A stretch of 64,000 nucleotides of DNA, taken from positions 580,942 to 644,941 of the forward strand of contig LUCM01004193.1 in the NCBI GenBank assembly GCA_008360955.1, in the 5' to 3' direction. The DNA is from Fasciolopsis buskii (lineage: Eukaryota > Platyhelminthes > Trematoda > Plagiorchiida > Fasciolidae). Positions 1 to 64,000 of this stretch are shown one piece after another. How positions within the stretch are numbered: position 1 is the stretch's first letter; each line of letters starts with the position of its first letter. Below the pieces are notes generated by a model. It was not told the origin of the DNA, ran no database searches, and worked only from the letters and a program-made list of their open reading frames with translations. The position numbers and the translations under genes are program-made.

Positions 1-811
1 AATTGTTCAGTTTAGTAAGTTCTGAGTGGATAAATGGTAAATTTTCAAAAGAATCAGAGGATGATAAGAATCATTGTCAGCTGTCTGCTAGAGTCTAACA
101 AACAAGGAGCCAGCTCTCATTTTTGAGCTTTCCACAGTTGCTTTCATCTATGATACTGTAGTTAGTTTCGGTGTGAGAAACCAATGAAGATCAAATACAC
201 ATAAGAATGAATAAATTTGAAATTACATGGGAAGTGGCACAGAATGCTATTTACCAGTCATCGTGTGGTTCTAAATGAAGGATTGCAGGCCTTGAAACAT
301 GAAAAATTAATGATGAGACTCGTGAATTTTCTGCAAAATAAACACTACTGATTTTCAGCTTCATGCAATACCAAAAATTGCTTTCTAATCCGAATTAGAC
401 AAACCGTCAGTTCCACGTTTCTACAGAAATTCTTTCACGGTTTTCTCTCAGTCCCAAGTAGTCGGAGATCTTAAAGATGTTAATGATAATGCAAGTGCAC
501 AAAATGAGGGATCGCGTCCTGCAGGTTGGGGAAACTGATCATGCTATGGAGTGGACTAATTCAGTTGCAGGCTCCCCGCTTCATAGGCACCATTTAACTT
601 TGACTTGAATTGATCAAAGGCTCATCCATAAGCAGGAAAAAAATTACAAGGTAATATTACCAATTGTCCTCAGTTTTTCACAAAGCTGATTAATTTGAGG
701 ACATTCTAAATCGAATTCGAGCGAACGCCACGATTGTGCTGGATGGGTAATGGCTTCAGACAGGAAATAGAATGCAATGCAGAAAGTAACCGCGAGACCA
801 TGATTGCTTAC
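1..811. other. Spacer, nothing recognised
   Basis: AT-rich single-copy-looking sequence. Open frames are short and carry no recognisable motif. No simple repeat, tRNA-like box or retroelement peptide was seen. If the exon at 812-911 is real, this stretch would be downstream intron on the minus strand. Confidence 0.4.
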
Positions 812-911
812 CACTAGTAGAATACCAGTTTTCATTATCAGATTGCTATCAGCGATCTGCTTGCCGAGAAAGTCGCGACACTCACGAGGTGGACCGCTTG
901 GTTGGGTATCC
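812..911 (-). CDS. Possible internal exon, tetraspanin-like (weak)
   Basis: On the minus strand a 100-nt segment is bounded by an AG acceptor (bases 913-912) and a good GTAAGC donor (811-806). It reads in one frame DTQPSGPPRECRDFLGKQ, then IADSNLIMKTGILLV. A Cys followed by about 14 polar residues and then the start of a hydrophobic stretch resembles the end of the large extracellular loop and entry into the fourth membrane helix of tetraspanins. The CCG and other loop cysteines would lie in an upstream exon and were not found. The match rests on a pattern only; any single-pass or multi-pass membrane protein could look like this. Codon use is less AT-biased than the surroundings. No flanking exon was identified. 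Confidence 0.22.
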
Positions 912-919
912 CTGTGCAC

Positions 920-3900
920 TCAAACCTTAGTACCTTCTAGCCACAAATATTCAATTCATGTTGGAAAAAGATTAGTCTCTCTCAGTCACACCGCACCATC
1001 TTTGAACGATGCTGACCAAGTATGCGTAAATTCTAAAAACCCGAAACAGAAAGTCATCCACTTTGGCAGACCGTCGGTGCACAGCCCTAGCACGAGTGTT
1101 GTGTTGTATCGGCCCTCAAAAGTTTCTCTACCGACGCATGTAATACTTGGGTCTCAGCAGCTCGGTTGATCATGCCTTTATGTTCACTGTGTGCTTTCAA
1201 TCAAAACCGATCTTTGAGAAAATGCCGTTCAACAGTGGCTTTATCCTTTGTGGTTCTTTTCTATATGCGAGGCTCTTGGTTTTATATAGGGTTTACTTTA
1301 TTCCGTTGTTTTGAACAGACTAAACAGAACTCGGCTTTTGGTAACTAAGCTCGAGAATGATGAGTCACTGATTGACGTGCGTAGGTTTGTGAGTTGGGGA
1401 AAAGAAGGACGATAGAATAAACGGAAACAGCGTTAGATTTGTTCTCACGTGCCCTTCCAAGTGTGACTACCATCACCAATGTACTATACAACCAAACGAA
1501 GAGTAAAATGATGCGAGGTTATGCGTTTATGTTCCATCCTGGGATCGAGTCAAGCCATGAGATATTCTAATATATTGGTTACGAAGTTTTCGCGACTCAC
1601 CCTAAAGGTGAAAGGATATGTGCACATGCAGGCAAGACCATCTCAAATGAAAATTCGTTTCAAGTAAAATATCACAATTATTAAATCTCCAACTTTATAT
1701 CGTTGATACAGGCATCATCCTGCCCAGAGCTTTTGACAAAATGAGTGCTTTTGTCGAGCAGGAAAGTTAGGAATACTTATACATATAAACGGGGAATCCC
1801 GTAACCGTTTGAAACATGTTTAGGAAACTTATTAGTTTACAAACGGGTGCAATAAGGGAACCCTTCGAATAAATTCACGAAATTTTCAGACACTATTCTT
1901 CGCAAGTGAGAATTTAGGAGTGTATCGAAGTCGACGATTTCTGCAAGTGATTTGTTTGCTTTTCCTCTGAGCAGTGGTGGGTGAACCGTTCAGTGCCAAG
2001 TTCGTGGGATGAAGTTTCATTATTCCTCTATATGGTTTATCATCTTGGTTGTGTGGTGCCTTCAATGTTGCCATGAATACATTTTGCTCGTGTAAGCAGG
2101 TGATTCAGCCCAAATGTTTAAGTCATAGAAACTGTTGCAGAACTAGCACTCCATAATTTTTGCCTTTTCATTTCGGTGGCATAGAAAGAACGGTCTCTGC
2201 TGAACAAAAATGTGCGGGCACGTAAGTCATTCTATCGCGAGTGAACGATATTGGTTTGTTGTTAGACTTCGCTGAGATTCGGTAAGCAAAGTGTCACTCC
2301 AAAACATATAGTCGTAAGTTTATCTTGCGTCAAAACTGGAAAATCTCATTAAATATTGTACGTACTGTCTTCTGAATAAAGTGTTTCCCGTTCCTTGAAA
2401 AACGACTTTCAGATTCCGACAAAAAGAAACAGAAATCATCAGAGAAAGACGAGAAATCCTTTAAAAATGACGTTGTGGAATTTGTTATCCATTGTATTTT
2501 GACCTGTTATGAACTATCAAGTGCGAAAAAATTACTCGCCATTTATTTGATTTGTACTAACTTGTTTCTATCAATATTGCGTCCAAGTAATTTGTTGTAG
2601 TTACTTTTTGATGACAGGAAATCTGTGCCACGTTCAGCAGGGAAAAACCGAACTCCAAGACTCACGTTAGAAAAAAGATAAATTCGTTGCGTTTTCCCTG
2701 TATTTACTTTGGAAGCATGAAATAAAATAACATTGGTTAACCAGCAACGTCAAATTATTGACATTGAGTGAGCAACAATAAACCCGCACGAGATTTTCGA
2801 CCCAGAACTCCAGTTGTGACATTTTGAATTTGCCATCATAAAAGTGCTGACAGTTCCCCTATCGTATGCAAATTTGTGGTTCCCATTTCTCTCGAACTGA
2901 AAGCGCCAATCCGACTGGTAACCTTGACCAGTGAGAAAATTCACGCTTTTTTCCAAGCAAATTGTTTGACATTTAACAATCTTTTAAAATTAATTTGTTA
3001 AACCTTTGATTGGAATGCCGATGGATTTTACCTTACTGCGAATAGGCATTTCCAAGAATAAAGTGAAAACAATGTTTCATCTCACTTACAATGTGCACGA
3101 TTTAATTTGGCATGCTAACGAATGAACATCTTTCGTTCCGGCATTGACATACGCTGTGATATTTCCTCAATATATGAAAACATTTCCTCTGAAATGATGG
3201 GTATTGATTGCAACAATTCTAAAAATCATGATTTATCCCATGGTTTCGTCAAATCCAGTCCACCGGAAATAGTCATATTTGAAAAGGCCAATAAAATTAT
3301 TTTTGGTACAGCATACCTCAAATCATTCGCTTACAAGCGTTTCCAATTTTGATGAGGTCGAATACGACGCAACACAATATTTCATCATTTACTAGCTCAT
3401 GGTAGTCTGACATTAGCCGTTTTCCATTGCCCATAGACATCGAAAAATTTAACATTTCGTTCATAACTGGTCATTTACTATCAACTTTTTGAACACCATC
3501 CAAAAATTTCGCCTTGTCTTGAAACGTGTCCTGATTCTCCGTCTTTCGTACGTTCTGCTGAAATAAATTTGATGCGGACCGAACACGGCATTTTGCATCT
3601 ATCTGATCCATTCAGCTATTTACCTCTCCTGACTAAATTTGACATCATATAACAAAAACTGATGCGGGTAGGCTGAATCGTGTCGATAAATTCTTTAGCA
3701 CCAGAACGAATCGGCTGTCTAAGTACTTTCTTTGTATCCATTGATTCTAATCGGCTTTTGTGAATCCAGGTCTAAGTGGACGAGGTGTGGTATAACTGGG
3801 ACGGCAAAGGACAGAATAGTCCGCTATTTTTAAATGGTAAGGTAGCCTGTCTGATCGCAATTGCTTTGTGCTGTCCGTCGTTAATAACAACACACTTGTG

Positions 3901-5540
3901 AACGAAGTTTTTATTTTTTCGATGCCATTAGGCATTGAACAGTGTCCAATGATCACTTTTTTGGACTTCTTGGAATATTTATTTTTCAATCTTCAATTTT
4001 ACAGATGTTTTGGATCAATTAGTTTTAGCATGCACCAGTAATATTTATGAGGACGATGATCAGCGTTTTGCGCACCTCTAAATAGAACAAGTTCTACAAT
4101 TCTTTAAATGTGCTATTTTTTTCAATAACCTTCGCATTTGTGCATTATGCTCTACTGCATCGATAATGGTTTACTTTTGGGGAAATATGACCTCGGTATA
4201 TTTGCGGTCATGCACACCGGTTACGATTTCGTGCACCGCCACCGAGACCAGTGCTAAGCGATTCTCGTCCAATTTATTGTCACCAATGAAGCTGTGTTCA
4301 AAAGTTTGATAAAACATTTGTAAGTCAGAGATATTTGATTTCCTGTTCGTTTTTTGAGTTTGGTAATACCTGCCTTTTGTTTATTTATTGATTTAATTTT
4401 TGTGATTGTTCTTGATTCTTCCACTGACGGGTTTTTCAATAGTTGAACCTTTTATACGACAATCCAGAATCTGGATTTATTTTTGATTTATCCGAATGCT
4501 TCATTGAGGACATTTTGATGATTGTCTTAGTTCTGCTTTTTGAAAAATATTTTCTTCCAGTGCTCCTCTTTACAATCTACAAACCGGTAACACTACAAGT
4601 TCTTGTTTGTCCCGTCTAGTAACGTTGGAGTAAAGAAAAATAAATGCATATATTTGAAATATGCTGGCCACAAACAAGCATGTCAGGTATGGATTGTGGA
4701 ACTCACTAATTATAATATAATAGCCTAGTGTGACTCTCGTTAATAGCAGTGTCCAGCGGAGAAATGCGTGTGCATTCTGACCCAGATCATGATCGCCTAA
4801 AAGCTACAGGCTACTAAATGACGGTAAAAATAGTAACAAGATTCAGTATTGAAGCACATAGCAAAATGACAATCAATTGGACGACTTGGAAACGTAGGAC
4901 CATTGTATTTGACTCGTAGTCCCACGTACATGACCTGGAAAAACGAAACAGATCCCATATCAGTTGCGTTTTGCTGCTCAAATTCGCGGTAAAATTTAAA
5001 AAATGTATTAGCAAAATTGCTTCACTAAGTAATTTTATTCCATTAAATGGACTGACCAAGTAAAACTACGGAAAGAGGTATTGTCAAAGAAAGTTCAGTG
5101 TTTATAAATACAACACACTGATGCATACGTCGAAAAATAACTCCATGCAACAACAACTTAATTTCGAGTACCTCAGTCCACAACAAAAAATCTTCGTGAA
5201 TGGTATCCTATGCCTAATCTGTAAGTTCCTTCCAGTTATATCAATTCAGTTATAAGTTGATAAGCTGCTGAAATGTGCCATAGTAATTTCACTGGCAAAA
5301 TTACAGATGAACACAAAATATATACATTACTGGGGTAAGAAAAATTGTTATTTTCATGCGATGAATGATTCGTCACAAACTGACTCCAGGATCTCGTCCA
5401 GGCTACGGTATACTTAAACGTCAAACAAATGTTGACCAAATTCGCAAACGTTTCTGTTTCCCTTAACTTGCAATTCCTACTCAGGTCTGAAAGCAGATTT
5501 ATTCTACAGAAGGCATTGATTTTCACCTCATAGCTTGTCG
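920..5540. other. Long spacer without recognisable genes
   Basis: About 4.6 kb of AT-rich sequence. Six-frame reading gives only short frames (up to roughly 80 codons) with no recognisable domain, retroelement motif or splice-bounded coding segment. No tRNA-type B box and no tandem array were seen. It may contain intron or intergenic DNA. Confidence 0.5.
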
Positions 5541-5573
5541 ATATATATACATACATACATATATATATATATA
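5541..5573. repeat. AT/ATAC microsatellite
   Basis: Alternating AT interrupted by three CATA units. It lies about 150 bp before the hammerhead-bearing repeat. Confidence 0.85.
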
Positions 5574-5762
5574 GCGAATATGTGGAGTCAGGAGTGTGCA
5601 TGGAAGATCTTCGTCAAAAAGTTCACAGAAGAACCGCAACTGTGATTCATTGGTAATTCTTTGTCAGTTGGGCTGAGCCAACCTCGGGAACGAGGGTGCA
5701 ATGCCCCAGAATATACATATATACCAGTAGTAAGTAGTATCTGGATGAGTGAACAAAATTTG

Positions 5763-5790
5763 CCCGTGGGCACACGACCGGTTTCGCGAC
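5763..5790 (-). ncRNA. Hammerhead ribozyme 3' half (5' core lost)
   Basis: On the minus strand GAAA-CC-GGUC-GUGUGC is present, the same 3' core and 3' strand of stem I as the other copies. Upstream, the expected CUGANGA box and CAAUAA-looped stem II are replaced by an unrelated segment that includes the small hairpin GAAG-UU-CUUC. This copy should not cleave. It forms the left arm of the inverted pair with the copy at 5890-5946. Confidence 0.5.
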
Positions 5791-5889
5791 GAAGAACTTC
5801 TATGCACAATCCTGATGTTACAAATTCGGTTCTGGTGAGACCTTCTAATTCGGAGTGTACAAGTAGAAAGATGTTTGGACAAGACAGTA

Positions 5890-5946
5890 CCGGGTACGCA
5901 AACCTAACGAGCGACAATAATCGCGAAACCGGTCGTGTGCTCCCGG
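5890..5946 (+). ncRNA. Hammerhead ribozyme, G5-mutated copy
   Basis: All helices of the hammerhead are present. Outer stem I pairs CCGGG (5890-5894) with CCCGG (5942-5946). Inner stem I pairs GCAAAC (5898-5903) with GUGUGC (5935-5940), with one A-G mismatch. Stem II is GCGA (5911-5914) with UCGC (5921-5924), closed by CAAUAA. GAAA is at 5925-5928, followed by ACC/GGU with no loop, and C17 at 5934. The first core box reads CUAACGA (5904-5910) instead of CUGANGA. The invariant G5 has become A, so cleavage is expected to be lost. The perfect stem II alongside a dead core suggests a copy that once worked. Confidence 0.75.
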
Positions 5947-6412
5947 AAAAATGATGTTCACTTATCCAGATAGTTTTTACTACTTATATATATATAAGTT
6001 AGCATCCATTGATGAATTCATTTGTACTTGTCAATTAAATGTTATAATGCCAATGAAAGTTATTTAATAGAATTAGTGCTGAATTGAGATCGAAATTTTC
6101 TCAAGGTAATAGCTCCAAGATTACCTTTTATCAACGAACGGTCAAGAAGGCCTGAGCATATTTATATAATCAGAAATTCGAAGAAAGTAAACAATTTCTC
6201 CATGATCTTAATTCGTGATAAAATGACTGTTTTCGTTTAGTTTCGAGTAGATCAGATAAATGCATTCAACTTCTCTGATTATACCTATTCTTTGTTTTAT
6301 GGGGGAATCAGATATTGCTGAATAGTTTGCAGTCATGTTTCAATTCTCTTTCTCCTCACTCCGGTTTCGACCCCGAATTATTTCTTCAGTACTATCCTTT
6401 TAGTCGCTACTC
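5921..6412 (+). repeat. 492-bp direct repeat, copy 1
   Basis: Appears base-for-base identical to 6702-7193 (offset 781) and ends exactly at the N at 6413. Identity over 492 bp in otherwise diverged DNA suggests an assembly duplication rather than an old genomic one. Confidence 0.85.
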
Positions 6413-6413
6413 N
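6413..6413. other. Single N: assembly join
   Basis: The only ambiguous base in the window. Sequence before it recurs at 6702-7193; sequence after it is the reverse complement of about 5769-6077. It marks a contig join, and the true gap or overlap length is unknown. Confidence 0.95.
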
Positions 6414-6722
6414 ACTAATTCTATTAAATAACTTTCATTGGCATTATAACATTTAATTGACAAGTACAAATGAATTCATCAATGGATGCTAACTTATATA
6501 TATATAAGTAGTAAAAACTATCTGGATAAGTGAACATCATTTTTCCGGGAGCACACGACCGGTTTCGCGATTATTGTCGCTCGTTAGGTTTGCGTACCCG
6601 GTACTGTCTTGTCCAAACATCTTTCTACTTGTACACTCCGAATTAGAAGGTCTCACCAGAACCGAATTTGTAACATCAGGATTGTGCATAGAAGTTCTTC
6701 GTCGCGAAACCGGTCGTGTGCT
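6414..6722 (-). repeat. Inverted copy of 5769-6077
   Basis: Position p here pairs with 12491-p. The segment therefore contains an inverted copy of the hammerhead at 6545-6601 (minus strand). It begins with the complement of the flank at 6077 and switches into the direct repeat inside the shared motif GCGAAACCGGTCGTGTGC. That is the structure expected if an assembler crossed the inverted repeat and folded back. Confidence 0.85.
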
Positions 6723-7193
6723 CCCGGAAAAATGATGTTCACTTATCCAGATAGTTTTTACTACTTATATATATATAAGTTAGCATCCATTGATGAATTC
6801 ATTTGTACTTGTCAATTAAATGTTATAATGCCAATGAAAGTTATTTAATAGAATTAGTGCTGAATTGAGATCGAAATTTTCTCAAGGTAATAGCTCCAAG
6901 ATTACCTTTTATCAACGAACGGTCAAGAAGGCCTGAGCATATTTATATAATCAGAAATTCGAAGAAAGTAAACAATTTCTCCATGATCTTAATTCGTGAT
7001 AAAATGACTGTTTTCGTTTAGTTTCGAGTAGATCAGATAAATGCATTCAACTTCTCTGATTATACCTATTCTTTGTTTTATGGGGGAATCAGATATTGCT
7101 GAATAGTTTGCAGTCATGTTTCAATTCTCTTTCTCCTCACTCCGGTTTCGACCCCGAATTATTTCTTCAGTACTATCCTTTTAGTCGCTACTC
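6702..7193 (+). repeat. 492-bp direct repeat, copy 2
   Basis: Copy of 5921-6412, beginning inside the hammerhead GAAA region and continuing without a break into unique sequence at 7194. It probably represents the same genomic locus as copy 1. Confidence 0.85.
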
Positions 7194-8220
7194 GTTCCTA
7201 TTATCGCTACTGAGAAGAATCAAGTCGAGCCGGTACATACATTCGTTCAGTAATCAAAATCAAATCGCATTTATTGGTCTCCCATGATCAACACTCATTG
7301 AACGATTCTCCTTCAAGCTAATCTGGCTTAACCACATTTATTGAATTCGGCATTCAGCGTTTTCATTCAGGTAATCGGTTAAGACAAACAATGCGATGTT
7401 CCAGTGTTGGCCATTGACCAGGGTAATGTATCGGCCGGATGAAAATCCAGTAACCTTCAAAATTTATTAGGAATGAATATTGAGGCGACTAGTGAACCAA
7501 CAGATGGTGGTCAGCTCTACTGTTGCCGGAATCGCCGCCAAACCTGATCAGCTGACGCTTCAGTTTGCATGACACTCAAATTCCATAGTCGTGATTATCG
7601 GTTCTCTATACAAAGTTGAGCAATGATAATAAGCAATAATGCACATTGGTATCCGCTTGTCCATTCAACGCACTGAAAGTATGTTGAAACTCAAACATCC
7701 TCGCCGATATCCGAGAACTGGAGTATCACCCTTAGATTTTTCATGTAAGCTAACTTTGATCGAAACTCAAATCTTCAATGCCATAACTACTATATTTAAT
7801 TCTTCATTTACCAAAAATTATGTCCGTTACAGTTCACTGCTCAGGAGCCGCTTGCGGAATACATCTCGGGTTTCGCTTTCGTATACTGCCGCCTGTGGGA
7901 GTGAATCTCTAACTTCCCCCCTTCAGTCATTCTACTTGTGCTTTTTGTAATTTGATCAGCATCGGTAACTTGTTCACTTTCAATAGCTTATATTCCAGCC
8001 CTCCATTCAGTTGCCTCGCGCCGTCAGAGTGGCCGGATCCGATGCTTCGTCCATTCACAGAAATATTCCCATGCTGCAATTACTCCAAGTGGGATGATTT
8101 TCTCTAATTTCTAGCCTCCTATCTCAATAACGATTGCAGTTCCCGTCCTGTTTGTGACCTTATTCATGTTACTATTTAGATATACATTTCCATAATTAAT
8201 ATCTTATATGGATGAAAAAA
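7194..8220. other. Spacer, no recognised feature
   Basis: A frame of 103 codons (7639-7950, plus) shows no known motif. No splice-bounded coding segment or repeat was recognised. Confidence 0.4.
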
Positions 8221-8224
8221 CAAA

Positions 8225-8262
8225 TTGTCCCGGAGGCACACCGCCTATTTCACGATTCGTGG
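8225..8262 (-). repeat. Degraded hammerhead-repeat 3' end (weak)
   Basis: The minus strand reads GTGTGCCTCCGGGACAA, close to the stem I 3' strand and tail start of the hammerhead family (GTGTGCTCCCGG then AAA). The preceding GAAATAGGC only loosely resembles GAAACCGGTC and no CUGANGA box is present. Probably an old fragment; chance similarity is possible. Confidence 0.3.
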
Positions 8263-8677
8263 ACAGTTTTTCGACGGTCCCGCAAGCCATGAATCAAATA
8301 AAGAAGATGAAGTTTTGCTTTTCAGAGTAGATCCATCGTTCGGATAGATAAGATAGATCTTTTTTTAATTAATCCATCATCAATGGAACTTTGGCTTTAA
8401 GTTATTTCTTTTCTGCACAGCCTTTGTCTGCTTCTTCCTTTCACCTGTTGTTCTGACGCATAGCAAACAATGAAATTATTCATACATTCATACGCACTGA
8501 TTCCTACGACGCGAATAATTGCCATCCCGTTCCTGTCCCAATTTTTTTTATCTAGGAAGTGTTCAAAAATACCCTCCACTGTGAGGCATACTGCACTGTG
8601 AATAACGACCTCGTTTCGTTGGTGATCTGCTGATTTAATTGCTCAATGTGCTGGACCGCCACGGTGGGACATAACCG

Positions 8678-8908
8678 GACACGTTTGACATCTCAAAAGC
8701 CTCCGAACAAGTTTGGGACAAAACATCACTGCTCTTTCTGGCACTTATGTCAGGGACGTCAATTTTCCACACAGTGTGTCATCGTTTGGCAGATGATAAC
8801 TTTTCATTTCAGCCGTCCTTTGTGAATGCTGGTGTTCCCCGGGGTCCTGTAACCGACCTTACACATTCTTCAGTGTTTACAATTCTCTACGCAGAACTTC
8901 CTGCCTAA
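8678..8908 (+). pseudogene. Jockey/CR1-type LINE reverse transcriptase fragment
   Basis: One open frame between stops at 8672 and 8906 matches the palm of non-LTR reverse transcriptases. FDISKASEQVWDKTSLLF corresponds to motif A (usual form D-x-SKAFDxVWHxxLLF), with the first catalytic Asp kept. About 40 residues later NAGVPRGPV matches motif B (GVPQGSVLSP), and ILYAELPA matches the following I-x-Y-x-NDLP block. Spacing between the motifs is normal for the Jockey/CR1 group. Neither the YADD motif C nor an endonuclease could be found on either side, so this is a short remnant. Family placement is from memory of motif style, not from alignment. It differs from the RTE-like elements elsewhere in this window. 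Confidence 0.65.
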
Positions 8909-9697
8909 TCGAATTCTGTGGTGGATCCGATTCCAGTTCGTTTTCCTCTCATTCACTTACGTTGCGGCCCCTCAAATCAGCACCTACAATAAATTCGTCA
9001 AAAAATTCTGACGAAAAACACGTCTTCCTACAGTGTCTTCTTTCAGTGCTCGTAAAACTAGTTCTTCAACGTCTTTAAAGTGCAACCAATCCTTTTCATT
9101 TTCATCTTTTGATTTGATCGAAGTAATTAACACTTACCGTACTTCTGTTCTTCACTTATCTATGAATTTTCTTTTGCACTTTTCCTTATTTCCATCCACC
9201 CTTACTTCTAGCATTGCAGGCAAAGTCGATCTTTCATATGGTCTCAGATACTTCTTTACCTTAGTTTGCTTTTCGCCACATCTGTTTCATGGCAAGTTTG
9301 ATCGTAAATTTACCTTGATAAATGGTGCCAATAGTAAAAAGCATGTCGCATCGATTGTTTGATGCAATCCCTACTTAAATCGGTCCGGATATTCATAAAC
9401 TGAAGTTCATGATAGGTTTGTTCGAAACTGAAATTGTGGAAATTTTATCCCCTTACTTATAAAAAACAGAAACTTAAGTCAGAATCAACCGGAAAATCTG
9501 GCATAGTCCACAAAAAATCCACCGACGTTTTTTCCATTTCTTTTATTTAATGCCCCAATGAGTCCAATAATATGAGCATAATCTATCGTCTCAAAGGTCT
9601 ACTACAGTGGGAATCAAATTGTGAGATATGGTGGGGGAAATCCGCGTCAGATTGCAACAAGTCAGGCGTAGCAATGAGATTTTCAGCAGCGGATTAC
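8909..9697. other. Spacer after RT fragment
   Basis: Contains a frame at 9033-9362 (plus, 109 codons), Ser/Phe-rich with no known motif. No motif C for the upstream RT fragment was found here. Nothing else recognised. Confidence 0.35.
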
Positions 9698-9849
9698 CAT
9701 CCACTGCCACAAAACAATCGGTGGTAGGTGTTTCGAAGTGCTCAGTTTGCGAGCTGATAAACACATACTTCAGAACCGTTGGACCACCGCCACCTCTACC
9801 ATCTGTTTGTGGTGTGGCGAGGAGATTAGCGTTTGTTCCTTCATCCAAG
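9698..9849 (-). CDS. Possible exon, unrecognised protein (weak)
   Basis: On the minus strand a segment starts after a CGCAG acceptor (AG at 9851-9850) and can end at a GGTAAT donor (GT at 9697-9696). It encodes LDEGTNANLLATPQTDGRGG, continuing to FETPTTDCFVAVD. The frame stays open to 9591 and its composition is more balanced than the AT-rich flanks. No family is recognised and no neighbouring exon was found. It could be a chance open frame. Confidence 0.15.
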
Positions 9850-11440
9850 CTGCGCACAATATGCGCTCAATCATCATGTCGTCCCATGTGACAGTCCATT
9901 CCGGTATGACATGAATGCTTCATCATCTGAATGAAGTATGCTGTTTTGTGGTCATCACAGGGCTAGAGCGCATGATGTGTGTATGCATGTGCACATATAA
10001 GATGTGAGCTTGTGAAGCCACTAGAGCTGTGTTCTGTTTAGGGAGTTATCTATGGTGGGCGGTAAATTTCTCGACTAGGTTTAGTATACCAGTCGATGAA
10101 AACTCAAGCAGCAATTTATTTTTATCACTTAGATGCAAAAGCAGTAACAAGTAGCCCAGTTTAGTTACGCTAACTCAATCGCAGATTTATGATGTCACGT
10201 TAATAACTAAACGTCATGCTTTCAAACCGGGTTTCGATCACTGATAACTAGCTTCGGATATAACGGTGACCTAACTCAGAGAATTTGATGAGTCCAGCGG
10301 ACTCCCGTAATCTCAGAATCGGATGAAATTCTGCGTGCTTTGACTGTTAACTCGACATAATTTCCCCAAGCAAAACTATTTTAACAACTTAATTGCATTT
10401 TCCACCATAATTTGCCTTCCTGAAAAAGGTGGTTATTTATGAGCCAAAGGCATGCACTCCCGTGTGGTTCTGGCCACTGAAATTTGAAGGTTCGCGCAGT
10501 AGATTCGTGGAAGGATAACCGTACACAGTGTTATGACAAACTTGCGGAACTGCCTGACCAAGAACCTGTTATTCTGATAACTTCCGACATTCAACGGGCA
10601 TAATTTTTTTATGGATTTCACCGTCTTTTCCAGTCGAATCCTTATGAATCTGATTTTCCTCTTCAACCTTACCCTTTTTGGAACTATCTGGGTAGAGGTT
10701 GACTGAGGGTTCTCCCTTTTATCTTAACAGCTAAGTTGGAAGAGGAAATAGATCTGCAGAATTAAATACAGGTAAAAGTGTGATGGCTAATGAAAAGGAT
10801 GAGATGAGAAATTTCCGTCTAAAATGAATGCAAGCGCTATCATGCAAAACCCCAGTTGTAGTGACATGTGACGTGATAGCGAATGCGCCGTGTCAACTAT
10901 TCAAAAGTCAATATACATTCGATTGAATCCAAACAACAGCACAGTTTTCGTCTCGTTGCAAGTTAATTCCCCCGTATAAAGACCGCGTTGCTCGGGAACA
11001 GCTAACTATGCTGCGGAATAATAAAAATCAGGCCTTGACAAATTATCCCTTTTTGACTTGAAAATTTGCGCTGATGACTTCTTGGTCCACCGATGGAATT
11101 TTCCATTGGTTGCCTAAAAAGAGAATACGGATTACGGAAACCAACACAGAAAGTGCCCGCATTTAGGAGGATCTCGGTTATTATCACCCTAGAGATGATC
11201 AGATCAATGGAAAAACTTAACTACCACTGAGAACGTTAAAAAAATATTTATACTTCTAAATAACGATTATTGCGATCCACTATTGATCTCCTAGCGTACC
11301 TGGCCAATTCCTGCCAGTATCGGATAAGAAGATTCGAATAATTGAGATTCTACTTTGGATTTATAAAATATTTGCAGAACCTTCACAATTCAGTGGTATC
11401 CAATGTAGTATTCGGATCCAGATTTGGTGACAGCTTATGT
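9850..11440. other. Spacer, no recognised feature
   Basis: Short frames only. A hammerhead-like string near 10283 was examined and rejected. No retroelement peptide, tRNA-like box or tandem repeat was recognised. Confidence 0.4.
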
Positions 11441-11613
11441 AGCCTAACTCATAAGTGCTGCATTGCCAGGACTCAGTTCACTGCGACTGACGGATTAACA
11501 TTCGTTTCAAATGACTGCCCACAATGGAGTCATACAAAGTGCCAACTTTCTCCTCCATTTGAATTGCTTGAGTATAAAACGTTCTTATTCTGTCTTCCTT
11601 TATCGCCTAGAAA
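11441..11613 (+). pseudogene. PHD-like zinc-finger fragment, probably LINE ORF1
   Basis: The plus frame reads CSLTHKCCIARTQF, then NDCPQWSHTKCQLSPP, then KTFLFCLPLSP. The order Cys-Cys, about 17 residues, C-x2-W-x-H-x2-C, then F-x-C follows the PHD/ring-like zinc-finger pattern in which W-x-H-x2-C is the diagnostic centre. Similar fingers occur in the first ORF of CR1-group LINEs, and a second one is present at 29452-29630 in this window. Several ligand positions, including the last Cys, are missing. No RT follows nearby, so this is read as a broken piece. A host PHD exon is the alternative, but no good splice sites flank it. Confidence 0.35.
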
Positions 11614-14600
11614 CGGAAGAAAAAGTTCCTTTTGGATGTGAGCATTTCAGACCCAAAATCTCTTCCGCGATCCAAAGCAGACTGAACTTCAGTGTCAGTT
11701 AGTTTTCATTGCTTTCACAGAATTTGAATGCATTTGAATGTTTAGCTACTTCTTCACTATTTGAATAACCAAACAAAAAAAGTTTTGTTTGCCTTCATTG
11801 TCATTCTATAAAAAGCGAACACATTACCTCCATCTCCACAGTCAACTATCCCAGAATCTCAGCCTTTCATGGTCTTTTCTGGTCTGCGCACATCAAGAGA
11901 GCATGTGAAGAGTAAAAAATTCTCATCAGCCGCTTTCCGCTTGTGTTTCATCTGTACACTTGTATTAGTGTCCAGTGTTTGTACTTTTCTAGTCTGTTAA
12001 TGAAACGACTATTACCCAGTAAGATTTAATAAGGAGCATTTCCGAATGTAGTGAAGTTTCTAGAGTTGCACTTGTGGACTACATCGTGAAAGACCTCCGC
12101 ATTGCTTGCGAAATGTTTACTTCCGAAATGTCTGGTGGTTATCAGCCTATGTACCGTGGACTTACAAAGGACACGTATGCATCCTCCACAACCTTAGGAC
12201 ACAAAGGTATGATGGGCTTCATGCACAGTAGTTCTCTTCTGCCAATTTTCCTATACTCACTGCCGATCAGTGGAAATTTTCCTCAGACATAAGAAGTAGA
12301 CTGATTAGTAGAAAATCAGTCGTTTTTGATAAATTTAGTCAATTCTGTGAAGTTCTGAAACTTGGCGCTTTCGTTTGGGCTTGTAATCTCCATCTATGCA
12401 AAACCTATCCACAATGTTTGCCTTCTCGGCAGCCGATGAACAACAAGGATGGTATCACTGTATACTTTAAAAATTACAGTAGCGAAAATTCGATTAGGAG
12501 AGCAAAACTCAACCTTAACGTAACTGTGCGCGGTAACACATAATGGGATTAAAGAAGCTCATTTTCATCGATCTTTTGTTGCTGGCCAAATTTGGAATAT
12601 GACCAAACCATGATTCTCTTGAAGTGGATTTGTTTCCAACTGCGGTTAATCTTTTGACGTTTACAGTTTTCACTCCTAATTTGTCCACGCAAACGTCAAC
12701 AAATTTCACCAATTACCGAGAGCCCTAGATCTCTTTAAAAAAACATTTCCTCATATATCTACAAAAATTAGCTTGCGTGCGAACCATCATAAGATATGTT
12801 GGGCAGCAATCTGCCAGCCACAAAGCGATGTGCTTAACATAAGGAAAAAATAAGATTATTTCCAATGAAAACAACGAATTCACAGTATTCTGACGTTGTC
12901 GTTTGCGTATGTGAGGTTAGATACCCTTTGCTGTGGGGCGAAATACGCTAAAACTACTTTCCTTAGATCAGCGAAAACAGTCTGAATGTATTTTCCACAT
13001 TTCCTTTGCAACGTACTGCTAATTTAATTCTTAATTGTAAAACTGTCCAAAGGCCAGTTTCACGAAAATCCAGCTTACTTAATACAATTCATAGAGATGC
13101 GGCCAAGGGGCGACTGGATCTGGGCTGTTTTTAATTTCCTGTTCCTTCTCATTAGCTGTTGTTCTGAGTTTTCCGTACATCCATCAAATCAGCATCTGCA
13201 GCATGTTATGCATCTCAGTGCATTGTTTCCTTTAGGCAATGCAGTCTATCAGATGGAAAGGAGTTCCTGTAACCTGTTCTAATTACTATGTGGTTAGGAA
13301 TCATTGTACTATGGGAATTTTAATTCAGCACAGTAACTACTTCCGATAATCCCGTTTTTTAGCTACCAGATTCTCTCAGAGCCATTTCATGTGGACTAAC
13401 ACTGACCTAGACCATAGAATGAATAAATTTAGTATCGACGAAAGGAGCAGAAAAAAGCCAATAGTTTCTATTAATCTTTCCTGTTTTGGAGATGATTTGT
13501 TTCTCACCTAGCGATAGTTGTACGTACTACGAAACCTTTCCAAGTGCACTGATTACCTATTGATTGAAGCACAAAATAAACCTTGAAGGTTGTTCAGACT
13601 TTACGATAAGTGGCTGACTATTTGAAATGACAAATGAAGCAGCACAGTATAATCGTGGACGTATTTGATTCGATTAACACCTCCGAGGAAGTAAATGCCA
13701 TTGAAGCGATTTTATTTACCATCTGACATTATAGTAAAACTACGGCGAAACTGAGGTAAATCCATTTTATGTTACTCGGTCACATGTTTCACAAACTTCT
13801 CTGTGTCCCAAATGGTTGTGAGACTGTCGACAAATGGTCCGAATGACCTACTCATTACGAGATTCGTAATAGATAATGCCAGCGTTTACACGGCACATTT
13901 GTTGAGAGAAAGCTATAATCACTGCTCATTAGTGATAATTTCACACAAATGTTTCGGCCATTTTAAGAAATGTCTTCTCATTACTGATGGGTTGATTTCA
14001 AGAACTAGTTTCTTCCATTTAAATTTTGTGTGCCTTCGCACGAATCACAAGTATTCTGTGCACATGAAACCTTCGGTGCAACTTTTCATGGGCTTAGCGA
14101 ATTTGTAGAATTTAATTCGGATGCTATTGCTGCCCCATAGTTTCAGTACTTGGTTTTTTTTTAAACTAATGAAACCATGCTTAAACGAAGGATGGACTGT
14201 AACCATCCATGCTGAATAAGCAAATGTAGGAATGAGTAATTGGCAAAAAGGGATGGGTTGAGTATTGCTTTCGTAATAGACTTTTGACCTTTAATTCACT
14301 AAAGTAGTCTGATCAAAGCAACTCCAGCATCTACTGAAAATTTAATTGGCTTTTATGCGGAACTTCACATTAATTATCAATTTTCTAATCTATCCCGTTT
14401 CAGTTCACTGGCAATATATTTCTAATTTTTTCGTACTTATGTCTTCAAACTGTAAGTATTTGTACGCTATTCCCATTACATTATTTTGCCTTTCGTTGAA
14501 GTGTCTAATTTCAAATGCATTTTTTTTCCTAATAAACCACCTATTTAATGCACCTTTGTTCCCGCGCAGAGGCAGTTAATATTAAAGTTCCAGTTGATCT

Positions 14601-16197
14601 AAATGTGAAAAAGCTTCGATTTTGATACGGTTCTGACTTTGCATTGTTCATTTTAATGCTACTTAAATTGCAAGATCATACCACACCTTTGAGCACTTCG
14701 CTTGTGAATCGTCCAGGCTATCCGCCGATTTGCACTTCTATAAGAAAGATAAGCTCGAAATCACTTCACATCCTGTTGTAAAGAGTGCTTTTGAGAACCA
14801 GCACGCGGGAGATTTTGGCATTCGAGCTAATAGATTTCCCAAAAGAAAATTTTCACTAGAAAACAAGAAACGATCAACCTTGTCGGCGCCTACCTAAATT
14901 TGGAATGCACTGAAGAATCGGTATGGTATACGGTACATCTAATACGAATCCAATGAAGTCAGGGTACCGTGAAGTGATGGGGAGTATAATTAATCAAGAC
15001 TTCAGTTGCTGTTGTTGACTATCTTCAGATCAGTTGTTATAATAAGATAAAGAAGTGACAAACCTTTCTTTAATAAGATGTACGTTTAGTGTTTTTGTAA
15101 CCGATATCAATAAAGACTGATCCGGCAACTCCAGCATCGTCTTCACTCACTCGTAGAAATAACATTTGTGTCAAGGATATGCGTCATCCAGGTTTTTCGT
15201 CCCATATTTCATGGCGATCGATACTATTCATATGATTACTTTTTGTTCTCTGTGTGAAATCAGTGTAATTTATTGTCCTTTATATAAATTGATTCCATTA
15301 TTATCTGACTGATTATACCTTACAGTTGAGAATTTAGTCAGCCTTCCAACTACCCCTACCCAATTTTGGTTTAGCTGATCTCTGTATTGTCTCAACCATC
15401 GGAGATGCGATTTTGCTGGGGATAATCTTCAAACATCCGAAAAGTTCCGCATATAGTTGCTTAGTTATTCCGACAGACCTAAAATTTATCCCTAATCTGA
15501 ACCACTGTCATTCTTCATGGAGAAATAATTCAAGGTCGAGGTTAGAAAAGCCCGTCTCTTGCCCACAGTTCCCGGTTTCAAAGACCCCCTCTGTAAAATT
15601 TCCTTGATGATCCTTTGAATGTCCTCTGTTCGATCAGTCTGTCTGCTGGGACGTTGGATGTAATTCTTCTCTTCTGCACTGTCCCGTTCAGATTGGACTC
15701 TTTAACAGCTGCAAGAAAGCCTCAATTGTACTCAAGTTGATGAGACTATTAAAAGGAACTGCCCGGAAAAATCAAGATCATGCTCCCGTAAAGTGTTATG
15801 CATTATCAATCATGAGTGAGACAAAGCGATTAAACTTGCCTTTCTTCAGTCAGTTTTGGAATACCGCTGACAGTAAGCTTCTATGGTACGGAATCAAGAT
15901 CTCATTTGGACAAAGCATACAGCAGTCTATCTGCAATACAGACTCGGAAATTCTGAATACTATGTTCACTTGCTAATCCCTAGACACTACCAAAGACGCA
16001 GTGCCTATTCCGTTAGAAACTGGGCTTATTCCTCAGTTAGGATTTTTTGATATCTTTCAATCCCCAAGAAGTGCTTTCGCCGTTGGTTAAGTTGACCTGT
16101 CCCATAATTTCCTTAAGTAAAATGCAAAAGTACTCACATAATTCATGAATTCCTTACTGGTTTTATACCAGCCTCCCTGAAAAGGATTGTGCCTATT
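11614..16197. other. Long spacer, no recognised feature
   Basis: About 4.6 kb of AT-rich sequence. Frames at 13803-14108 (101 codons) and around 15330-15607 (about 88 codons counted from the preceding stop) show no recognisable domain. No repeat of the families named elsewhere was seen. Confidence 0.4.
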
Positions 16198-16395
16198 CTT
16201 TTATCTTTTATCTTTTGTCTTTTACTTTACTTATTAATGAAATAAAAATTTACACCATTTTTCAGGAAGGGGGCTGCGGTCAACCGAGAGCAGCCAAGTG
16301 GGAAAGTTGACCACTGGTGGGAGGATTCGAACCCACAACCTTCACGTCTAAACGCCGCGACCTCACCCGCTTGTTTACCGCCGGTGGGGCCTTCG
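16198..16395 (-). mobile_element. tRNA-derived SINE, copy 1 (best preserved)
   Basis: On the minus strand the element begins with a tRNA-like head carrying an A-box-like segment (complement of 16366-16380) and a perfect B box, GGTTCGAATCC (16333-16323). It continues through a CT-rich middle (GCTGCTCTCGG) and ends in ATTTCATTAATAA followed by AAAAGA/TAAAAG repeats. The same head, middle and tail occur at 33700-33870, 51893-52068 and 62690-62862. The boxes are the internal promoter for RNA polymerase III. No coding capacity. The partner LINE supplying reverse transcription is not evident from the tail. Confidence 0.85.
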
Positions 16396-19300
16396 CTGGA
16401 AAGATACTTTTCCAACAGAACTGAAGAAAATAAATTTGGTTATCATTGATCTGGTCCATTAACTTCACCGCGGTATTATTCCGGGTTTCGTTGTTCCCCT
16501 GTATTGCGCCACTACCTACCTACTTGCGCAAATTTTTAAACATGCTGAAGATGTTTTAGTTTATCAATCTAATTCCACTGAACCGGATCCCCAATTTTTC
16601 GCGAACAATTTATATAACATCCAAAGTATTTGTGAATATCAGGATCGAATGACTCAAGGAGTGTACCAAAAAATCGGCGCGCCATGTATTGGTTTTTATT
16701 GTGAGTGATATAATGTTAATAACACAGAGCTATGCTGTTAAAATTCGCATCCCTCTTCCTGACTTCCAAAGGAACCTTCCACCAGTCTCTGTGGGTCCAC
16801 TTCGGAAGAATTTTTCACAACTTCTCGAGGATTGCCTAGTATCAGTCACTAACTTTTCCTGTTCTAGTTGATTCATTTATCAAAGAATCATGCGATCTAT
16901 ACACAGGCCTGAGAAAAATTTGCTACTCGAATTCTTGCAGACTGTAATCATCCATTAAACGATGGTTGATTCATCAGCCTTTAGCTTGCATCTTAGCTTT
17001 CTTTATCGTGGCCCTTTCTATAAATTCATTTGTTAAATAATGGTTACATAAATTATTTGGTTATTTATTTATTTATTCATTCGTTCAATGTTTAGATCGA
17101 GTCCTTCTCTTGTTAATATTTATCAAATCTCCACTGTTGTATATTCAACTAGAATTCTACTAAAGGACTAAGTCAATTTAGGACTTCTTTCTAGTATCTA
17201 TGGCTAATCATGGTCCCTCTGTTTCGTTCTTTCGATCTCCTGCCCAAACTGACAGAATTAGATTTTAGTATTTATCAGCTACAATGGGTGTGCTTAAATT
17301 GCGGACTCCTTTTATGCAATATAATCCAGCGCAACACAGCACAATCCAATGTAGTGCAATAAAGTGAGACGTTATACACTGCAACACAGTGCAAGGAGAT
17401 ACATTTCATTCGATTTACCACCAATAAGCCTTCTAGTTATTGTGACTCCTAGTGATAAATGTTAATGAATACTACATAACTTATTAAAATAGATTATGGC
17501 GGAGAGATGTCGTTCTACTTTTTCTCGATAGTGAATTTTTCGCCGAGTATTGATCGGACTCTTGTGTTCTTAATTATCGACGCAAATTTTCGTGTCATGC
17601 TTTATGGAACTTCTTCATTAAGTGCATTTTAAAAACCACTCGATTATTTTCATCACTTCCTACTAAATAGATGATATTGCTCTTTCTTACCGCATTACGG
17701 GGTGAATCAAGCCTTTTAGGGATGGAATGTTGAGGATCTGAGTTTTGACGTATTTTAACATTATGCTCGACTATTTACAATGTTCTCAGTTGAACTTTAG
17801 GTATGTCCGTAGACTATGCAGTGAAATTTGTTTTCATTTCGTTATTGAAATCCTTCCTTACTATGAACAAAATAGTACTGTGAGAATCTTGGATTTCTGA
17901 TCTCACAAAAGCAGTTCTATAGCCAGCCCACCTTGTATCGATAGGAAATGCTAAAGGAAGTTATCGGCAGCGTAACTGGAGTATTTTCACCCTATACAAA
18001 ATTTATCCAGTCATCGACCAACATAACTCCACAAACCCGACTACTGTACTGTTCCACATCGACGCGATCGGTCCGCAAGGCAATGAAAAACCTAGCGCTT
18101 TTGGCACAGACCAGTTTCAGAGGAACCAAACTTCATTTAACCAGAAAAAAATCTCACCTCAGGTGGATTTGCCGCGTACTTGCTACCACATGAAGCGTCA
18201 AATGTGCCATCATGTTTTGATCGCTGCTCAAACAAACAGTTTGCTGCGCCAGCTCTTGTGAGTGTATCACTTACCTGAACAACCCAGAGGTCCTGAGTCG
18301 ATGCTATCACTGATTCATTTTAGGCAGTTAAATCCAAGGGAAAAGAAATGTTGGCTGGTTAAAGAAGTTTCCGAGAGCGCTGCATTTATGAATATCTCAC
18401 ATTTTCATTTATCTTTGCTGCTTTAGGATTTTGTTTACAGATTACCGATGCCGTTATTCCGACAGACATGAACTCTGGTCCAGACTTCATGAGGAAACCA
18501 AGAGCACAAAGAGAATCATGCACGCCTAAGATTGAACGAGACCGGTGCATGATCCTGCGTCCTTAATTTTACTCGTTTACAAGAAAATAAGCTTTCGCGT
18601 GTGATTTGAATCTGTTCGAGTCGGTTTTGAACATACCGGTACATCCTGGCTTAGTGTTATCGTGCACATGAGTTGCGATATCCACAAAAAGAAATTTGTG
18701 GTTTTCACAATTGCTGAGCAAAATGAACCGTACATGGACCTGAATCAACAAGTCAGCAGGAGTCCGAAACATTCAATCACCCATACTGACACACACGAAA
18801 CCTAAAGGATGGAGACACCAGGACAGCGGATAAGTGGGTTAACAAACATCAAACCGAGAGAATAAAAAAGCAAACCAGTCATGCAAAACTTACGAGTAAA
18901 ATTAAATCCGTTGCGTGCACGTGTTCGACCATGCAATAAGCACAGTCCATATCACGTGAGCAAAGTGTATGGGTTCTGACGACCACCCCCGGTACGGTAG
19001 CTCATTTCGAAACCTAGCCCACATTATCTTTCGGACAAGGCGTTGGTACAGCAGAACAACTGAGAGATAGGTAGGCAGATAGATAAACAGATAGGAAACG
19101 ATGAATGGAAGCGGGAGGCCAAAAGGCGAAAATGGACACCAAACGAGATAGCACTAATGTCCATCGTTCTGATTTCTCCCCGTTATTTTTCAAAAGAATT
19201 CACGCACATATGAGTATATACGAGTGCGTGTGTGTTTATGTTCATCTCAAAAGACGGAAAGTAAGCGTGGCTAAATCAAAAGAGAACCAATTTTGTAGTG

Positions 19301-19689
19301 TGTATTCGGTTGAACCGGATTGCCTCTCATCTGTCTATCATCATCATCATCAGGCATTTCCGACCGACTTTACTACAGTACTTGATTCGAATCGTTAGCA
19401 TTAGCATTTGCATATTTCAGATGAGAATGTGATAAGCAGCAGTTTTACCTTCCTAATTAAAAAAAGGCGAAGTCACCAGTAGGGGCTAATCCCTACTGAT
19501 CGCGGGGCAGTTCAGTCGTGTTGCAATGAGAAACTTAAAGGCAACACATTCATAGCAGATGACTGTGAGGCCAACAGCTTTGGTAAAAACTTTGGGCTTT
19601 AAAATGTTACAGTCGTTATGTTTACCATTTCCACGCTAACAGTGACAGGTTGAGTTTGCAAGTTACATGTATACATTTTTGACGACACG
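16396..19689. other. Spacer; degenerate CAACACAG repeats near 17.33-17.39 kb
   Basis: At about 17315-17395 the words GCAACACAG and GTGCAA recur several times, suggesting an old degenerate short tandem repeat. A frame at 17948-18193 (81 codons) and one at 18569-18772 (minus) have no recognisable motif. A short ATC run sits near 19341-19353. Confidence 0.35.
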
Positions 19690-19930
19690 GCTAAAGTATG
19701 GATGCAGTGGGAGGACGTGCCCCACGGCTACTAGGACCCACTGCACAAGGAGGATGGGGGATCCACAACCCAGACCCTGAAAACTGGAATGGAATAGGGT
19801 CACAAGGTCACACAAGGTCACGTGTTACCCAGTCGGCCGACTGCAAACTGCTGTCTACCGTCAGATCTGGCATTCGAGCCTCTGACCCTTTAGGTGACAG
19901 ACGCTTACTTCACTTGATCACCTCCGGTCA
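19690..19930 (+). repeat. GC-rich segment, likely unclassified dispersed repeat
   Basis: About 240 bp markedly richer in G+C than its flanks, open in one frame for 122 codons (19698-20066) but without a recognisable domain. It contains three in-line copies of the word GGTCA-CA at 19797-19822. The compositional break on both sides suggests an inserted element. No second copy exists in this window, so the call rests on composition alone. Confidence 0.3.
19797..19820 (+). promoter_or_regulatory. Triple AGGTCA-type direct repeat
   Basis: GGGTCA (19797-19802), AGGTCA (19805-19810) and AGGTCA (19815-19820) lie in the same direction with 2-nt and 4-nt spacers. AGGTCA is the half-site bound by nuclear receptors, with DR2 and DR4 among the spacings used. 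No gene start is visible next to it, and it lies inside a probable repeat, so regulatory function is speculative. Confidence 0.25.
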
Positions 19931-22910
19931 TATGTATGCGCATATATATGTACATAAGGTCAAGATTTTTACCTTATTTTTTGACAGACACCTTGAAAAA
20001 CAATCATCTACTGCAAGTCAAAGAAGGGGAAACGCACCATTACCCAAAACCTCGGCTTTTCGATGAAGCCAATCCGGACCAATGCTAAGAACTTTTGATG
20101 GGATACACAAGTTTTCTGTATCTGGCTAAAACTGAGAATAATTTGGGAGGATATCTTTGTAGCCATGACGCCTTGGTTGACAAAAGCCGTTAGTAATCGA
20201 AAACCTACTGTCTACATGCAGGAGGAAAGTGATTGCTCTTGGTAAAAGGAAACCTAAAAATCTAAATATTGTGATTACGGAAATCACCGGCCGGAAAGCA
20301 GTTTCTCAATTTAAACAGCTATGGCCATAGACTAAAACTGATTTTACACAGTAGTGCCCCTACTTACAGTTACAGGGCACGCGTTGCTCCTTTTAATACG
20401 CATAAGTAAGAGTTCCACTGAAGACACAGTAAGGGGCAATTTTAGCTATTTAGTTTCAGTATTACTTAAAGCAATCATTTCCATGGGTCCAGCATAACTA
20501 ATAAATCTGGCCTACAGTTAACTGCAAAATGGACCGCTATTTGCCGTATCACTGCCTTAGGACAATCAGTTCCGCAACTGTCACTCCAGGCCAATGGTGG
20601 TATCTTGTTAAAGGAGTTTACTAGGCTCCCCAAAGGATATATATATATATGATGGTGAATTCAGCGCAAGCATGTACGGGGGCATGAGCATAAATGCGAG
20701 AGAGAATGCGTGCGTTGCTCGTGGACCAGGTTTGAGCTAATCATAAGCCTGAAAAGATATTGCCAATCTTTAGATACTATTTCGCCGTCGGTACCAAAAC
20801 CAAAACTTTCCTGTACGTTAAAATACGATCATTTCATTCTACCTGTACTAAAGTGCCAACAATTAACATTTGAATACCAGTTGAGTATGAGGTCGCTACA
20901 TGTTTCAATGTACGTTACTGCTAATCAGGAGCAGGTGGGTACTAAATAACGGTGATCAGTCTAAAATTAACACATTTCGTGATAGACAGAACCAACGAGC
21001 AATTCATTTTTATCAGCTCCTGTTGGAGAACAACAGACTAGCTTTTCGGATCTCAGACTTGTGACTGCCGCTTCCTTGACAGAAATAAGTTTACGGGCAA
21101 CAATAACATACTCTATCTCGCAGTCCTTGTTAAGAGCTGAAATCACTCTTTAGACCAAATCAAAATGCATTTCTGTCAATTCTGCCACCAATCAGAGCCG
21201 AATGGGACAATCTTTCGTTCATTATTCAAGTCTGTTGATGAATTTGTTGTAAAAATAAACAAATATCACCCTAGCGAAATTCACGGGTTTTAGTTACGTT
21301 ACGATTGTTCTTTTCCTGTTCGTGTGTTTTGCGTGTTTGATTAAAACATCTCATTCCAATGATAAGCCACTCAAGCTGGCTAGTTGAACTGCCTTTCTGG
21401 CTGCTGACTGACTGTTTATTGCCTTTGACATTCTGTGATTATTTGGTCTCAAATAGTCTATTTGGTGTTGATTCCTGATCATCCAGTTACCACCTGGTGC
21501 CTTATGAGTGCTAATCTTTAAAGTTTCAACGTTCTGTTGCTTAGGCCTGCCTCCGAAAACAAACCTCACATGGTCCAGACGGAATGCCTTTTCACACATG
21601 CTCAAATTTGTGTTAAAAAGGCTTACCATGAATTTTTATTGTGAAATAAACTGTTTGTAGTGTCGATAAAACCAAAGCAAATTCCTATTTTATACCAAAC
21701 AGTACGCATTTAAACTTCGTAGATTCTTGATCACGTTTCAATTTCCTTCTGCGAGCACAGTATCCTGCGGAAAACTCTGTCGTCTTTATCGAAAACCACG
21801 ACTGATTTGAACTAACAAAACAGCAGTAGGAACGGTGGAAAACTAGAATTGAAACGAATAAATCTGATAACTCAGACGCAAACAAATCAGTGGTAAATGC
21901 GCAGCTTCGTATTCCTGGGTTTTAGCCGAATTTAAACTAATTCGGCAAAAAAAGTATCTGCATAGCAGAGTTCTTCCCCGGCCGGCAACATCTGACTATC
22001 AACCCATGTCCCAGAAATATGCCAGACATGTTGCAGTGAGAGGAGCACGGTGGGTCTGTACCGTTTAGTATGTGAAATGTTAGCTAAAAATGCGTCTCAG
22101 ATCCCAAATGCAGACAATTTGCTCATTTTTTCTGTGGAGATTATTCCTGTACCGATGAGAATGGATTAACTTTGGAACTGGAGAAAGTGACTTATAAGTT
22201 ATATTTGAAACTGAAAAATCTGAAGAAGTTTCACGTCCACTGAGAACCTTGTACGACAATGGGACAAACAGCAAGTCAGATTAGGTCATCTGGATAACTA
22301 CTGCTTATTTCCACTGGATGACACTATTGGGTAGCTTTCAGTGGAATGGAGAGATGTACACAAAAAATTACTGGTGCTTGTTTCTTCACTTTGATGAATC
22401 CCTGTCGTAATTATTTCTAATTTAGGGAGGGAAACCCCACACTGATCTGGAGTTCAGTGGAACTGACAACCGCTCTTCGATTCTTCAGGAGACTCACCGA
22501 GTCATTCAAGGATTCTAAACAGGAAACGCATGTGATTATTTTATTTGCCTAACAGAGAGTGGGATTTGGAGAAATCCTTAAAATATTGACTGTTTTCATG
22601 CGCATAAATAAGCAAAACCAGGGCTTTCCTGAAGTCCGGAATGACCTCACTAAGTACAAACTTATCCATGTGACAACTTGTTGCTCCACTACTGGAGGAT
22701 CTATGAGGTTCCCTGTATACTAACATCGAAGCGCTTCAATTCAGGGCAAATTGTAGAAAAACAGAAAGTTTAAACATACTCGCCTTATAAGCCAGTGTGA
22801 ATAATAGAAAAGGATTATGAGAGAGAAGATATTACAGTCACGAAGTCAGCAAGCTACGAAATAAATGTCTTCGTTAGATCAGTGAATTATTCTGCCTCAA
22901 GTCAGAAGGA

Positions 22911-22913
<3 letters not shown>
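19931..22913. other. Spacer, no recognised feature
   Basis: A short TA run at 20637-20650. A minus frame at 21351-21629 (92 codons; HVRFVFGGRPKQQNVETLK) has coding-like composition but no recognised family and no clear splice sites. Nothing else identified. Confidence 0.35.

Positions 22914-22970
<57 letters not shown>
22914..22970. repeat. (AT)n microsatellite, 57 bp
   Basis: Uninterrupted alternating AT, the longest simple repeat in the window. Likely length-polymorphic and able to extrude a hairpin. Confidence 0.95.
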
Positions 22971-22974
<4 letters not shown>

Positions 22975-25900
22975 CGTGCATTGGTCTGATCTCTCCTTTA
23001 TTATCAACCACGAGAGTCAGACTTCAGTAAAAACAAAATGTCACTTGTTAACCTGGTCAAAAGGGTCTACAAATACATGCACAGTCGACGGCAAATATTC
23101 GAGAGAATAAATGGTTCGGTCTAACAAGCGATCTAGACAATAATACGACTTAAGATTAATTACAAAACTTTTTCAGCAAGTTTATAATGATTCTGTACTT
23201 CATTGAGATCTAATTTTCCAAGTTCAGACTAGTTTGTTTTGAAAGCCAAGCTCATTTATTCTTAAATGACCTTATTGCAGTTTACAAACAAACATAAGAT
23301 GATAAATGTAAGTAAATTCATGACATTTCTCATATTTCTTTGATTTACTAGTATTGGTACTTTTTAGAATGCATCACAATCACATAAATGCACTTATACA
23401 TATATATATATATGTAGAATTTTGATTTCGCGTAGTTCACCCTCTTGCGCGCCGCATGTTAGGATCTGGATGTGTTTGGTTTGGTGAGTTGCGTTCTGGG
23501 ATGCGCCAGTAGTACAGTGCTGTGCATAAGTATACACGAATGGTTACACTGGATATCAGCAGTAATCATAAAACTAGACAAAAACAAGTAAATACGTCGG
23601 TATATACAATCTGCATAGACTTTCGTAACACTAGATAAATTATGTGAAATACGGAGTGCTTGACAAAATCGCTTGCTTTACTTGCACCATTTGTCGAACA
23701 GCTAACAAACTGGCAGATTAACTGCCATTCTGAGAAAATCTACCAGCAACCGGTGGTTATTGCCATCTTCTTGTGCACTGCTTTCCCAGTAACTCACGGT
23801 CCGCACCCATCTCATCGTCCCACACAATTCATCGCAATTCACTGGTCGCACCTTCCTTAACCTTGTCTCAAACCAACTTCAACGCCAACACAACTAATGT
23901 GATCAATGCTACCCGGATGGAGAAGGCAATTTTACAAATCAGTTTTGACCAGTCAAACTCCATCGGGGGGGGTAGGGAGGGGAGTGGAGATTGTCGGACT
24001 GCTGCTATTTGGAAATTTGACCAAAAGTGACATTGTCGGAGAATTGGAAGAAATTCAAAGAAGTACGCACATAAGCAAGGGAAAATAAGAATTAGTACAA
24101 GTGAAGTATATATGTATGTATATGACCTTAAATGTATTAATACTGCCTGGAAGAAAAACCAATATCTGATCGATCTATATAGATTGTGTCGCCGCAATTT
24201 TTCAAGACTGCACGGCAATGACTGATACCATGTTTGAACTGTCCAATTTCCACACCAGTATGTCGCTGATAAAGACTAATTGTACTGCCATTCTGATTTC
24301 TACAACAGACATACCAGTGCAGCTTATGGGAGAACCACTAGTACACCAGAAACATTTGGGAATATGACCAGTCAATTTTAGGTCAAGTGATCAACAGGAA
24401 ATACGATTCGTTCATAAGTCTGATCAAAGCAAAGGCACATGAAGTACTCTTCGTTGCTGAGCAGCTGGATTTAGATGCAGTTTTTCTGCTATAATGTAAA
24501 TTGTCTTTCTAAAATAATGCATCGCATTGTGGTCTAAAACAATTGATAATTACGTTGGATTTCGTCAGAAGAAATGTATTTTAGTTCACTTGTTTATTGG
24601 AGAATTCGGACAGTCTCCACCTGCTTTTCTGGATCTATTATTTTCTTTTGCCCATCCTGTTTTCTTACTTGCTTACCTGGTCGCGACGGTTGATGCTAGG
24701 CCCTCTTTACTGGCAAAATTCTCGTTTTTAACGTTCAAACGCATCATATAAACACTAGACGAGGATGTTCATGCCTCAGTCTGCGGCATCAATTCAATTC
24801 CCGTCTGGTTTTCATGCTTATGAAACTAGGAAAGCCAGAGGAAAGCGTGTGAAAAAGCAACCATAACTAATTCGGTATGTGTTAATGGTAGGACATAGAA
24901 TGTTTTCATCAAATAATGATATCACATGGTGAATTATTTGATCATAACTAATTTTTTTGTCCATGCGCCTGGAATTTTCCGTAGGCTATATCATCAATCG
25001 AGGTAGTTATTAGTGGGGTGTATGTGTAACTGCTTACAGTTTTGGAAAATACAAGAGAAGGACTTGTCTGTTGTTTCGACGGATCTCCCCCTGATGTTGC
25101 CAACAATGCTGCTGCAACAATGGAAAGAGCTGTCCTGCAGTGCGTATCGGCGGCAGTTATCGCTGTGGGGCCCAATCGACGTAGGCACCATCTTTTCGCG
25201 TTTGTATGCCATAATTGCTGTTACCAACTGGTGTGTGCCGGCTTGCGAATGACCTGTACACATCCATGGCTGCCATCAAATTTTGCTACATTTTCGATTC
25301 GTCTTGTGTAATTCTGTAAGTAACAATTTCATTGAAACCAATCACTTTTCTCTCATTCACTGGGATCCACTCATATCCAAGTCACAAACATGTTGTAGTC
25401 TGTTAAATGATAGCTCTAGATTTGACGATTGGGGGCGGTTCCAATAACCAAGTCAAGTTGTGGCAACGGTGGTAGCAATAACAGCTGTTCATACCGTAGT
25501 AACCAAGACGAAAACAGAATGAGTCTGTGACCTAGTTTGTAGAGTTGCCTAGCCTTTTGTTCATTTGATGAGTTTGAGACTATCATAAACTGCAAACATT
25601 TTATTCTGTTATGTCACCAGCTGCCTGGAACGACATTTTTAGTCCCGTTAACTTAACGCCAGTTGACAGAATATATTCCACATGACACGGATTACCACAC
25701 CTAAAAAACTGACATTGGACGGACATGCTCTGCAACAGAGAATGAAGAAAACAACGGTGTTTAAGTGCGAGAATGTTTCATACACTTTTGACCAAGCAAA
25801 AAGGTTCACACTACCCGGGACAAAAATGAACAATGTCAGTTAACAACAGGGCAGTTGAAGAAAAGCAGCAGATCAAGTTAGTAAAAGCTATCAACCCACT

Positions 25901-28900
25901 TTTTTAAACTGCGAAAGTGGCATGGTGGGAAAGAAGTGCTTCCGTCCACGAACCCGACTTTCTTTTGTGGAACATTCGAAAAAGATGACGATTATTCCTA
26001 TTTATTTACCCTTTTCCAGTGATCGCTGTTCCAAATGATCAGGTGTACATTTTAATTCAGGGTGATTGTCAATAAGTTTCCTTTTCATTTTTATGGCAGT
26101 AAAGAGTGTGTTTGAAACCATTACAAAGATTAGACAGTTTGTGACTTTGAGAAGTTAAACCAAACTTTTAACTCTCTCAAGACACCGGATCGTGGAAGCG
26201 CACGATTATGATGAATTTATTGTACCAGAAGAAAAGACATGTTTTGATTAAAGTCGAAACCACCATACCGACTGATTCTGAAAGTACTCACTCCAGTTGT
26301 CTTATCTTAGTTTAAAGTAATCCCTTTTTCGTCACCACCAAGTGAAGCTCTTTATTACTCATCTTTATGATACATTGTCATCAAATTACTGTGTGACAAG
26401 AACTCAAAAATTTCAACAGATCACCTGAGTTTGAATTGAAATGTTGTTCAATTAATTATATGACATCAAAGTTAAACTCTGTTGGAGTCTTGGGCATGGT
26501 TGGGCATGGTCACAATTGGAGACATCTCCGGTCGTTCAATGAGATGATCGTCAGAGGAATTGAAAAATTTAACTGTCTTCCTTCAGTTTCAGTACGCGAA
26601 ACCTTGGACTGGTTTGGAAACTAATGGCTATATTTCACCTACCGAGTAGATTCTCTGACCGTTGACCTACCTCCGTACTATTCGTCATCCATAAGGTCAG
26701 GAGAGTTGAAACTATATGCCGGAAATCTTACCACTGAAGGGAAATGAATGGTAAAATGCTGGGCACTCAAATATGCGTGGCATAATGAGGTCGGTATGTT
26801 TATTGGTGATAGGTGGCACCTAAATTCCCACTGGCCTGCATCCCATGTCTGGTCCATTCAGGTTCCATACTACTCTGCACTCTAGGTTCCAAAGTAGGAG
26901 CTTCCGGTTTACTTAGAAATCCAGTAACTGATACTTATGGTCACATGATACCTTGAGTAAAGTTGCTTTAGAAAAGTAATTTCCAACTGATATAGTCATC
27001 TCGTTTTCTCGCTGCGCAGTTTGGCTCATTCCAGTACGAAATGGCGGCTCGGGTCTGTGTTTTGTTGCTATCCGTCAAAATCCGTATCACGATTTCAAGT
27101 ACCAATATTATCAGCACCCAAGTTAACATGGTCAGTATCAAGAGGCCGGCAGATTTACTCTCCGAGTTTATATTTGCTTTAGGCTGAAAGATAGAAATTT
27201 CCACGGAAGTATTTCTTTGATTTAGTACAAAATGTCCTTAATTCTTTGCAAATTATTTTGATATAATAGGGTTTACTATGAGCCCATTGTGGGGTAACAA
27301 AAACAAGCCTGTTCACTCGCTGTACTTCTTATTCGAGTGGAAATACTGCGTATGCGATTTAGAGCTCTTTCTAATGCACAGTGCCGTCACGAAGCAATTC
27401 TTCAGCTGTTCTGTGTTTTGCGCTGAGTTACTGAATTGATGTCAAATTATTTCGTTGTCCGACTCGAAGTGAATTGGTCAGAATTGATCTCAGAAATTGT
27501 TCGTCTGATCTGTGGAGTTCCCAGCTAAATTCGAGTCTGTTTCTGTAAGCAAATCACTTTCTCGCCCTCAGTTACTCTGAACGTGGAGATTGCGGTTGTC
27601 GAGCGGCATACTGAGGCCCGAGGTAGAACGGCAATATGTCAAACCCAGCAGTCATGTCTTTCGACTGGGGAATGTGTATTAAATTTGGAGAACCAAGACA
27701 AAAAAGAATTCAACTTTGTTCAACTTTTCGAGGTCCAAATTTCTCATTAATTTTCTCACAATTGCAAGATTACCCAATAGCCATTCCGATGTTACATTTT
27801 CGTCCTATCTTGAAAAAATGCATTTCAGAAACAGTCGTACAAATCACTCCGGAATTACCTTTGTCTTATTGTCGCGGATTTATCTCTGTCCTCTTACTTT
27901 CCGTATTATTTATTAATAAGACCGAGGTTATCAATCTCAGGATATAGGCTATAGTCAGCGGCACGCTTCCGAACGAGCAAAAGGACGACTATGGAGGGGG
28001 GTGAATTAGAACCCTTTACATTCGCGTACAAATGTTACGATTTTGACTACTTGCGAAATCCGCATTCGGCTTCTGGATATGAAAATGGGATGTAGACAGA
28101 AGAAACCAATAACACTAATTCTTGGATGAACTTCGGCTTTGCACAATTGACAACCAAAATGTTTAAACAACCACTGCTTGTTTTGCGTAACCCATGCACG
28201 GGCCATTTCGAAAGGAAGTGATCATGGTGAATCAACTTCGGCGCTGCACATAGCCCATGGGAAGCATTTTTACCGAAATCCCTTCTACAGACGGCAAATG
28301 CTCATAAGTAACAATAAAAATACAAGATACCACAGGGGGCTACTGTGAAATTAGGCACCATGCCAAATTTACTACCAGAGAAAACACACTAGACATAATA
28401 ACGCTTGTTTACTCTCAACCTCAGGTTCTGTTCAACCACTAGTAAGTGCAACGCAGACAGGCACTTCCTATACTATGGTGTCGCTCTTGCTACCTCTGAG
28501 TACATCAATGCTGACAGACAGGCAAAGAGGCTTGCAGGACATCTGCCTCTCCCATAGTACTACTGTTACTGTCTCCATCAGTATTTGTTATTTCTGTTAA
28601 CATTCTGCTCCATATACGGAAAAGGCGTGTGCACGCATAGCGAACAAAACAGGTTTCTTGAGCTTAACCGCACAATAACCACGTGTACAAAAAAAACGAG
28701 AAAATTAGCACCTGCCTATGCAAATCTTAAAATCAGTTCTTTTTCTCAGCGTTAAATGATGGGTTTTACGCGTAATATGCATATATGCGATTAAAAAACG
28801 AGCAATTTCTTCATGCGTAAACAATGAGAGCGTGGATATGCTTCATCAGGCAGATTCGTGATCACGCATAACCCTGAGTACAATGCCCGGTATAACCCCA

Positions 28901-29250
28901 CGGTCCGATCACAGAAGACACGAATAACTGGGAAATTTGTATGTGTGCTTGCATGTGTGTAAGTTTGGGATGTCGACTCCAACGCACGAGGGGAAGAAAA
29001 GTGCATAGGGACGGTGTATAAGAGAGGAGAGTGGGTAGAGTGAGGATTGCAACAGTTATTTTTGACTATGCTAGGCTGGTGGACGCAGTGCCCATGAAGA
29101 ATTCTAATTACTTGGTATTTTGTTTGCAACAATTGTTGTTTGAATCACTTATATTTGGGATTTGAAAATTTTAACCGTATGGGGTTTAACAGGGGTTTCT
29201 TATGATATATCGTACAGCATCAGCCTCTAGTTCATCATTAAAAAGCCATG
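22971..29250. other. Long spacer, no recognised gene
   Basis: About 6.3 kb. A short (AT)n lies at 23397-23414. Frames overlap on both strands at 24948-25311 (four frames of 75-89 codons), but none matches a known family. A plus frame at 26486-26624 (GHGHNWRHLRSFNEMI) and one at 27636-27947 (103 codons) look mildly coding-like without recognisable motifs. No retroelement signature was found. Confidence 0.35.
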
Positions 29251-29451
29251 GAATCCGTATGCGGTTGATTCCTCCTTGTTGGAAATCATCGGAAGTGCAA
29301 ATCCACGGCACCCGCACTGAGACATGGGCCCGAGACGGGCGGTTTTGAGTCAATCACCTTACACATTATGCCCGCTTTGAAGATACTCAACGGTTTGTAG
29401 AAAATCAGCATCATACAGTATACCAACCCTATCACTGGATGCCACGGGCGT

Positions 29452-29630
29452 CCTGCACCTGTCTGACTGCGGGGTGCGATAAACGTGTGGTGAAAGACAT
29501 TGGATGTGAAGTCTGCAAAAGATGTGCAAATCCGAGCTGCTCGGGAATTAAATTGAAGTTTACCTGATTTACTGCCAAGACAGGTGGGCTGAATGGGTAT
29601 GCGGCCAGTGCAAGCAGGCTGCCTGGCTAC
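29452..29630 (+). pseudogene. PHD zinc finger of LINE ORF1, frameshifted
   Basis: The frame reads CLTAGCDKRVVKDIG, then CEVCKRCANPSCSGIK, to a TGA at 29564. One base shift restores YCQDRWAEWVCGQCKQAAW. Taken across the shift, the order is C-x4-C, C-x2-C, NPSC, then W-V-C-x2-C, the layout of a PHD finger, including the aromatic residue two before the last Cys pair. The usual W-x-H centre has become C-x-N. PHD-bearing first ORFs are known in CR1-group LINEs, where they probably act with the RNP or chromatin. The stop and frameshift show the gene is dead. Confidence 0.55.
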
Positions 29631-30557
29631 TTTTCCGGAAAAGACAGAGAAAGAAGGGACGAGGATGAAACGCTGTGTACCTAAGTACCTAAGCCCACGG
29701 AATTGTTAAAACACCAAAGGTCGTACGTGGCTGTAGCGAGCTCTCAAGGGAATGCGACTCCGGAAGTGGCAAACAGACACAAGTATCATTGTCCAGCCAC
29801 AGCTTACTTCACTCCTGTTAGGTCAGCAGCTTCGGAAGAGTGGGTGTAAGTGAAGACCAAAACAAAGCCGCAAGCAGGTCAGAGGACCAAATCCAAGATA
29901 CCAGCAAATTACAGATGAGGCAACCGGGACAAGCTACTGGCAAGAGCAGTAGTAGTAACCCATGTATCTGCAGGAAAGTAGAACATAGTACTTGATGATC
30001 CAGGTACTAAAAATCGGTGACACGTCGCTCAAATGCTAAGGTAGCCAGGGCAGAAATGCAAGGTACCCCACAAGGGAAGCAAGATATGATGAGCCCCCAA
30101 AATCTCGGCTCATCAAAGGCGACAACTTAGCCAGCTTCGCCGAAGACAGTGGTAATCGAAGACCTGAAAAATAAAAGCTACCAGAGCTGCCTACCAGAAA
30201 ATGAGGATATAGAATCAACAGGGGGACTTGTGATGGCTACTCGCTTAACAACTAGGGGGTGAGGGGAAACGAAAGACTGTAGTATTAGGTCGCCGCATCC
30301 TCCTGCACCGGTCGTCGCGGCAAAAAACGTACTAACCCCTCGGGTTTTGCGCCTGAGGACCGTGTCCCAATAGGTGCCAGTAGCAACTTGGGCCGAGAGA
30401 ACAGGGTAAAAATGCCCTGTGCTAATTTGTTTAGCAGCAGAAACAAGTGGCCTGAGCTTACTGCGGTTGCTGCCTCTATATTCGCCATTGCTGAAGAGTG
30501 GTTGATCAAAATGACCGTGTGCCAAGACCGGAGAAAGAACTTCTAAATTTATCGCCA

Positions 30558-31035
30558 GGACAGGAACAACGAGTGTCAAGGGGGCGGACTGGCCACCCAC
30601 GTTCGGAAAAAGGATCAAACATGCTGAATTCCAGGTGAAGTAATGCACTTGGAAAGTTTGTGTATTGCAGCCACGCTTCTAATTCCGTCTAGGGGGGTCA
30701 ATGTGGCTTGTATGTGTAGGACCCTGGGTGCTGACCAGAAGGAGGATTCGTTGGTCCTAAATGCTGCAGTTAAAGAGGCCAAGGTCCTCACTGTAGGGGA
30801 CTTCAATTTCCCACGCGTAGACTGGGCCTTCGAGAGATGCGCCTTCGTTGGGTCGGAACAAGGCTTCCTCCAGTAGTTGCATTTAAATAACTTGCATCAA
30901 CATATTAGAGAGGACGCCAGGTACAGATCCGGCTACCAGCCCATACAAATGGACTTTGCAATCACAAACTAGACAACCGACTCCACGGAACTTTAGCGTC
31001 TATCCCCTTTAGTCAAGGGTGATCACGTAACAGTG
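30558..31035 (+). pseudogene. AP-endonuclease remnant of CR1-like LINE
   Basis: Starts with GGGLATHVRKK in one frame (the GGGVAVYV motif of CR1 endonucleases). It continues in another frame (30643-30876) with LCIAATLLIPSRGVNVACM and VLTVGDFNFPRVDWA, the catalytic GDFN-x-P-x-IDW block. A TAG ends that frame at 30874. The next segment, LHLNNLHQHIREDARYRSG, then MDFAIT and VKGDHVTV, corresponds to the final Q-V-x-x-TR, LDLVLT and SDH-type motifs, with G in place of S. The nuclease nicks target DNA to prime reverse transcription. The N-terminal half with the catalytic Asn and Glu is missing. Confidence 0.6.
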
Positions 31036-31446
31036 AAAACCAGGATGCTCAAGCCAACGAGTGGAAGAATAATCGGTCCAAGTAGAGGAGCTTCCACTCA
31101 GCTATATCCCGCCGCATTGCGATCAGGTTCCTGTCAGAACCAAAGAATTTAGTTGACAAACACAATCGTTCTGCTTAGCGAGTGGACGCCCTAGCAGCGC
31201 CCGTCCATCAATCCCCATGAGTTAAACGCCTACAAATATTTCCACACTGCATCGGTCGTTGCGAAGGCTAAACAGGACCGCGCTGCCCATTGTATCGAGC
31301 GGAGTGGATAGTGATGATCCTACTACTGCCCAGAGTTCTCTCATTTTTATTCAACCTGCCTCTTCTGCCGCCAATCAAATTTCTCTGCCCCTTTAACAAC
31401 CTATAATGTCCCCGCTGATAACATGCCCGGTACTCGCAACGGTTAG

Positions 31447-32300
31447 TTGTCAAGTAGTGTAGTAGGTGGTTTTCTGTCTGTTAGCTCACATTTTCTCAAG
31501 CCTCGTCAGCCTCTGAATCTCGGTTCCTTCAATGTGCGCACTTTAATACAGGCTGGCCAACAGGCGTGTTTGGTTCTGACAGTGGACTCACTTTCGATTG
31601 ATGTCTGCTGCGTTAGTGAAACACGAATTCAGAATTCGAGTAGAATAATTCAACTAACTGCGCCAAATGTCTCGTCAAGATATTTTCTTCGCATTTCAGG
31701 AGACGGAGCAGCTCAAGCTGTGGGTCAGCGTGGTGTAGGACTAGTCTTAAGTGAGAAGGCTGAAGCAGCCCCTTTAGATTGGGTCCCAGTCAACAGTCGC
31801 TTGTGCGCCGAGAGACTGCAGGGATCAGTTGGCGTCCGAAAGGATAGTAGTGTAAAGCGTAGTTTATTTGTTATCTCGGCATACGCTCCCACAGACTGCA
31901 GCACTGATATGGAGAAAGACGAGTTTTACGATAACCTAGTCACTCTTGTTCGGAAGAGCAAACGCTCTGACATTGTAGTGGTAGCAGGTGACTTTAATGC
32001 ACAAGTTGGAAAACTGAGTGCATCGGAGTCCTGTTTAGGTGAGCGATGCGCCTTGCCTGCATAGCGAACAGACAACGGGGAAAGACTTCTCCAATTCTGT
32101 GCAGATAATCATTTATTCCTATCTGGTACGAATTTCCGACACAGTTCGCGTCACACTGCGACATGGCGCTCTAACTCGACGGGTACTTTGAGTCAGATTG
32201 ATCATATCGCAGTTAGCTACCGTTGACGCAGTTCTGTCCAGAATTGTAGATCATACTGGACCATGTAGTTCGATTCGGACCATGCGTTAGTTTTAATGCG
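31447..32300 (+). pseudogene. RTE-like AP endonuclease domain
   Basis: An open frame of 205 codons (31447-32064) carries the exonuclease/endonuclease/phosphatase fold motifs: SFNVRTL (residues 27-33, catalytic Asn), CVSETRIQ (catalytic Glu at 58), VISAYAPTD and VVVAGDFNAQVG (GDFNAQ at 181-186). It ends at a TAG (32062-32064). The same frame then continues across further stops (TGA at 32224, TAG at 32266) with TATWRSNSTGTLSQIDHI and FDSDHALV, the closing T-W-x-S, Q-I-D-H-I and S-D-H motifs. All key catalytic positions therefore survive and only nonsense mutations inactivate it. It would nick the target strand in target-primed reverse transcription. A related, more decayed copy lies at 57590-58210 on the minus strand. 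Confidence 0.8.
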
Positions 32301-33547
32301 ATTTTTGCTGCAGCTGAATGGCCATCGACGCAGGCTACAAACCTGATTGGCTGTCGAACGTTTGTCTGATTCGGCTGTTCGCAACAGCTACGAACAGAAG
32401 CTATCCGAGGAACTAAGAACTTCGACGAGCAGCAATGTAGACGATAAGTAGGATCAAATTAAGCAAGCTATGCATTTGGCAGCAAATTTCGCCTGCGGTA
32501 CCAGATCTAGTGTTCCTCAAATCACTGGATCTCTCAAGCGTCGCTAATTCTAATGGAGCAAAAACGCGAGCTGCCTAACTGCAAGGAAATGAATAAGATG
32601 CGTCGGCAGTTGCAGCGTCAGTTGACGATAAGCCTTAGGAATGACCGCGAAAGCTGGTGGGTTAAGTTATCCCAAGAGATGGAAGTGGCGTCCGCTTCAG
32701 GTAACAGTCAAAGACTGTTTAGGCTTACAAGCGACAGCGGTGGGCGGCGAACTTCGGTTAGTGAAGTCGAGCGCAATAGGAATGGAGAGCTCATCCATGG
32801 TAGACAGGAAAGACTGGACCGTCGTGCAGAGCCCTTTAAGGATCAGTTTAGCTAGCCACACGTTAAAGTATTTAGGCCGACGTCTCCAGCTGCAAATCCT
32901 TGGGAGGTGTCTCTTGACCCTCAAGCTGAATTGGAGGAATATTCTATTCCTGAGGAGGGGAAAAGCGACCTGTCCTGACGAACTTCCGGCAGTTCCTATT
33001 AAACTGGGTGGAGAAGCCCTGATGAAATCATTTTCCTACTTAATTCGTGATATTTATAACGAGGGACATGTTCCTTATCGTGTGGAGAGCAACTGTTTGT
33101 ATCCATTTTCAAGAAGGGTACATGGAGTGACGTTAGGAAGCGTCGGGGGATTAGTTTACTTCCGATAGTCACTAAGGTGTTAGCTTCAATAATACCGCAC
33201 CCTCTGATGCCGGTTGACGGTAGTAACATTCGCCAACAGACCGGATTTCGCCCAGGTCGAGGTTGCTTAGACCAGATATTCACTCTTCGGCAATCACTTG
33301 AACTGCACAAAAAATCGGGGCCCTAAGACTGTAGTCTTTCTGGACAGGAAAGTTGCGTTCGACTCAGTGGATCGGACAGCACTATTCAGTACTCACCACT
33401 GGAGTAGTATGCCAGTGAATTTCGTGAACCCATTGTGAGCAATATCTTGCATACCTATGGTTGCGTGGGGGTATACAGGGAACTATCAAGTTCGTTCGAA
33501 ACAACTAGCAGGTTGTTCCATAAGTCCACTCCTGTTCAACTTCGGCA
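32301..33547 (+). pseudogene. RTE-like reverse transcriptase, 5' part
   Basis: The linker frame 32553-32855 (SLRNDRESWWVKLSQEME, NSQRLFRLTSDS) is typical of RTE elements. After a frameshift GKATCPDELPAVPIKLGGEA (about 32961-33018) gives the finger-domain GPDELP block. Further shifts give GISLLPIVTKVLAS, QQTGFRPGRGC-x-DQIFTLRQ, then motif A VVFLDRKVAFDSVDR (from 33331, catalytic Asp kept) and motif B GCSISPLLFNFG (33511-33546). At least three frame changes and several stops are needed to read this through, so the copy is dead. RT is then broken off by a SINE-containing insertion and resumes at 33870. Confidence 0.75.
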
Positions 33548-33869
33548 TGGGGCCGGCACCAGGGTGATCGAGAATGCCTTGGCCTCAGGTCGAGGCTCTC
33601 CCTTGCACATTTGCGGGTTGAAGCCTGCGACGATCCCTAATTGGATTCGCTCGGACGCGTAGTTTTTGCAATTGGGGATGTCCTGGTACGATCCCTTCAT
33701 GTTTGGTCGGCAGTGGCCAAACTGATAAAGACTTGGGTTCGAATCCGCCCACCGCCGGTCAAACTCCTCATTTGACAGCTTTCTGTTGTCTGCGGCCTCC
33801 TTACTGAAAAATGATGTACATTGTTATCTCATTAATGAAGGAAGTAAAAGATAAAAGATAAAAAAGAAA
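33548..33869 (+). mobile_element. SINE insertion inside the LINE RT (SINE copy 2)
   Basis: The 3' half is the same SINE as at 16198-16395: an A-box-like TGGCCAAACTG (33714-33724), a perfect B box GGTTCGAATCC (33736-33746), CCGCCGGTCAA, then ATGTACATTGTT, CTCATTAATGAAGGAAG and TAAAAGATAAAAGATAAAAA. About a dozen bases between the boxes are missing compared with copy 3. The 5' half (33548-33690) is unlike the other SINE copies. It may be residual RT sequence, another insertion, or a longer SINE head. RT reading stops just before and resumes just after this block, so the insertion postdates the LINE. Confidence 0.75.
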
Positions 33870-34760
33870 AAATGATGGAAGACGCTTTAGGAGGTCTTCA
33901 GGATGCAGGAATCGGACTGGGGGACGGTGAGATGGTATTTGACCTAGATTACGCAGATGATGTCGTGTGTGTCTGAATCCACAGACCATGCACAACGCTC
34001 AATAGACGGACTCTCGAGGTCTGCAGCTCCATTTGGCATGTGCAAACTGCTGTTACAAGACTGGATGACAGTAGTGCCGAACTTGATACTGAATGGAGAG
34101 AAACTAACGATTTTGATTTTTTTCACTTACCGTGGTTGTTGCGTGTCGAAAAATGATAGCTCGGCAGTGGAGGTAAACAAGCGTATATACAAGGCTCGAG
34201 TGGTTTACGCCAAACTGAAGCATTTGTGGCATCGCACTGATAATTTGATTGGAGTTGAAAGGTTGCATATCCTGTGTTGCAGTGCGCTCAGCTCTGCCGT
34301 ACGGCAGCGAAACATAAAGCATGCTTGCGGGAGATGTTTGTCGCTTGGACATTTTCGACCACCGATGCCTATGTAGTGTGGCTAGAATTGGATGGAGTGA
34401 CCGGGTGAGTAATCTGGAAGTTAGAAATCCAATACTAGGTGCTGATTCTCAGAATACTTATCTCGCCATGTAAAGCTCAGTAGACTACTCTGGTTGGGTC
34501 TCGTGTTGCGTATGGCAAATACTCGTCTACCATACAGTGCCCCGTTTTTTGTTCCTCCTAAGGAATAAAAGCCATGTGGAGGTCAACAGGTGACGTGGCA
34601 ACGTGGAATGAGAAAATGTACAGCGAACTTAGGTAAAGTAGGTGTCTCACTTCTTCGTGGTTGGGGTCCGAAAGACTCGTCGACTTGCTGGCTGGAGACA
34701 CTTAAGGATATGACAGTGAATCGTGAACAGTAGAGATCAGGTTGTCATTTTTCCACCGAA
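33870..34760 (+). pseudogene. RTE-like reverse transcriptase, 3' part
   Basis: Resumes with MMEDALGGLQDAGIGLG and then motif C, FDLDYADDVVCV (YADD at 33950-33961, both Asp kept). It continues through the thumb and C-terminal region: SKNDSSAVEVNKRIYKARV, KLKHLWHRTDNL (33957-34376 frame). After frameshifts come FDHRCLCSVARIGWSDRV, NLEVRNPILGADSQ, LRMANTRLPYSA and RGWGPKDSSTCWLETLKDM. These are the usual VLLYGCETW, FDHRCLR and RWLGHVLRM blocks seen in flatworm RTE elements. Stops and shifts are numerous. The 3' UTR then runs to the (GAT)n tail. Confidence 0.75.
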
Positions 34761-34956
34761 TCAGAATGATTGAAAACACGTGCGTTTGTACAGTTAGACT
34801 GTGTTCCGTGTGTTGGCTGCAGCGGCATCTTGTCTTTTCCGGCCTGCGTAAGTCCACTCCATGTTCCCGTTGGATATTCAAATTTTTTTCAGAAATATGA
34901 AACTTTGGGGAAAAGGCTGTGGTCAGCGAGGCTTGCTTTGATGTTTAACGCTGAAC

Positions 34957-34992
<36 letters not shown>
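34957..34992 (+). repeat. (GAT)12 terminal tail of RTE-like LINE
   Basis: Twelve perfect GAT units follow the element's 3' UTR directly. RTE-clade LINEs typically end in such short tandem repeats rather than poly(A), so this is taken as the element's 3' terminus. It may also mutate as a microsatellite. Confidence 0.9.
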
Positions 34993-37900
34993 CAATGGAT
35001 CTTGCAGATCACAGACTTTTGCTAATGGGATGAATATTTTTTTAAGTCAGAAACAATTTCACTGTAGGATGCTAACTTCCCAGATGCAGCATCGACAGCC
35101 TACTTCGAAGCCGATTATCTGTTGAGCAAGCATCAGTGGCTTGCAAAACACAATGACAGATAAAATGCTGCACCATATGGTGTTGATATGGGAGTATTAC
35201 CGCTATTTGATAATGATGATTGCTTTGCAGGAAGACAGATATTTCATTCATTTACAACTTCTACTTAATGTGCAGCCACCACTTGTAACCTATCTTCTGG
35301 TTTCTCTCGTAATTTTTGCTATAGAAACAGTTGAATTGGTGAATTTGCTCTTGTGCAAAGGGTTTTTCGGATATTGTAAATTTACTAATGATTAGCGAAT
35401 TTGGTGAAACTTGAAGGTATTTTAAATGGGTCAGTTTTCGCACCACACTAAGAACCTTAACTTATAAGCTGGTAATAGGTAACTCAGTTTGGGTGAATTC
35501 ATTTTAACGACGCATCACACTGCTGGATCAGGCTTTCCTTTAGTATTCGGATTGAGTTTGTACAAAAAATTAGAAAAGCAAGATATGCTCAATTTCCATT
35601 ATTGTTCGGTGTGAAGCAAAGTAACACTGGGGCACTCGCACGCAGTTTGTAACCACTGGGTTCCAGACATTTTCAACAACAACGAAAAAAGACACAAACC
35701 TAAGAGGAGCGACTCTGGATCGAGAACCAAAGCTCCCAAACAATCCACACTTGTTCTTACCAATCTACTAAACGCGAACATTGAACATTAACATAAATTC
35801 GAATCGGTCTCTCAATTGTGTCTGCCGAACAGCGTCCAGCAAATAATCGACTCCTAACGATAAACACCTCCGTAGGACCTGGAAGCATCGCAAACCACCT
35901 TCAATAGATTGATTAGAATATTGATTACATCAGGAAAGAATTTAAATCGATGCCTGATAATATCGCACTGGCCACCAACGTCCAACTTGTCATTGAAAAC
36001 CGTGAGAGGACTGCATATTGGGATATCCTTGTTAGAAAACACCTACTACTGACTAAATATCATCGCATAAACAGCTGAAGCAACTATGAAATAGCTGCAA
36101 TCATTTAAGGCCAGTCTACAGAAATATTATTTATAAATGCAGGGATTGCCAAAGGATTCCGACACTCGTCTTTCTGTGTATTTACCATATATTTCCTTCG
36201 TCTTTTACCTAGAAACCTGAAACTGAGAATCATAATAATAGAAATAGCATTGTGCTGTATATCTTACTCAGGCCTGCATCGGGCTTCCGCACGCTTCATT
36301 TTCGTCATTCCACAAGCAGTTTTCGTAGTTTCTGCATCATAAAGATAGACGATATGAATACTTTTCACATAAGTGAGACGAAATTCGTCTTATTGCTTTC
36401 TCAATGCTGTATCGGAGTAGAAATCGGTCTGTATTTTGTGCATTACAAATAAAGGGTTTTCTTAGGTGACACGTTCATTTTCTGCTCACACCATAAATAA
36501 GATAGTAATTATGTAACATTCATTGATATCCGGCTGAAGGATTCCATTTGCACTCAAATTATGGAGCTATCAAGTCCCTCTTTGTTATGATTCTCAGTTT
36601 CGCTTTGTTGCTTGACTATGGAGAAACCTGAAGGCAGTTGGAAATGTTATTCAGCAAACAAATATTTTTTTATTCCATCCAGCATGTTGGCAAACCAAAG
36701 GAAAATGCATAGGAATCATTCACGACGGTCAGAGTTCCATAAAGAGAAGAAAATAGACGTTTCGAGGTGAAGAAAATTACACGTTGCACTACTAAGTTAT
36801 TTGATTACTGGTATGTTAAAGTCTTTCACCCGAAAACTTGTGAAAAGAGTCATGTACTTCTTGAAATTGGATCACTTTGCCAACTATTTTAACCAGCCTC
36901 GAAAACCGGTCGCTACCCTCTGAAAAGCCAAATTTAGCATTTTACATTTATGTGAAGTCAACTTCTTTTTTGAATCTAGTGAGTGAATGTATTGTGTGGC
37001 GTGCTCAGAACTTTACCATTGCAGGTAAATTGGTGGTAGACGTATAAGGGAAAGTGCGGAAAAATAATGTTCTTAAAAGCCTTTCGTACAGAATGAGCAG
37101 ACTGGAAGTATACCAACCAAAATTTTGTTGCCGTTGTTTGCGAATGTTCGTGAACCAACCTTAATTGTGTCAGAATCACAGTGGTCCTCGAGATTCATGA
37201 TTCGCATGTTTTCTATTCGCAAGAAAAATGACAATTTTTTTAAGTCATTATAGTTGGCCGTAGAGTCCTCCTTTGTCAAGACGATAGTGCGGCTTTTGGG
37301 ATTCTTATACTTCAGTGATGTCGACCTCACGGCATGCATGAAACTTTTGCCTTGTCATTTCCCCCGTAACACGACTATGAGCGTCGGCTGTCTATGTCTG
37401 TGATACATAAACATTCTCTCGGTGCATGTGCGGAACCCATAATGACGTAGTTCAGACTTGTCTCCAATAAAATTATGGTTTTTAGCTCCAGCATAAAGGT
37501 TTATTGTTAGGTGAGTTATTACAGTTGCATTCCTTCACTACTTGATATTGGAGAATAAATGTTCATCTTTGTTCTGAAGTTTCTGATCTCAATGTTGCTA
37601 GGTCCAGGCCAAAAGATCCCATTCTTCCCAGCGATATATTGGGTTAAAATTTTTTCAAATGAAGTCCGCAGTTTCTAGCTTCACTTTGGAATAAGGAATG
37701 CGGGAATATTTAGCATCCATTTAGGTACTCAGATAAGTAGTTTATGCTCCAGGCAAAACGGACTAATGAGGTCGTTGGAGAGAGCAAATGATGAATATAA
37801 TTTCAGCAGAGGGCTCTCTAAACAAAAGCAATATAAGTGTTTACCGATTATATAAGATTCTACGCTCATCACTTGTTTAGATGCTGAAGGCTATTATTTC

Positions 37901-39690
37901 GGTAAATCAGGTTTTTATGTACCGAAACGGAGCTCCATAAATATCCGTGGTGTGCTCACCTGCTCAGACTTAATGAATAAGATCTCTACTAGGTTACAAA
38001 TACCGTAGCATAAAAGATCGTTACTCACATCACTTTTGTGAACACAAATTTCCTTCCGTTTACTTGGCATTAACACTTAATTATATTTAAGAACAATACG
38101 ATTCCATGATTCAATCAAAACGTTTTTAACTTCGTTCCTTTTAATGATCGGCAGGAACTATCTTGAATTCTGAACCTTATTAGTTTTGTCGATCAGATCT
38201 TATCATCCATTTCGCTCATCCTTAATCTTAGCAGACTGGGACCAGTACCTCGCATTATTCTGGCACATTTCTCGCTAGTTCGTCCATTGCATCCCTTATG
38301 TAACTCGATTTTAAGGAATCCACATTTACTAGGAATAAATGTAATCAAACTAAGAAACTACGGTACAAACATAAGTTGCGACAGATGAGACTTTTTTGTG
38401 CCTTGAACTAGCCAAATATGTCTCCGATATCCGTAACCGGACGCTCAATTTCGGTACTCAATTGCTTCGGTCTCGCAGTACCGAAGGGTTTCAGATATTC
38501 GGGAGATTTTTAGTACCTCATTCTTCCAGAGAAATCTCTGGACACGGTGAATATTGTGTACCATACCGGTTCATTGTGGACTGTCAGACATACATCGAAT
38601 GTTGATTGGCGCTACTCACTCTTTTTTGACTTCAGATACGTCTTATCGACCTGAGTGTTAGTTCGTGTCTTACAAAATGAGGTGAATAAATTGCTATTTC
38701 CATTCCCTGCGGAAAACAAACAGAACTGAACAATTTTGCGAGTTACCGCAAGCAAGGAATCCGATTTGCTGGACTGTGAACTACACATTCAGAGAAAAAT
38801 AATTCACAAGACGTTTAATCTACAAAATAAAATATGTGGAATTGTTGTCGACGTCATTCCTCTTTTTCATATTTGCGTTCATAAGCATACAACTGCGCCG
38901 TTTAGGATGTGCACTGTAACAATGATTTGTGAATTGTCTGAATCAGGAATGAACAAAACGTTATCCACTAGATCTGTATAAGTAGCCGTTACAAATGCAC
39001 GAACGTCGACACAGTGTGGGCTTTTATTAAGAAACAATCAGGACCGATTGGTAAATACGAAATAAGGATTGCGACAATAGTAACAACAATGAGGGCAATA
39101 TGTAATCGGCTGATTTTTCAAAAATTAATAACATTTGAGAGACAGACGAAAACGACGAAAATGACCTCATTCGGTTTCGGATCAAATCTGGTTCAGAAAT
39201 GTGCACAAAAATTGACTGGAATTACTGATTCACTGATTCTTCCGTTGACAAGGCTTGCATTGGCGTAATACGTTTTCGATATCTGAATTGGGTAGGGATG
39301 AATAAAATACAAGTATTCACTGAATTAAGGGAAGCGATACAATGAATATTATGAAACAAAATAATTTGAAGAAGTGACCATCGAAAGCCTGATGGGGTGA
39401 AAATTCGGCACAAGAGAGGTTACCCACGGCAACCAAGATGCTGACGCATCAAAACATTTGTTTTATGAACATTGTATCGTTTACAACAAAACACCATGGT
39501 GTATCAACTTTGCCACGGATCCTCCTACGTCATTCACTTCAATTTTTAATCCGCGAGATGCCCGGTCTCAAGTTGTCTTGATGCTTCAGAAACTGAGATC
39601 TCGTATTTTGCTCTAGGTGGGAGTGATGTCCTTTTCACTCGAAATTTATCTCGTTTTGCCGAATTTATCTAACAACTTTTCTGGGTTAGT
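34993..39690. other. Long spacer, no recognised gene
   Basis: About 4.7 kb of AT-rich sequence. A plus frame at about 35229-35395 follows a TTTGCAG acceptor-like site and encodes a hydrophobic stretch (PPLVTYLLVSLVIFAIETV), possibly a membrane segment, but has no recognised family. Other frames are short. No repeat family copy was found. Confidence 0.35.
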
Positions 39691-39699
39691 TAGTGCTAA

Positions 39700-39895
39700 C
39701 TTCTCAGTAGTATATTTCGCATGCGGGTGGATCAACAAAGTTTGCCGGGGAGCACACGACCGGCTTCGCGGTTATTGCTGCTCTTCAGGAATGTGTACCC
39801 GGTATTCTTTTGTTCAATCATACCCATACTAGTGTGTTGTGTTCGTTTCTTATTTTCTCAATAGAATCTCATTTGAGTCGTTAGGAGCTTGACTG
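39700..39895 (-). mobile_element. Hammerhead repeat unit, subfamily B, copy 1
   Basis: On the minus strand the order is: GCTCCTAACGACTCAAATG (39893-39875), a spacer with CACTAGTATGGG, the hammerhead (39802-39745), then the tail TTTGTTGATCCACCCGCATG and ATATACTACTGAGAA. The same order occurs on the plus strand at 56036-56222, which shows it is a unit of the repeat rather than chance. No protein is encoded. Confidence 0.7.
39745..39802 (-). ncRNA. Hammerhead ribozyme, nearly intact copy
   Basis: On the minus strand CUGAAGA (39788-39782) is intact, and GAAG replaces GAAA (39767-39764). GAAG keeps G12, A13 and A14 and changes only A15.1, which would form a G-U pair with U16.1. CC/GGU follows with no loop, with C17 opposite plus base 39758. 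Stem II is GCAG/CCGC with one A-C mismatch and the CAAUAA loop. Inner stem I (ACAUUC against GUGUGC) has a U-U and an A-C mismatch; outer stem I pairs CCGGG with CCCGG. Cleavage may be weak rather than absent. Confidence 0.7.
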
Positions 39896-40097
39896 GATGG
39901 AGATTCTAGTGATAGTCTTATTTATTTTATCGTGAGAGGAATAACTCATTTGGCAGGAATCAGTGACTCTTAAATTGCGGCATTTGGCTACTGAACTCAA
40001 GCATTCGCTTGATAAAAACGCAATACTTCACCAAATCTGTGGTTCTGAATTTTCATTAATGAAAAATTTCACCAACTTTAGGGAAAGGAGAAAATGA

Positions 40098-40240
40098 GAA
40101 GAAAAACCAATACTTTCGGGCCTTGTGTCCTCTTTCTCAACGTTAGCCTGACCCTCCCATGAATCATCACGTGATACTTAAATAGAATTTCACCCATTCA
40201 CACTCCTAACGGTTCAAATGAGATTCTAGTGAGAAACTAA
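40098..40240 (+). repeat. Hammerhead-repeat middle segment, subfamily B
   Basis: Reads GAGAAGAAAAACCAATAC, TTTCTCAACGTTAGCC, and ACTCCTAACGGTTCAAATGAG. The first two blocks match the complement of 55850-55905, which directly adjoins a hammerhead tail. The last matches the segment just upstream of the hammerhead at 56036. This piece therefore bridges the end of one ribozyme unit and the start of the next, giving the sequence expected between two successive hammerheads. Confidence 0.6.
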
Positions 40241-42867
40241 ATATTTCTAAATCATTTTCCGAATTTCAAAGTATCCATGTGACAAATCGTTTTCCAGTAT
40301 ACCATAGAACGGCTTCATGTAGAAACAACAAAGTAAATGTGCCAGTCATGTGTGATAATTAAAACTTTACCAAGCCACGCGCTGACAGTGACCATTAACT
40401 AAACTGGGCATTGTAATTAATTTGTACAATAAAAATGGCTAGACCATCCTGAGCACTATCCTACCCAAAGGAGTCCGTCAGCTCGTTGCAATCTATGATG
40501 AACTGTGTTCACCACAATTGGAATAGCGCCCAGTAATTGACTGAAAACCTAGCGAACGATTTGGCCCCACTAATGATAGAATTAGCACACTAAGCCCTCC
40601 AACTGTTAGCCAGCCTATAGGCAATGTTCATCTGGATAATCCATCTAGTAAAATGGTTCGTCAACCAACCATGATCAACCCATCATCCCCATTTAGCAGA
40701 GGTCAACCGCATCAGTGGCCGAACTAGTCGACTGACTGAATCTCGTTCCCATCAATTTAGTATCCATAGGCACTTTGATGTCCTCTACCCTTCTTTTCTG
40801 TGCCAAATAGGCCACGCTTTCGAGGACTAATTTCAGTGTCTTGACAACAATAAAATCATCAATGGTCGTTTGCCATAGCTTTGTACTCACATGGAAGACA
40901 ATAGCCGCGCTGAGGATTAATCACACCCTCCAAAATCCCAAGGGTTCGCTGAAGCGAACGGGTCAAATTGTTTCGGTAACTTTATGCTTTTCGAATGAAA
41001 ATAGTTGTCGCTTCACCGATCATCTGACACTCACGTTCTTCTTCACAACGTTTGGATCATTTTGTGTCAAGTTCATTCAAAAATTGATAAGGAAATTTGA
41101 TGGACTATTACAACGTGAACTATTTTATCATCAAAGTTTAAATAAGCAATTTCTTCTTGCGTTGGCGCATATAGTTGCCGGACACAGCCGAATGAATGTC
41201 TGGCGATATAACTCAAACAAATATACAAAGGAGATCAGAAGGCCTGAAAACTGAAGATCCAAACTACCCAACACAGCTAGTCTTAATAATACTAATGTTT
41301 CGAATTAAGTGATGGCGAAGCCACATTGATTGGCGCATTTGGTCCAAGTAATTGATGTCTGATTTTGGACGACTGTCGGTGGCTGCTTGAAATTAAAGGT
41401 CGTGCAGTCGTGCAGATGAATATGGGAATTTCACTCGTACATGGATTTGTGCAGTTGAATAGCTTGTTTGTTTGTGATAATGATCTTGTAAATGAATCAG
41501 CATCCGAAACTTGTTCAGCCAAACGATGTTCGTTTTGCTTTCCATCTTTATGATCAATTCTTCCAGAGTTCCAAAATGCGGTCACCCATTTCAAAAGTTC
41601 GGCAAAAGTTCGTTTGGGGAGAAATCAAACCTCATAAGCTGAGCAGAAGGACTACCAGTAAGCGCATTTCGACTTCTGGCTAGGTGGTTTTCATATGACA
41701 CCATTATTTTTGCTAAAATCAACGTGTTCATTACACTTTTGGATTTGTAAATTTATTTATATCGGAACTTTCATTGTGATACTAGAACGAAAATTAGCAT
41801 TTATTGCTATACTGCCATAGGAAACTTTAAGTTATCGTGAATTCGAGAGTTTTGAGCCTCAGTAAAATGATGTTATTTCAAGTTTTCGCCGGATGAGTTT
41901 CTCACCTATTCTGTTATTCTTTTAGTTTTATGTATTTTGCTGTTTCAATCGGACTCGCTGCGAAAGACATGAATAAAGAAGCTGGTCAGATAAATGAGTT
42001 TCCCACAAATGGTGCTGATAAAGATCACTCCTCACTGTCAGAACATGTCCATCAACAAACGAATGGTCTATATTTTCTCACATGACATCATGAAGACGAT
42101 AAACAATAGCCATCGGATTCTGAGCGCCATAGTTCCATTACGTCCACTAAGACACACCAAGAATAACCGTAGTTTCATTGGATGCGGTGGACTACGAGTT
42201 CATCTTAGTCTTTTTCATGTTACTTGGAGACGAAGCAAACCTGATCGGGAAGGCAGAGACAAAGCTGCCAACCATAAGGGGACTGTGAAGAGGGGTGGGA
42301 TAAAAACGATCACGAAGATGGATGTGTTCGGCCGTCTATGCATGCGTGTATGCTCAAATGCACTTGTATCGGCATGAACTTCGGGTAGCCCTGTGCACCT
42401 CGAGGAGTGAGAGGAATGTCACGGTGATGGAGGTGCGGGTGAACGGTGAAAGGGGGGAATGGCAAAGGAGAAAAAGAATGTTGTCAGATTTGCTGCATGT
42501 AGCCTATGGTTTCGCTTGTCCAATATAGGGGCTGGTACTCGCGTGATGATTCAGTGTTGCCATACGCTGGCGGTGTGCTGGATTACTATCAGTTCCATGC
42601 AATTTGTTGAGCAACTTTTAGTTTCTCGGTCTCTGTTCTCTGCCTCCACGCGTGTAGTTATGTTCTGCGTGATTTGGTCCTACCAAAAGTGCCCCGGATT
42701 GCTATCACACATGCAAACCGTGCTGCTTCGAACAAATATCTCATTCCTGTCCAAATAGACATTGAAAGCAATTGTATTTTTTTCTGTTTTTCGGCAACAT
42801 ACGAGAGACAGATATTCATCTAAGTTCATGCGTGATGGGTATCCCTTTGGTGTGTTTATCCCCGCAG
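40241..42867. other. Spacer with unrecognised open frames
   Basis: A minus frame at 40693-40890 (STKLWQTTIDDFIVV) and plus frames at 40841-41254 (137 codons) and 41994-42377 (127 codons) are the longest. None has a recognisable motif or consistent splice sites, and opposite-strand frames overlap them. No repeat copy was identified. Confidence 0.35.
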
Positions 42868-43017
42868 TTAGTCAAAATTACGCAGCGAATAGCAAAATAT
42901 CTAGATTGGAAACCATGCACGTTTAAAAATTGTCCACGAGATGAAGTATTTTTCAATACCGTTTTAATTAGCGAGTACCTCAAAATGAATTTCGCAGCTT
43001 ATTTTGGAGATTTTTAA
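42868..43017 (+). CDS. Possible terminal exon, unrecognised protein
   Basis: After a pyrimidine-rich TTTATCCCCGCAG acceptor (AG at 42866-42867) comes a 49-codon open segment with a TAA at 43015-43017. It reads LVKITQRIAKYLDWKPC, then FKNCPRDEVFFNTVLISEYL, then KMNFAAYFGDF. AATAAA lies at 43023-43028, directly after the stop. The acceptor, balanced composition, stop and poly(A) signal together suggest the last exon of a host gene on the plus strand. No family is recognised, and upstream exons were not found. The frame also stays open upstream through 42772, so the acceptor is not required by a stop. Confidence 0.28.
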   Translation, partial: LVKITQRIAKYLDWKPCTFKNCPRDEVFFNTVLISEYLKMNFAAYFGDF

Positions 43018-43028
43018 TCACTAATAAA

Positions 43029-46000
43029 TCGCAATGTTGGACGTACCTGTTTTCTGGAAACTAACAAACATGCAACTTGCATTCATACCGTTATAAATCT
43101 CTCAATACATTTCTCATCGAGGTTAAGCCACGATGTAAAGCTCACAGGTGGTTTCCGCTTAAAATAAAAACCGTTTAAATCGCCGTAATGAAGTCCTATT
43201 CACTATTCATTTTGCCTGCCAGGAAAATACTTCACTAAGAAGTGAGGAAAGCAAAAGTTCAGCACTAAGCAGCTTCATTATCAGTTTCCGATGGAATCCC
43301 CTTTTGGCACTGGAAAAGTCTGAGTGTGGGTCTGCTTTGTGTTATTTTTTCCCAGTGTTTCCCCTATGTGTTGATCAGTCGAACAGTCGTGATTACTGGA
43401 CAATTTGAAATTTCGCTACGAGCACGCTCCGTACCCATCAGGCTTTGCCCCAATGCGTGCTTGCTGAACATTTCATGGAGGATGTTAATGCAAGTCGAAT
43501 TTAGTGATAATTCAGCCTAAAATGGACTAATGGCTATCGGAAATCGAACAGTTCTAAGTGTTGAAAACAGGTGTGCTCAAGAATGCAAAGTCCATATAAG
43601 TAATTCATTATTGGTGGTTAGGTAATTGGGAAACCCGCTCATAAAACCTCAGCTGAAGAAAGGTCTTCCGAATGAACTTCCAGATTGTCTCAACTTATTT
43701 AGTCGGCATTATTTCAGTGCACTAAATTGAAGACTCAATTTAAGAAGGGTGATTTTTACTTAGTCTTAGAAAAGATGTAATGCCATTTTGGAAAAGAATG
43801 GAAAAAATATTGGACAAGATGTTTAACATATGCCCGTAAAGTAATCGCATCTTGAATATACTGAAAGAACTGAAAAAAATGGCCCTAAAAATTATAAACC
43901 CAAGGATGGAGGTTAGAAGGAAGCAGAGCTACCCATTTTTCGACAGGAAGTGATGGTAATCAAACTACAGTAGAACAGGAGAGCGAACATTTCACACTAC
44001 AGATGTGCACCCTGTCGAATGCTACTTATAAACCACTGCTGACAGATAAAGAAAGTATAGGTTTACGAAACTCGGGATTAAATCCAAAATCAGGCGGGAG
44101 TTTATTTTGGTCAAATAAAATAAGTTTCTGGCGCGTCCTTTTCATATCTCCAGGTCGAAAACGCGTGCACCTAGAAAGTCTCTTTCAGCTTATTGGTCAT
44201 CTTATGAATTCGATTGCGATTACGCAGCACAGTACCAAAAACTATGAATAACTGTTCCTGTCAAAACAAGAATCAAGTAAACCTGCGTTACTACCTGTAT
44301 AACATGAGACTATTTTCGGTGTGATTTTCCTTTTCAGAATCGAATCGAATTTTATTGAAAATTCTTTATTGCTATGTCATGAACTGACCACTCTGACTCA
44401 TCTTCCGATCACTATTTGTCTCAGCGAATAAGATACAGTGAGACAAAGTGGTCCATCGAACTTAATCCACCCAGTTCCAGCATTTTACCCTTCGAAGGTG
44501 TGAAATATCACAAACAGATTTTCCATAGTCATAGTTGTAGGAAATATACGGCTCATGTTTCCTTATGTATTATAAACAGGGCAGTACCAAAGCGTCAGAT
44601 CGGTCCAAATTTGAATACAGTCGCTGACTTCGGTGCGATTTAGGTCCATACATGGGTGTCACTCCTGACCCAGTAATGCTTGTGCTGTACCGGCTGAATT
44701 TTACACTACGTCGAAAATTTTAGGACATTTCACCCAACAATCTTTAGTTACCATTGCAGATTGTATAAGCATATGACATCGGTCCCAATGTAATTTCCAT
44801 AACTTGACTGCCCCGGTAGAATTTCTCGGACTTTCTGCATTTGAATCCCATTGATGTTTGTCAAGTTTGTCAAACCATACATCATAACGTCCAAATAAAA
44901 GAGATAATTTTGTACTATTACAGCCTCGATAAACCGTATTGGGATTACTGATTGCAAGACAATTTGTTTCTGCTATTTTACTGCTTTTTTTCATCCACTT
45001 GGCTTTTTTATATTGCAGAAATTCTTAGCCACCAATCCTTGTGCAGAACAGTTATTAATTACTGGTATCTGTTTCAGTAACAAAAATAGAAGTGCGTGAT
45101 CTTTCTGAATGATTTTTACTATAGCTTGTTCCACGATTTGATGAACACCTAGCGTTATTTCCCCATGATCCATTAGTTTGAGACACTAAAGTCGAGTAAC
45201 AGCAGGCAAAGGCATATAGACATCTCAGTACACATCATATACAGAACTGATGGATTTGTTTCTAAGGTATCGTTTGTCAGAGGCTAGGTGATAAAAAAGA
45301 TCATGTAGCGGACTCAGTTACTGAAGTGCTGACCGGTTAAGGAGGCTGAAGGTAGCTATACATGTTGAATCAATGTATACCATTGAATGGCTTTTTTGTT
45401 ACGACCAACTCTCCGTCTTCTAGAGAGAATGGGTGCCCGAGTTCCTTAAGTTAGCCGAAAGATTCACTCAATAACCCATGTAACGAAGTTCGTCAGTGCA
45501 GAGGCTGCAAAACTAGTAAAATTAAGAATTCAGGAGGAAAATCGGCTTCTATCTAACTTCTTACCTCGACGGATCCATGAAATTTAATAAGCACGCAAAA
45601 GTCGGTAAATTAGGATACATTTGAGTAGCCGTGTGCGGTGAGCAAGGTATTTTGCTCTGACGAGTTTGACAGGCCATTCCCGAGTTACTTTCATTCTTTT
45701 GGCCTCAGTTAGAACAAATAATTGTAGAACACTGGCAGAGACTTCGTGAAATTACTTGTTCGATTACTCATGGTCGAAATATTAATTGGAATGTCTATCA
45801 TCGCAGCCGGTGGAGACTGATCAATAGCGAATTCTCTTCGTCCGATGAGCGCTTATTAGCGATTAATTTAGCAGTGCAGATTAATTTGTGTTACTATGCT
45901 GCACTGTTTAAGGACCATAGCTTCCCTGAAACTGCCCCGATGGCAATGATTGCAAATCTAAATGCAAGACCGATTGTCGACTGATAGTGAAAGTTCCCAA

Positions 46001-49000
46001 AACAAACTGAATAAACTTATTACAGAAGCAGTGAAACCAATCACGCAAACCATGTATCAGTCTACCAGTTTCGCATCTTCCGTACTTTAAGTTTAAAAAA
46101 GTTTTTGTTATTCTGATGTTGTTCTTAGTATACTAAAGGTTGTTTTGTCAATATCTGAATTACATGTCAAATTGGCGCAAGGGAGCAACATAAGCAGAAC
46201 AATGTACAAGTTGCAACTGACGGTACTTTAGAATACTGGCTTCTGTTATTCAAATCAGTTACTTTGCTAATTCCAGCTTCGGATATACACAGCGATCTTA
46301 ACCGACATTTTGTTTAAATTACCATTAGATCCACTTTCGATTTCCATTAAAGGAAACCGTACACAGGACCAACGCGTTCTCTAGTGTTAGCTTCCCTTCA
46401 TACTCGTGCCTGAGTGTCGTGGAGGGGATAGCGTCCTTCGGATAATTTCATCTTGCGCAACTGAGAACAGGTGACGACAGTGACCTTGTGACTTGGAGCG
46501 CGGAATCACGGAATTAACAGTAAGCTCGAGTATCGGTAAGGGCGTCAGTGAACTGCTGCCTTCCGGTAACTGGGTTACGGTGACCTATCTTGGTAGAATG
46601 ATTTATCACAACTCCAAGCCATCCTAAGCATGAAGCATTATTAAGATGCTCAACAAACCGACCAAAATGGAGGTATATATTTATGGCACAATTACTTGCA
46701 AAAACCAACAAATGATTCTTTGAGGTTCATTGGCTGATAGGATTCCAGCCTTCTAGTATTTGAAAAATCGTTCAAACGAAAGAACTCTTGCTTTCCCCAA
46801 ATCAAAAGCTCTTTTCAGTAAATGTCACTTAGTAGAAGTTTTGCTTCAATCCTTGCCTCTTGAAGAAATGCCATTTCTTGCTGACTATTTACTTTGTAAA
46901 ATTTAATTACTTTATTTTAACTATATCAATGCTTCTTGCGCAGACCAGAAAAAACAGATGATGTGAATCCGCAAATTATCAGAGCGGAACGAATATCGAA
47001 CTACATATACGGCATCTATGTTTTTGTTTCGTGGTCAGCTATTGCGGTCGACTGATAACGGAAGCTACAACAGCATATTCATGTTTACTATAAATACACA
47101 TCGAAAGTTAGCCTTTTTGATCTTAATTGATCTAATTATTTGATCGTATTTGTTTCTATTTCCGACGGATTCAGTCGATCACTAATTTTACGATAGCTAC
47201 CGTGAAAAAGAGTATTTGGTTGAGGAAGAAGAATTGACTTACACAAAAAAGTTGCCCGTTGTGTGTCACTTTTTTCCACCTGTTCGAGAGATTAGAATAT
47301 GTGATTATTTATATTTTAGTCCCTACTCCTTCTGTGGCACTCGAAAGAGTATACCGCTTAAAAGGGCAGTAAGATCAATTGTTTACATTACCCAACAATT
47401 GTGCCCCTTGCACTAACCATCATGCGAGTGAATGAATACATCTGATTTTCTACGGTAGTGCTGCACATTACACATGTCCGATAAGACTTGTGAATTTGTA
47501 AAAAAACCTGATCACACTAATGTAAATTCCCCCAAGGATATTCAAGCACAACATTGGGACATGATGGTCGATGTGAAGGCGAAAGTCCCGCCTCTAATCT
47601 TATCAATTTTTCGTGAAAATACACCCATCGTTAAGCAGCAATTCACATAGTAAGACTTAGCTGATCACAATCCCTGATGGTTCAACACAGACGAAGTGAG
47701 TTCGTCACTACCTAGAGGGCATAGAGATGCAGCACGTGCGGCCGCCTTTTTACTTCGTGAAATTCATGCTCCCGCCACTGAGTAAAGCATCATTTTTCGA
47801 AGTACAACTATGTAAGAAGTTTTGCATGCGCAGTGGTAAATCCATTTCTGTTTTCCAAAATTTAGCACCAGAAATCCGTGACCCTTTGCCTACCAGTCAT
47901 TTGTGCTAAGAGGCTGAGTCATAATGACATGATTATCTGATACTCCCAGCTTCTGGCATCACCTTGAAATTGCTTAACAACTTCAGGTATTTGTTTTTAA
48001 AATTCACACTATTTTGATGGCTTCAGAAATTTAATCTTCCTCATCGGAAGTCTTCGTCAAACATTTAATTGGATAGAAAACCAGTGCGAAAAATCTGTGT
48101 ACATTGCATAAATTCGTCCCCTATTTTGTGCACCCCATTTTATCAAACAATGACGTCTTGTATTAATACTTTCCAAATTCCATCGCGCGTTTCAATTCAG
48201 TAACATCCTATTTCATGATCCATTCTGATCGGAGTTCACGCAAACCAATAAAGTAGTATTAGAAAATGCGGAAGTTACTTGACATTTAGTGTAGAGTGGA
48301 TTAGAACAGATTATCGGACAAATCACCGCTTCTGGTTCTTCAAAAAGTGTTTGATAAGACTAGTTGTAATCGGCTGGGCCGTCGCTGCTTGATGTCACTG
48401 AACAAACAATGATGGACTAGCAGGGTAATAGATAAATTATCATTCGACTGACAGTCTATCCCCCTCCGATTTGTGTCCCACTTCAGTTGAAGCTCAATGG
48501 GTGTACGCTGCTGTACTGAGTAGGCGCACAAGACATTTCGATGAGAAACATTTCATGGAACATTTTACGCGTTCTTGAAAAAAAAATAAGCTGTCAGTTC
48601 AGTTCTTCCATAAACGATACTTGGCAATTTCTAAAGTGCACACCTAGATTTTCCTTCAGGTATATCACTGCTGCTTGCCAAACATGATGTGCGAACATTA
48701 ACGGTAAACTGACTGTAAGTTCACTGAGGACTTAGTTTACCAAAGTAAACTGGAAGTAGATCTGATCTTTTTCGGTCGCGATCAATGACAGCTGCTCAGA
48801 TTTCCAGTCGGTAATTTCGTCTGACAGGAAATTTATAACAGCTTACTTCTCTGACATTGTGCATGGGATACTCAGAACCAAAATTCCCTAGAAGTTGTTT
48901 GACGTTTAATAGCCTCTGGCCGTCTTCGGGACCAAGATGGCAACATCCGCAGGCCAATATAAAATGAGCACACTTTTTGGAAAGTGGCTATCGCAAACTA

Positions 49001-49460
49001 GCACATCACATGGAAATCACGTAACGTGGTAACGTGACTTGATAGCCCAAGGGAAATTTTGTTAGTAGCAGTAATTACAAGGAAGAAAGTTGTGTTAATG
49101 TCATCTCAAGTCACCACTTTTAAAAATGGCTTTTAGCTATTAAATGACGCTTCATGAATGACAATTTCCTCCCATCTATGACGAACCAATCGTTGCGCAC
49201 TATCCTCACGCAGTCGAAACCAATGGAGAGCCCAATCAATTGAACCCACCTGGCATTTATTCATGTTCTATTCGTTGGTTCTCTCTTGATGTTTATTCCG
49301 AATTCTGGTCACATTCAAAACCTTAAAATTGGTCATTTTATTTGCTTGCGTGAATCGTTCTGATTGTCTTTGTACGGCCATGCACCGTCTATCTGAGAAT
49401 GTGCATCCGATACGCATTTGTTTCCATAGAATCATTCTATAAAATATAGGTGACAATCAC
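43029..49460. other. Long spacer, no recognised gene
   Basis: About 6.4 kb, AT-rich. Frames at 44003-44251, 44416-44643 and 44701-44994 (minus, 97 codons) were read and show no known motif. No retroelement peptide, tRNA-like box or tandem array was noticed. Confidence 0.4.
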
Positions 49461-49464
49461 TCGA

Positions 49465-49540
49465 TTTTCAAACCGGTCGTGTGCTTCCGGGGAAATTTCG
49501 CCCATCCATCCATATGCGAAACATACTACCGAGATGAGTC
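49465..49540 (+). repeat. Hammerhead-repeat 3' end, 5' truncated
   Basis: Reads TTTTCAAACCGGTCGTGTGC, CTTCCGGGGAAATTT, then CATCCATATGCGAAACATACTAC. This matches the hammerhead 3' half and the subfamily B tail. GAAA has become CAAA, and the sequence upstream has no CUGANGA or CAAUAA stem II. It is a fragment that begins within the ribozyme, near the cleavage site. Confidence 0.6.
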
Positions 49541-51892
49541 AAGTGTCACTCATATTTTACTTAGATGTGAGATTCACCTCTTCCGTAACGAGCACAGATA
49601 CCGATTTTAGTTACTGGACTGTCACACCCGAAGTCTTACGTCCAATGCATGATTTCGCCGTTGTTTTCTAATTTTGTTAATACGGCCTCTAACTCTGACG
49701 CCTTCAGTCGGTAGTCATGGTTCTAATTCAGTCCCACGCCGATTAATCAAACGAGAATCATCAAATACTCACTGGCAGATCACCACGTCTGCTTATTTCG
49801 TGCTACAGTCAAGCCACCTTGACAGGTCTCCGAGGTAAAAACTTGATGGTAATCGCCCGTCTCTCGAGCTCAGTCCTTTTTCGGTCTGCATTTCGGACCG
49901 CACCGCGTTCCCACTTGAACTTGCCACGAAAACTAGATGGTTTTTTCTCTGTTCTAGAATTCTGGCGGGATGGTGGTCCCCCTGGCTTCCTGCTTACGGA
50001 CCATCAGATTATTGCATCATTTACATGAGACTAAACGGTCAGTCCAGGACTTCAGACATGATCTAGCTTCATTGTCGTTTGACTACTCGTGCCGAAACAA
50101 AACAGTCTTGCGCCTTTGGCACTATATCGTAAGCACACGTTAAGCCTGGTCGAACAAGGGTGCACTGTAATTAAACGGTTGGAAACCTAATAAGGCTAGC
50201 TTTTAGCAAACCTTCTAAAACTGAAGTTCATCTGCGATAACAGCATGTGCAAACAAAAGCTCTTCGGAAATTCAACAAATCTGATTTAATATGGGAAGAA
50301 GTAGCGACTTCCATCCAAAAACTCATAAATATTTGTATTAAAAGGCGAATGCTGTTCTTCCTCTATCAAAATCAGGGTAGCTAAACTAAAAGAAGTGAGT
50401 TTTTCCTGTATACATTATTCAGTTGGTCCTCCTTTCTCATGTACCCTTCATGAATTAGTCTAAAGTGAACTGTGGAACATTGGCCAATTTGAATACTTCA
50501 CTATCACAGACTCTTGAGGGCACGTAGTTCGTTTCGAGACAGTTCAGGCAACCATCAAACTGATTTTTATTTGCTTACACGGAGGAGGCACTCTGTCATA
50601 ACCAACAAGCCAAGTACTTGCTTTACACACCCATTTGGGTGAACTTTCAACGATACATACATAGCGTAAACAAAAAGGTGTCAAATACGAATTTCTGCAC
50701 ATCAGTTCAACCACAGCCTTAGGGTGATTAGAGGGTATTCGTCAGTTTACATAAAGAACGAGGTAGACACAGGACAGTTGGATATCCATAGGCATGAGTG
50801 CTCGAGTGAATCAGTTGATATTCGTTTCATGTAAAGGAAGGAGAAATACAATTACCAAGGCCCTTATGGAATTAGTTTAGTTCAGTGAGCATTTCACTAG
50901 AGAATTTTCGATGCTTTATTGTTACATAATACAATAAGGTCTGCTTTGAGATTTCTAGGCGTAATCTACTTCTATCGGATAGGTGCCCAGGTGACCTACC
51001 ATTGTGGATGATTTCTTCATTTAACAACTCAATAAGGGTAACGGGAAAACAATATACAGGTGAAAAAGTAGTTCTGTAAGGGATTCAAAAATATGGACAT
51101 CACATACGGCGCAGTACGCAGTACGACAGCTTGTCTCCCTAGAGAAGACTGCGATAACATAAGCAGACCAATTTAGACTGCGGACTACTGTAACTCCAAA
51201 GCGAAGTATATGATTGTCGCACTAAGGTAATGGTTTCCAGCGCAATGTCAGCAAAACTTTCGGCAAAATTTGTGATTGACGCCATTTTAGAGAGACAATA
51301 CCAAGCCTACTCGTTTACGAGGATTGAAGAGTAGGCTGTTTTTGGCTGGCTTCCACAGTCATAAAGACCGGGTGTGATTTTAGAAGTGATCCGTGTATCG
51401 GAGCAAGACTGAGCAGTCGCAACTTCATAAGCATACTTTATGGTAAAGGAAGTGTCATTAGTTTCCATAGAAGTGTATGTTAAGGATGAAAAGGATAAAA
51501 TAATTGCATATTGTTGAACACCATGGATGAAAACAGATGTGGAAGGTTTTATCTTAGCATTTTGTAAACTGTTGTCTATTTGGAAAAATGTTTTGAAAGA
51601 AATCAGTGTCTGAATGGTGAGCCCCATGGTTTGAAGCAATTTAAAAAAAGATTTCGTAGGTCAGCATTGCCAAATTTCTTTCAGTAACTCAGGGTGCGGA
51701 TTTGGACGCATTTTAATTTCCAGAGAAGAAGAAGCCTTCTGATTTAGAGGCACTGGCGTTTAAGATAGAGAAATAACGACGGTAAACAAACTGGAAGGGA
51801 CCATTTAATGCTGAAATTTGGAGAGGCACCGAAATACTTCCCTTTCAGTAATCTTTAACTTAATCAGAAGGCTTGAAATCAAACTGAGTTTC
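49541..51892. other. Spacer, no recognised gene
   Basis: A minus frame at 51307-51639 (110 codons, Ser/Thr-rich) and a plus frame at 49819-50028 ending GFLLTDHQIIASF were read. The latter faintly recalls a LINE endonuclease end but lacks other motifs. Nothing else recognised. Confidence 0.35.
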
Positions 51893-52068
51893 TCCGGCCG
51901 TGGTCAAACGGATAAGGTCGCGGCGTTGGGACGTGAAGGTCACGGGTTCGAATCCTACTACTGCCGGTCAACTTCCCTTGTTGCAGCTCTCTTCTGGTCA
52001 CGGCTCCCTTCTTGTAAATTGATGTACATTGTTGTTTCATTAATAAAGGAAGTAAAAGATTAAAAAAG
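51893..52068 (+). mobile_element. tRNA-derived SINE, copy 3
   Basis: Complete tRNA-like head: A-box-like TGGTCAAACGG (51901-51911) and perfect B box GGTTCGAATCC (51945-51955), 33 bp apart, followed by ACTGCCGGTCAACTT. The body continues with GCAGCTCTCTTCTGGTCACG and the tail with TGATGTACATTGTTGTTTC, ATTAATAAAGGAAG and TAAAAGATTAAAAAAG. It matches copy 1 (complement of 16198-16395) over the full length. RNA polymerase III transcription is expected from the boxes. Confidence 0.85.
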
Positions 52069-55000
52069 TGCCCTTTTCGGGCACGGTGGTAATTGAGGCG
52101 GCTCCAACTTCCGAGAATTCCTACCAAGTCCAAACGGTGGTTAAACAGCTGTGTAGGTATCGATGCGGTCGTGTGCATGAAATGCTTGAGAGCTGCTGCG
52201 ATGGTTATCAGGACCATTTGTATTGATCTATTTGCAATTTTCCAGCATTGTTGAAATAGTCTCCGGCGATATTTTGTTTACGGCTGAGCCAACTATCCCA
52301 CCAATAGGTAGTTTGTTTGCAGAGCTAAAGATCGGGTGGAAAACATGGTAGGACCCTTCGATATTTGCACGTAGAAAGAAGCACTTCCAGGGGGCACTGC
52401 ATAAATGCTACAAGAGTTGTTACTGGCCAACAGGGCACAGCTTTAGGTGGCATTAAGCTTGCAGATTTCTGTTCTTAAAAACAGAACAGCTGTCGCCGGT
52501 CGGTAGTTTCTGCTTTCATTAACTCTTTCCACTCTACAGCTTCGCTTTCCAAGTTTGACGAGGGACAACGATGCCTGCGAATATGAGTTTTCTACTGAAC
52601 AGCATACGCGGCAGCAAAATGTAAAGTAGTATAATCCATATTCACAAAACGCACTATAGTCAAGATAGCAGAAAAAGATTATGATGTATTTGTTCCCCAA
52701 CACACTGAAGCCTTTGTGTGTTTGCCCTCCTAACTGTGTTGCGGCTTTTCAAGTTTCCACACACTTTACCACGTGAAGAATCTACTATTGTGTGGTTTAT
52801 AAACAGTTGGAGATATCAACGAGGTGGTTTGATGGAGCATTTCTTGGTGGAGCTGTCCGCGTATCCTGAACTAATGCTGGGCCGTTTGCAAAGCAAAAGT
52901 TCTGGTCAGCATTATTGCAAGCGCAAAAGTCACTGATGTTCTTTAGGTTAAAATTGCCAGAAATTCAAGATAAGGTATTCAAAATCATCAGAAACAAAAC
53001 CTAAGAACTGGTAAGGAATAGGAAAATAAGTCTCAGAAGAGAATGCACAACATTCCCCTTCCCTCTCACAAGGCGTGAAGCAGAATTATGGGTACAGTTT
53101 CACGCGTTAATTCGGAATTACAGCGAAATAATCAGAATTTGATAGAAACGTGCTTCTTCTTCTTAGGCACTCACAAGTTCATGTCTGCTTACAGGCTGCA
53201 CAGCAATGCATTGATAATCAGCAGTCCTTAAAGCATGTACGAACAAACGTAAGATAAAAGGCGTTTCAGACCTGGGCAAACGTGATTTCGATAAGCCCGT
53301 TGCATGGCGTTTCCGAATAGTTTTGACATAATGTCGAATAATTTTGACAAACTGTCGAATTTTTGTAGAAAATGGTGTGATGAGCTGTATCCGATCATAA
53401 ATTTGGGTTGCTTAGAATGACAAAAAACATTAATGTGTGAATCCGAATATCCCCTGATAACTTTAACGGACTTATGTCATGAACAGCTGACGTAGGTTGA
53501 TGCACCTTCTCGCCATTTTTGTGAGGCAAAAGCCTGTCGGCAGGGAAGCAAATAAAACCGTCGAGATGGATAATTGTACCGTTAATTTTGTCAGGAAGCC
53601 AATTTTCGTGATTGTAATCAGGACAACGTAGTAGACTGTTGAAGTTCCGGATACACGAGCAAAAATTATGGCCCGAAAAAACGACTTTTTAAACACTATT
53701 AATTAAATTCTCTTTATCCTGTTTTTAGTACTTATCTCAGCATGGGTAAGCGAAGGCAATGGCTTTTTGATAAATTTCATATAACCATAAGTTAGTTTTG
53801 ACATTTTTAACGGTACAACGGTTGTCACAGTGGCCAAGTCCGAAAAACAGGAAAAGATTTAGACTATACAGTATTAGCTCCATAGTAGTTCAACGGCAGC
53901 GGCACGGCAGATTTCAAAGACCCAACCAATGGTCTCCGTCTTCTCACCGAATATATATTTTATTACTATTACAACATAATATTATAGAACGTCGCATCAC
54001 TTGGATCTGGTCATCCTTCAACATACTCAAAAGCTTCGCCACCCAAAGTTCGTCGGTGTACAGCTCTTCAAACTCGCATATTTGTTTTGCCAGACGGTAT
54101 TTTCACTTTAAAAATCCAGCCGTTCAAGTCCCGCTACAGAATGTCAGTTACAGCAACAGCGTGTCAATAACCAAGAGCAGTAAGCGATTCGTATTTTGAT
54201 AGAGCGGTTGCGCTTGATCATGATAACGCATTTATAATCACTAGGCTCAATCAAACAGACGTAAGTGAGGTCGGATACGATTTTCTGGCATTATTTCGTC
54301 TATACGAAATGAACGAAAGAACCAAACTGTCACACGGTTCGTTTAAACCCTGCTCGAAATCTCGATATCTGTAGCAGTTTTTGTGACTGCGCTGTACGTG
54401 TGCAAGAAAATGGGACAAAAACCAGGCAAGCTGACTAATCACCGCAGTTGGAAAATAGTGGGTGGGGTTTGCGAAGAGAATGGAGTGTTTTTTGGATTGT
54501 TATTTCGATGAAGGGCGGCGCGACGAGGCCCACGTGGTTAAAAGCCAGGCTGCCATATTCTTGATCCTATTTTGAGACAGATAACCACGTGACTTGATTG
54601 CACAAGTGGTAATCTAGGCGAACAATAGTTACGCTGTGAATGAATGTTTTCCTTACATATTGTTGTGTACTGGGCTTCTCTGTTGTGTTCCAAACTGACT
54701 GATTGCCCTGAGAATTAGGTTGACATACAATCGTGCTCTGCCAGCCACACTGTGCGAAACCCGAACTACACAACTTTTCTCTCTTCATTTCGCAAAGATC
54801 ACCTCTTGGGAGAACCACATTCAGTGTATGTATTTGCGTATCCGCGTATGAACCGGCGCAATTAAGCGAAACCAGTCTCAGGACATTCGATACACAACCG
54901 CTGATATTTCTCCTTCAACGGAAAAAGGGCAGCCAGGAAATAGAAGACTGTCTACACGTATCCACTTTTTTGGACAGATCAAATGGCGTGTTCCTATCGG

Positions 55001-55313
55001 TGGATTTTCGTTCACCAGCTCAATTTTATTTCGAGCTATTTACCGACAAAGCTGACTTTTGGGCAAGCAAAATTGCACTAAAGGAAAATGATGAAAGGTC
55101 ACTGGTCAAAGGAGCGTAAAGGTGACTACGATTTCCGACCGACTGTTACAGACAATAAATGACTGCCGACAAACATATCTCCATATGACAACTAAAAGCA
55201 CGTAGAATGCTGTCTCTAAGATTGTTTATCTAAGCACCAAATGTTGTGGACTTGTATGTTTACCGTTTTGTGCTAGACGAAATATTTTCTCTCTGCATCA
55301 TTTTCCAATTTAG
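52069..55313. other. Spacer with two long unrecognised frames
   Basis: Plus frames at 53798-54199 (133 codons, Ser/Arg-rich, repeat-like) and 54733-55119 (128 codons; contains NGVFLSVDFRSPAQFYFELF) are among the longest non-LINE frames in the window. Neither matches a family I recognise. No SINE, LINE or hammerhead copy lies here. Confidence 0.3.
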
Positions 55314-55422
55314 TTTTCAACGTTATCAAAATGCTTTGGATTTATATGAAAACATGCATCTATTTCCCAAAATCTGGCAAGCGTATACGTGCGCGAAAAT
55401 TGTGCTGACACCAAGGCAATTG
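55314..55422 (+). CDS. Possible exon with TPR-like helix pair
   Basis: A strong pyrimidine tract and acceptor (CATCATTTTCCAATTTAG, AG at 55312-55313) precedes a segment reading FQRYQNALDLYENMHLF, then PKIWQAYTCAK. It can end at a GTAAAC donor (GT at 55423-55424). The spacing of A, Y, L and A resembles a tetratricopeptide-type helix pair, as in intraflagellar transport or coat proteins (xYxNALxLYExM). This is a motif impression only, from 36 residues, with no partner exon found. Confidence 0.22.
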
Positions 55423-55946
55423 GTAAACCCGAAAATACGGAAACTCCAAGTGTGTACCGATAATAATTTTTGCTTATTACACCTATGACAATCAGATCGC
55501 AACAATCTAGTCTGGTGATAGTTACAACAGTTTTGACTTAGTCGCGAGACGTGGTGAAAAATGGTGCATCTTCGATGACTGCAAAATCTCAATATCACAT
55601 GTTTGAATTAATGAATAAGGGGAATTGATGCTTGAATTACTTCGCACTACAGCGTCCCGCACATTTTGTTAATACTATTGTTGATATTAACACTATGAAC
55701 AAAACTATTGTTGTTTCTAGGTCTGCTGCTATGGATGAACTGAAATTCATTATCTCGATAGAACCTCATTTGAATCCTATGGGGCGCGAATGGATGATAA
55801 GTCCATTAAAAAATCATGTGGTAATTCGTCGCAGGATTTTCATTGATCAGGTACGGCTAACGTTGAGAAAGGAAACATAAGACCCGAAAGTATTGGTTTT
55901 TCTTCTCAGTAGTATATTTCGCATACGGATGAATAAACGAAGTTTG

Positions 55947-56004
55947 CCCGGAAGCACACAACCGGTTTCGCAGTTATTGCTGCTCTCCAGGTTTGGGTGC
56001 CCAG
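55947..56004 (-). ncRNA. Hammerhead ribozyme, A6-mutated copy
   Basis: On the minus strand stem II GCAG/CUGC is perfect with the CAAUAA loop, GAAA (55969-55966) is intact, and ACCGGU forms the loop-less stem III. The first box is CUGGAGA (55990-55984): the invariant A6 is G. Position 17 is U rather than C, which is tolerated in hammerheads. Stem I is CCAAAC against GUGUGC with mismatches, and CUGG/CCGG outside. Likely inactive because of A6G. Confidence 0.7.
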
Positions 56005-56123
56005 TATTCTTCTGTCCAACCATCCCTATACTAGTGCGCTCCTAACGATTCAAATGAGATTCTATTGAGAAACTAAGAAGCAAGTGCAGCACACTAGTAT
56101 AGGGGTGGTTGGACGCTAGAATA

Positions 56124-56180
56124 CAGGGTACGCATACCTGAAGAGTGGCAATAACCGCGAAACCGGTCATGTACTTCCGG
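56124..56180 (+). ncRNA. Hammerhead ribozyme with intact core
   Basis: Core box CUGAAGA (56138-56144) and GAAA (56159-56162) match the CUGANGA/GAAA consensus. Stem II is GUGG (56145-56148) with CCGC (56155-56158) and a CAAUAA loop. Stem III is A15.1-CC with GG-U16.1 and no loop nucleotides. C17 is 56168, predicting cleavage between 56168 and 56169. Inner stem I (56132-56137 with 56169-56174) has C-A mismatches where this copy has A but other copies have G (AUGUAC versus GUGUGC); outer stem I is AGGG against UCC(G). ACCGGU is self-complementary, so two molecules can form a shared stem III. It is the best candidate for residual activity. Confidence 0.8.
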
Positions 56181-56222
56181 GAAAATTTTGTTGATCCATC
56201 CGTATGCGAAGTATACTGCTGA

Positions 56223-56849
56223 GAAAAACAAAGTACACCTGTGAAAATAGCTGCAAACGCCGATACCCGTCAACATTTAGTAATCTAGAAAACAAATCAG
56301 CCGAACAATTATTTTTGAAATTTCTAAATTGCCACTAAAATTTTTATGGCATATACCTAGGCGACAGAGAATAATTGAATTTCAATGGCGTGTATGCTTA
56401 CGTGTCGGGCATGATGCCATAACACCGATGAATGGGATAGGTGATTAGGTCACGAATGTCATCCGATCAGTGTTATGACAATGATTGTCACTGTGTTGTA
56501 TGGGTGCACCCGTGTGCGTTGAGGCAGGCCATCATGAGTGCAGGGCGTAAACCAAACGTTCTTGTCCACAGGGGGTAGGGGTCGAACGCTTGATCCCTGA
56601 AGCTTCAGAAATCTCAAGCATTTTATTCGGATTTGTTTGGATCCACTAGGCGGCGACTGGTAGATGATCCTAAATGCTTGTTTGGGTCTATAAGGTAACC
56701 AGAGTCTACGAGGTGTGGTCAGGTGGTGCCAGATATAGTCCCTGATCTCTGGGTGGTGCTTGTTCATGCGAATGGATAATTACCGACTCATTCGAATGAG
56801 ACAGAATGCGTCACAGACACACCTGAATCTGTTCCATCACTACGACTTA
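56223..56849. other. Unclassified segment between repeats
   Basis: A minus frame at 56459-56767 (102 codons, PEIRDYIWHHLTTPRRLW) has no recognised domain. Its higher GC content resembles retroelement DNA more than the AT-rich spacer. It may be a 3' UTR or another insertion adjoining the RTE-like remnant that ends near 56850. Confidence 0.3.
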
Positions 56850-58210
56850 TCCCCGGACATAAATAAATATGAGATAGTGCTACTTGGTCGCCATTCTTGA
56901 AAAAAAGGGGGCAACAACCGAACTAGTTCAACTGACCTATGCCCTTCAAGAAAGCCTGTCTCTTGAATAACACCCGCTTGCGATGGAAGTCTAGCATCTG
57001 CCTGCATTGTTTCAATTGCAGGAATAATTGACAGTCCCATTGTCGAGCAAGCCCGACCAAACAGTTCCTTAAGATGCTCTTCTCAAAGATCTAGGCGACT
57101 CTCCTGAGAATAAATCAGTAAAACTTTGGCTATCTTGCACAGCTGGTTAAAACCCGGCTTTCGTAGAGCACTACTTCTAGCCAGACGGTAAAGGTTGCAA
57201 CCAGTCTCGACACTGACAGCCTTCACTATTCTCCTATCCAACACTGCCCGCAATCATTTCTCATGCCCATTATCAGTCAACGTCTCAGAGTGTACCCCTC
57301 TCATCGTGCAGTGCCTTCAAAGGGATAAAACTTCTAGCATCCAACAGGGCAACTGAGGTCTAGGGCGTCAGTCGCTTCTGGGGCCCATTTGGCGTTAAGT
57401 CCCGCATCACGGCTGCAGCTGAATGCAGAAATTTTTTGATCTGCTTCTATTGTATCAGTTGACTCTAGGCTTTTGCGGGCAACGGGGCTTTGAAAGTCCC
57501 TACTGGAACTTATATAGGTGATTACCATCTGGAAACAGTCTGACAGAAGGGATGGTTTCGTTTTGGTTCGACCAAAGGCCAGGCGAAAACGAAAACTAGC
57601 ATGGGATAAAGCTTGATCCCAGTCCACGAGTGTGAACCAGAATGATAAAAATCCTCGACTGGTCTACAACAATGGTAGTCGATAGCAATGCAATCAGTCT
57701 GCGTCCAGCGCTGGAGGAGGGCCCTAGGTGGCTTGACAGCACTTTTATGACAAAAGTTATATCCGCCAGAAACGATCTGTGATCGGAATAAACTTGGATG
57801 AGACGGTTTCCGTTTTCAGCATGACGTAGGATAAAAAACCTCTTCAAAACAACCTCTTAGGGCGCTGAAATCACCAGCACCGACCACACCATCCATTGAA
57901 CACACTTCGAATTATTCGGATAAAGTCCTAGTAGAATTTTTCTTTGGCCTAGGGAAGTGTGTAATCCGCGAGTTAACACACAAGTAAGTCGAACGCAAAA
58001 CGACGCCTTAGTTGATTGCTATTGGCATATACAGAACCGTCCCACCGGACTGCACACAGATGACTCCTGGCTGGGATCCAGCGTAACAGCGCTGTCAACC
58101 TTCGTGCTCACAGCAGTCTCGAATTAATGATGAGAAACCCTAGAAACTGAAACACTCGACAAGCGAACATTAAAGCGGAAGAATGGGGTTGTACCGGAAC
58201 TATGAAAAGT
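56850..58210 (-). mobile_element. Decayed RTE-like LINE, endonuclease to RT start
   Basis: Minus strand, in order: FNVR near 58170; AR-S-LCAVRWDGSV near 58045 (counterpart of NSRLCAERLQGSV in the plus-strand element); VGAGDF near 57870 (GDFNAQ block); LATWG/QIDHIAIDY-like pieces near 57740-57660; DQALSHASFRFRLAFG (57627 downward, the SDHALV end of the endonuclease); a linker frame 57334-57627; then EEHLKELFGRA near 57075 and an ELVRLLPPFF-x-EWR/KNGDQ block near 56920-56890 (the GPDELPPAFFKNG finger). Several frameshifts are required. The catalytic part of RT is absent. Related to, but not the same subfamily as, the element at 31251-34992. Confidence 0.6.
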
Positions 58211-58691
58211 GATTGTGGAACTTTAATACTTTATGGGCTTCTGAGATGCAGCGCACATCTCCTTCGAACGTTCCAACAGTTCTAGATAGGGCACTTTATT
58301 GCCCTATCTGTTTTAGTAGGGAAACGGTGATCGCAACCAAGTATAGTGAAACGTATGGCTTAAGCAATCTGCGACCTCCATTATTGCTACCATGAGATAA
58401 ATCTGCCGGTGCGCAGCGGATTGTTACAGTTTGCATAGTCCCAGTATAGGAAAATCAATGACTGGATGGATTCCCCATAGAAAGCGAGCCGGATGCCTCT
58501 GGATAGGTGGCACTTCGTGGCTAACCATATCGCATCGGAGATTTTTCCTTAGGATCCATAAACCGCACCTTTAACTCAAATTTCTGACCATTGAGGCAAT
58601 AGAGCATTAACCAAGCACGGGAACTCTGAGCACTATCCCAGTTGTCACTGCACATACCGCTTGATGCGATGGGCAGCATAATCCTGATTAT

Positions 58692-58693
<2 letters not shown>
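58211..58693. other. Segment between two RTE-like remnants
   Basis: Lies between the (TA)n tail of one minus-strand LINE and the endonuclease of the next. It may be the 5' UTR of the downstream remnant. No motif recognised. Confidence 0.3.

Positions 58694-58726
<33 letters not shown>
58694..58726. repeat. (TA)n at LINE 3' end
   Basis: About 33 bp of alternating TA directly following, on the minus strand, the 3' UTR-like sequence of the RTE-like remnant at 58727-59900. It probably represents that element's simple-repeat tail, later expanded. Confidence 0.8.
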
Positions 58727-58728
<2 letters not shown>

Positions 58729-59900
58729 ACCGGCTTGAAAGCAAGTATTGTGCCAATGCAACAACATGTAAGTGGAACTGTAGAAGGGAGGCAGACAGGG
58801 AGAAAATAACCAACCATAACAAAACTAGGACTTTTTGTTTTCACGGAAAACATTTTGTGATTTTTTGGTTGTTCGCCGATTGACTCTAGGAGGGATGATT
58901 TCTACAGACAGGCCATACAACATTTATGCCGCTCACTTAGGTTCTGATCCATATACCTCAGCGTCTCCAACCAGCAACAATCCTCATCTCCTTGGCCCTA
59001 ACTAGTAATGCCAAAAGCATTAATCGAGGCCAATACCGAGACTAACTTCTTCACACCTCCACCTCTGGTCATAAAATGGTGCCACTTCGCTTCCTCTAGT
59101 CTTGTTCAGCATAGGCAAATACAACACAAAATAGTTAAAGACGATTAGGCGTAAGCAATACGTGCCCAAGCCGCCTGAGCCGATGTAGAACGATTATCCC
59201 AGCCAGAGGTCGACTGTCTACACCCAACACTCGACGATGCACCTCGTTAATGCTTACCTGAAGTTCCCACCAGACAAGAACGATGCTTTGGAGACATCGG
59301 CGGCCGAAAACAGAAAGTCGCCAGGCATCCTCAAAGTCGATAGGCCAGGTCTTGCAACCGTAAAGCAGAACACCAAAAACTGTCGCGTTGTAAGCCTTTC
59401 ACTTGTGGGAAAACCGGATGTCATGGCAGCACCACAAGTGTCACACGTTCGCGGAATCTGCTCTGGCTTTCGGAATTCTTGAAGAGACTGCCGCCCCAAC
59501 ACCGCCACCGGAAGCGATCAGATTCGCGAGGTGCTTGAGGTTATTGAATTCCTCTAACCGATCACCACATGGGTTGAGTACAAGCACAGGCTCCTGCTTG
59601 TCTTAAAGATGTATCTTGCATTTGAAGGTGCACGGTATATACCATTGGAAGTCGGCGCTTTATGACGTCCTAAGGCTCAGATTTCCTTAAGCATCTCCGC
59701 CTATTTTGGTGGATCCGCTGTAACAGACCACCGGATGCTTACCGGAATAGCTGAGGCAGGCTCTAACACCGAAGCCTAGCTAAATTTTACCTAAAAGCGT
59801 TCCGTTCAGCGTGGGAGATACCACCGCAGATTGTAGATAGGTCAACCGTCAGCTGCATAGATTGTTTCGTTCACACCTAATGCCTTCCTACCGTGGCTTG
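58727..59900 (-). mobile_element. Decayed RTE-like LINE, RT C-terminal region and 3' end
   Basis: Minus strand, in order: LVLNPCGDRLEEFNNLKHL (about 59590-59530), SSRIPKARADSANV, HDIRFSHK, then NATVFGVLLYGCKTWPIDF (about 59390-59330), RRCLQSIVLVWWELQVSINE, VHRRVLGVD, and VLHRLRRLGHVLLTPNRL (to about 59130). The tail of W-rich and NHPS pieces runs to about 58870, then a 3' UTR and (TA)n. VLLYGCETW, FDxRCLR and LRWLGHVLRM are the standard C-terminal blocks of flatworm RTE elements. RT motifs A-C and the endonuclease are missing upstream. Multiple frameshifts and stops; inactive. Confidence 0.65.
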
Positions 59901-60530
59901 GATGAATATATTTTTAGGGAAATGACCCACCAGGCGAAAACTCACCACGCCCTCGGCATCACGCTGCCTGTCCGCGGCCGCTTATCCGGTGGGTTTCAGC
60001 GTACCTTTCACAACTTACCACTTGGATGGCTGCTGTTCCCTTATCCGCAACCAGTGGACGCGCCCAGTAGCAAGCATTGATGCCCAGAGCCTGATTATCT
60101 TGAGTGAAATCCGCTTATCTTTTAATAATCAACTAGCTGCCAGATTTGGTTCTAAGAGCCCTATTTCTTTTCGTCATCGAGAATTCCTGTGTTGACTGGT
60201 CCAAATATCAGCATCTTGTTATTCAGGCGACAGTCGGGAGTTGAGCTGGATGTCTCAGCGAGTACCTAAATGGAGAAAATTTAGCAAGAACAGTCATGGA
60301 AAATGATTAGGATAACACTAATAAAAAATAACATCAATAGTAATTTCTTTCTTCTTTTCGTCCCTTAGCTAGTAACAGTCGTTTTTTGAAGGCTCCCTCG
60401 TCCTTTGTCCATCTGGACAATGCTCGACGGCGACCAGTTGATCACCATCTGTCACTGATTAGCGGAATGCTTGAAATTATCCGAACAACGACTTGTTCGT
60501 TCAACTTCGGTATTCAACTCAACTTCTAAG
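59901..60530. other. Spacer, GC-rich at first
   Basis: 59900-60080 is GC-rich and contains GCGGCCGC, with a 72-codon plus frame of no known family; it may be retroelement-derived. From 60240 the sequence is AT-rich. Two acceptor-like sites (CCCTTAG near 60368 and CTTCTAG-type at 60530) lie here. Confidence 0.3.
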
Positions 60531-60687
60531 ATTATAAAGATGTCCCATAATTGTTTGAATCATGATGAGAACGAACGTGCACTGGTGATGATCCCTATGA
60601 ACCGCGATAAACCTGTCGGCCAGTGTTTTGTCCGCTCCTGTATGAATGTGTCCCCTGCGTGTTTTTCGTTATTTTATCAAAAGGATG
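60531..60687 (+). CDS. Possible exon encoding part of an SH2 domain
   Basis: After a pyrimidine-rich acceptor (AACTTCTAAG, ending 60530) the frame reads NCLNHDENERALVMI, then NRDKPVGQCFVRSC, then NVSPACFSLFYQKDG. A GGTTAGC donor follows (GT at 60688-60689). The string G-x-C-F-V-R-S, eight residues, then F-S-L, then K-D-G parallels the SH2 core (G-x-FLVR-x-S, then F-x-LS, then DG). The FVR arginine is in the phosphotyrosine-binding position, and ENERALV sits where R-x-x-AExLL is expected. SH2 domains bind phosphotyrosine peptides in signalling proteins. The rest of the domain was not found downstream. Based on one exon, so uncertain. Confidence 0.33.
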
Positions 60688-62689
60688 GTTAGCTGGCCAT
60701 TAAACATTACCGGATATGAAATCCTTCGCTTTGTGGATGCTCCGTTTTTTATCAACTCAAATATTAGATTTATTGTGATTCTGTGTGCATGCGTGCTCCG
60801 AACATAGAAAAACTGGCATCAATCGACGGTACCATTCATTGTTTGTCGTGTAGTAAATGATTGAAAGAAGTGGGGATTTGTACCGACTGTATCCGAATTC
60901 GGTGTTCTTCATCTTCTACCTTTTTACTGTCACCCACTTTAGCAGGACGGTTGGACGATGCATTCGAATATGATTGAATTAAGTGAGCCATTTTGGATGG
61001 GGTTCTGCAAAAACGTGGTGTCAATATTTCTTTTTTATGACCTTATATAAACGTGCGATTGCGCATTGCTTTTCGCGCGTTTGCTTGTATAGGCAGAGGT
61101 TCAGCAAAAGTTTCGGCAGGGCTCATCTACTGTCCCGTAAGTAACTGACAGAAAGTGATTTCTGTTGGCATAATACCACTGTGCCATCAGGTATGTCTCA
61201 CAGAAAGAATGGGATGATATTTGTGAATGGTGCGTCAGGAAACATAAAACGCAAAGAAAGACAACTGCTTCCTGCCCCATCAGTTGCCAGGTATATCGGG
61301 ACTTCTACTAAAGATAACATCATTTGCGTGTAAAAAATTATGATTCATCACATATCTGGAAGTGGTTTCAAGTGAATGCATATTTCAGTTTTTTAAGAAA
61401 AGAATACGTTTCGTCAAAAACAGAACATTCTAAATTGTTTGAAAAGTGTAATTATTTCATTTGTTTATTGCGAACTGTAGCACTATTATCAACCATAACG
61501 TTTACTTGTCGTTCATCATTGAGAACGCTGCAAAAAATAAGTGAAAAATATGTTTATTTTGCGACCATCACGTACCAGTTATGGATTCAAGCAAATTGTC
61601 GCTAGCTCTTGGGAAAAGTAGGAGGAAGGTCAACTTGGTTTTACCATTCGCGTTGTCTGGATTTCAAAATATATGGGGCAGGGTAGTCTGCTTACTAAAT
61701 TAAATTACAATAAAATCTGAACTCAAAACTCACATGGGAGTAATGACAATAACGGACTCATCCGGTTCGTCGGCAGTAGAATAAGCAGCCTTACACAGCG
61801 TACTACCTTTAATCGAAAATCGAACCGGCTATGAAGAACGGTCCGCCTGGAACACTGAATTTTCTGCAGTCCAATTATGCTATGAAGGATCTACTTTATT
61901 TCATCTCAGCACACATCGTCCCAGTTTTCTGGATTTCAGAATTCCACAAACGGCTATTCAAATAAAATAAATCCGTTATTGCGGTAGCTGACTACTCAAG
62001 CCGTATTTTTCGAGGGGGCAATTTTTATCATGGCCGGGATTTACGCAAGGAAAACAACTGTTATTTACCACTTATAATCAGCCACAAGGGGAAAAACGTA
62101 ACATAAATTGGTCTATTTATTCGACAACTAGATTGCTGGTGCATAAATACTTCGAACTTTGTAGAAGCGTTTCGTATAAACCGACGGATACCTCATATTT
62201 CGTTTATGAATTTTATTACACAAAAGTGGCGCATATTCGGTATTGTCTCTTACTCAACAACACAGATTGATACGTAGTTTCATTTCTGCAAATCGACCTC
62301 AGAGGATACCGAAACAAAAAATGAACATGTGCACAGGTAAACACCATTCTATAGAGATAGCTGCTACTGACCGGGGTAGTGATATCTTGCCTGAAAATCT
62401 CGGTTTTAGCAAAATGACTACTTCGACGGTGTTTCAGAGTCAACCTGGAACTAAGATGGTACATCCCTAAATGCGAAATATGAAAACACTTCAATAGCAC
62501 CGTGTTAACTCGCATCATGAAATTGAATAGAAACCATCAACGGCATTTTGATTAGGTAGCACATAGAAGCTACCGCAGAACCACCACAAATTCTGCCTTA
62601 CTGCCAGAGAAAATATGGGGTGGTTGATAGTGAACCGACTGAACGAAAACAAAGCGATAGCAATGAACGAGACGGTCGAAAGCTCTTTT
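60688..62689. other. Spacer, no recognised gene
   Basis: A minus frame at 60836-61024 (KVGDSKKVEDEEHRIRIQS) and a plus frame at 62243-62470 have coding-like composition without a recognised family. AT-rich elsewhere. Confidence 0.35.
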
Positions 62690-62862
62690 TATTGCAGGAG
62701 CCGAGACGAAACTGACTGGAATTGTTCAACGGATAAGGTTGTATCTTTCGGATGTGAGAGTCGCCGATCAACTTACCTACTTGGAAGCCCGCTGTTGGCT
62801 GCGCCCCCTTCCTGAAAGATGATATACACTTTTGCTTCATTAGCAAAGGAAGTAAAAAGAAG
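62690..62862 (+). mobile_element. tRNA-derived SINE, copy 4 (B box lost)
   Basis: The A-box region is recognisable (TTGTTCAACGGATAAGGTTG, from 62723) and the 3' part is clear: GCCGATCAACTTACCTACTT, TGCGCCCCCTTCCTGAAAGA, and TTTGCTTCATTAGCAAAGGA with AAGTAAAAAG. The stretch that would hold GGTTCGAATCC is deleted between about 62750 and 62762. This copy should not be transcribed from its own promoter. Confidence 0.75.
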
Positions 62863-64000
62863 TGATGTAGGCAAAAGAAACCGAATGTGATTTAAATACT
62901 GGAACTTTCAGATCTAAGCAGCTTCTTCGTGATCTGATTTAATAAGTCTTTCAGCAGATAGCATTACTTAGCCTGCCACTCAAACTTAACACAGAACTGA
63001 CGAAGATAAGGAAGGCGGTTGGAGAGTAGGAAAGGACAATCGGAAGCCACTCAACTTTTATCAACAGCCACAGAGACTGCCTTTGTTTGCATACTCTACA
63101 AACGAGGTTCCCAGTGGAACCTATGGCTCCGTTACGGCTGCATCAACTGGTGGTCCTTAATCTAGTTGAATTCGGTTCAGCCTAGCTTGTTTTATTCAGC
63201 GATGCTAAATTTCAGACCATCAAATGCGACTGGACTAATCTTTAAATTACTGCGACTTTTTAAATTAACTAAGCCTTAACCAGTTTGCCCATGAGGACCT
63301 AACCTTGGCTGAGCCGTTGATTCAACTACCTAGTCCCTGGGTGATTCAAACACTGATCTCTGATAGTGTGAAGGTGAGATATTTTACATTTCCCCTCTCT
63401 CACGCCCACTTACTGTTTCTCTTACCTTTCTGCAATCTGTAAATGAATAAAGCTAACTGGTATAGAAATATTCAGTTTAATATGGCTTAAAGGATTTGAT
63501 TGTTTTCGTCGATCCCGGTAAGTTTCATAGATTATTCTATAAAATTTAGCTTTCACTGGACATAGATTCTTTTGTCGCAAACAAGATCTCGTTAGGGACA
63601 CGCCATTTTAACTCAAATGTTGTCCAATAGGGAAAAGTTGTACCATTTCTCATTATTTGGAAATATGTCAAAATTTTTGGGAATTACACTGAAGCTAATC
63701 GGAACAGCTGTCCGACTGACCTGCGGAAATATTGTGTATGTAGTTCGGAACTGTAATCTGCCTCACATTGATGTCTTTGAGAGTATTTGGTACAAGGTGC
63801 ACTGATTATCTATGCACTGTCCTATAACTTACAAGCAAACATTTATGAAAAGAAGACGTACCTTCCGTTAGTACAAATATCTTCGACCTTTATCTGAACG
63901 ACTCTGACATAACCCCGAAATGATGTGGGAAATGCTGTAGATGTGATCTAATACGAAAAGCGTAAGTGCTTTCCAAACGGAGAACAGTTTATCTGACTTA
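62863..64000. other. Spacer to window end, no recognised gene
   Basis: Short frames only, for example 63617-63805 (plus, 62 codons). AATAAA near 63447 has no coding segment before it. No repeat copy seen. Confidence 0.4.

Follow-up and report, generated by a model that had tools for sequence, protein, structure and literature searches.

The question raised by this locus is what kind of element carries the hammerhead ribozyme found at 56122..56183 on the plus strand of the window, the 64,000-nucleotide stretch of Fasciolopsis buskii DNA analyzed here, and how that element came to be inserted. All of the core letters claimed by an earlier note on this DNA are present. The core (56138-56168) contains CUGAAGA at 56138-56144, with C3 at 56138, and GAA; stem II, GUGG/CCGC with a CAAUAA loop (56145..56158), pairs at 4/4 positions, one of them G-U; the loop-less stem III, ACC/GGU (56162..56167), pairs at 3/3; and C17 lies at 56168, so that the position within the core predicts cleavage at 56168..56169. 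The flanking stem I segments are likewise present, the 5′ strand at 56132..56137 facing 56169-56174, yet over the six proximal positions counted only 4/6 pair, and an A-C mismatch, read from the letters, adjoins the scissile bond. The suggestion of remaining cleavage activity is accordingly weakened, and the activity of this copy is doubtful in view of this decay of stem I. Its self-complementary ACCGGU would allow a dimer mode, by analogy with hammerheads having such a stem III, for which dimeric action is described (PMC7229834, PMC7761336). At the Rfam gathering score the window gave no match, whereas a search at relaxed threshold identified the hammerhead as an HH9 match (21.2 bits, E 0.011). 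Its assignment to the retrozyme/PLE-type mobile-element hammerheads (PLE, Penelope-like element) with a loop-less 3-bp stem III stands, as does the expectation that a protein-centered annotation would be blind to it.

The window site belongs to one of the two arms of a decayed copy, arranged head-to-head, of a hammerhead retrozyme of ∼300 nt. The whole insertion, at 55753..56228, belongs to the form that we call A and consists of two inverted repeats, I1 and I2, bounded by ends of two kinds, L and S. The L site is the left end of the insertion, at 55753 (TCTCGATAGAACC), and the S site is its right end, CTGCTGAGAA, at 56216-56225. The sense arm (56037..56228, plus strand) ends at S and matches a sister copy, L014, at 83%. 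The antisense arm (55753..56043, minus strand) runs past S to L, with 55759-56039 corresponding to L014 positions 66-345, and is labeled L. The arms share a center junction, CGCTCCT (56037..56043), a 7-nt overlap that fits both. The antisense arm contains a second hammerhead on the minus strand (55944..56004, core at 55990; HH9 19.4 bits, E 0.042), which is decayed by two core changes, CUGGAGA and U at position 17. Both hammerheads lie inside inverted repeats of 144 nt that are 83% complementary. The minus-strand hammerhead and the head-to-head structure had escaped the earlier note. The insertion is flanked by no clear target duplication, the match being of 5 nt only.

Searches of the 703-Mb genome place this copy in a large family. 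The pattern CTGAAGA-N14-GAAACC has 582 exact matches, compared with 28 when the pattern is reversed. A version extended by GGTC and left open at position 7, CTGANGA-N14-GAAACCGGTC, which covers the core and the loop-less stem III, has 1,876 matches, some of these places being the two arms of a single copy, and its reversed control has 0, which puts the hammerhead core beyond chance. An intact sister copy, L006, has the complete architecture of a type I hammerhead: the core CUGANGA...GAA...C17, stem I paired at 6/6, stem II at 4/4 and stem III at 3/3 positions, and an open stem I. Its HH9 score (41.9 bits, E 1.3e-7) is the best among the sisters and, like those of the two window hammerheads (21.2 and 19.4), lies below the Rfam gathering cut-off of 52 bits. 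The family shares with HH9 (RF02275) the core, a 6-bp stem I with an internal loop and a distal stem, and a stem II of 4 bp capped by a comparable A-rich loop, but differs in lacking the stem III loop and in its score, 41.9 against 52 bits. By hand count on the alignment, 6/10 stem I and II pairs differ on both sides between HH9 and L006 and are still paired. Covariance across copies, the absence of which the earlier note named as a finding that would count against a ribozyme, was looked for and none was found within the family: in a shuffle test on 42 rows, all selected for an intact core, 84.7% of cells were paired compared with 84.9% in shuffles, and over 81 arms the observed pairing equaled the independent expectation. 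We give this absence little weight because the copies look as expected if a single source with complete pairing had decayed neutrally. Minimal PLE hammerheads, a class with helix III reduced or lacking that occurs in the PLE pseudo-LTR (pLTR), are said to lack helix III (PMC6155905); the fluke family shows a loop-less stem III. Within the trematodes, the schistosome Sm-alpha is a hammerhead in a small nonautonomous retroelement (PMC6155905), which the fluke family resembles in its description.

Form B, which is younger, occurs in tandem arrays whose units follow one another at intervals of exactly 317 nt (C54 and C164; loci L077 and L078, both of which exceed two units), and two adjacent units are identical at 313/317 positions. 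Form A, which is older and includes the window copy, has a repeat length of 299 nt in L014. An open reading frame (ORF) of PLE size would not fit into the unit, and no ORF with RT and GIY-YIG was found in it. Animal non-LTR retrozymes are described as units of ∼170-400 nt with a type I hammerhead, in tandem, without an ORF and found together with PLEs, and flatworms are among their named hosts (PMC7229834). The fluke unit is likewise a small, noncoding tandem unit with a type I hammerhead, and because of its unit size, tandem order and ribozyme we assign the family, on sequence grounds, to the animal-type retrozymes. It differs from those described in that stem III lacks any loop, as reported for PLE hammerheads, in that many copies are head-to-head dimers with S and L ends, and in one direct fusion to a PLE.

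The positions at which copies end bear on how they were inserted. For form B, 59 loci were picked by the ribozyme pattern alone and 91 arms were mapped. Outer ends fall at S (unit positions 88-105) in 56/91 arms and at L (253-257) in 15/91, so that 71/91 end at one of two sites, which lie ∼157 nt apart on the 317-nt unit. Inner ends, in contrast, are scattered over the unit, with no clear clustering at S (25/91 compared with 20.4 expected) or at the ribozyme cut (4/91 compared with 3.4). Among 45 single arms, 35 end at S, 3 at L, and 7 elsewhere. Some of these may be hidden dimers, given that in L101 an antisense L arm of 22 nt, below the reach of BLAST, lies to the left of the sense arm. The 20 head-to-head pairs comprise 9 that are S/L, 1 S/S, 1 L/L, and 9 with one end elsewhere, so that 9 of the 11 typed at both ends are S/L; the S/S exception, L109, is at its locus edge, and the L/L exception is L136. 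Three opposed neighbors are tail-to-tail. In form A, exactly one arm is L in 23/27 dimers, two in none, and neither in 4, in a sample biased by the 22 loci retrieved for their similarity to the window dimer, with the window copy itself as one more, and in a scoring for which S is the default label, the ends being also read by eye. The four form A dimers found by pattern alone (L005, L040, L045, and L046) each have one L arm. One arm stops short of S in L025 and L040.

Direct repeats in the flanks of form A dimers exceed the 95% level of mispaired flanks in 13/27 and the 99% level in 10/27. With exceptions, the copies show the Penelope-like mode of insertion: head-to-head arms, a tail on one arm and a short target duplication. 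The center junctions vary from copy to copy, which indicates that dimers arose many times. Repeated copying of one master palindrome is ruled out by this variation and by the finding that long and short form A arms are not separate lineages, the observed value being attained in 638/1000 label swaps. Arms of one form B copy are more alike (90.0%) than re-paired arms (87.6%; 6/5000 as high), as judged from the 10 of 17 entered pairs with sufficient overlap. For form A, likeness is 0.719 within and 0.716 between copies, so that private changes common to both arms of a copy are not upheld overall; the core part gave 0.767 within and 0.760 between (180/5000 as high), and the informative columns were matched in 1056/5000.

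Published accounts name PLEs as likely candidates for the agent of animal retrozyme mobility (PMC7229834, PMC7761336), and the fluke genome contains them. A genome search for the PLE endonuclease scored 150 of 2,892 candidates. PLE ORFs match GIY-YIG at 28.6 bits (above the cut-off of 22.6) and at 20.3 bits (below it), and RVT_1 at 20.7 bits, below its cut-off of 29.6; their homologs in other animals, including flatworms, have RVT_1 and PF26215. Among the matches listed, six opposed pairs lie within 2.5 kb, all minus-then-plus, that is, head-to-head; in two other close pairs (C6187, C1057) both members are on the same strand. In two of the pairs, L065/L066 and L068/L069, arm identity is 99.3% over 693 nt and 98.5% over 273 nt, and in both one arm is short and the other ∼50-60 nt longer, each running into (TA)n. 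The PLE mini-dimer L107 has the same pattern of short and long ends, and all three of these PLE dimers, typed at both ends, obey the S/L rule. A further dimer, L113, has an L end and its other end elsewhere. Insertion into (TA)n was seen at most PLE loci inspected. The proposal that form B too lies nearly always in (TA)n came from 16 hand-picked flanks and is ruled out by a count in which at least 6 TA occur in the 40 nt after S at 22/55 usable loci; a target common to PLE and retrozyme is accordingly only partial. Two further observations concern PLE sequence near retrozyme sequence: the long PLE tail in L107 contains, at 451-465, CTACTGAGAAGAAAA, 15 letters of the form A S site (noted by eye and given no weight), and L059 has a broken GIY-YIG-like stretch (1501-2406) with one internal stop, at a distance of ∼440 bp from a head-to-head retrozyme of form A.

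At one locus, L076, the two elements are joined. A retrozyme arm whose S end lies in TA-rich DNA continues without a break into PLE ORF sequence in antisense orientation; the opposite arm consists of 2.2 kb of PLE and has its long (L) end in (TA)n. We read L076 as one insertion, in which the enzyme would have copied retrozyme RNA and then moved to PLE RNA; alternatively, a retrozyme was inserted beside an older PLE and a deletion followed. No further fusion was found among the 59 form B loci, three of which (L092, L107, and L113) have a PLE piece nearby, or among the best 40 of 2,510 candidates in a junction search of the genome. The titles and abstract openings surveyed, in which the subscription literature is thinly covered, include no title reporting a retrozyme–PLE fusion or S and L ends of a retrozyme.

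We consider it probable that the window copy was inserted by the copying enzyme of a PLE, priming on retrozyme RNA from both cut strands of the target. Tandem copies would be transcribed into RNA, which the hammerheads, probably paired through ACCGGU, would cut into units, and a host ligase, as in published retrozymes, would close the units into circles. The PLE protein would cut the target DNA; judging from the end positions, synthesis on the first DNA end would start at RNA site S and, in dimers, that on the second at L, and the two cDNAs would meet and join at junctions that, as observed, vary. The PLE protein of the lizard Anolis is described as cleaving and extending both strands and as beginning synthesis at two internal positions of the RNA (PMC11167929). 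Rotifer Penelope has head-to-head arms, a tail on one arm, and duplications of 8-10 bp (PMC3846280). The fluke retrozyme resembles Penelope/Poseidon-type PLEs in its head-to-head repeats, one-arm tail, short duplications, and two internal RT start sites (PMC3846280, PMC11167929) but is unlike them in having no ORF, a far shorter template, and start sites separated by ∼157 nt on a 317-nt unit.

The rotifer dimers have been explained otherwise, by self-priming (snap-back) on an antisense template (PMC3846280), and this is the alternative that we take most seriously, although we think it unlikely here. Consistent with it, a GCGCTCC/GGAGCG stem stands at the center of many form A copies, and the PLE dimer L113 turns, by eye, at a natural hairpin, as suits self-priming; the likeness of form B arms within copies would fit snap-back and twin priming equally. 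Yet the junctions vary and often lie outside the GCGCTCC/GGAGCG stem, the start sites of the two arms differ, one being S and the other L, and the retrozyme part of one L076 arm has no mirror in the other arm. It is for these reasons, the variable junctions, the different start sites, and the L076 fusion, that priming from both strands is favored.

A different objection is that there is no separate retrozyme and that the repeat is a fragment of the PLE itself, an inverted pseudo-LTR, given that PLE pLTRs are described as bearing minimal hammerheads and as occurring inverted (PMC7761336, PMC3846280) and that the retrozyme at L092 lies ∼320 bp upstream of a PLE. We regard this as improbable, and more so than self-priming: the tandem units of 317 nt leave no room for an ORF, PLE loci L071, L072, and L073 gave no hammerhead match (their 5′ sides may be cut), and L076 is the only one of 17 PLE loci (11 distinct places) that abuts a retrozyme. 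Much the least credible origin is a MITE, a foldback DNA transposon bounded by terminal inverted repeats, with a hammerhead present by chance; this would explain a palindrome with opposed ends and short duplications, but not the variable center, the 317-nt tandem arrays, the matching PLE dimers, or the single arms, 35/45 of which are fixed at S with a variably truncated inner end.

Insertion by a PLE enzyme, the reading that we prefer, is itself weakened on several sides: the retrozyme–PLE fusion is single, 14/27 form A dimers fall below the 95% level for direct repeats, form A arms are not clearly more alike within copies, S is a default label, covariation within the family is absent, the L113 dimer turns at a hairpin, and the match in (TA)n is partial. 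The form of the template also bears on it. Among 30 S-ended single arms, counted with the arrays L077 and L078 left out, 15 span 293-380 nt and none is longer, whereas the stop rate seen earlier predicts that ∼12 of the 15 would exceed 380 nt. The template may therefore be circular or otherwise limited to about one unit; the reach of the enzyme is probably not limiting, in that a PLE arm attains 2.2 kb. That copies cross the ribozyme cut without clustering there indicates a template that was uncut or rejoined. Against circles, inner ends show no clear excess at S, and the arrays L077 and L078, each exceeding two units, may reflect either repeated passage round a circle or a linear multimeric template, so that circles are at present a matter of inference. 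With this in mind we suggest, tentatively and as less likely than the PLE origin of the window copy, that retrozymes are Penelope's SINEs: circular ribozyme RNAs with two docking sites on the same small circle, at which the PLE enzyme would prime the first cut DNA strand (S) and the second (L). If this is true, then mirror-image genomic copies would constitute a fossil record of two-strand priming. PLE-like insertion marks and one joint insertion make the question of which enzyme moves animal retrozymes directly testable, and the S/L dimers amount to numerous natural records of a possible use of both DNA strands in PLE-type insertion, a little-known step.

Several other features of the window were noted. 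A form B head-to-head retrozyme lies in (TA)n at 5574-5996, with its L end on the left and its S end on the right; its sense core, CUAACGA, is probably dead. This copy is repeated within 5712-7193, at 100% over 492 nt in direct and 96% over 366 nt in inverted orientation, and the palindrome near 6.4 kb, which lies next to a single N at 6413, was set aside as looking like an assembly error. A third, heavily decayed copy in L074 was uninformative. A tRNA scan gave no match. Form A sequence is present at 39700-40240, as an antisense arm with an S end, ∼190 nt of other sequence, and a sense S-to-L piece, and at 49470-49537, as a short truncated copy with an S end. Finally, a partial endonuclease ORF of LINE type lies at 31447-32064 (Exo_endo_phos at 22.1 bits, slightly short of the cut-off), and its named relatives, at 41-63% identity, are mostly from schistosomes and also from Trichobilharzia, Clonorchis, and Dicrocoelium.
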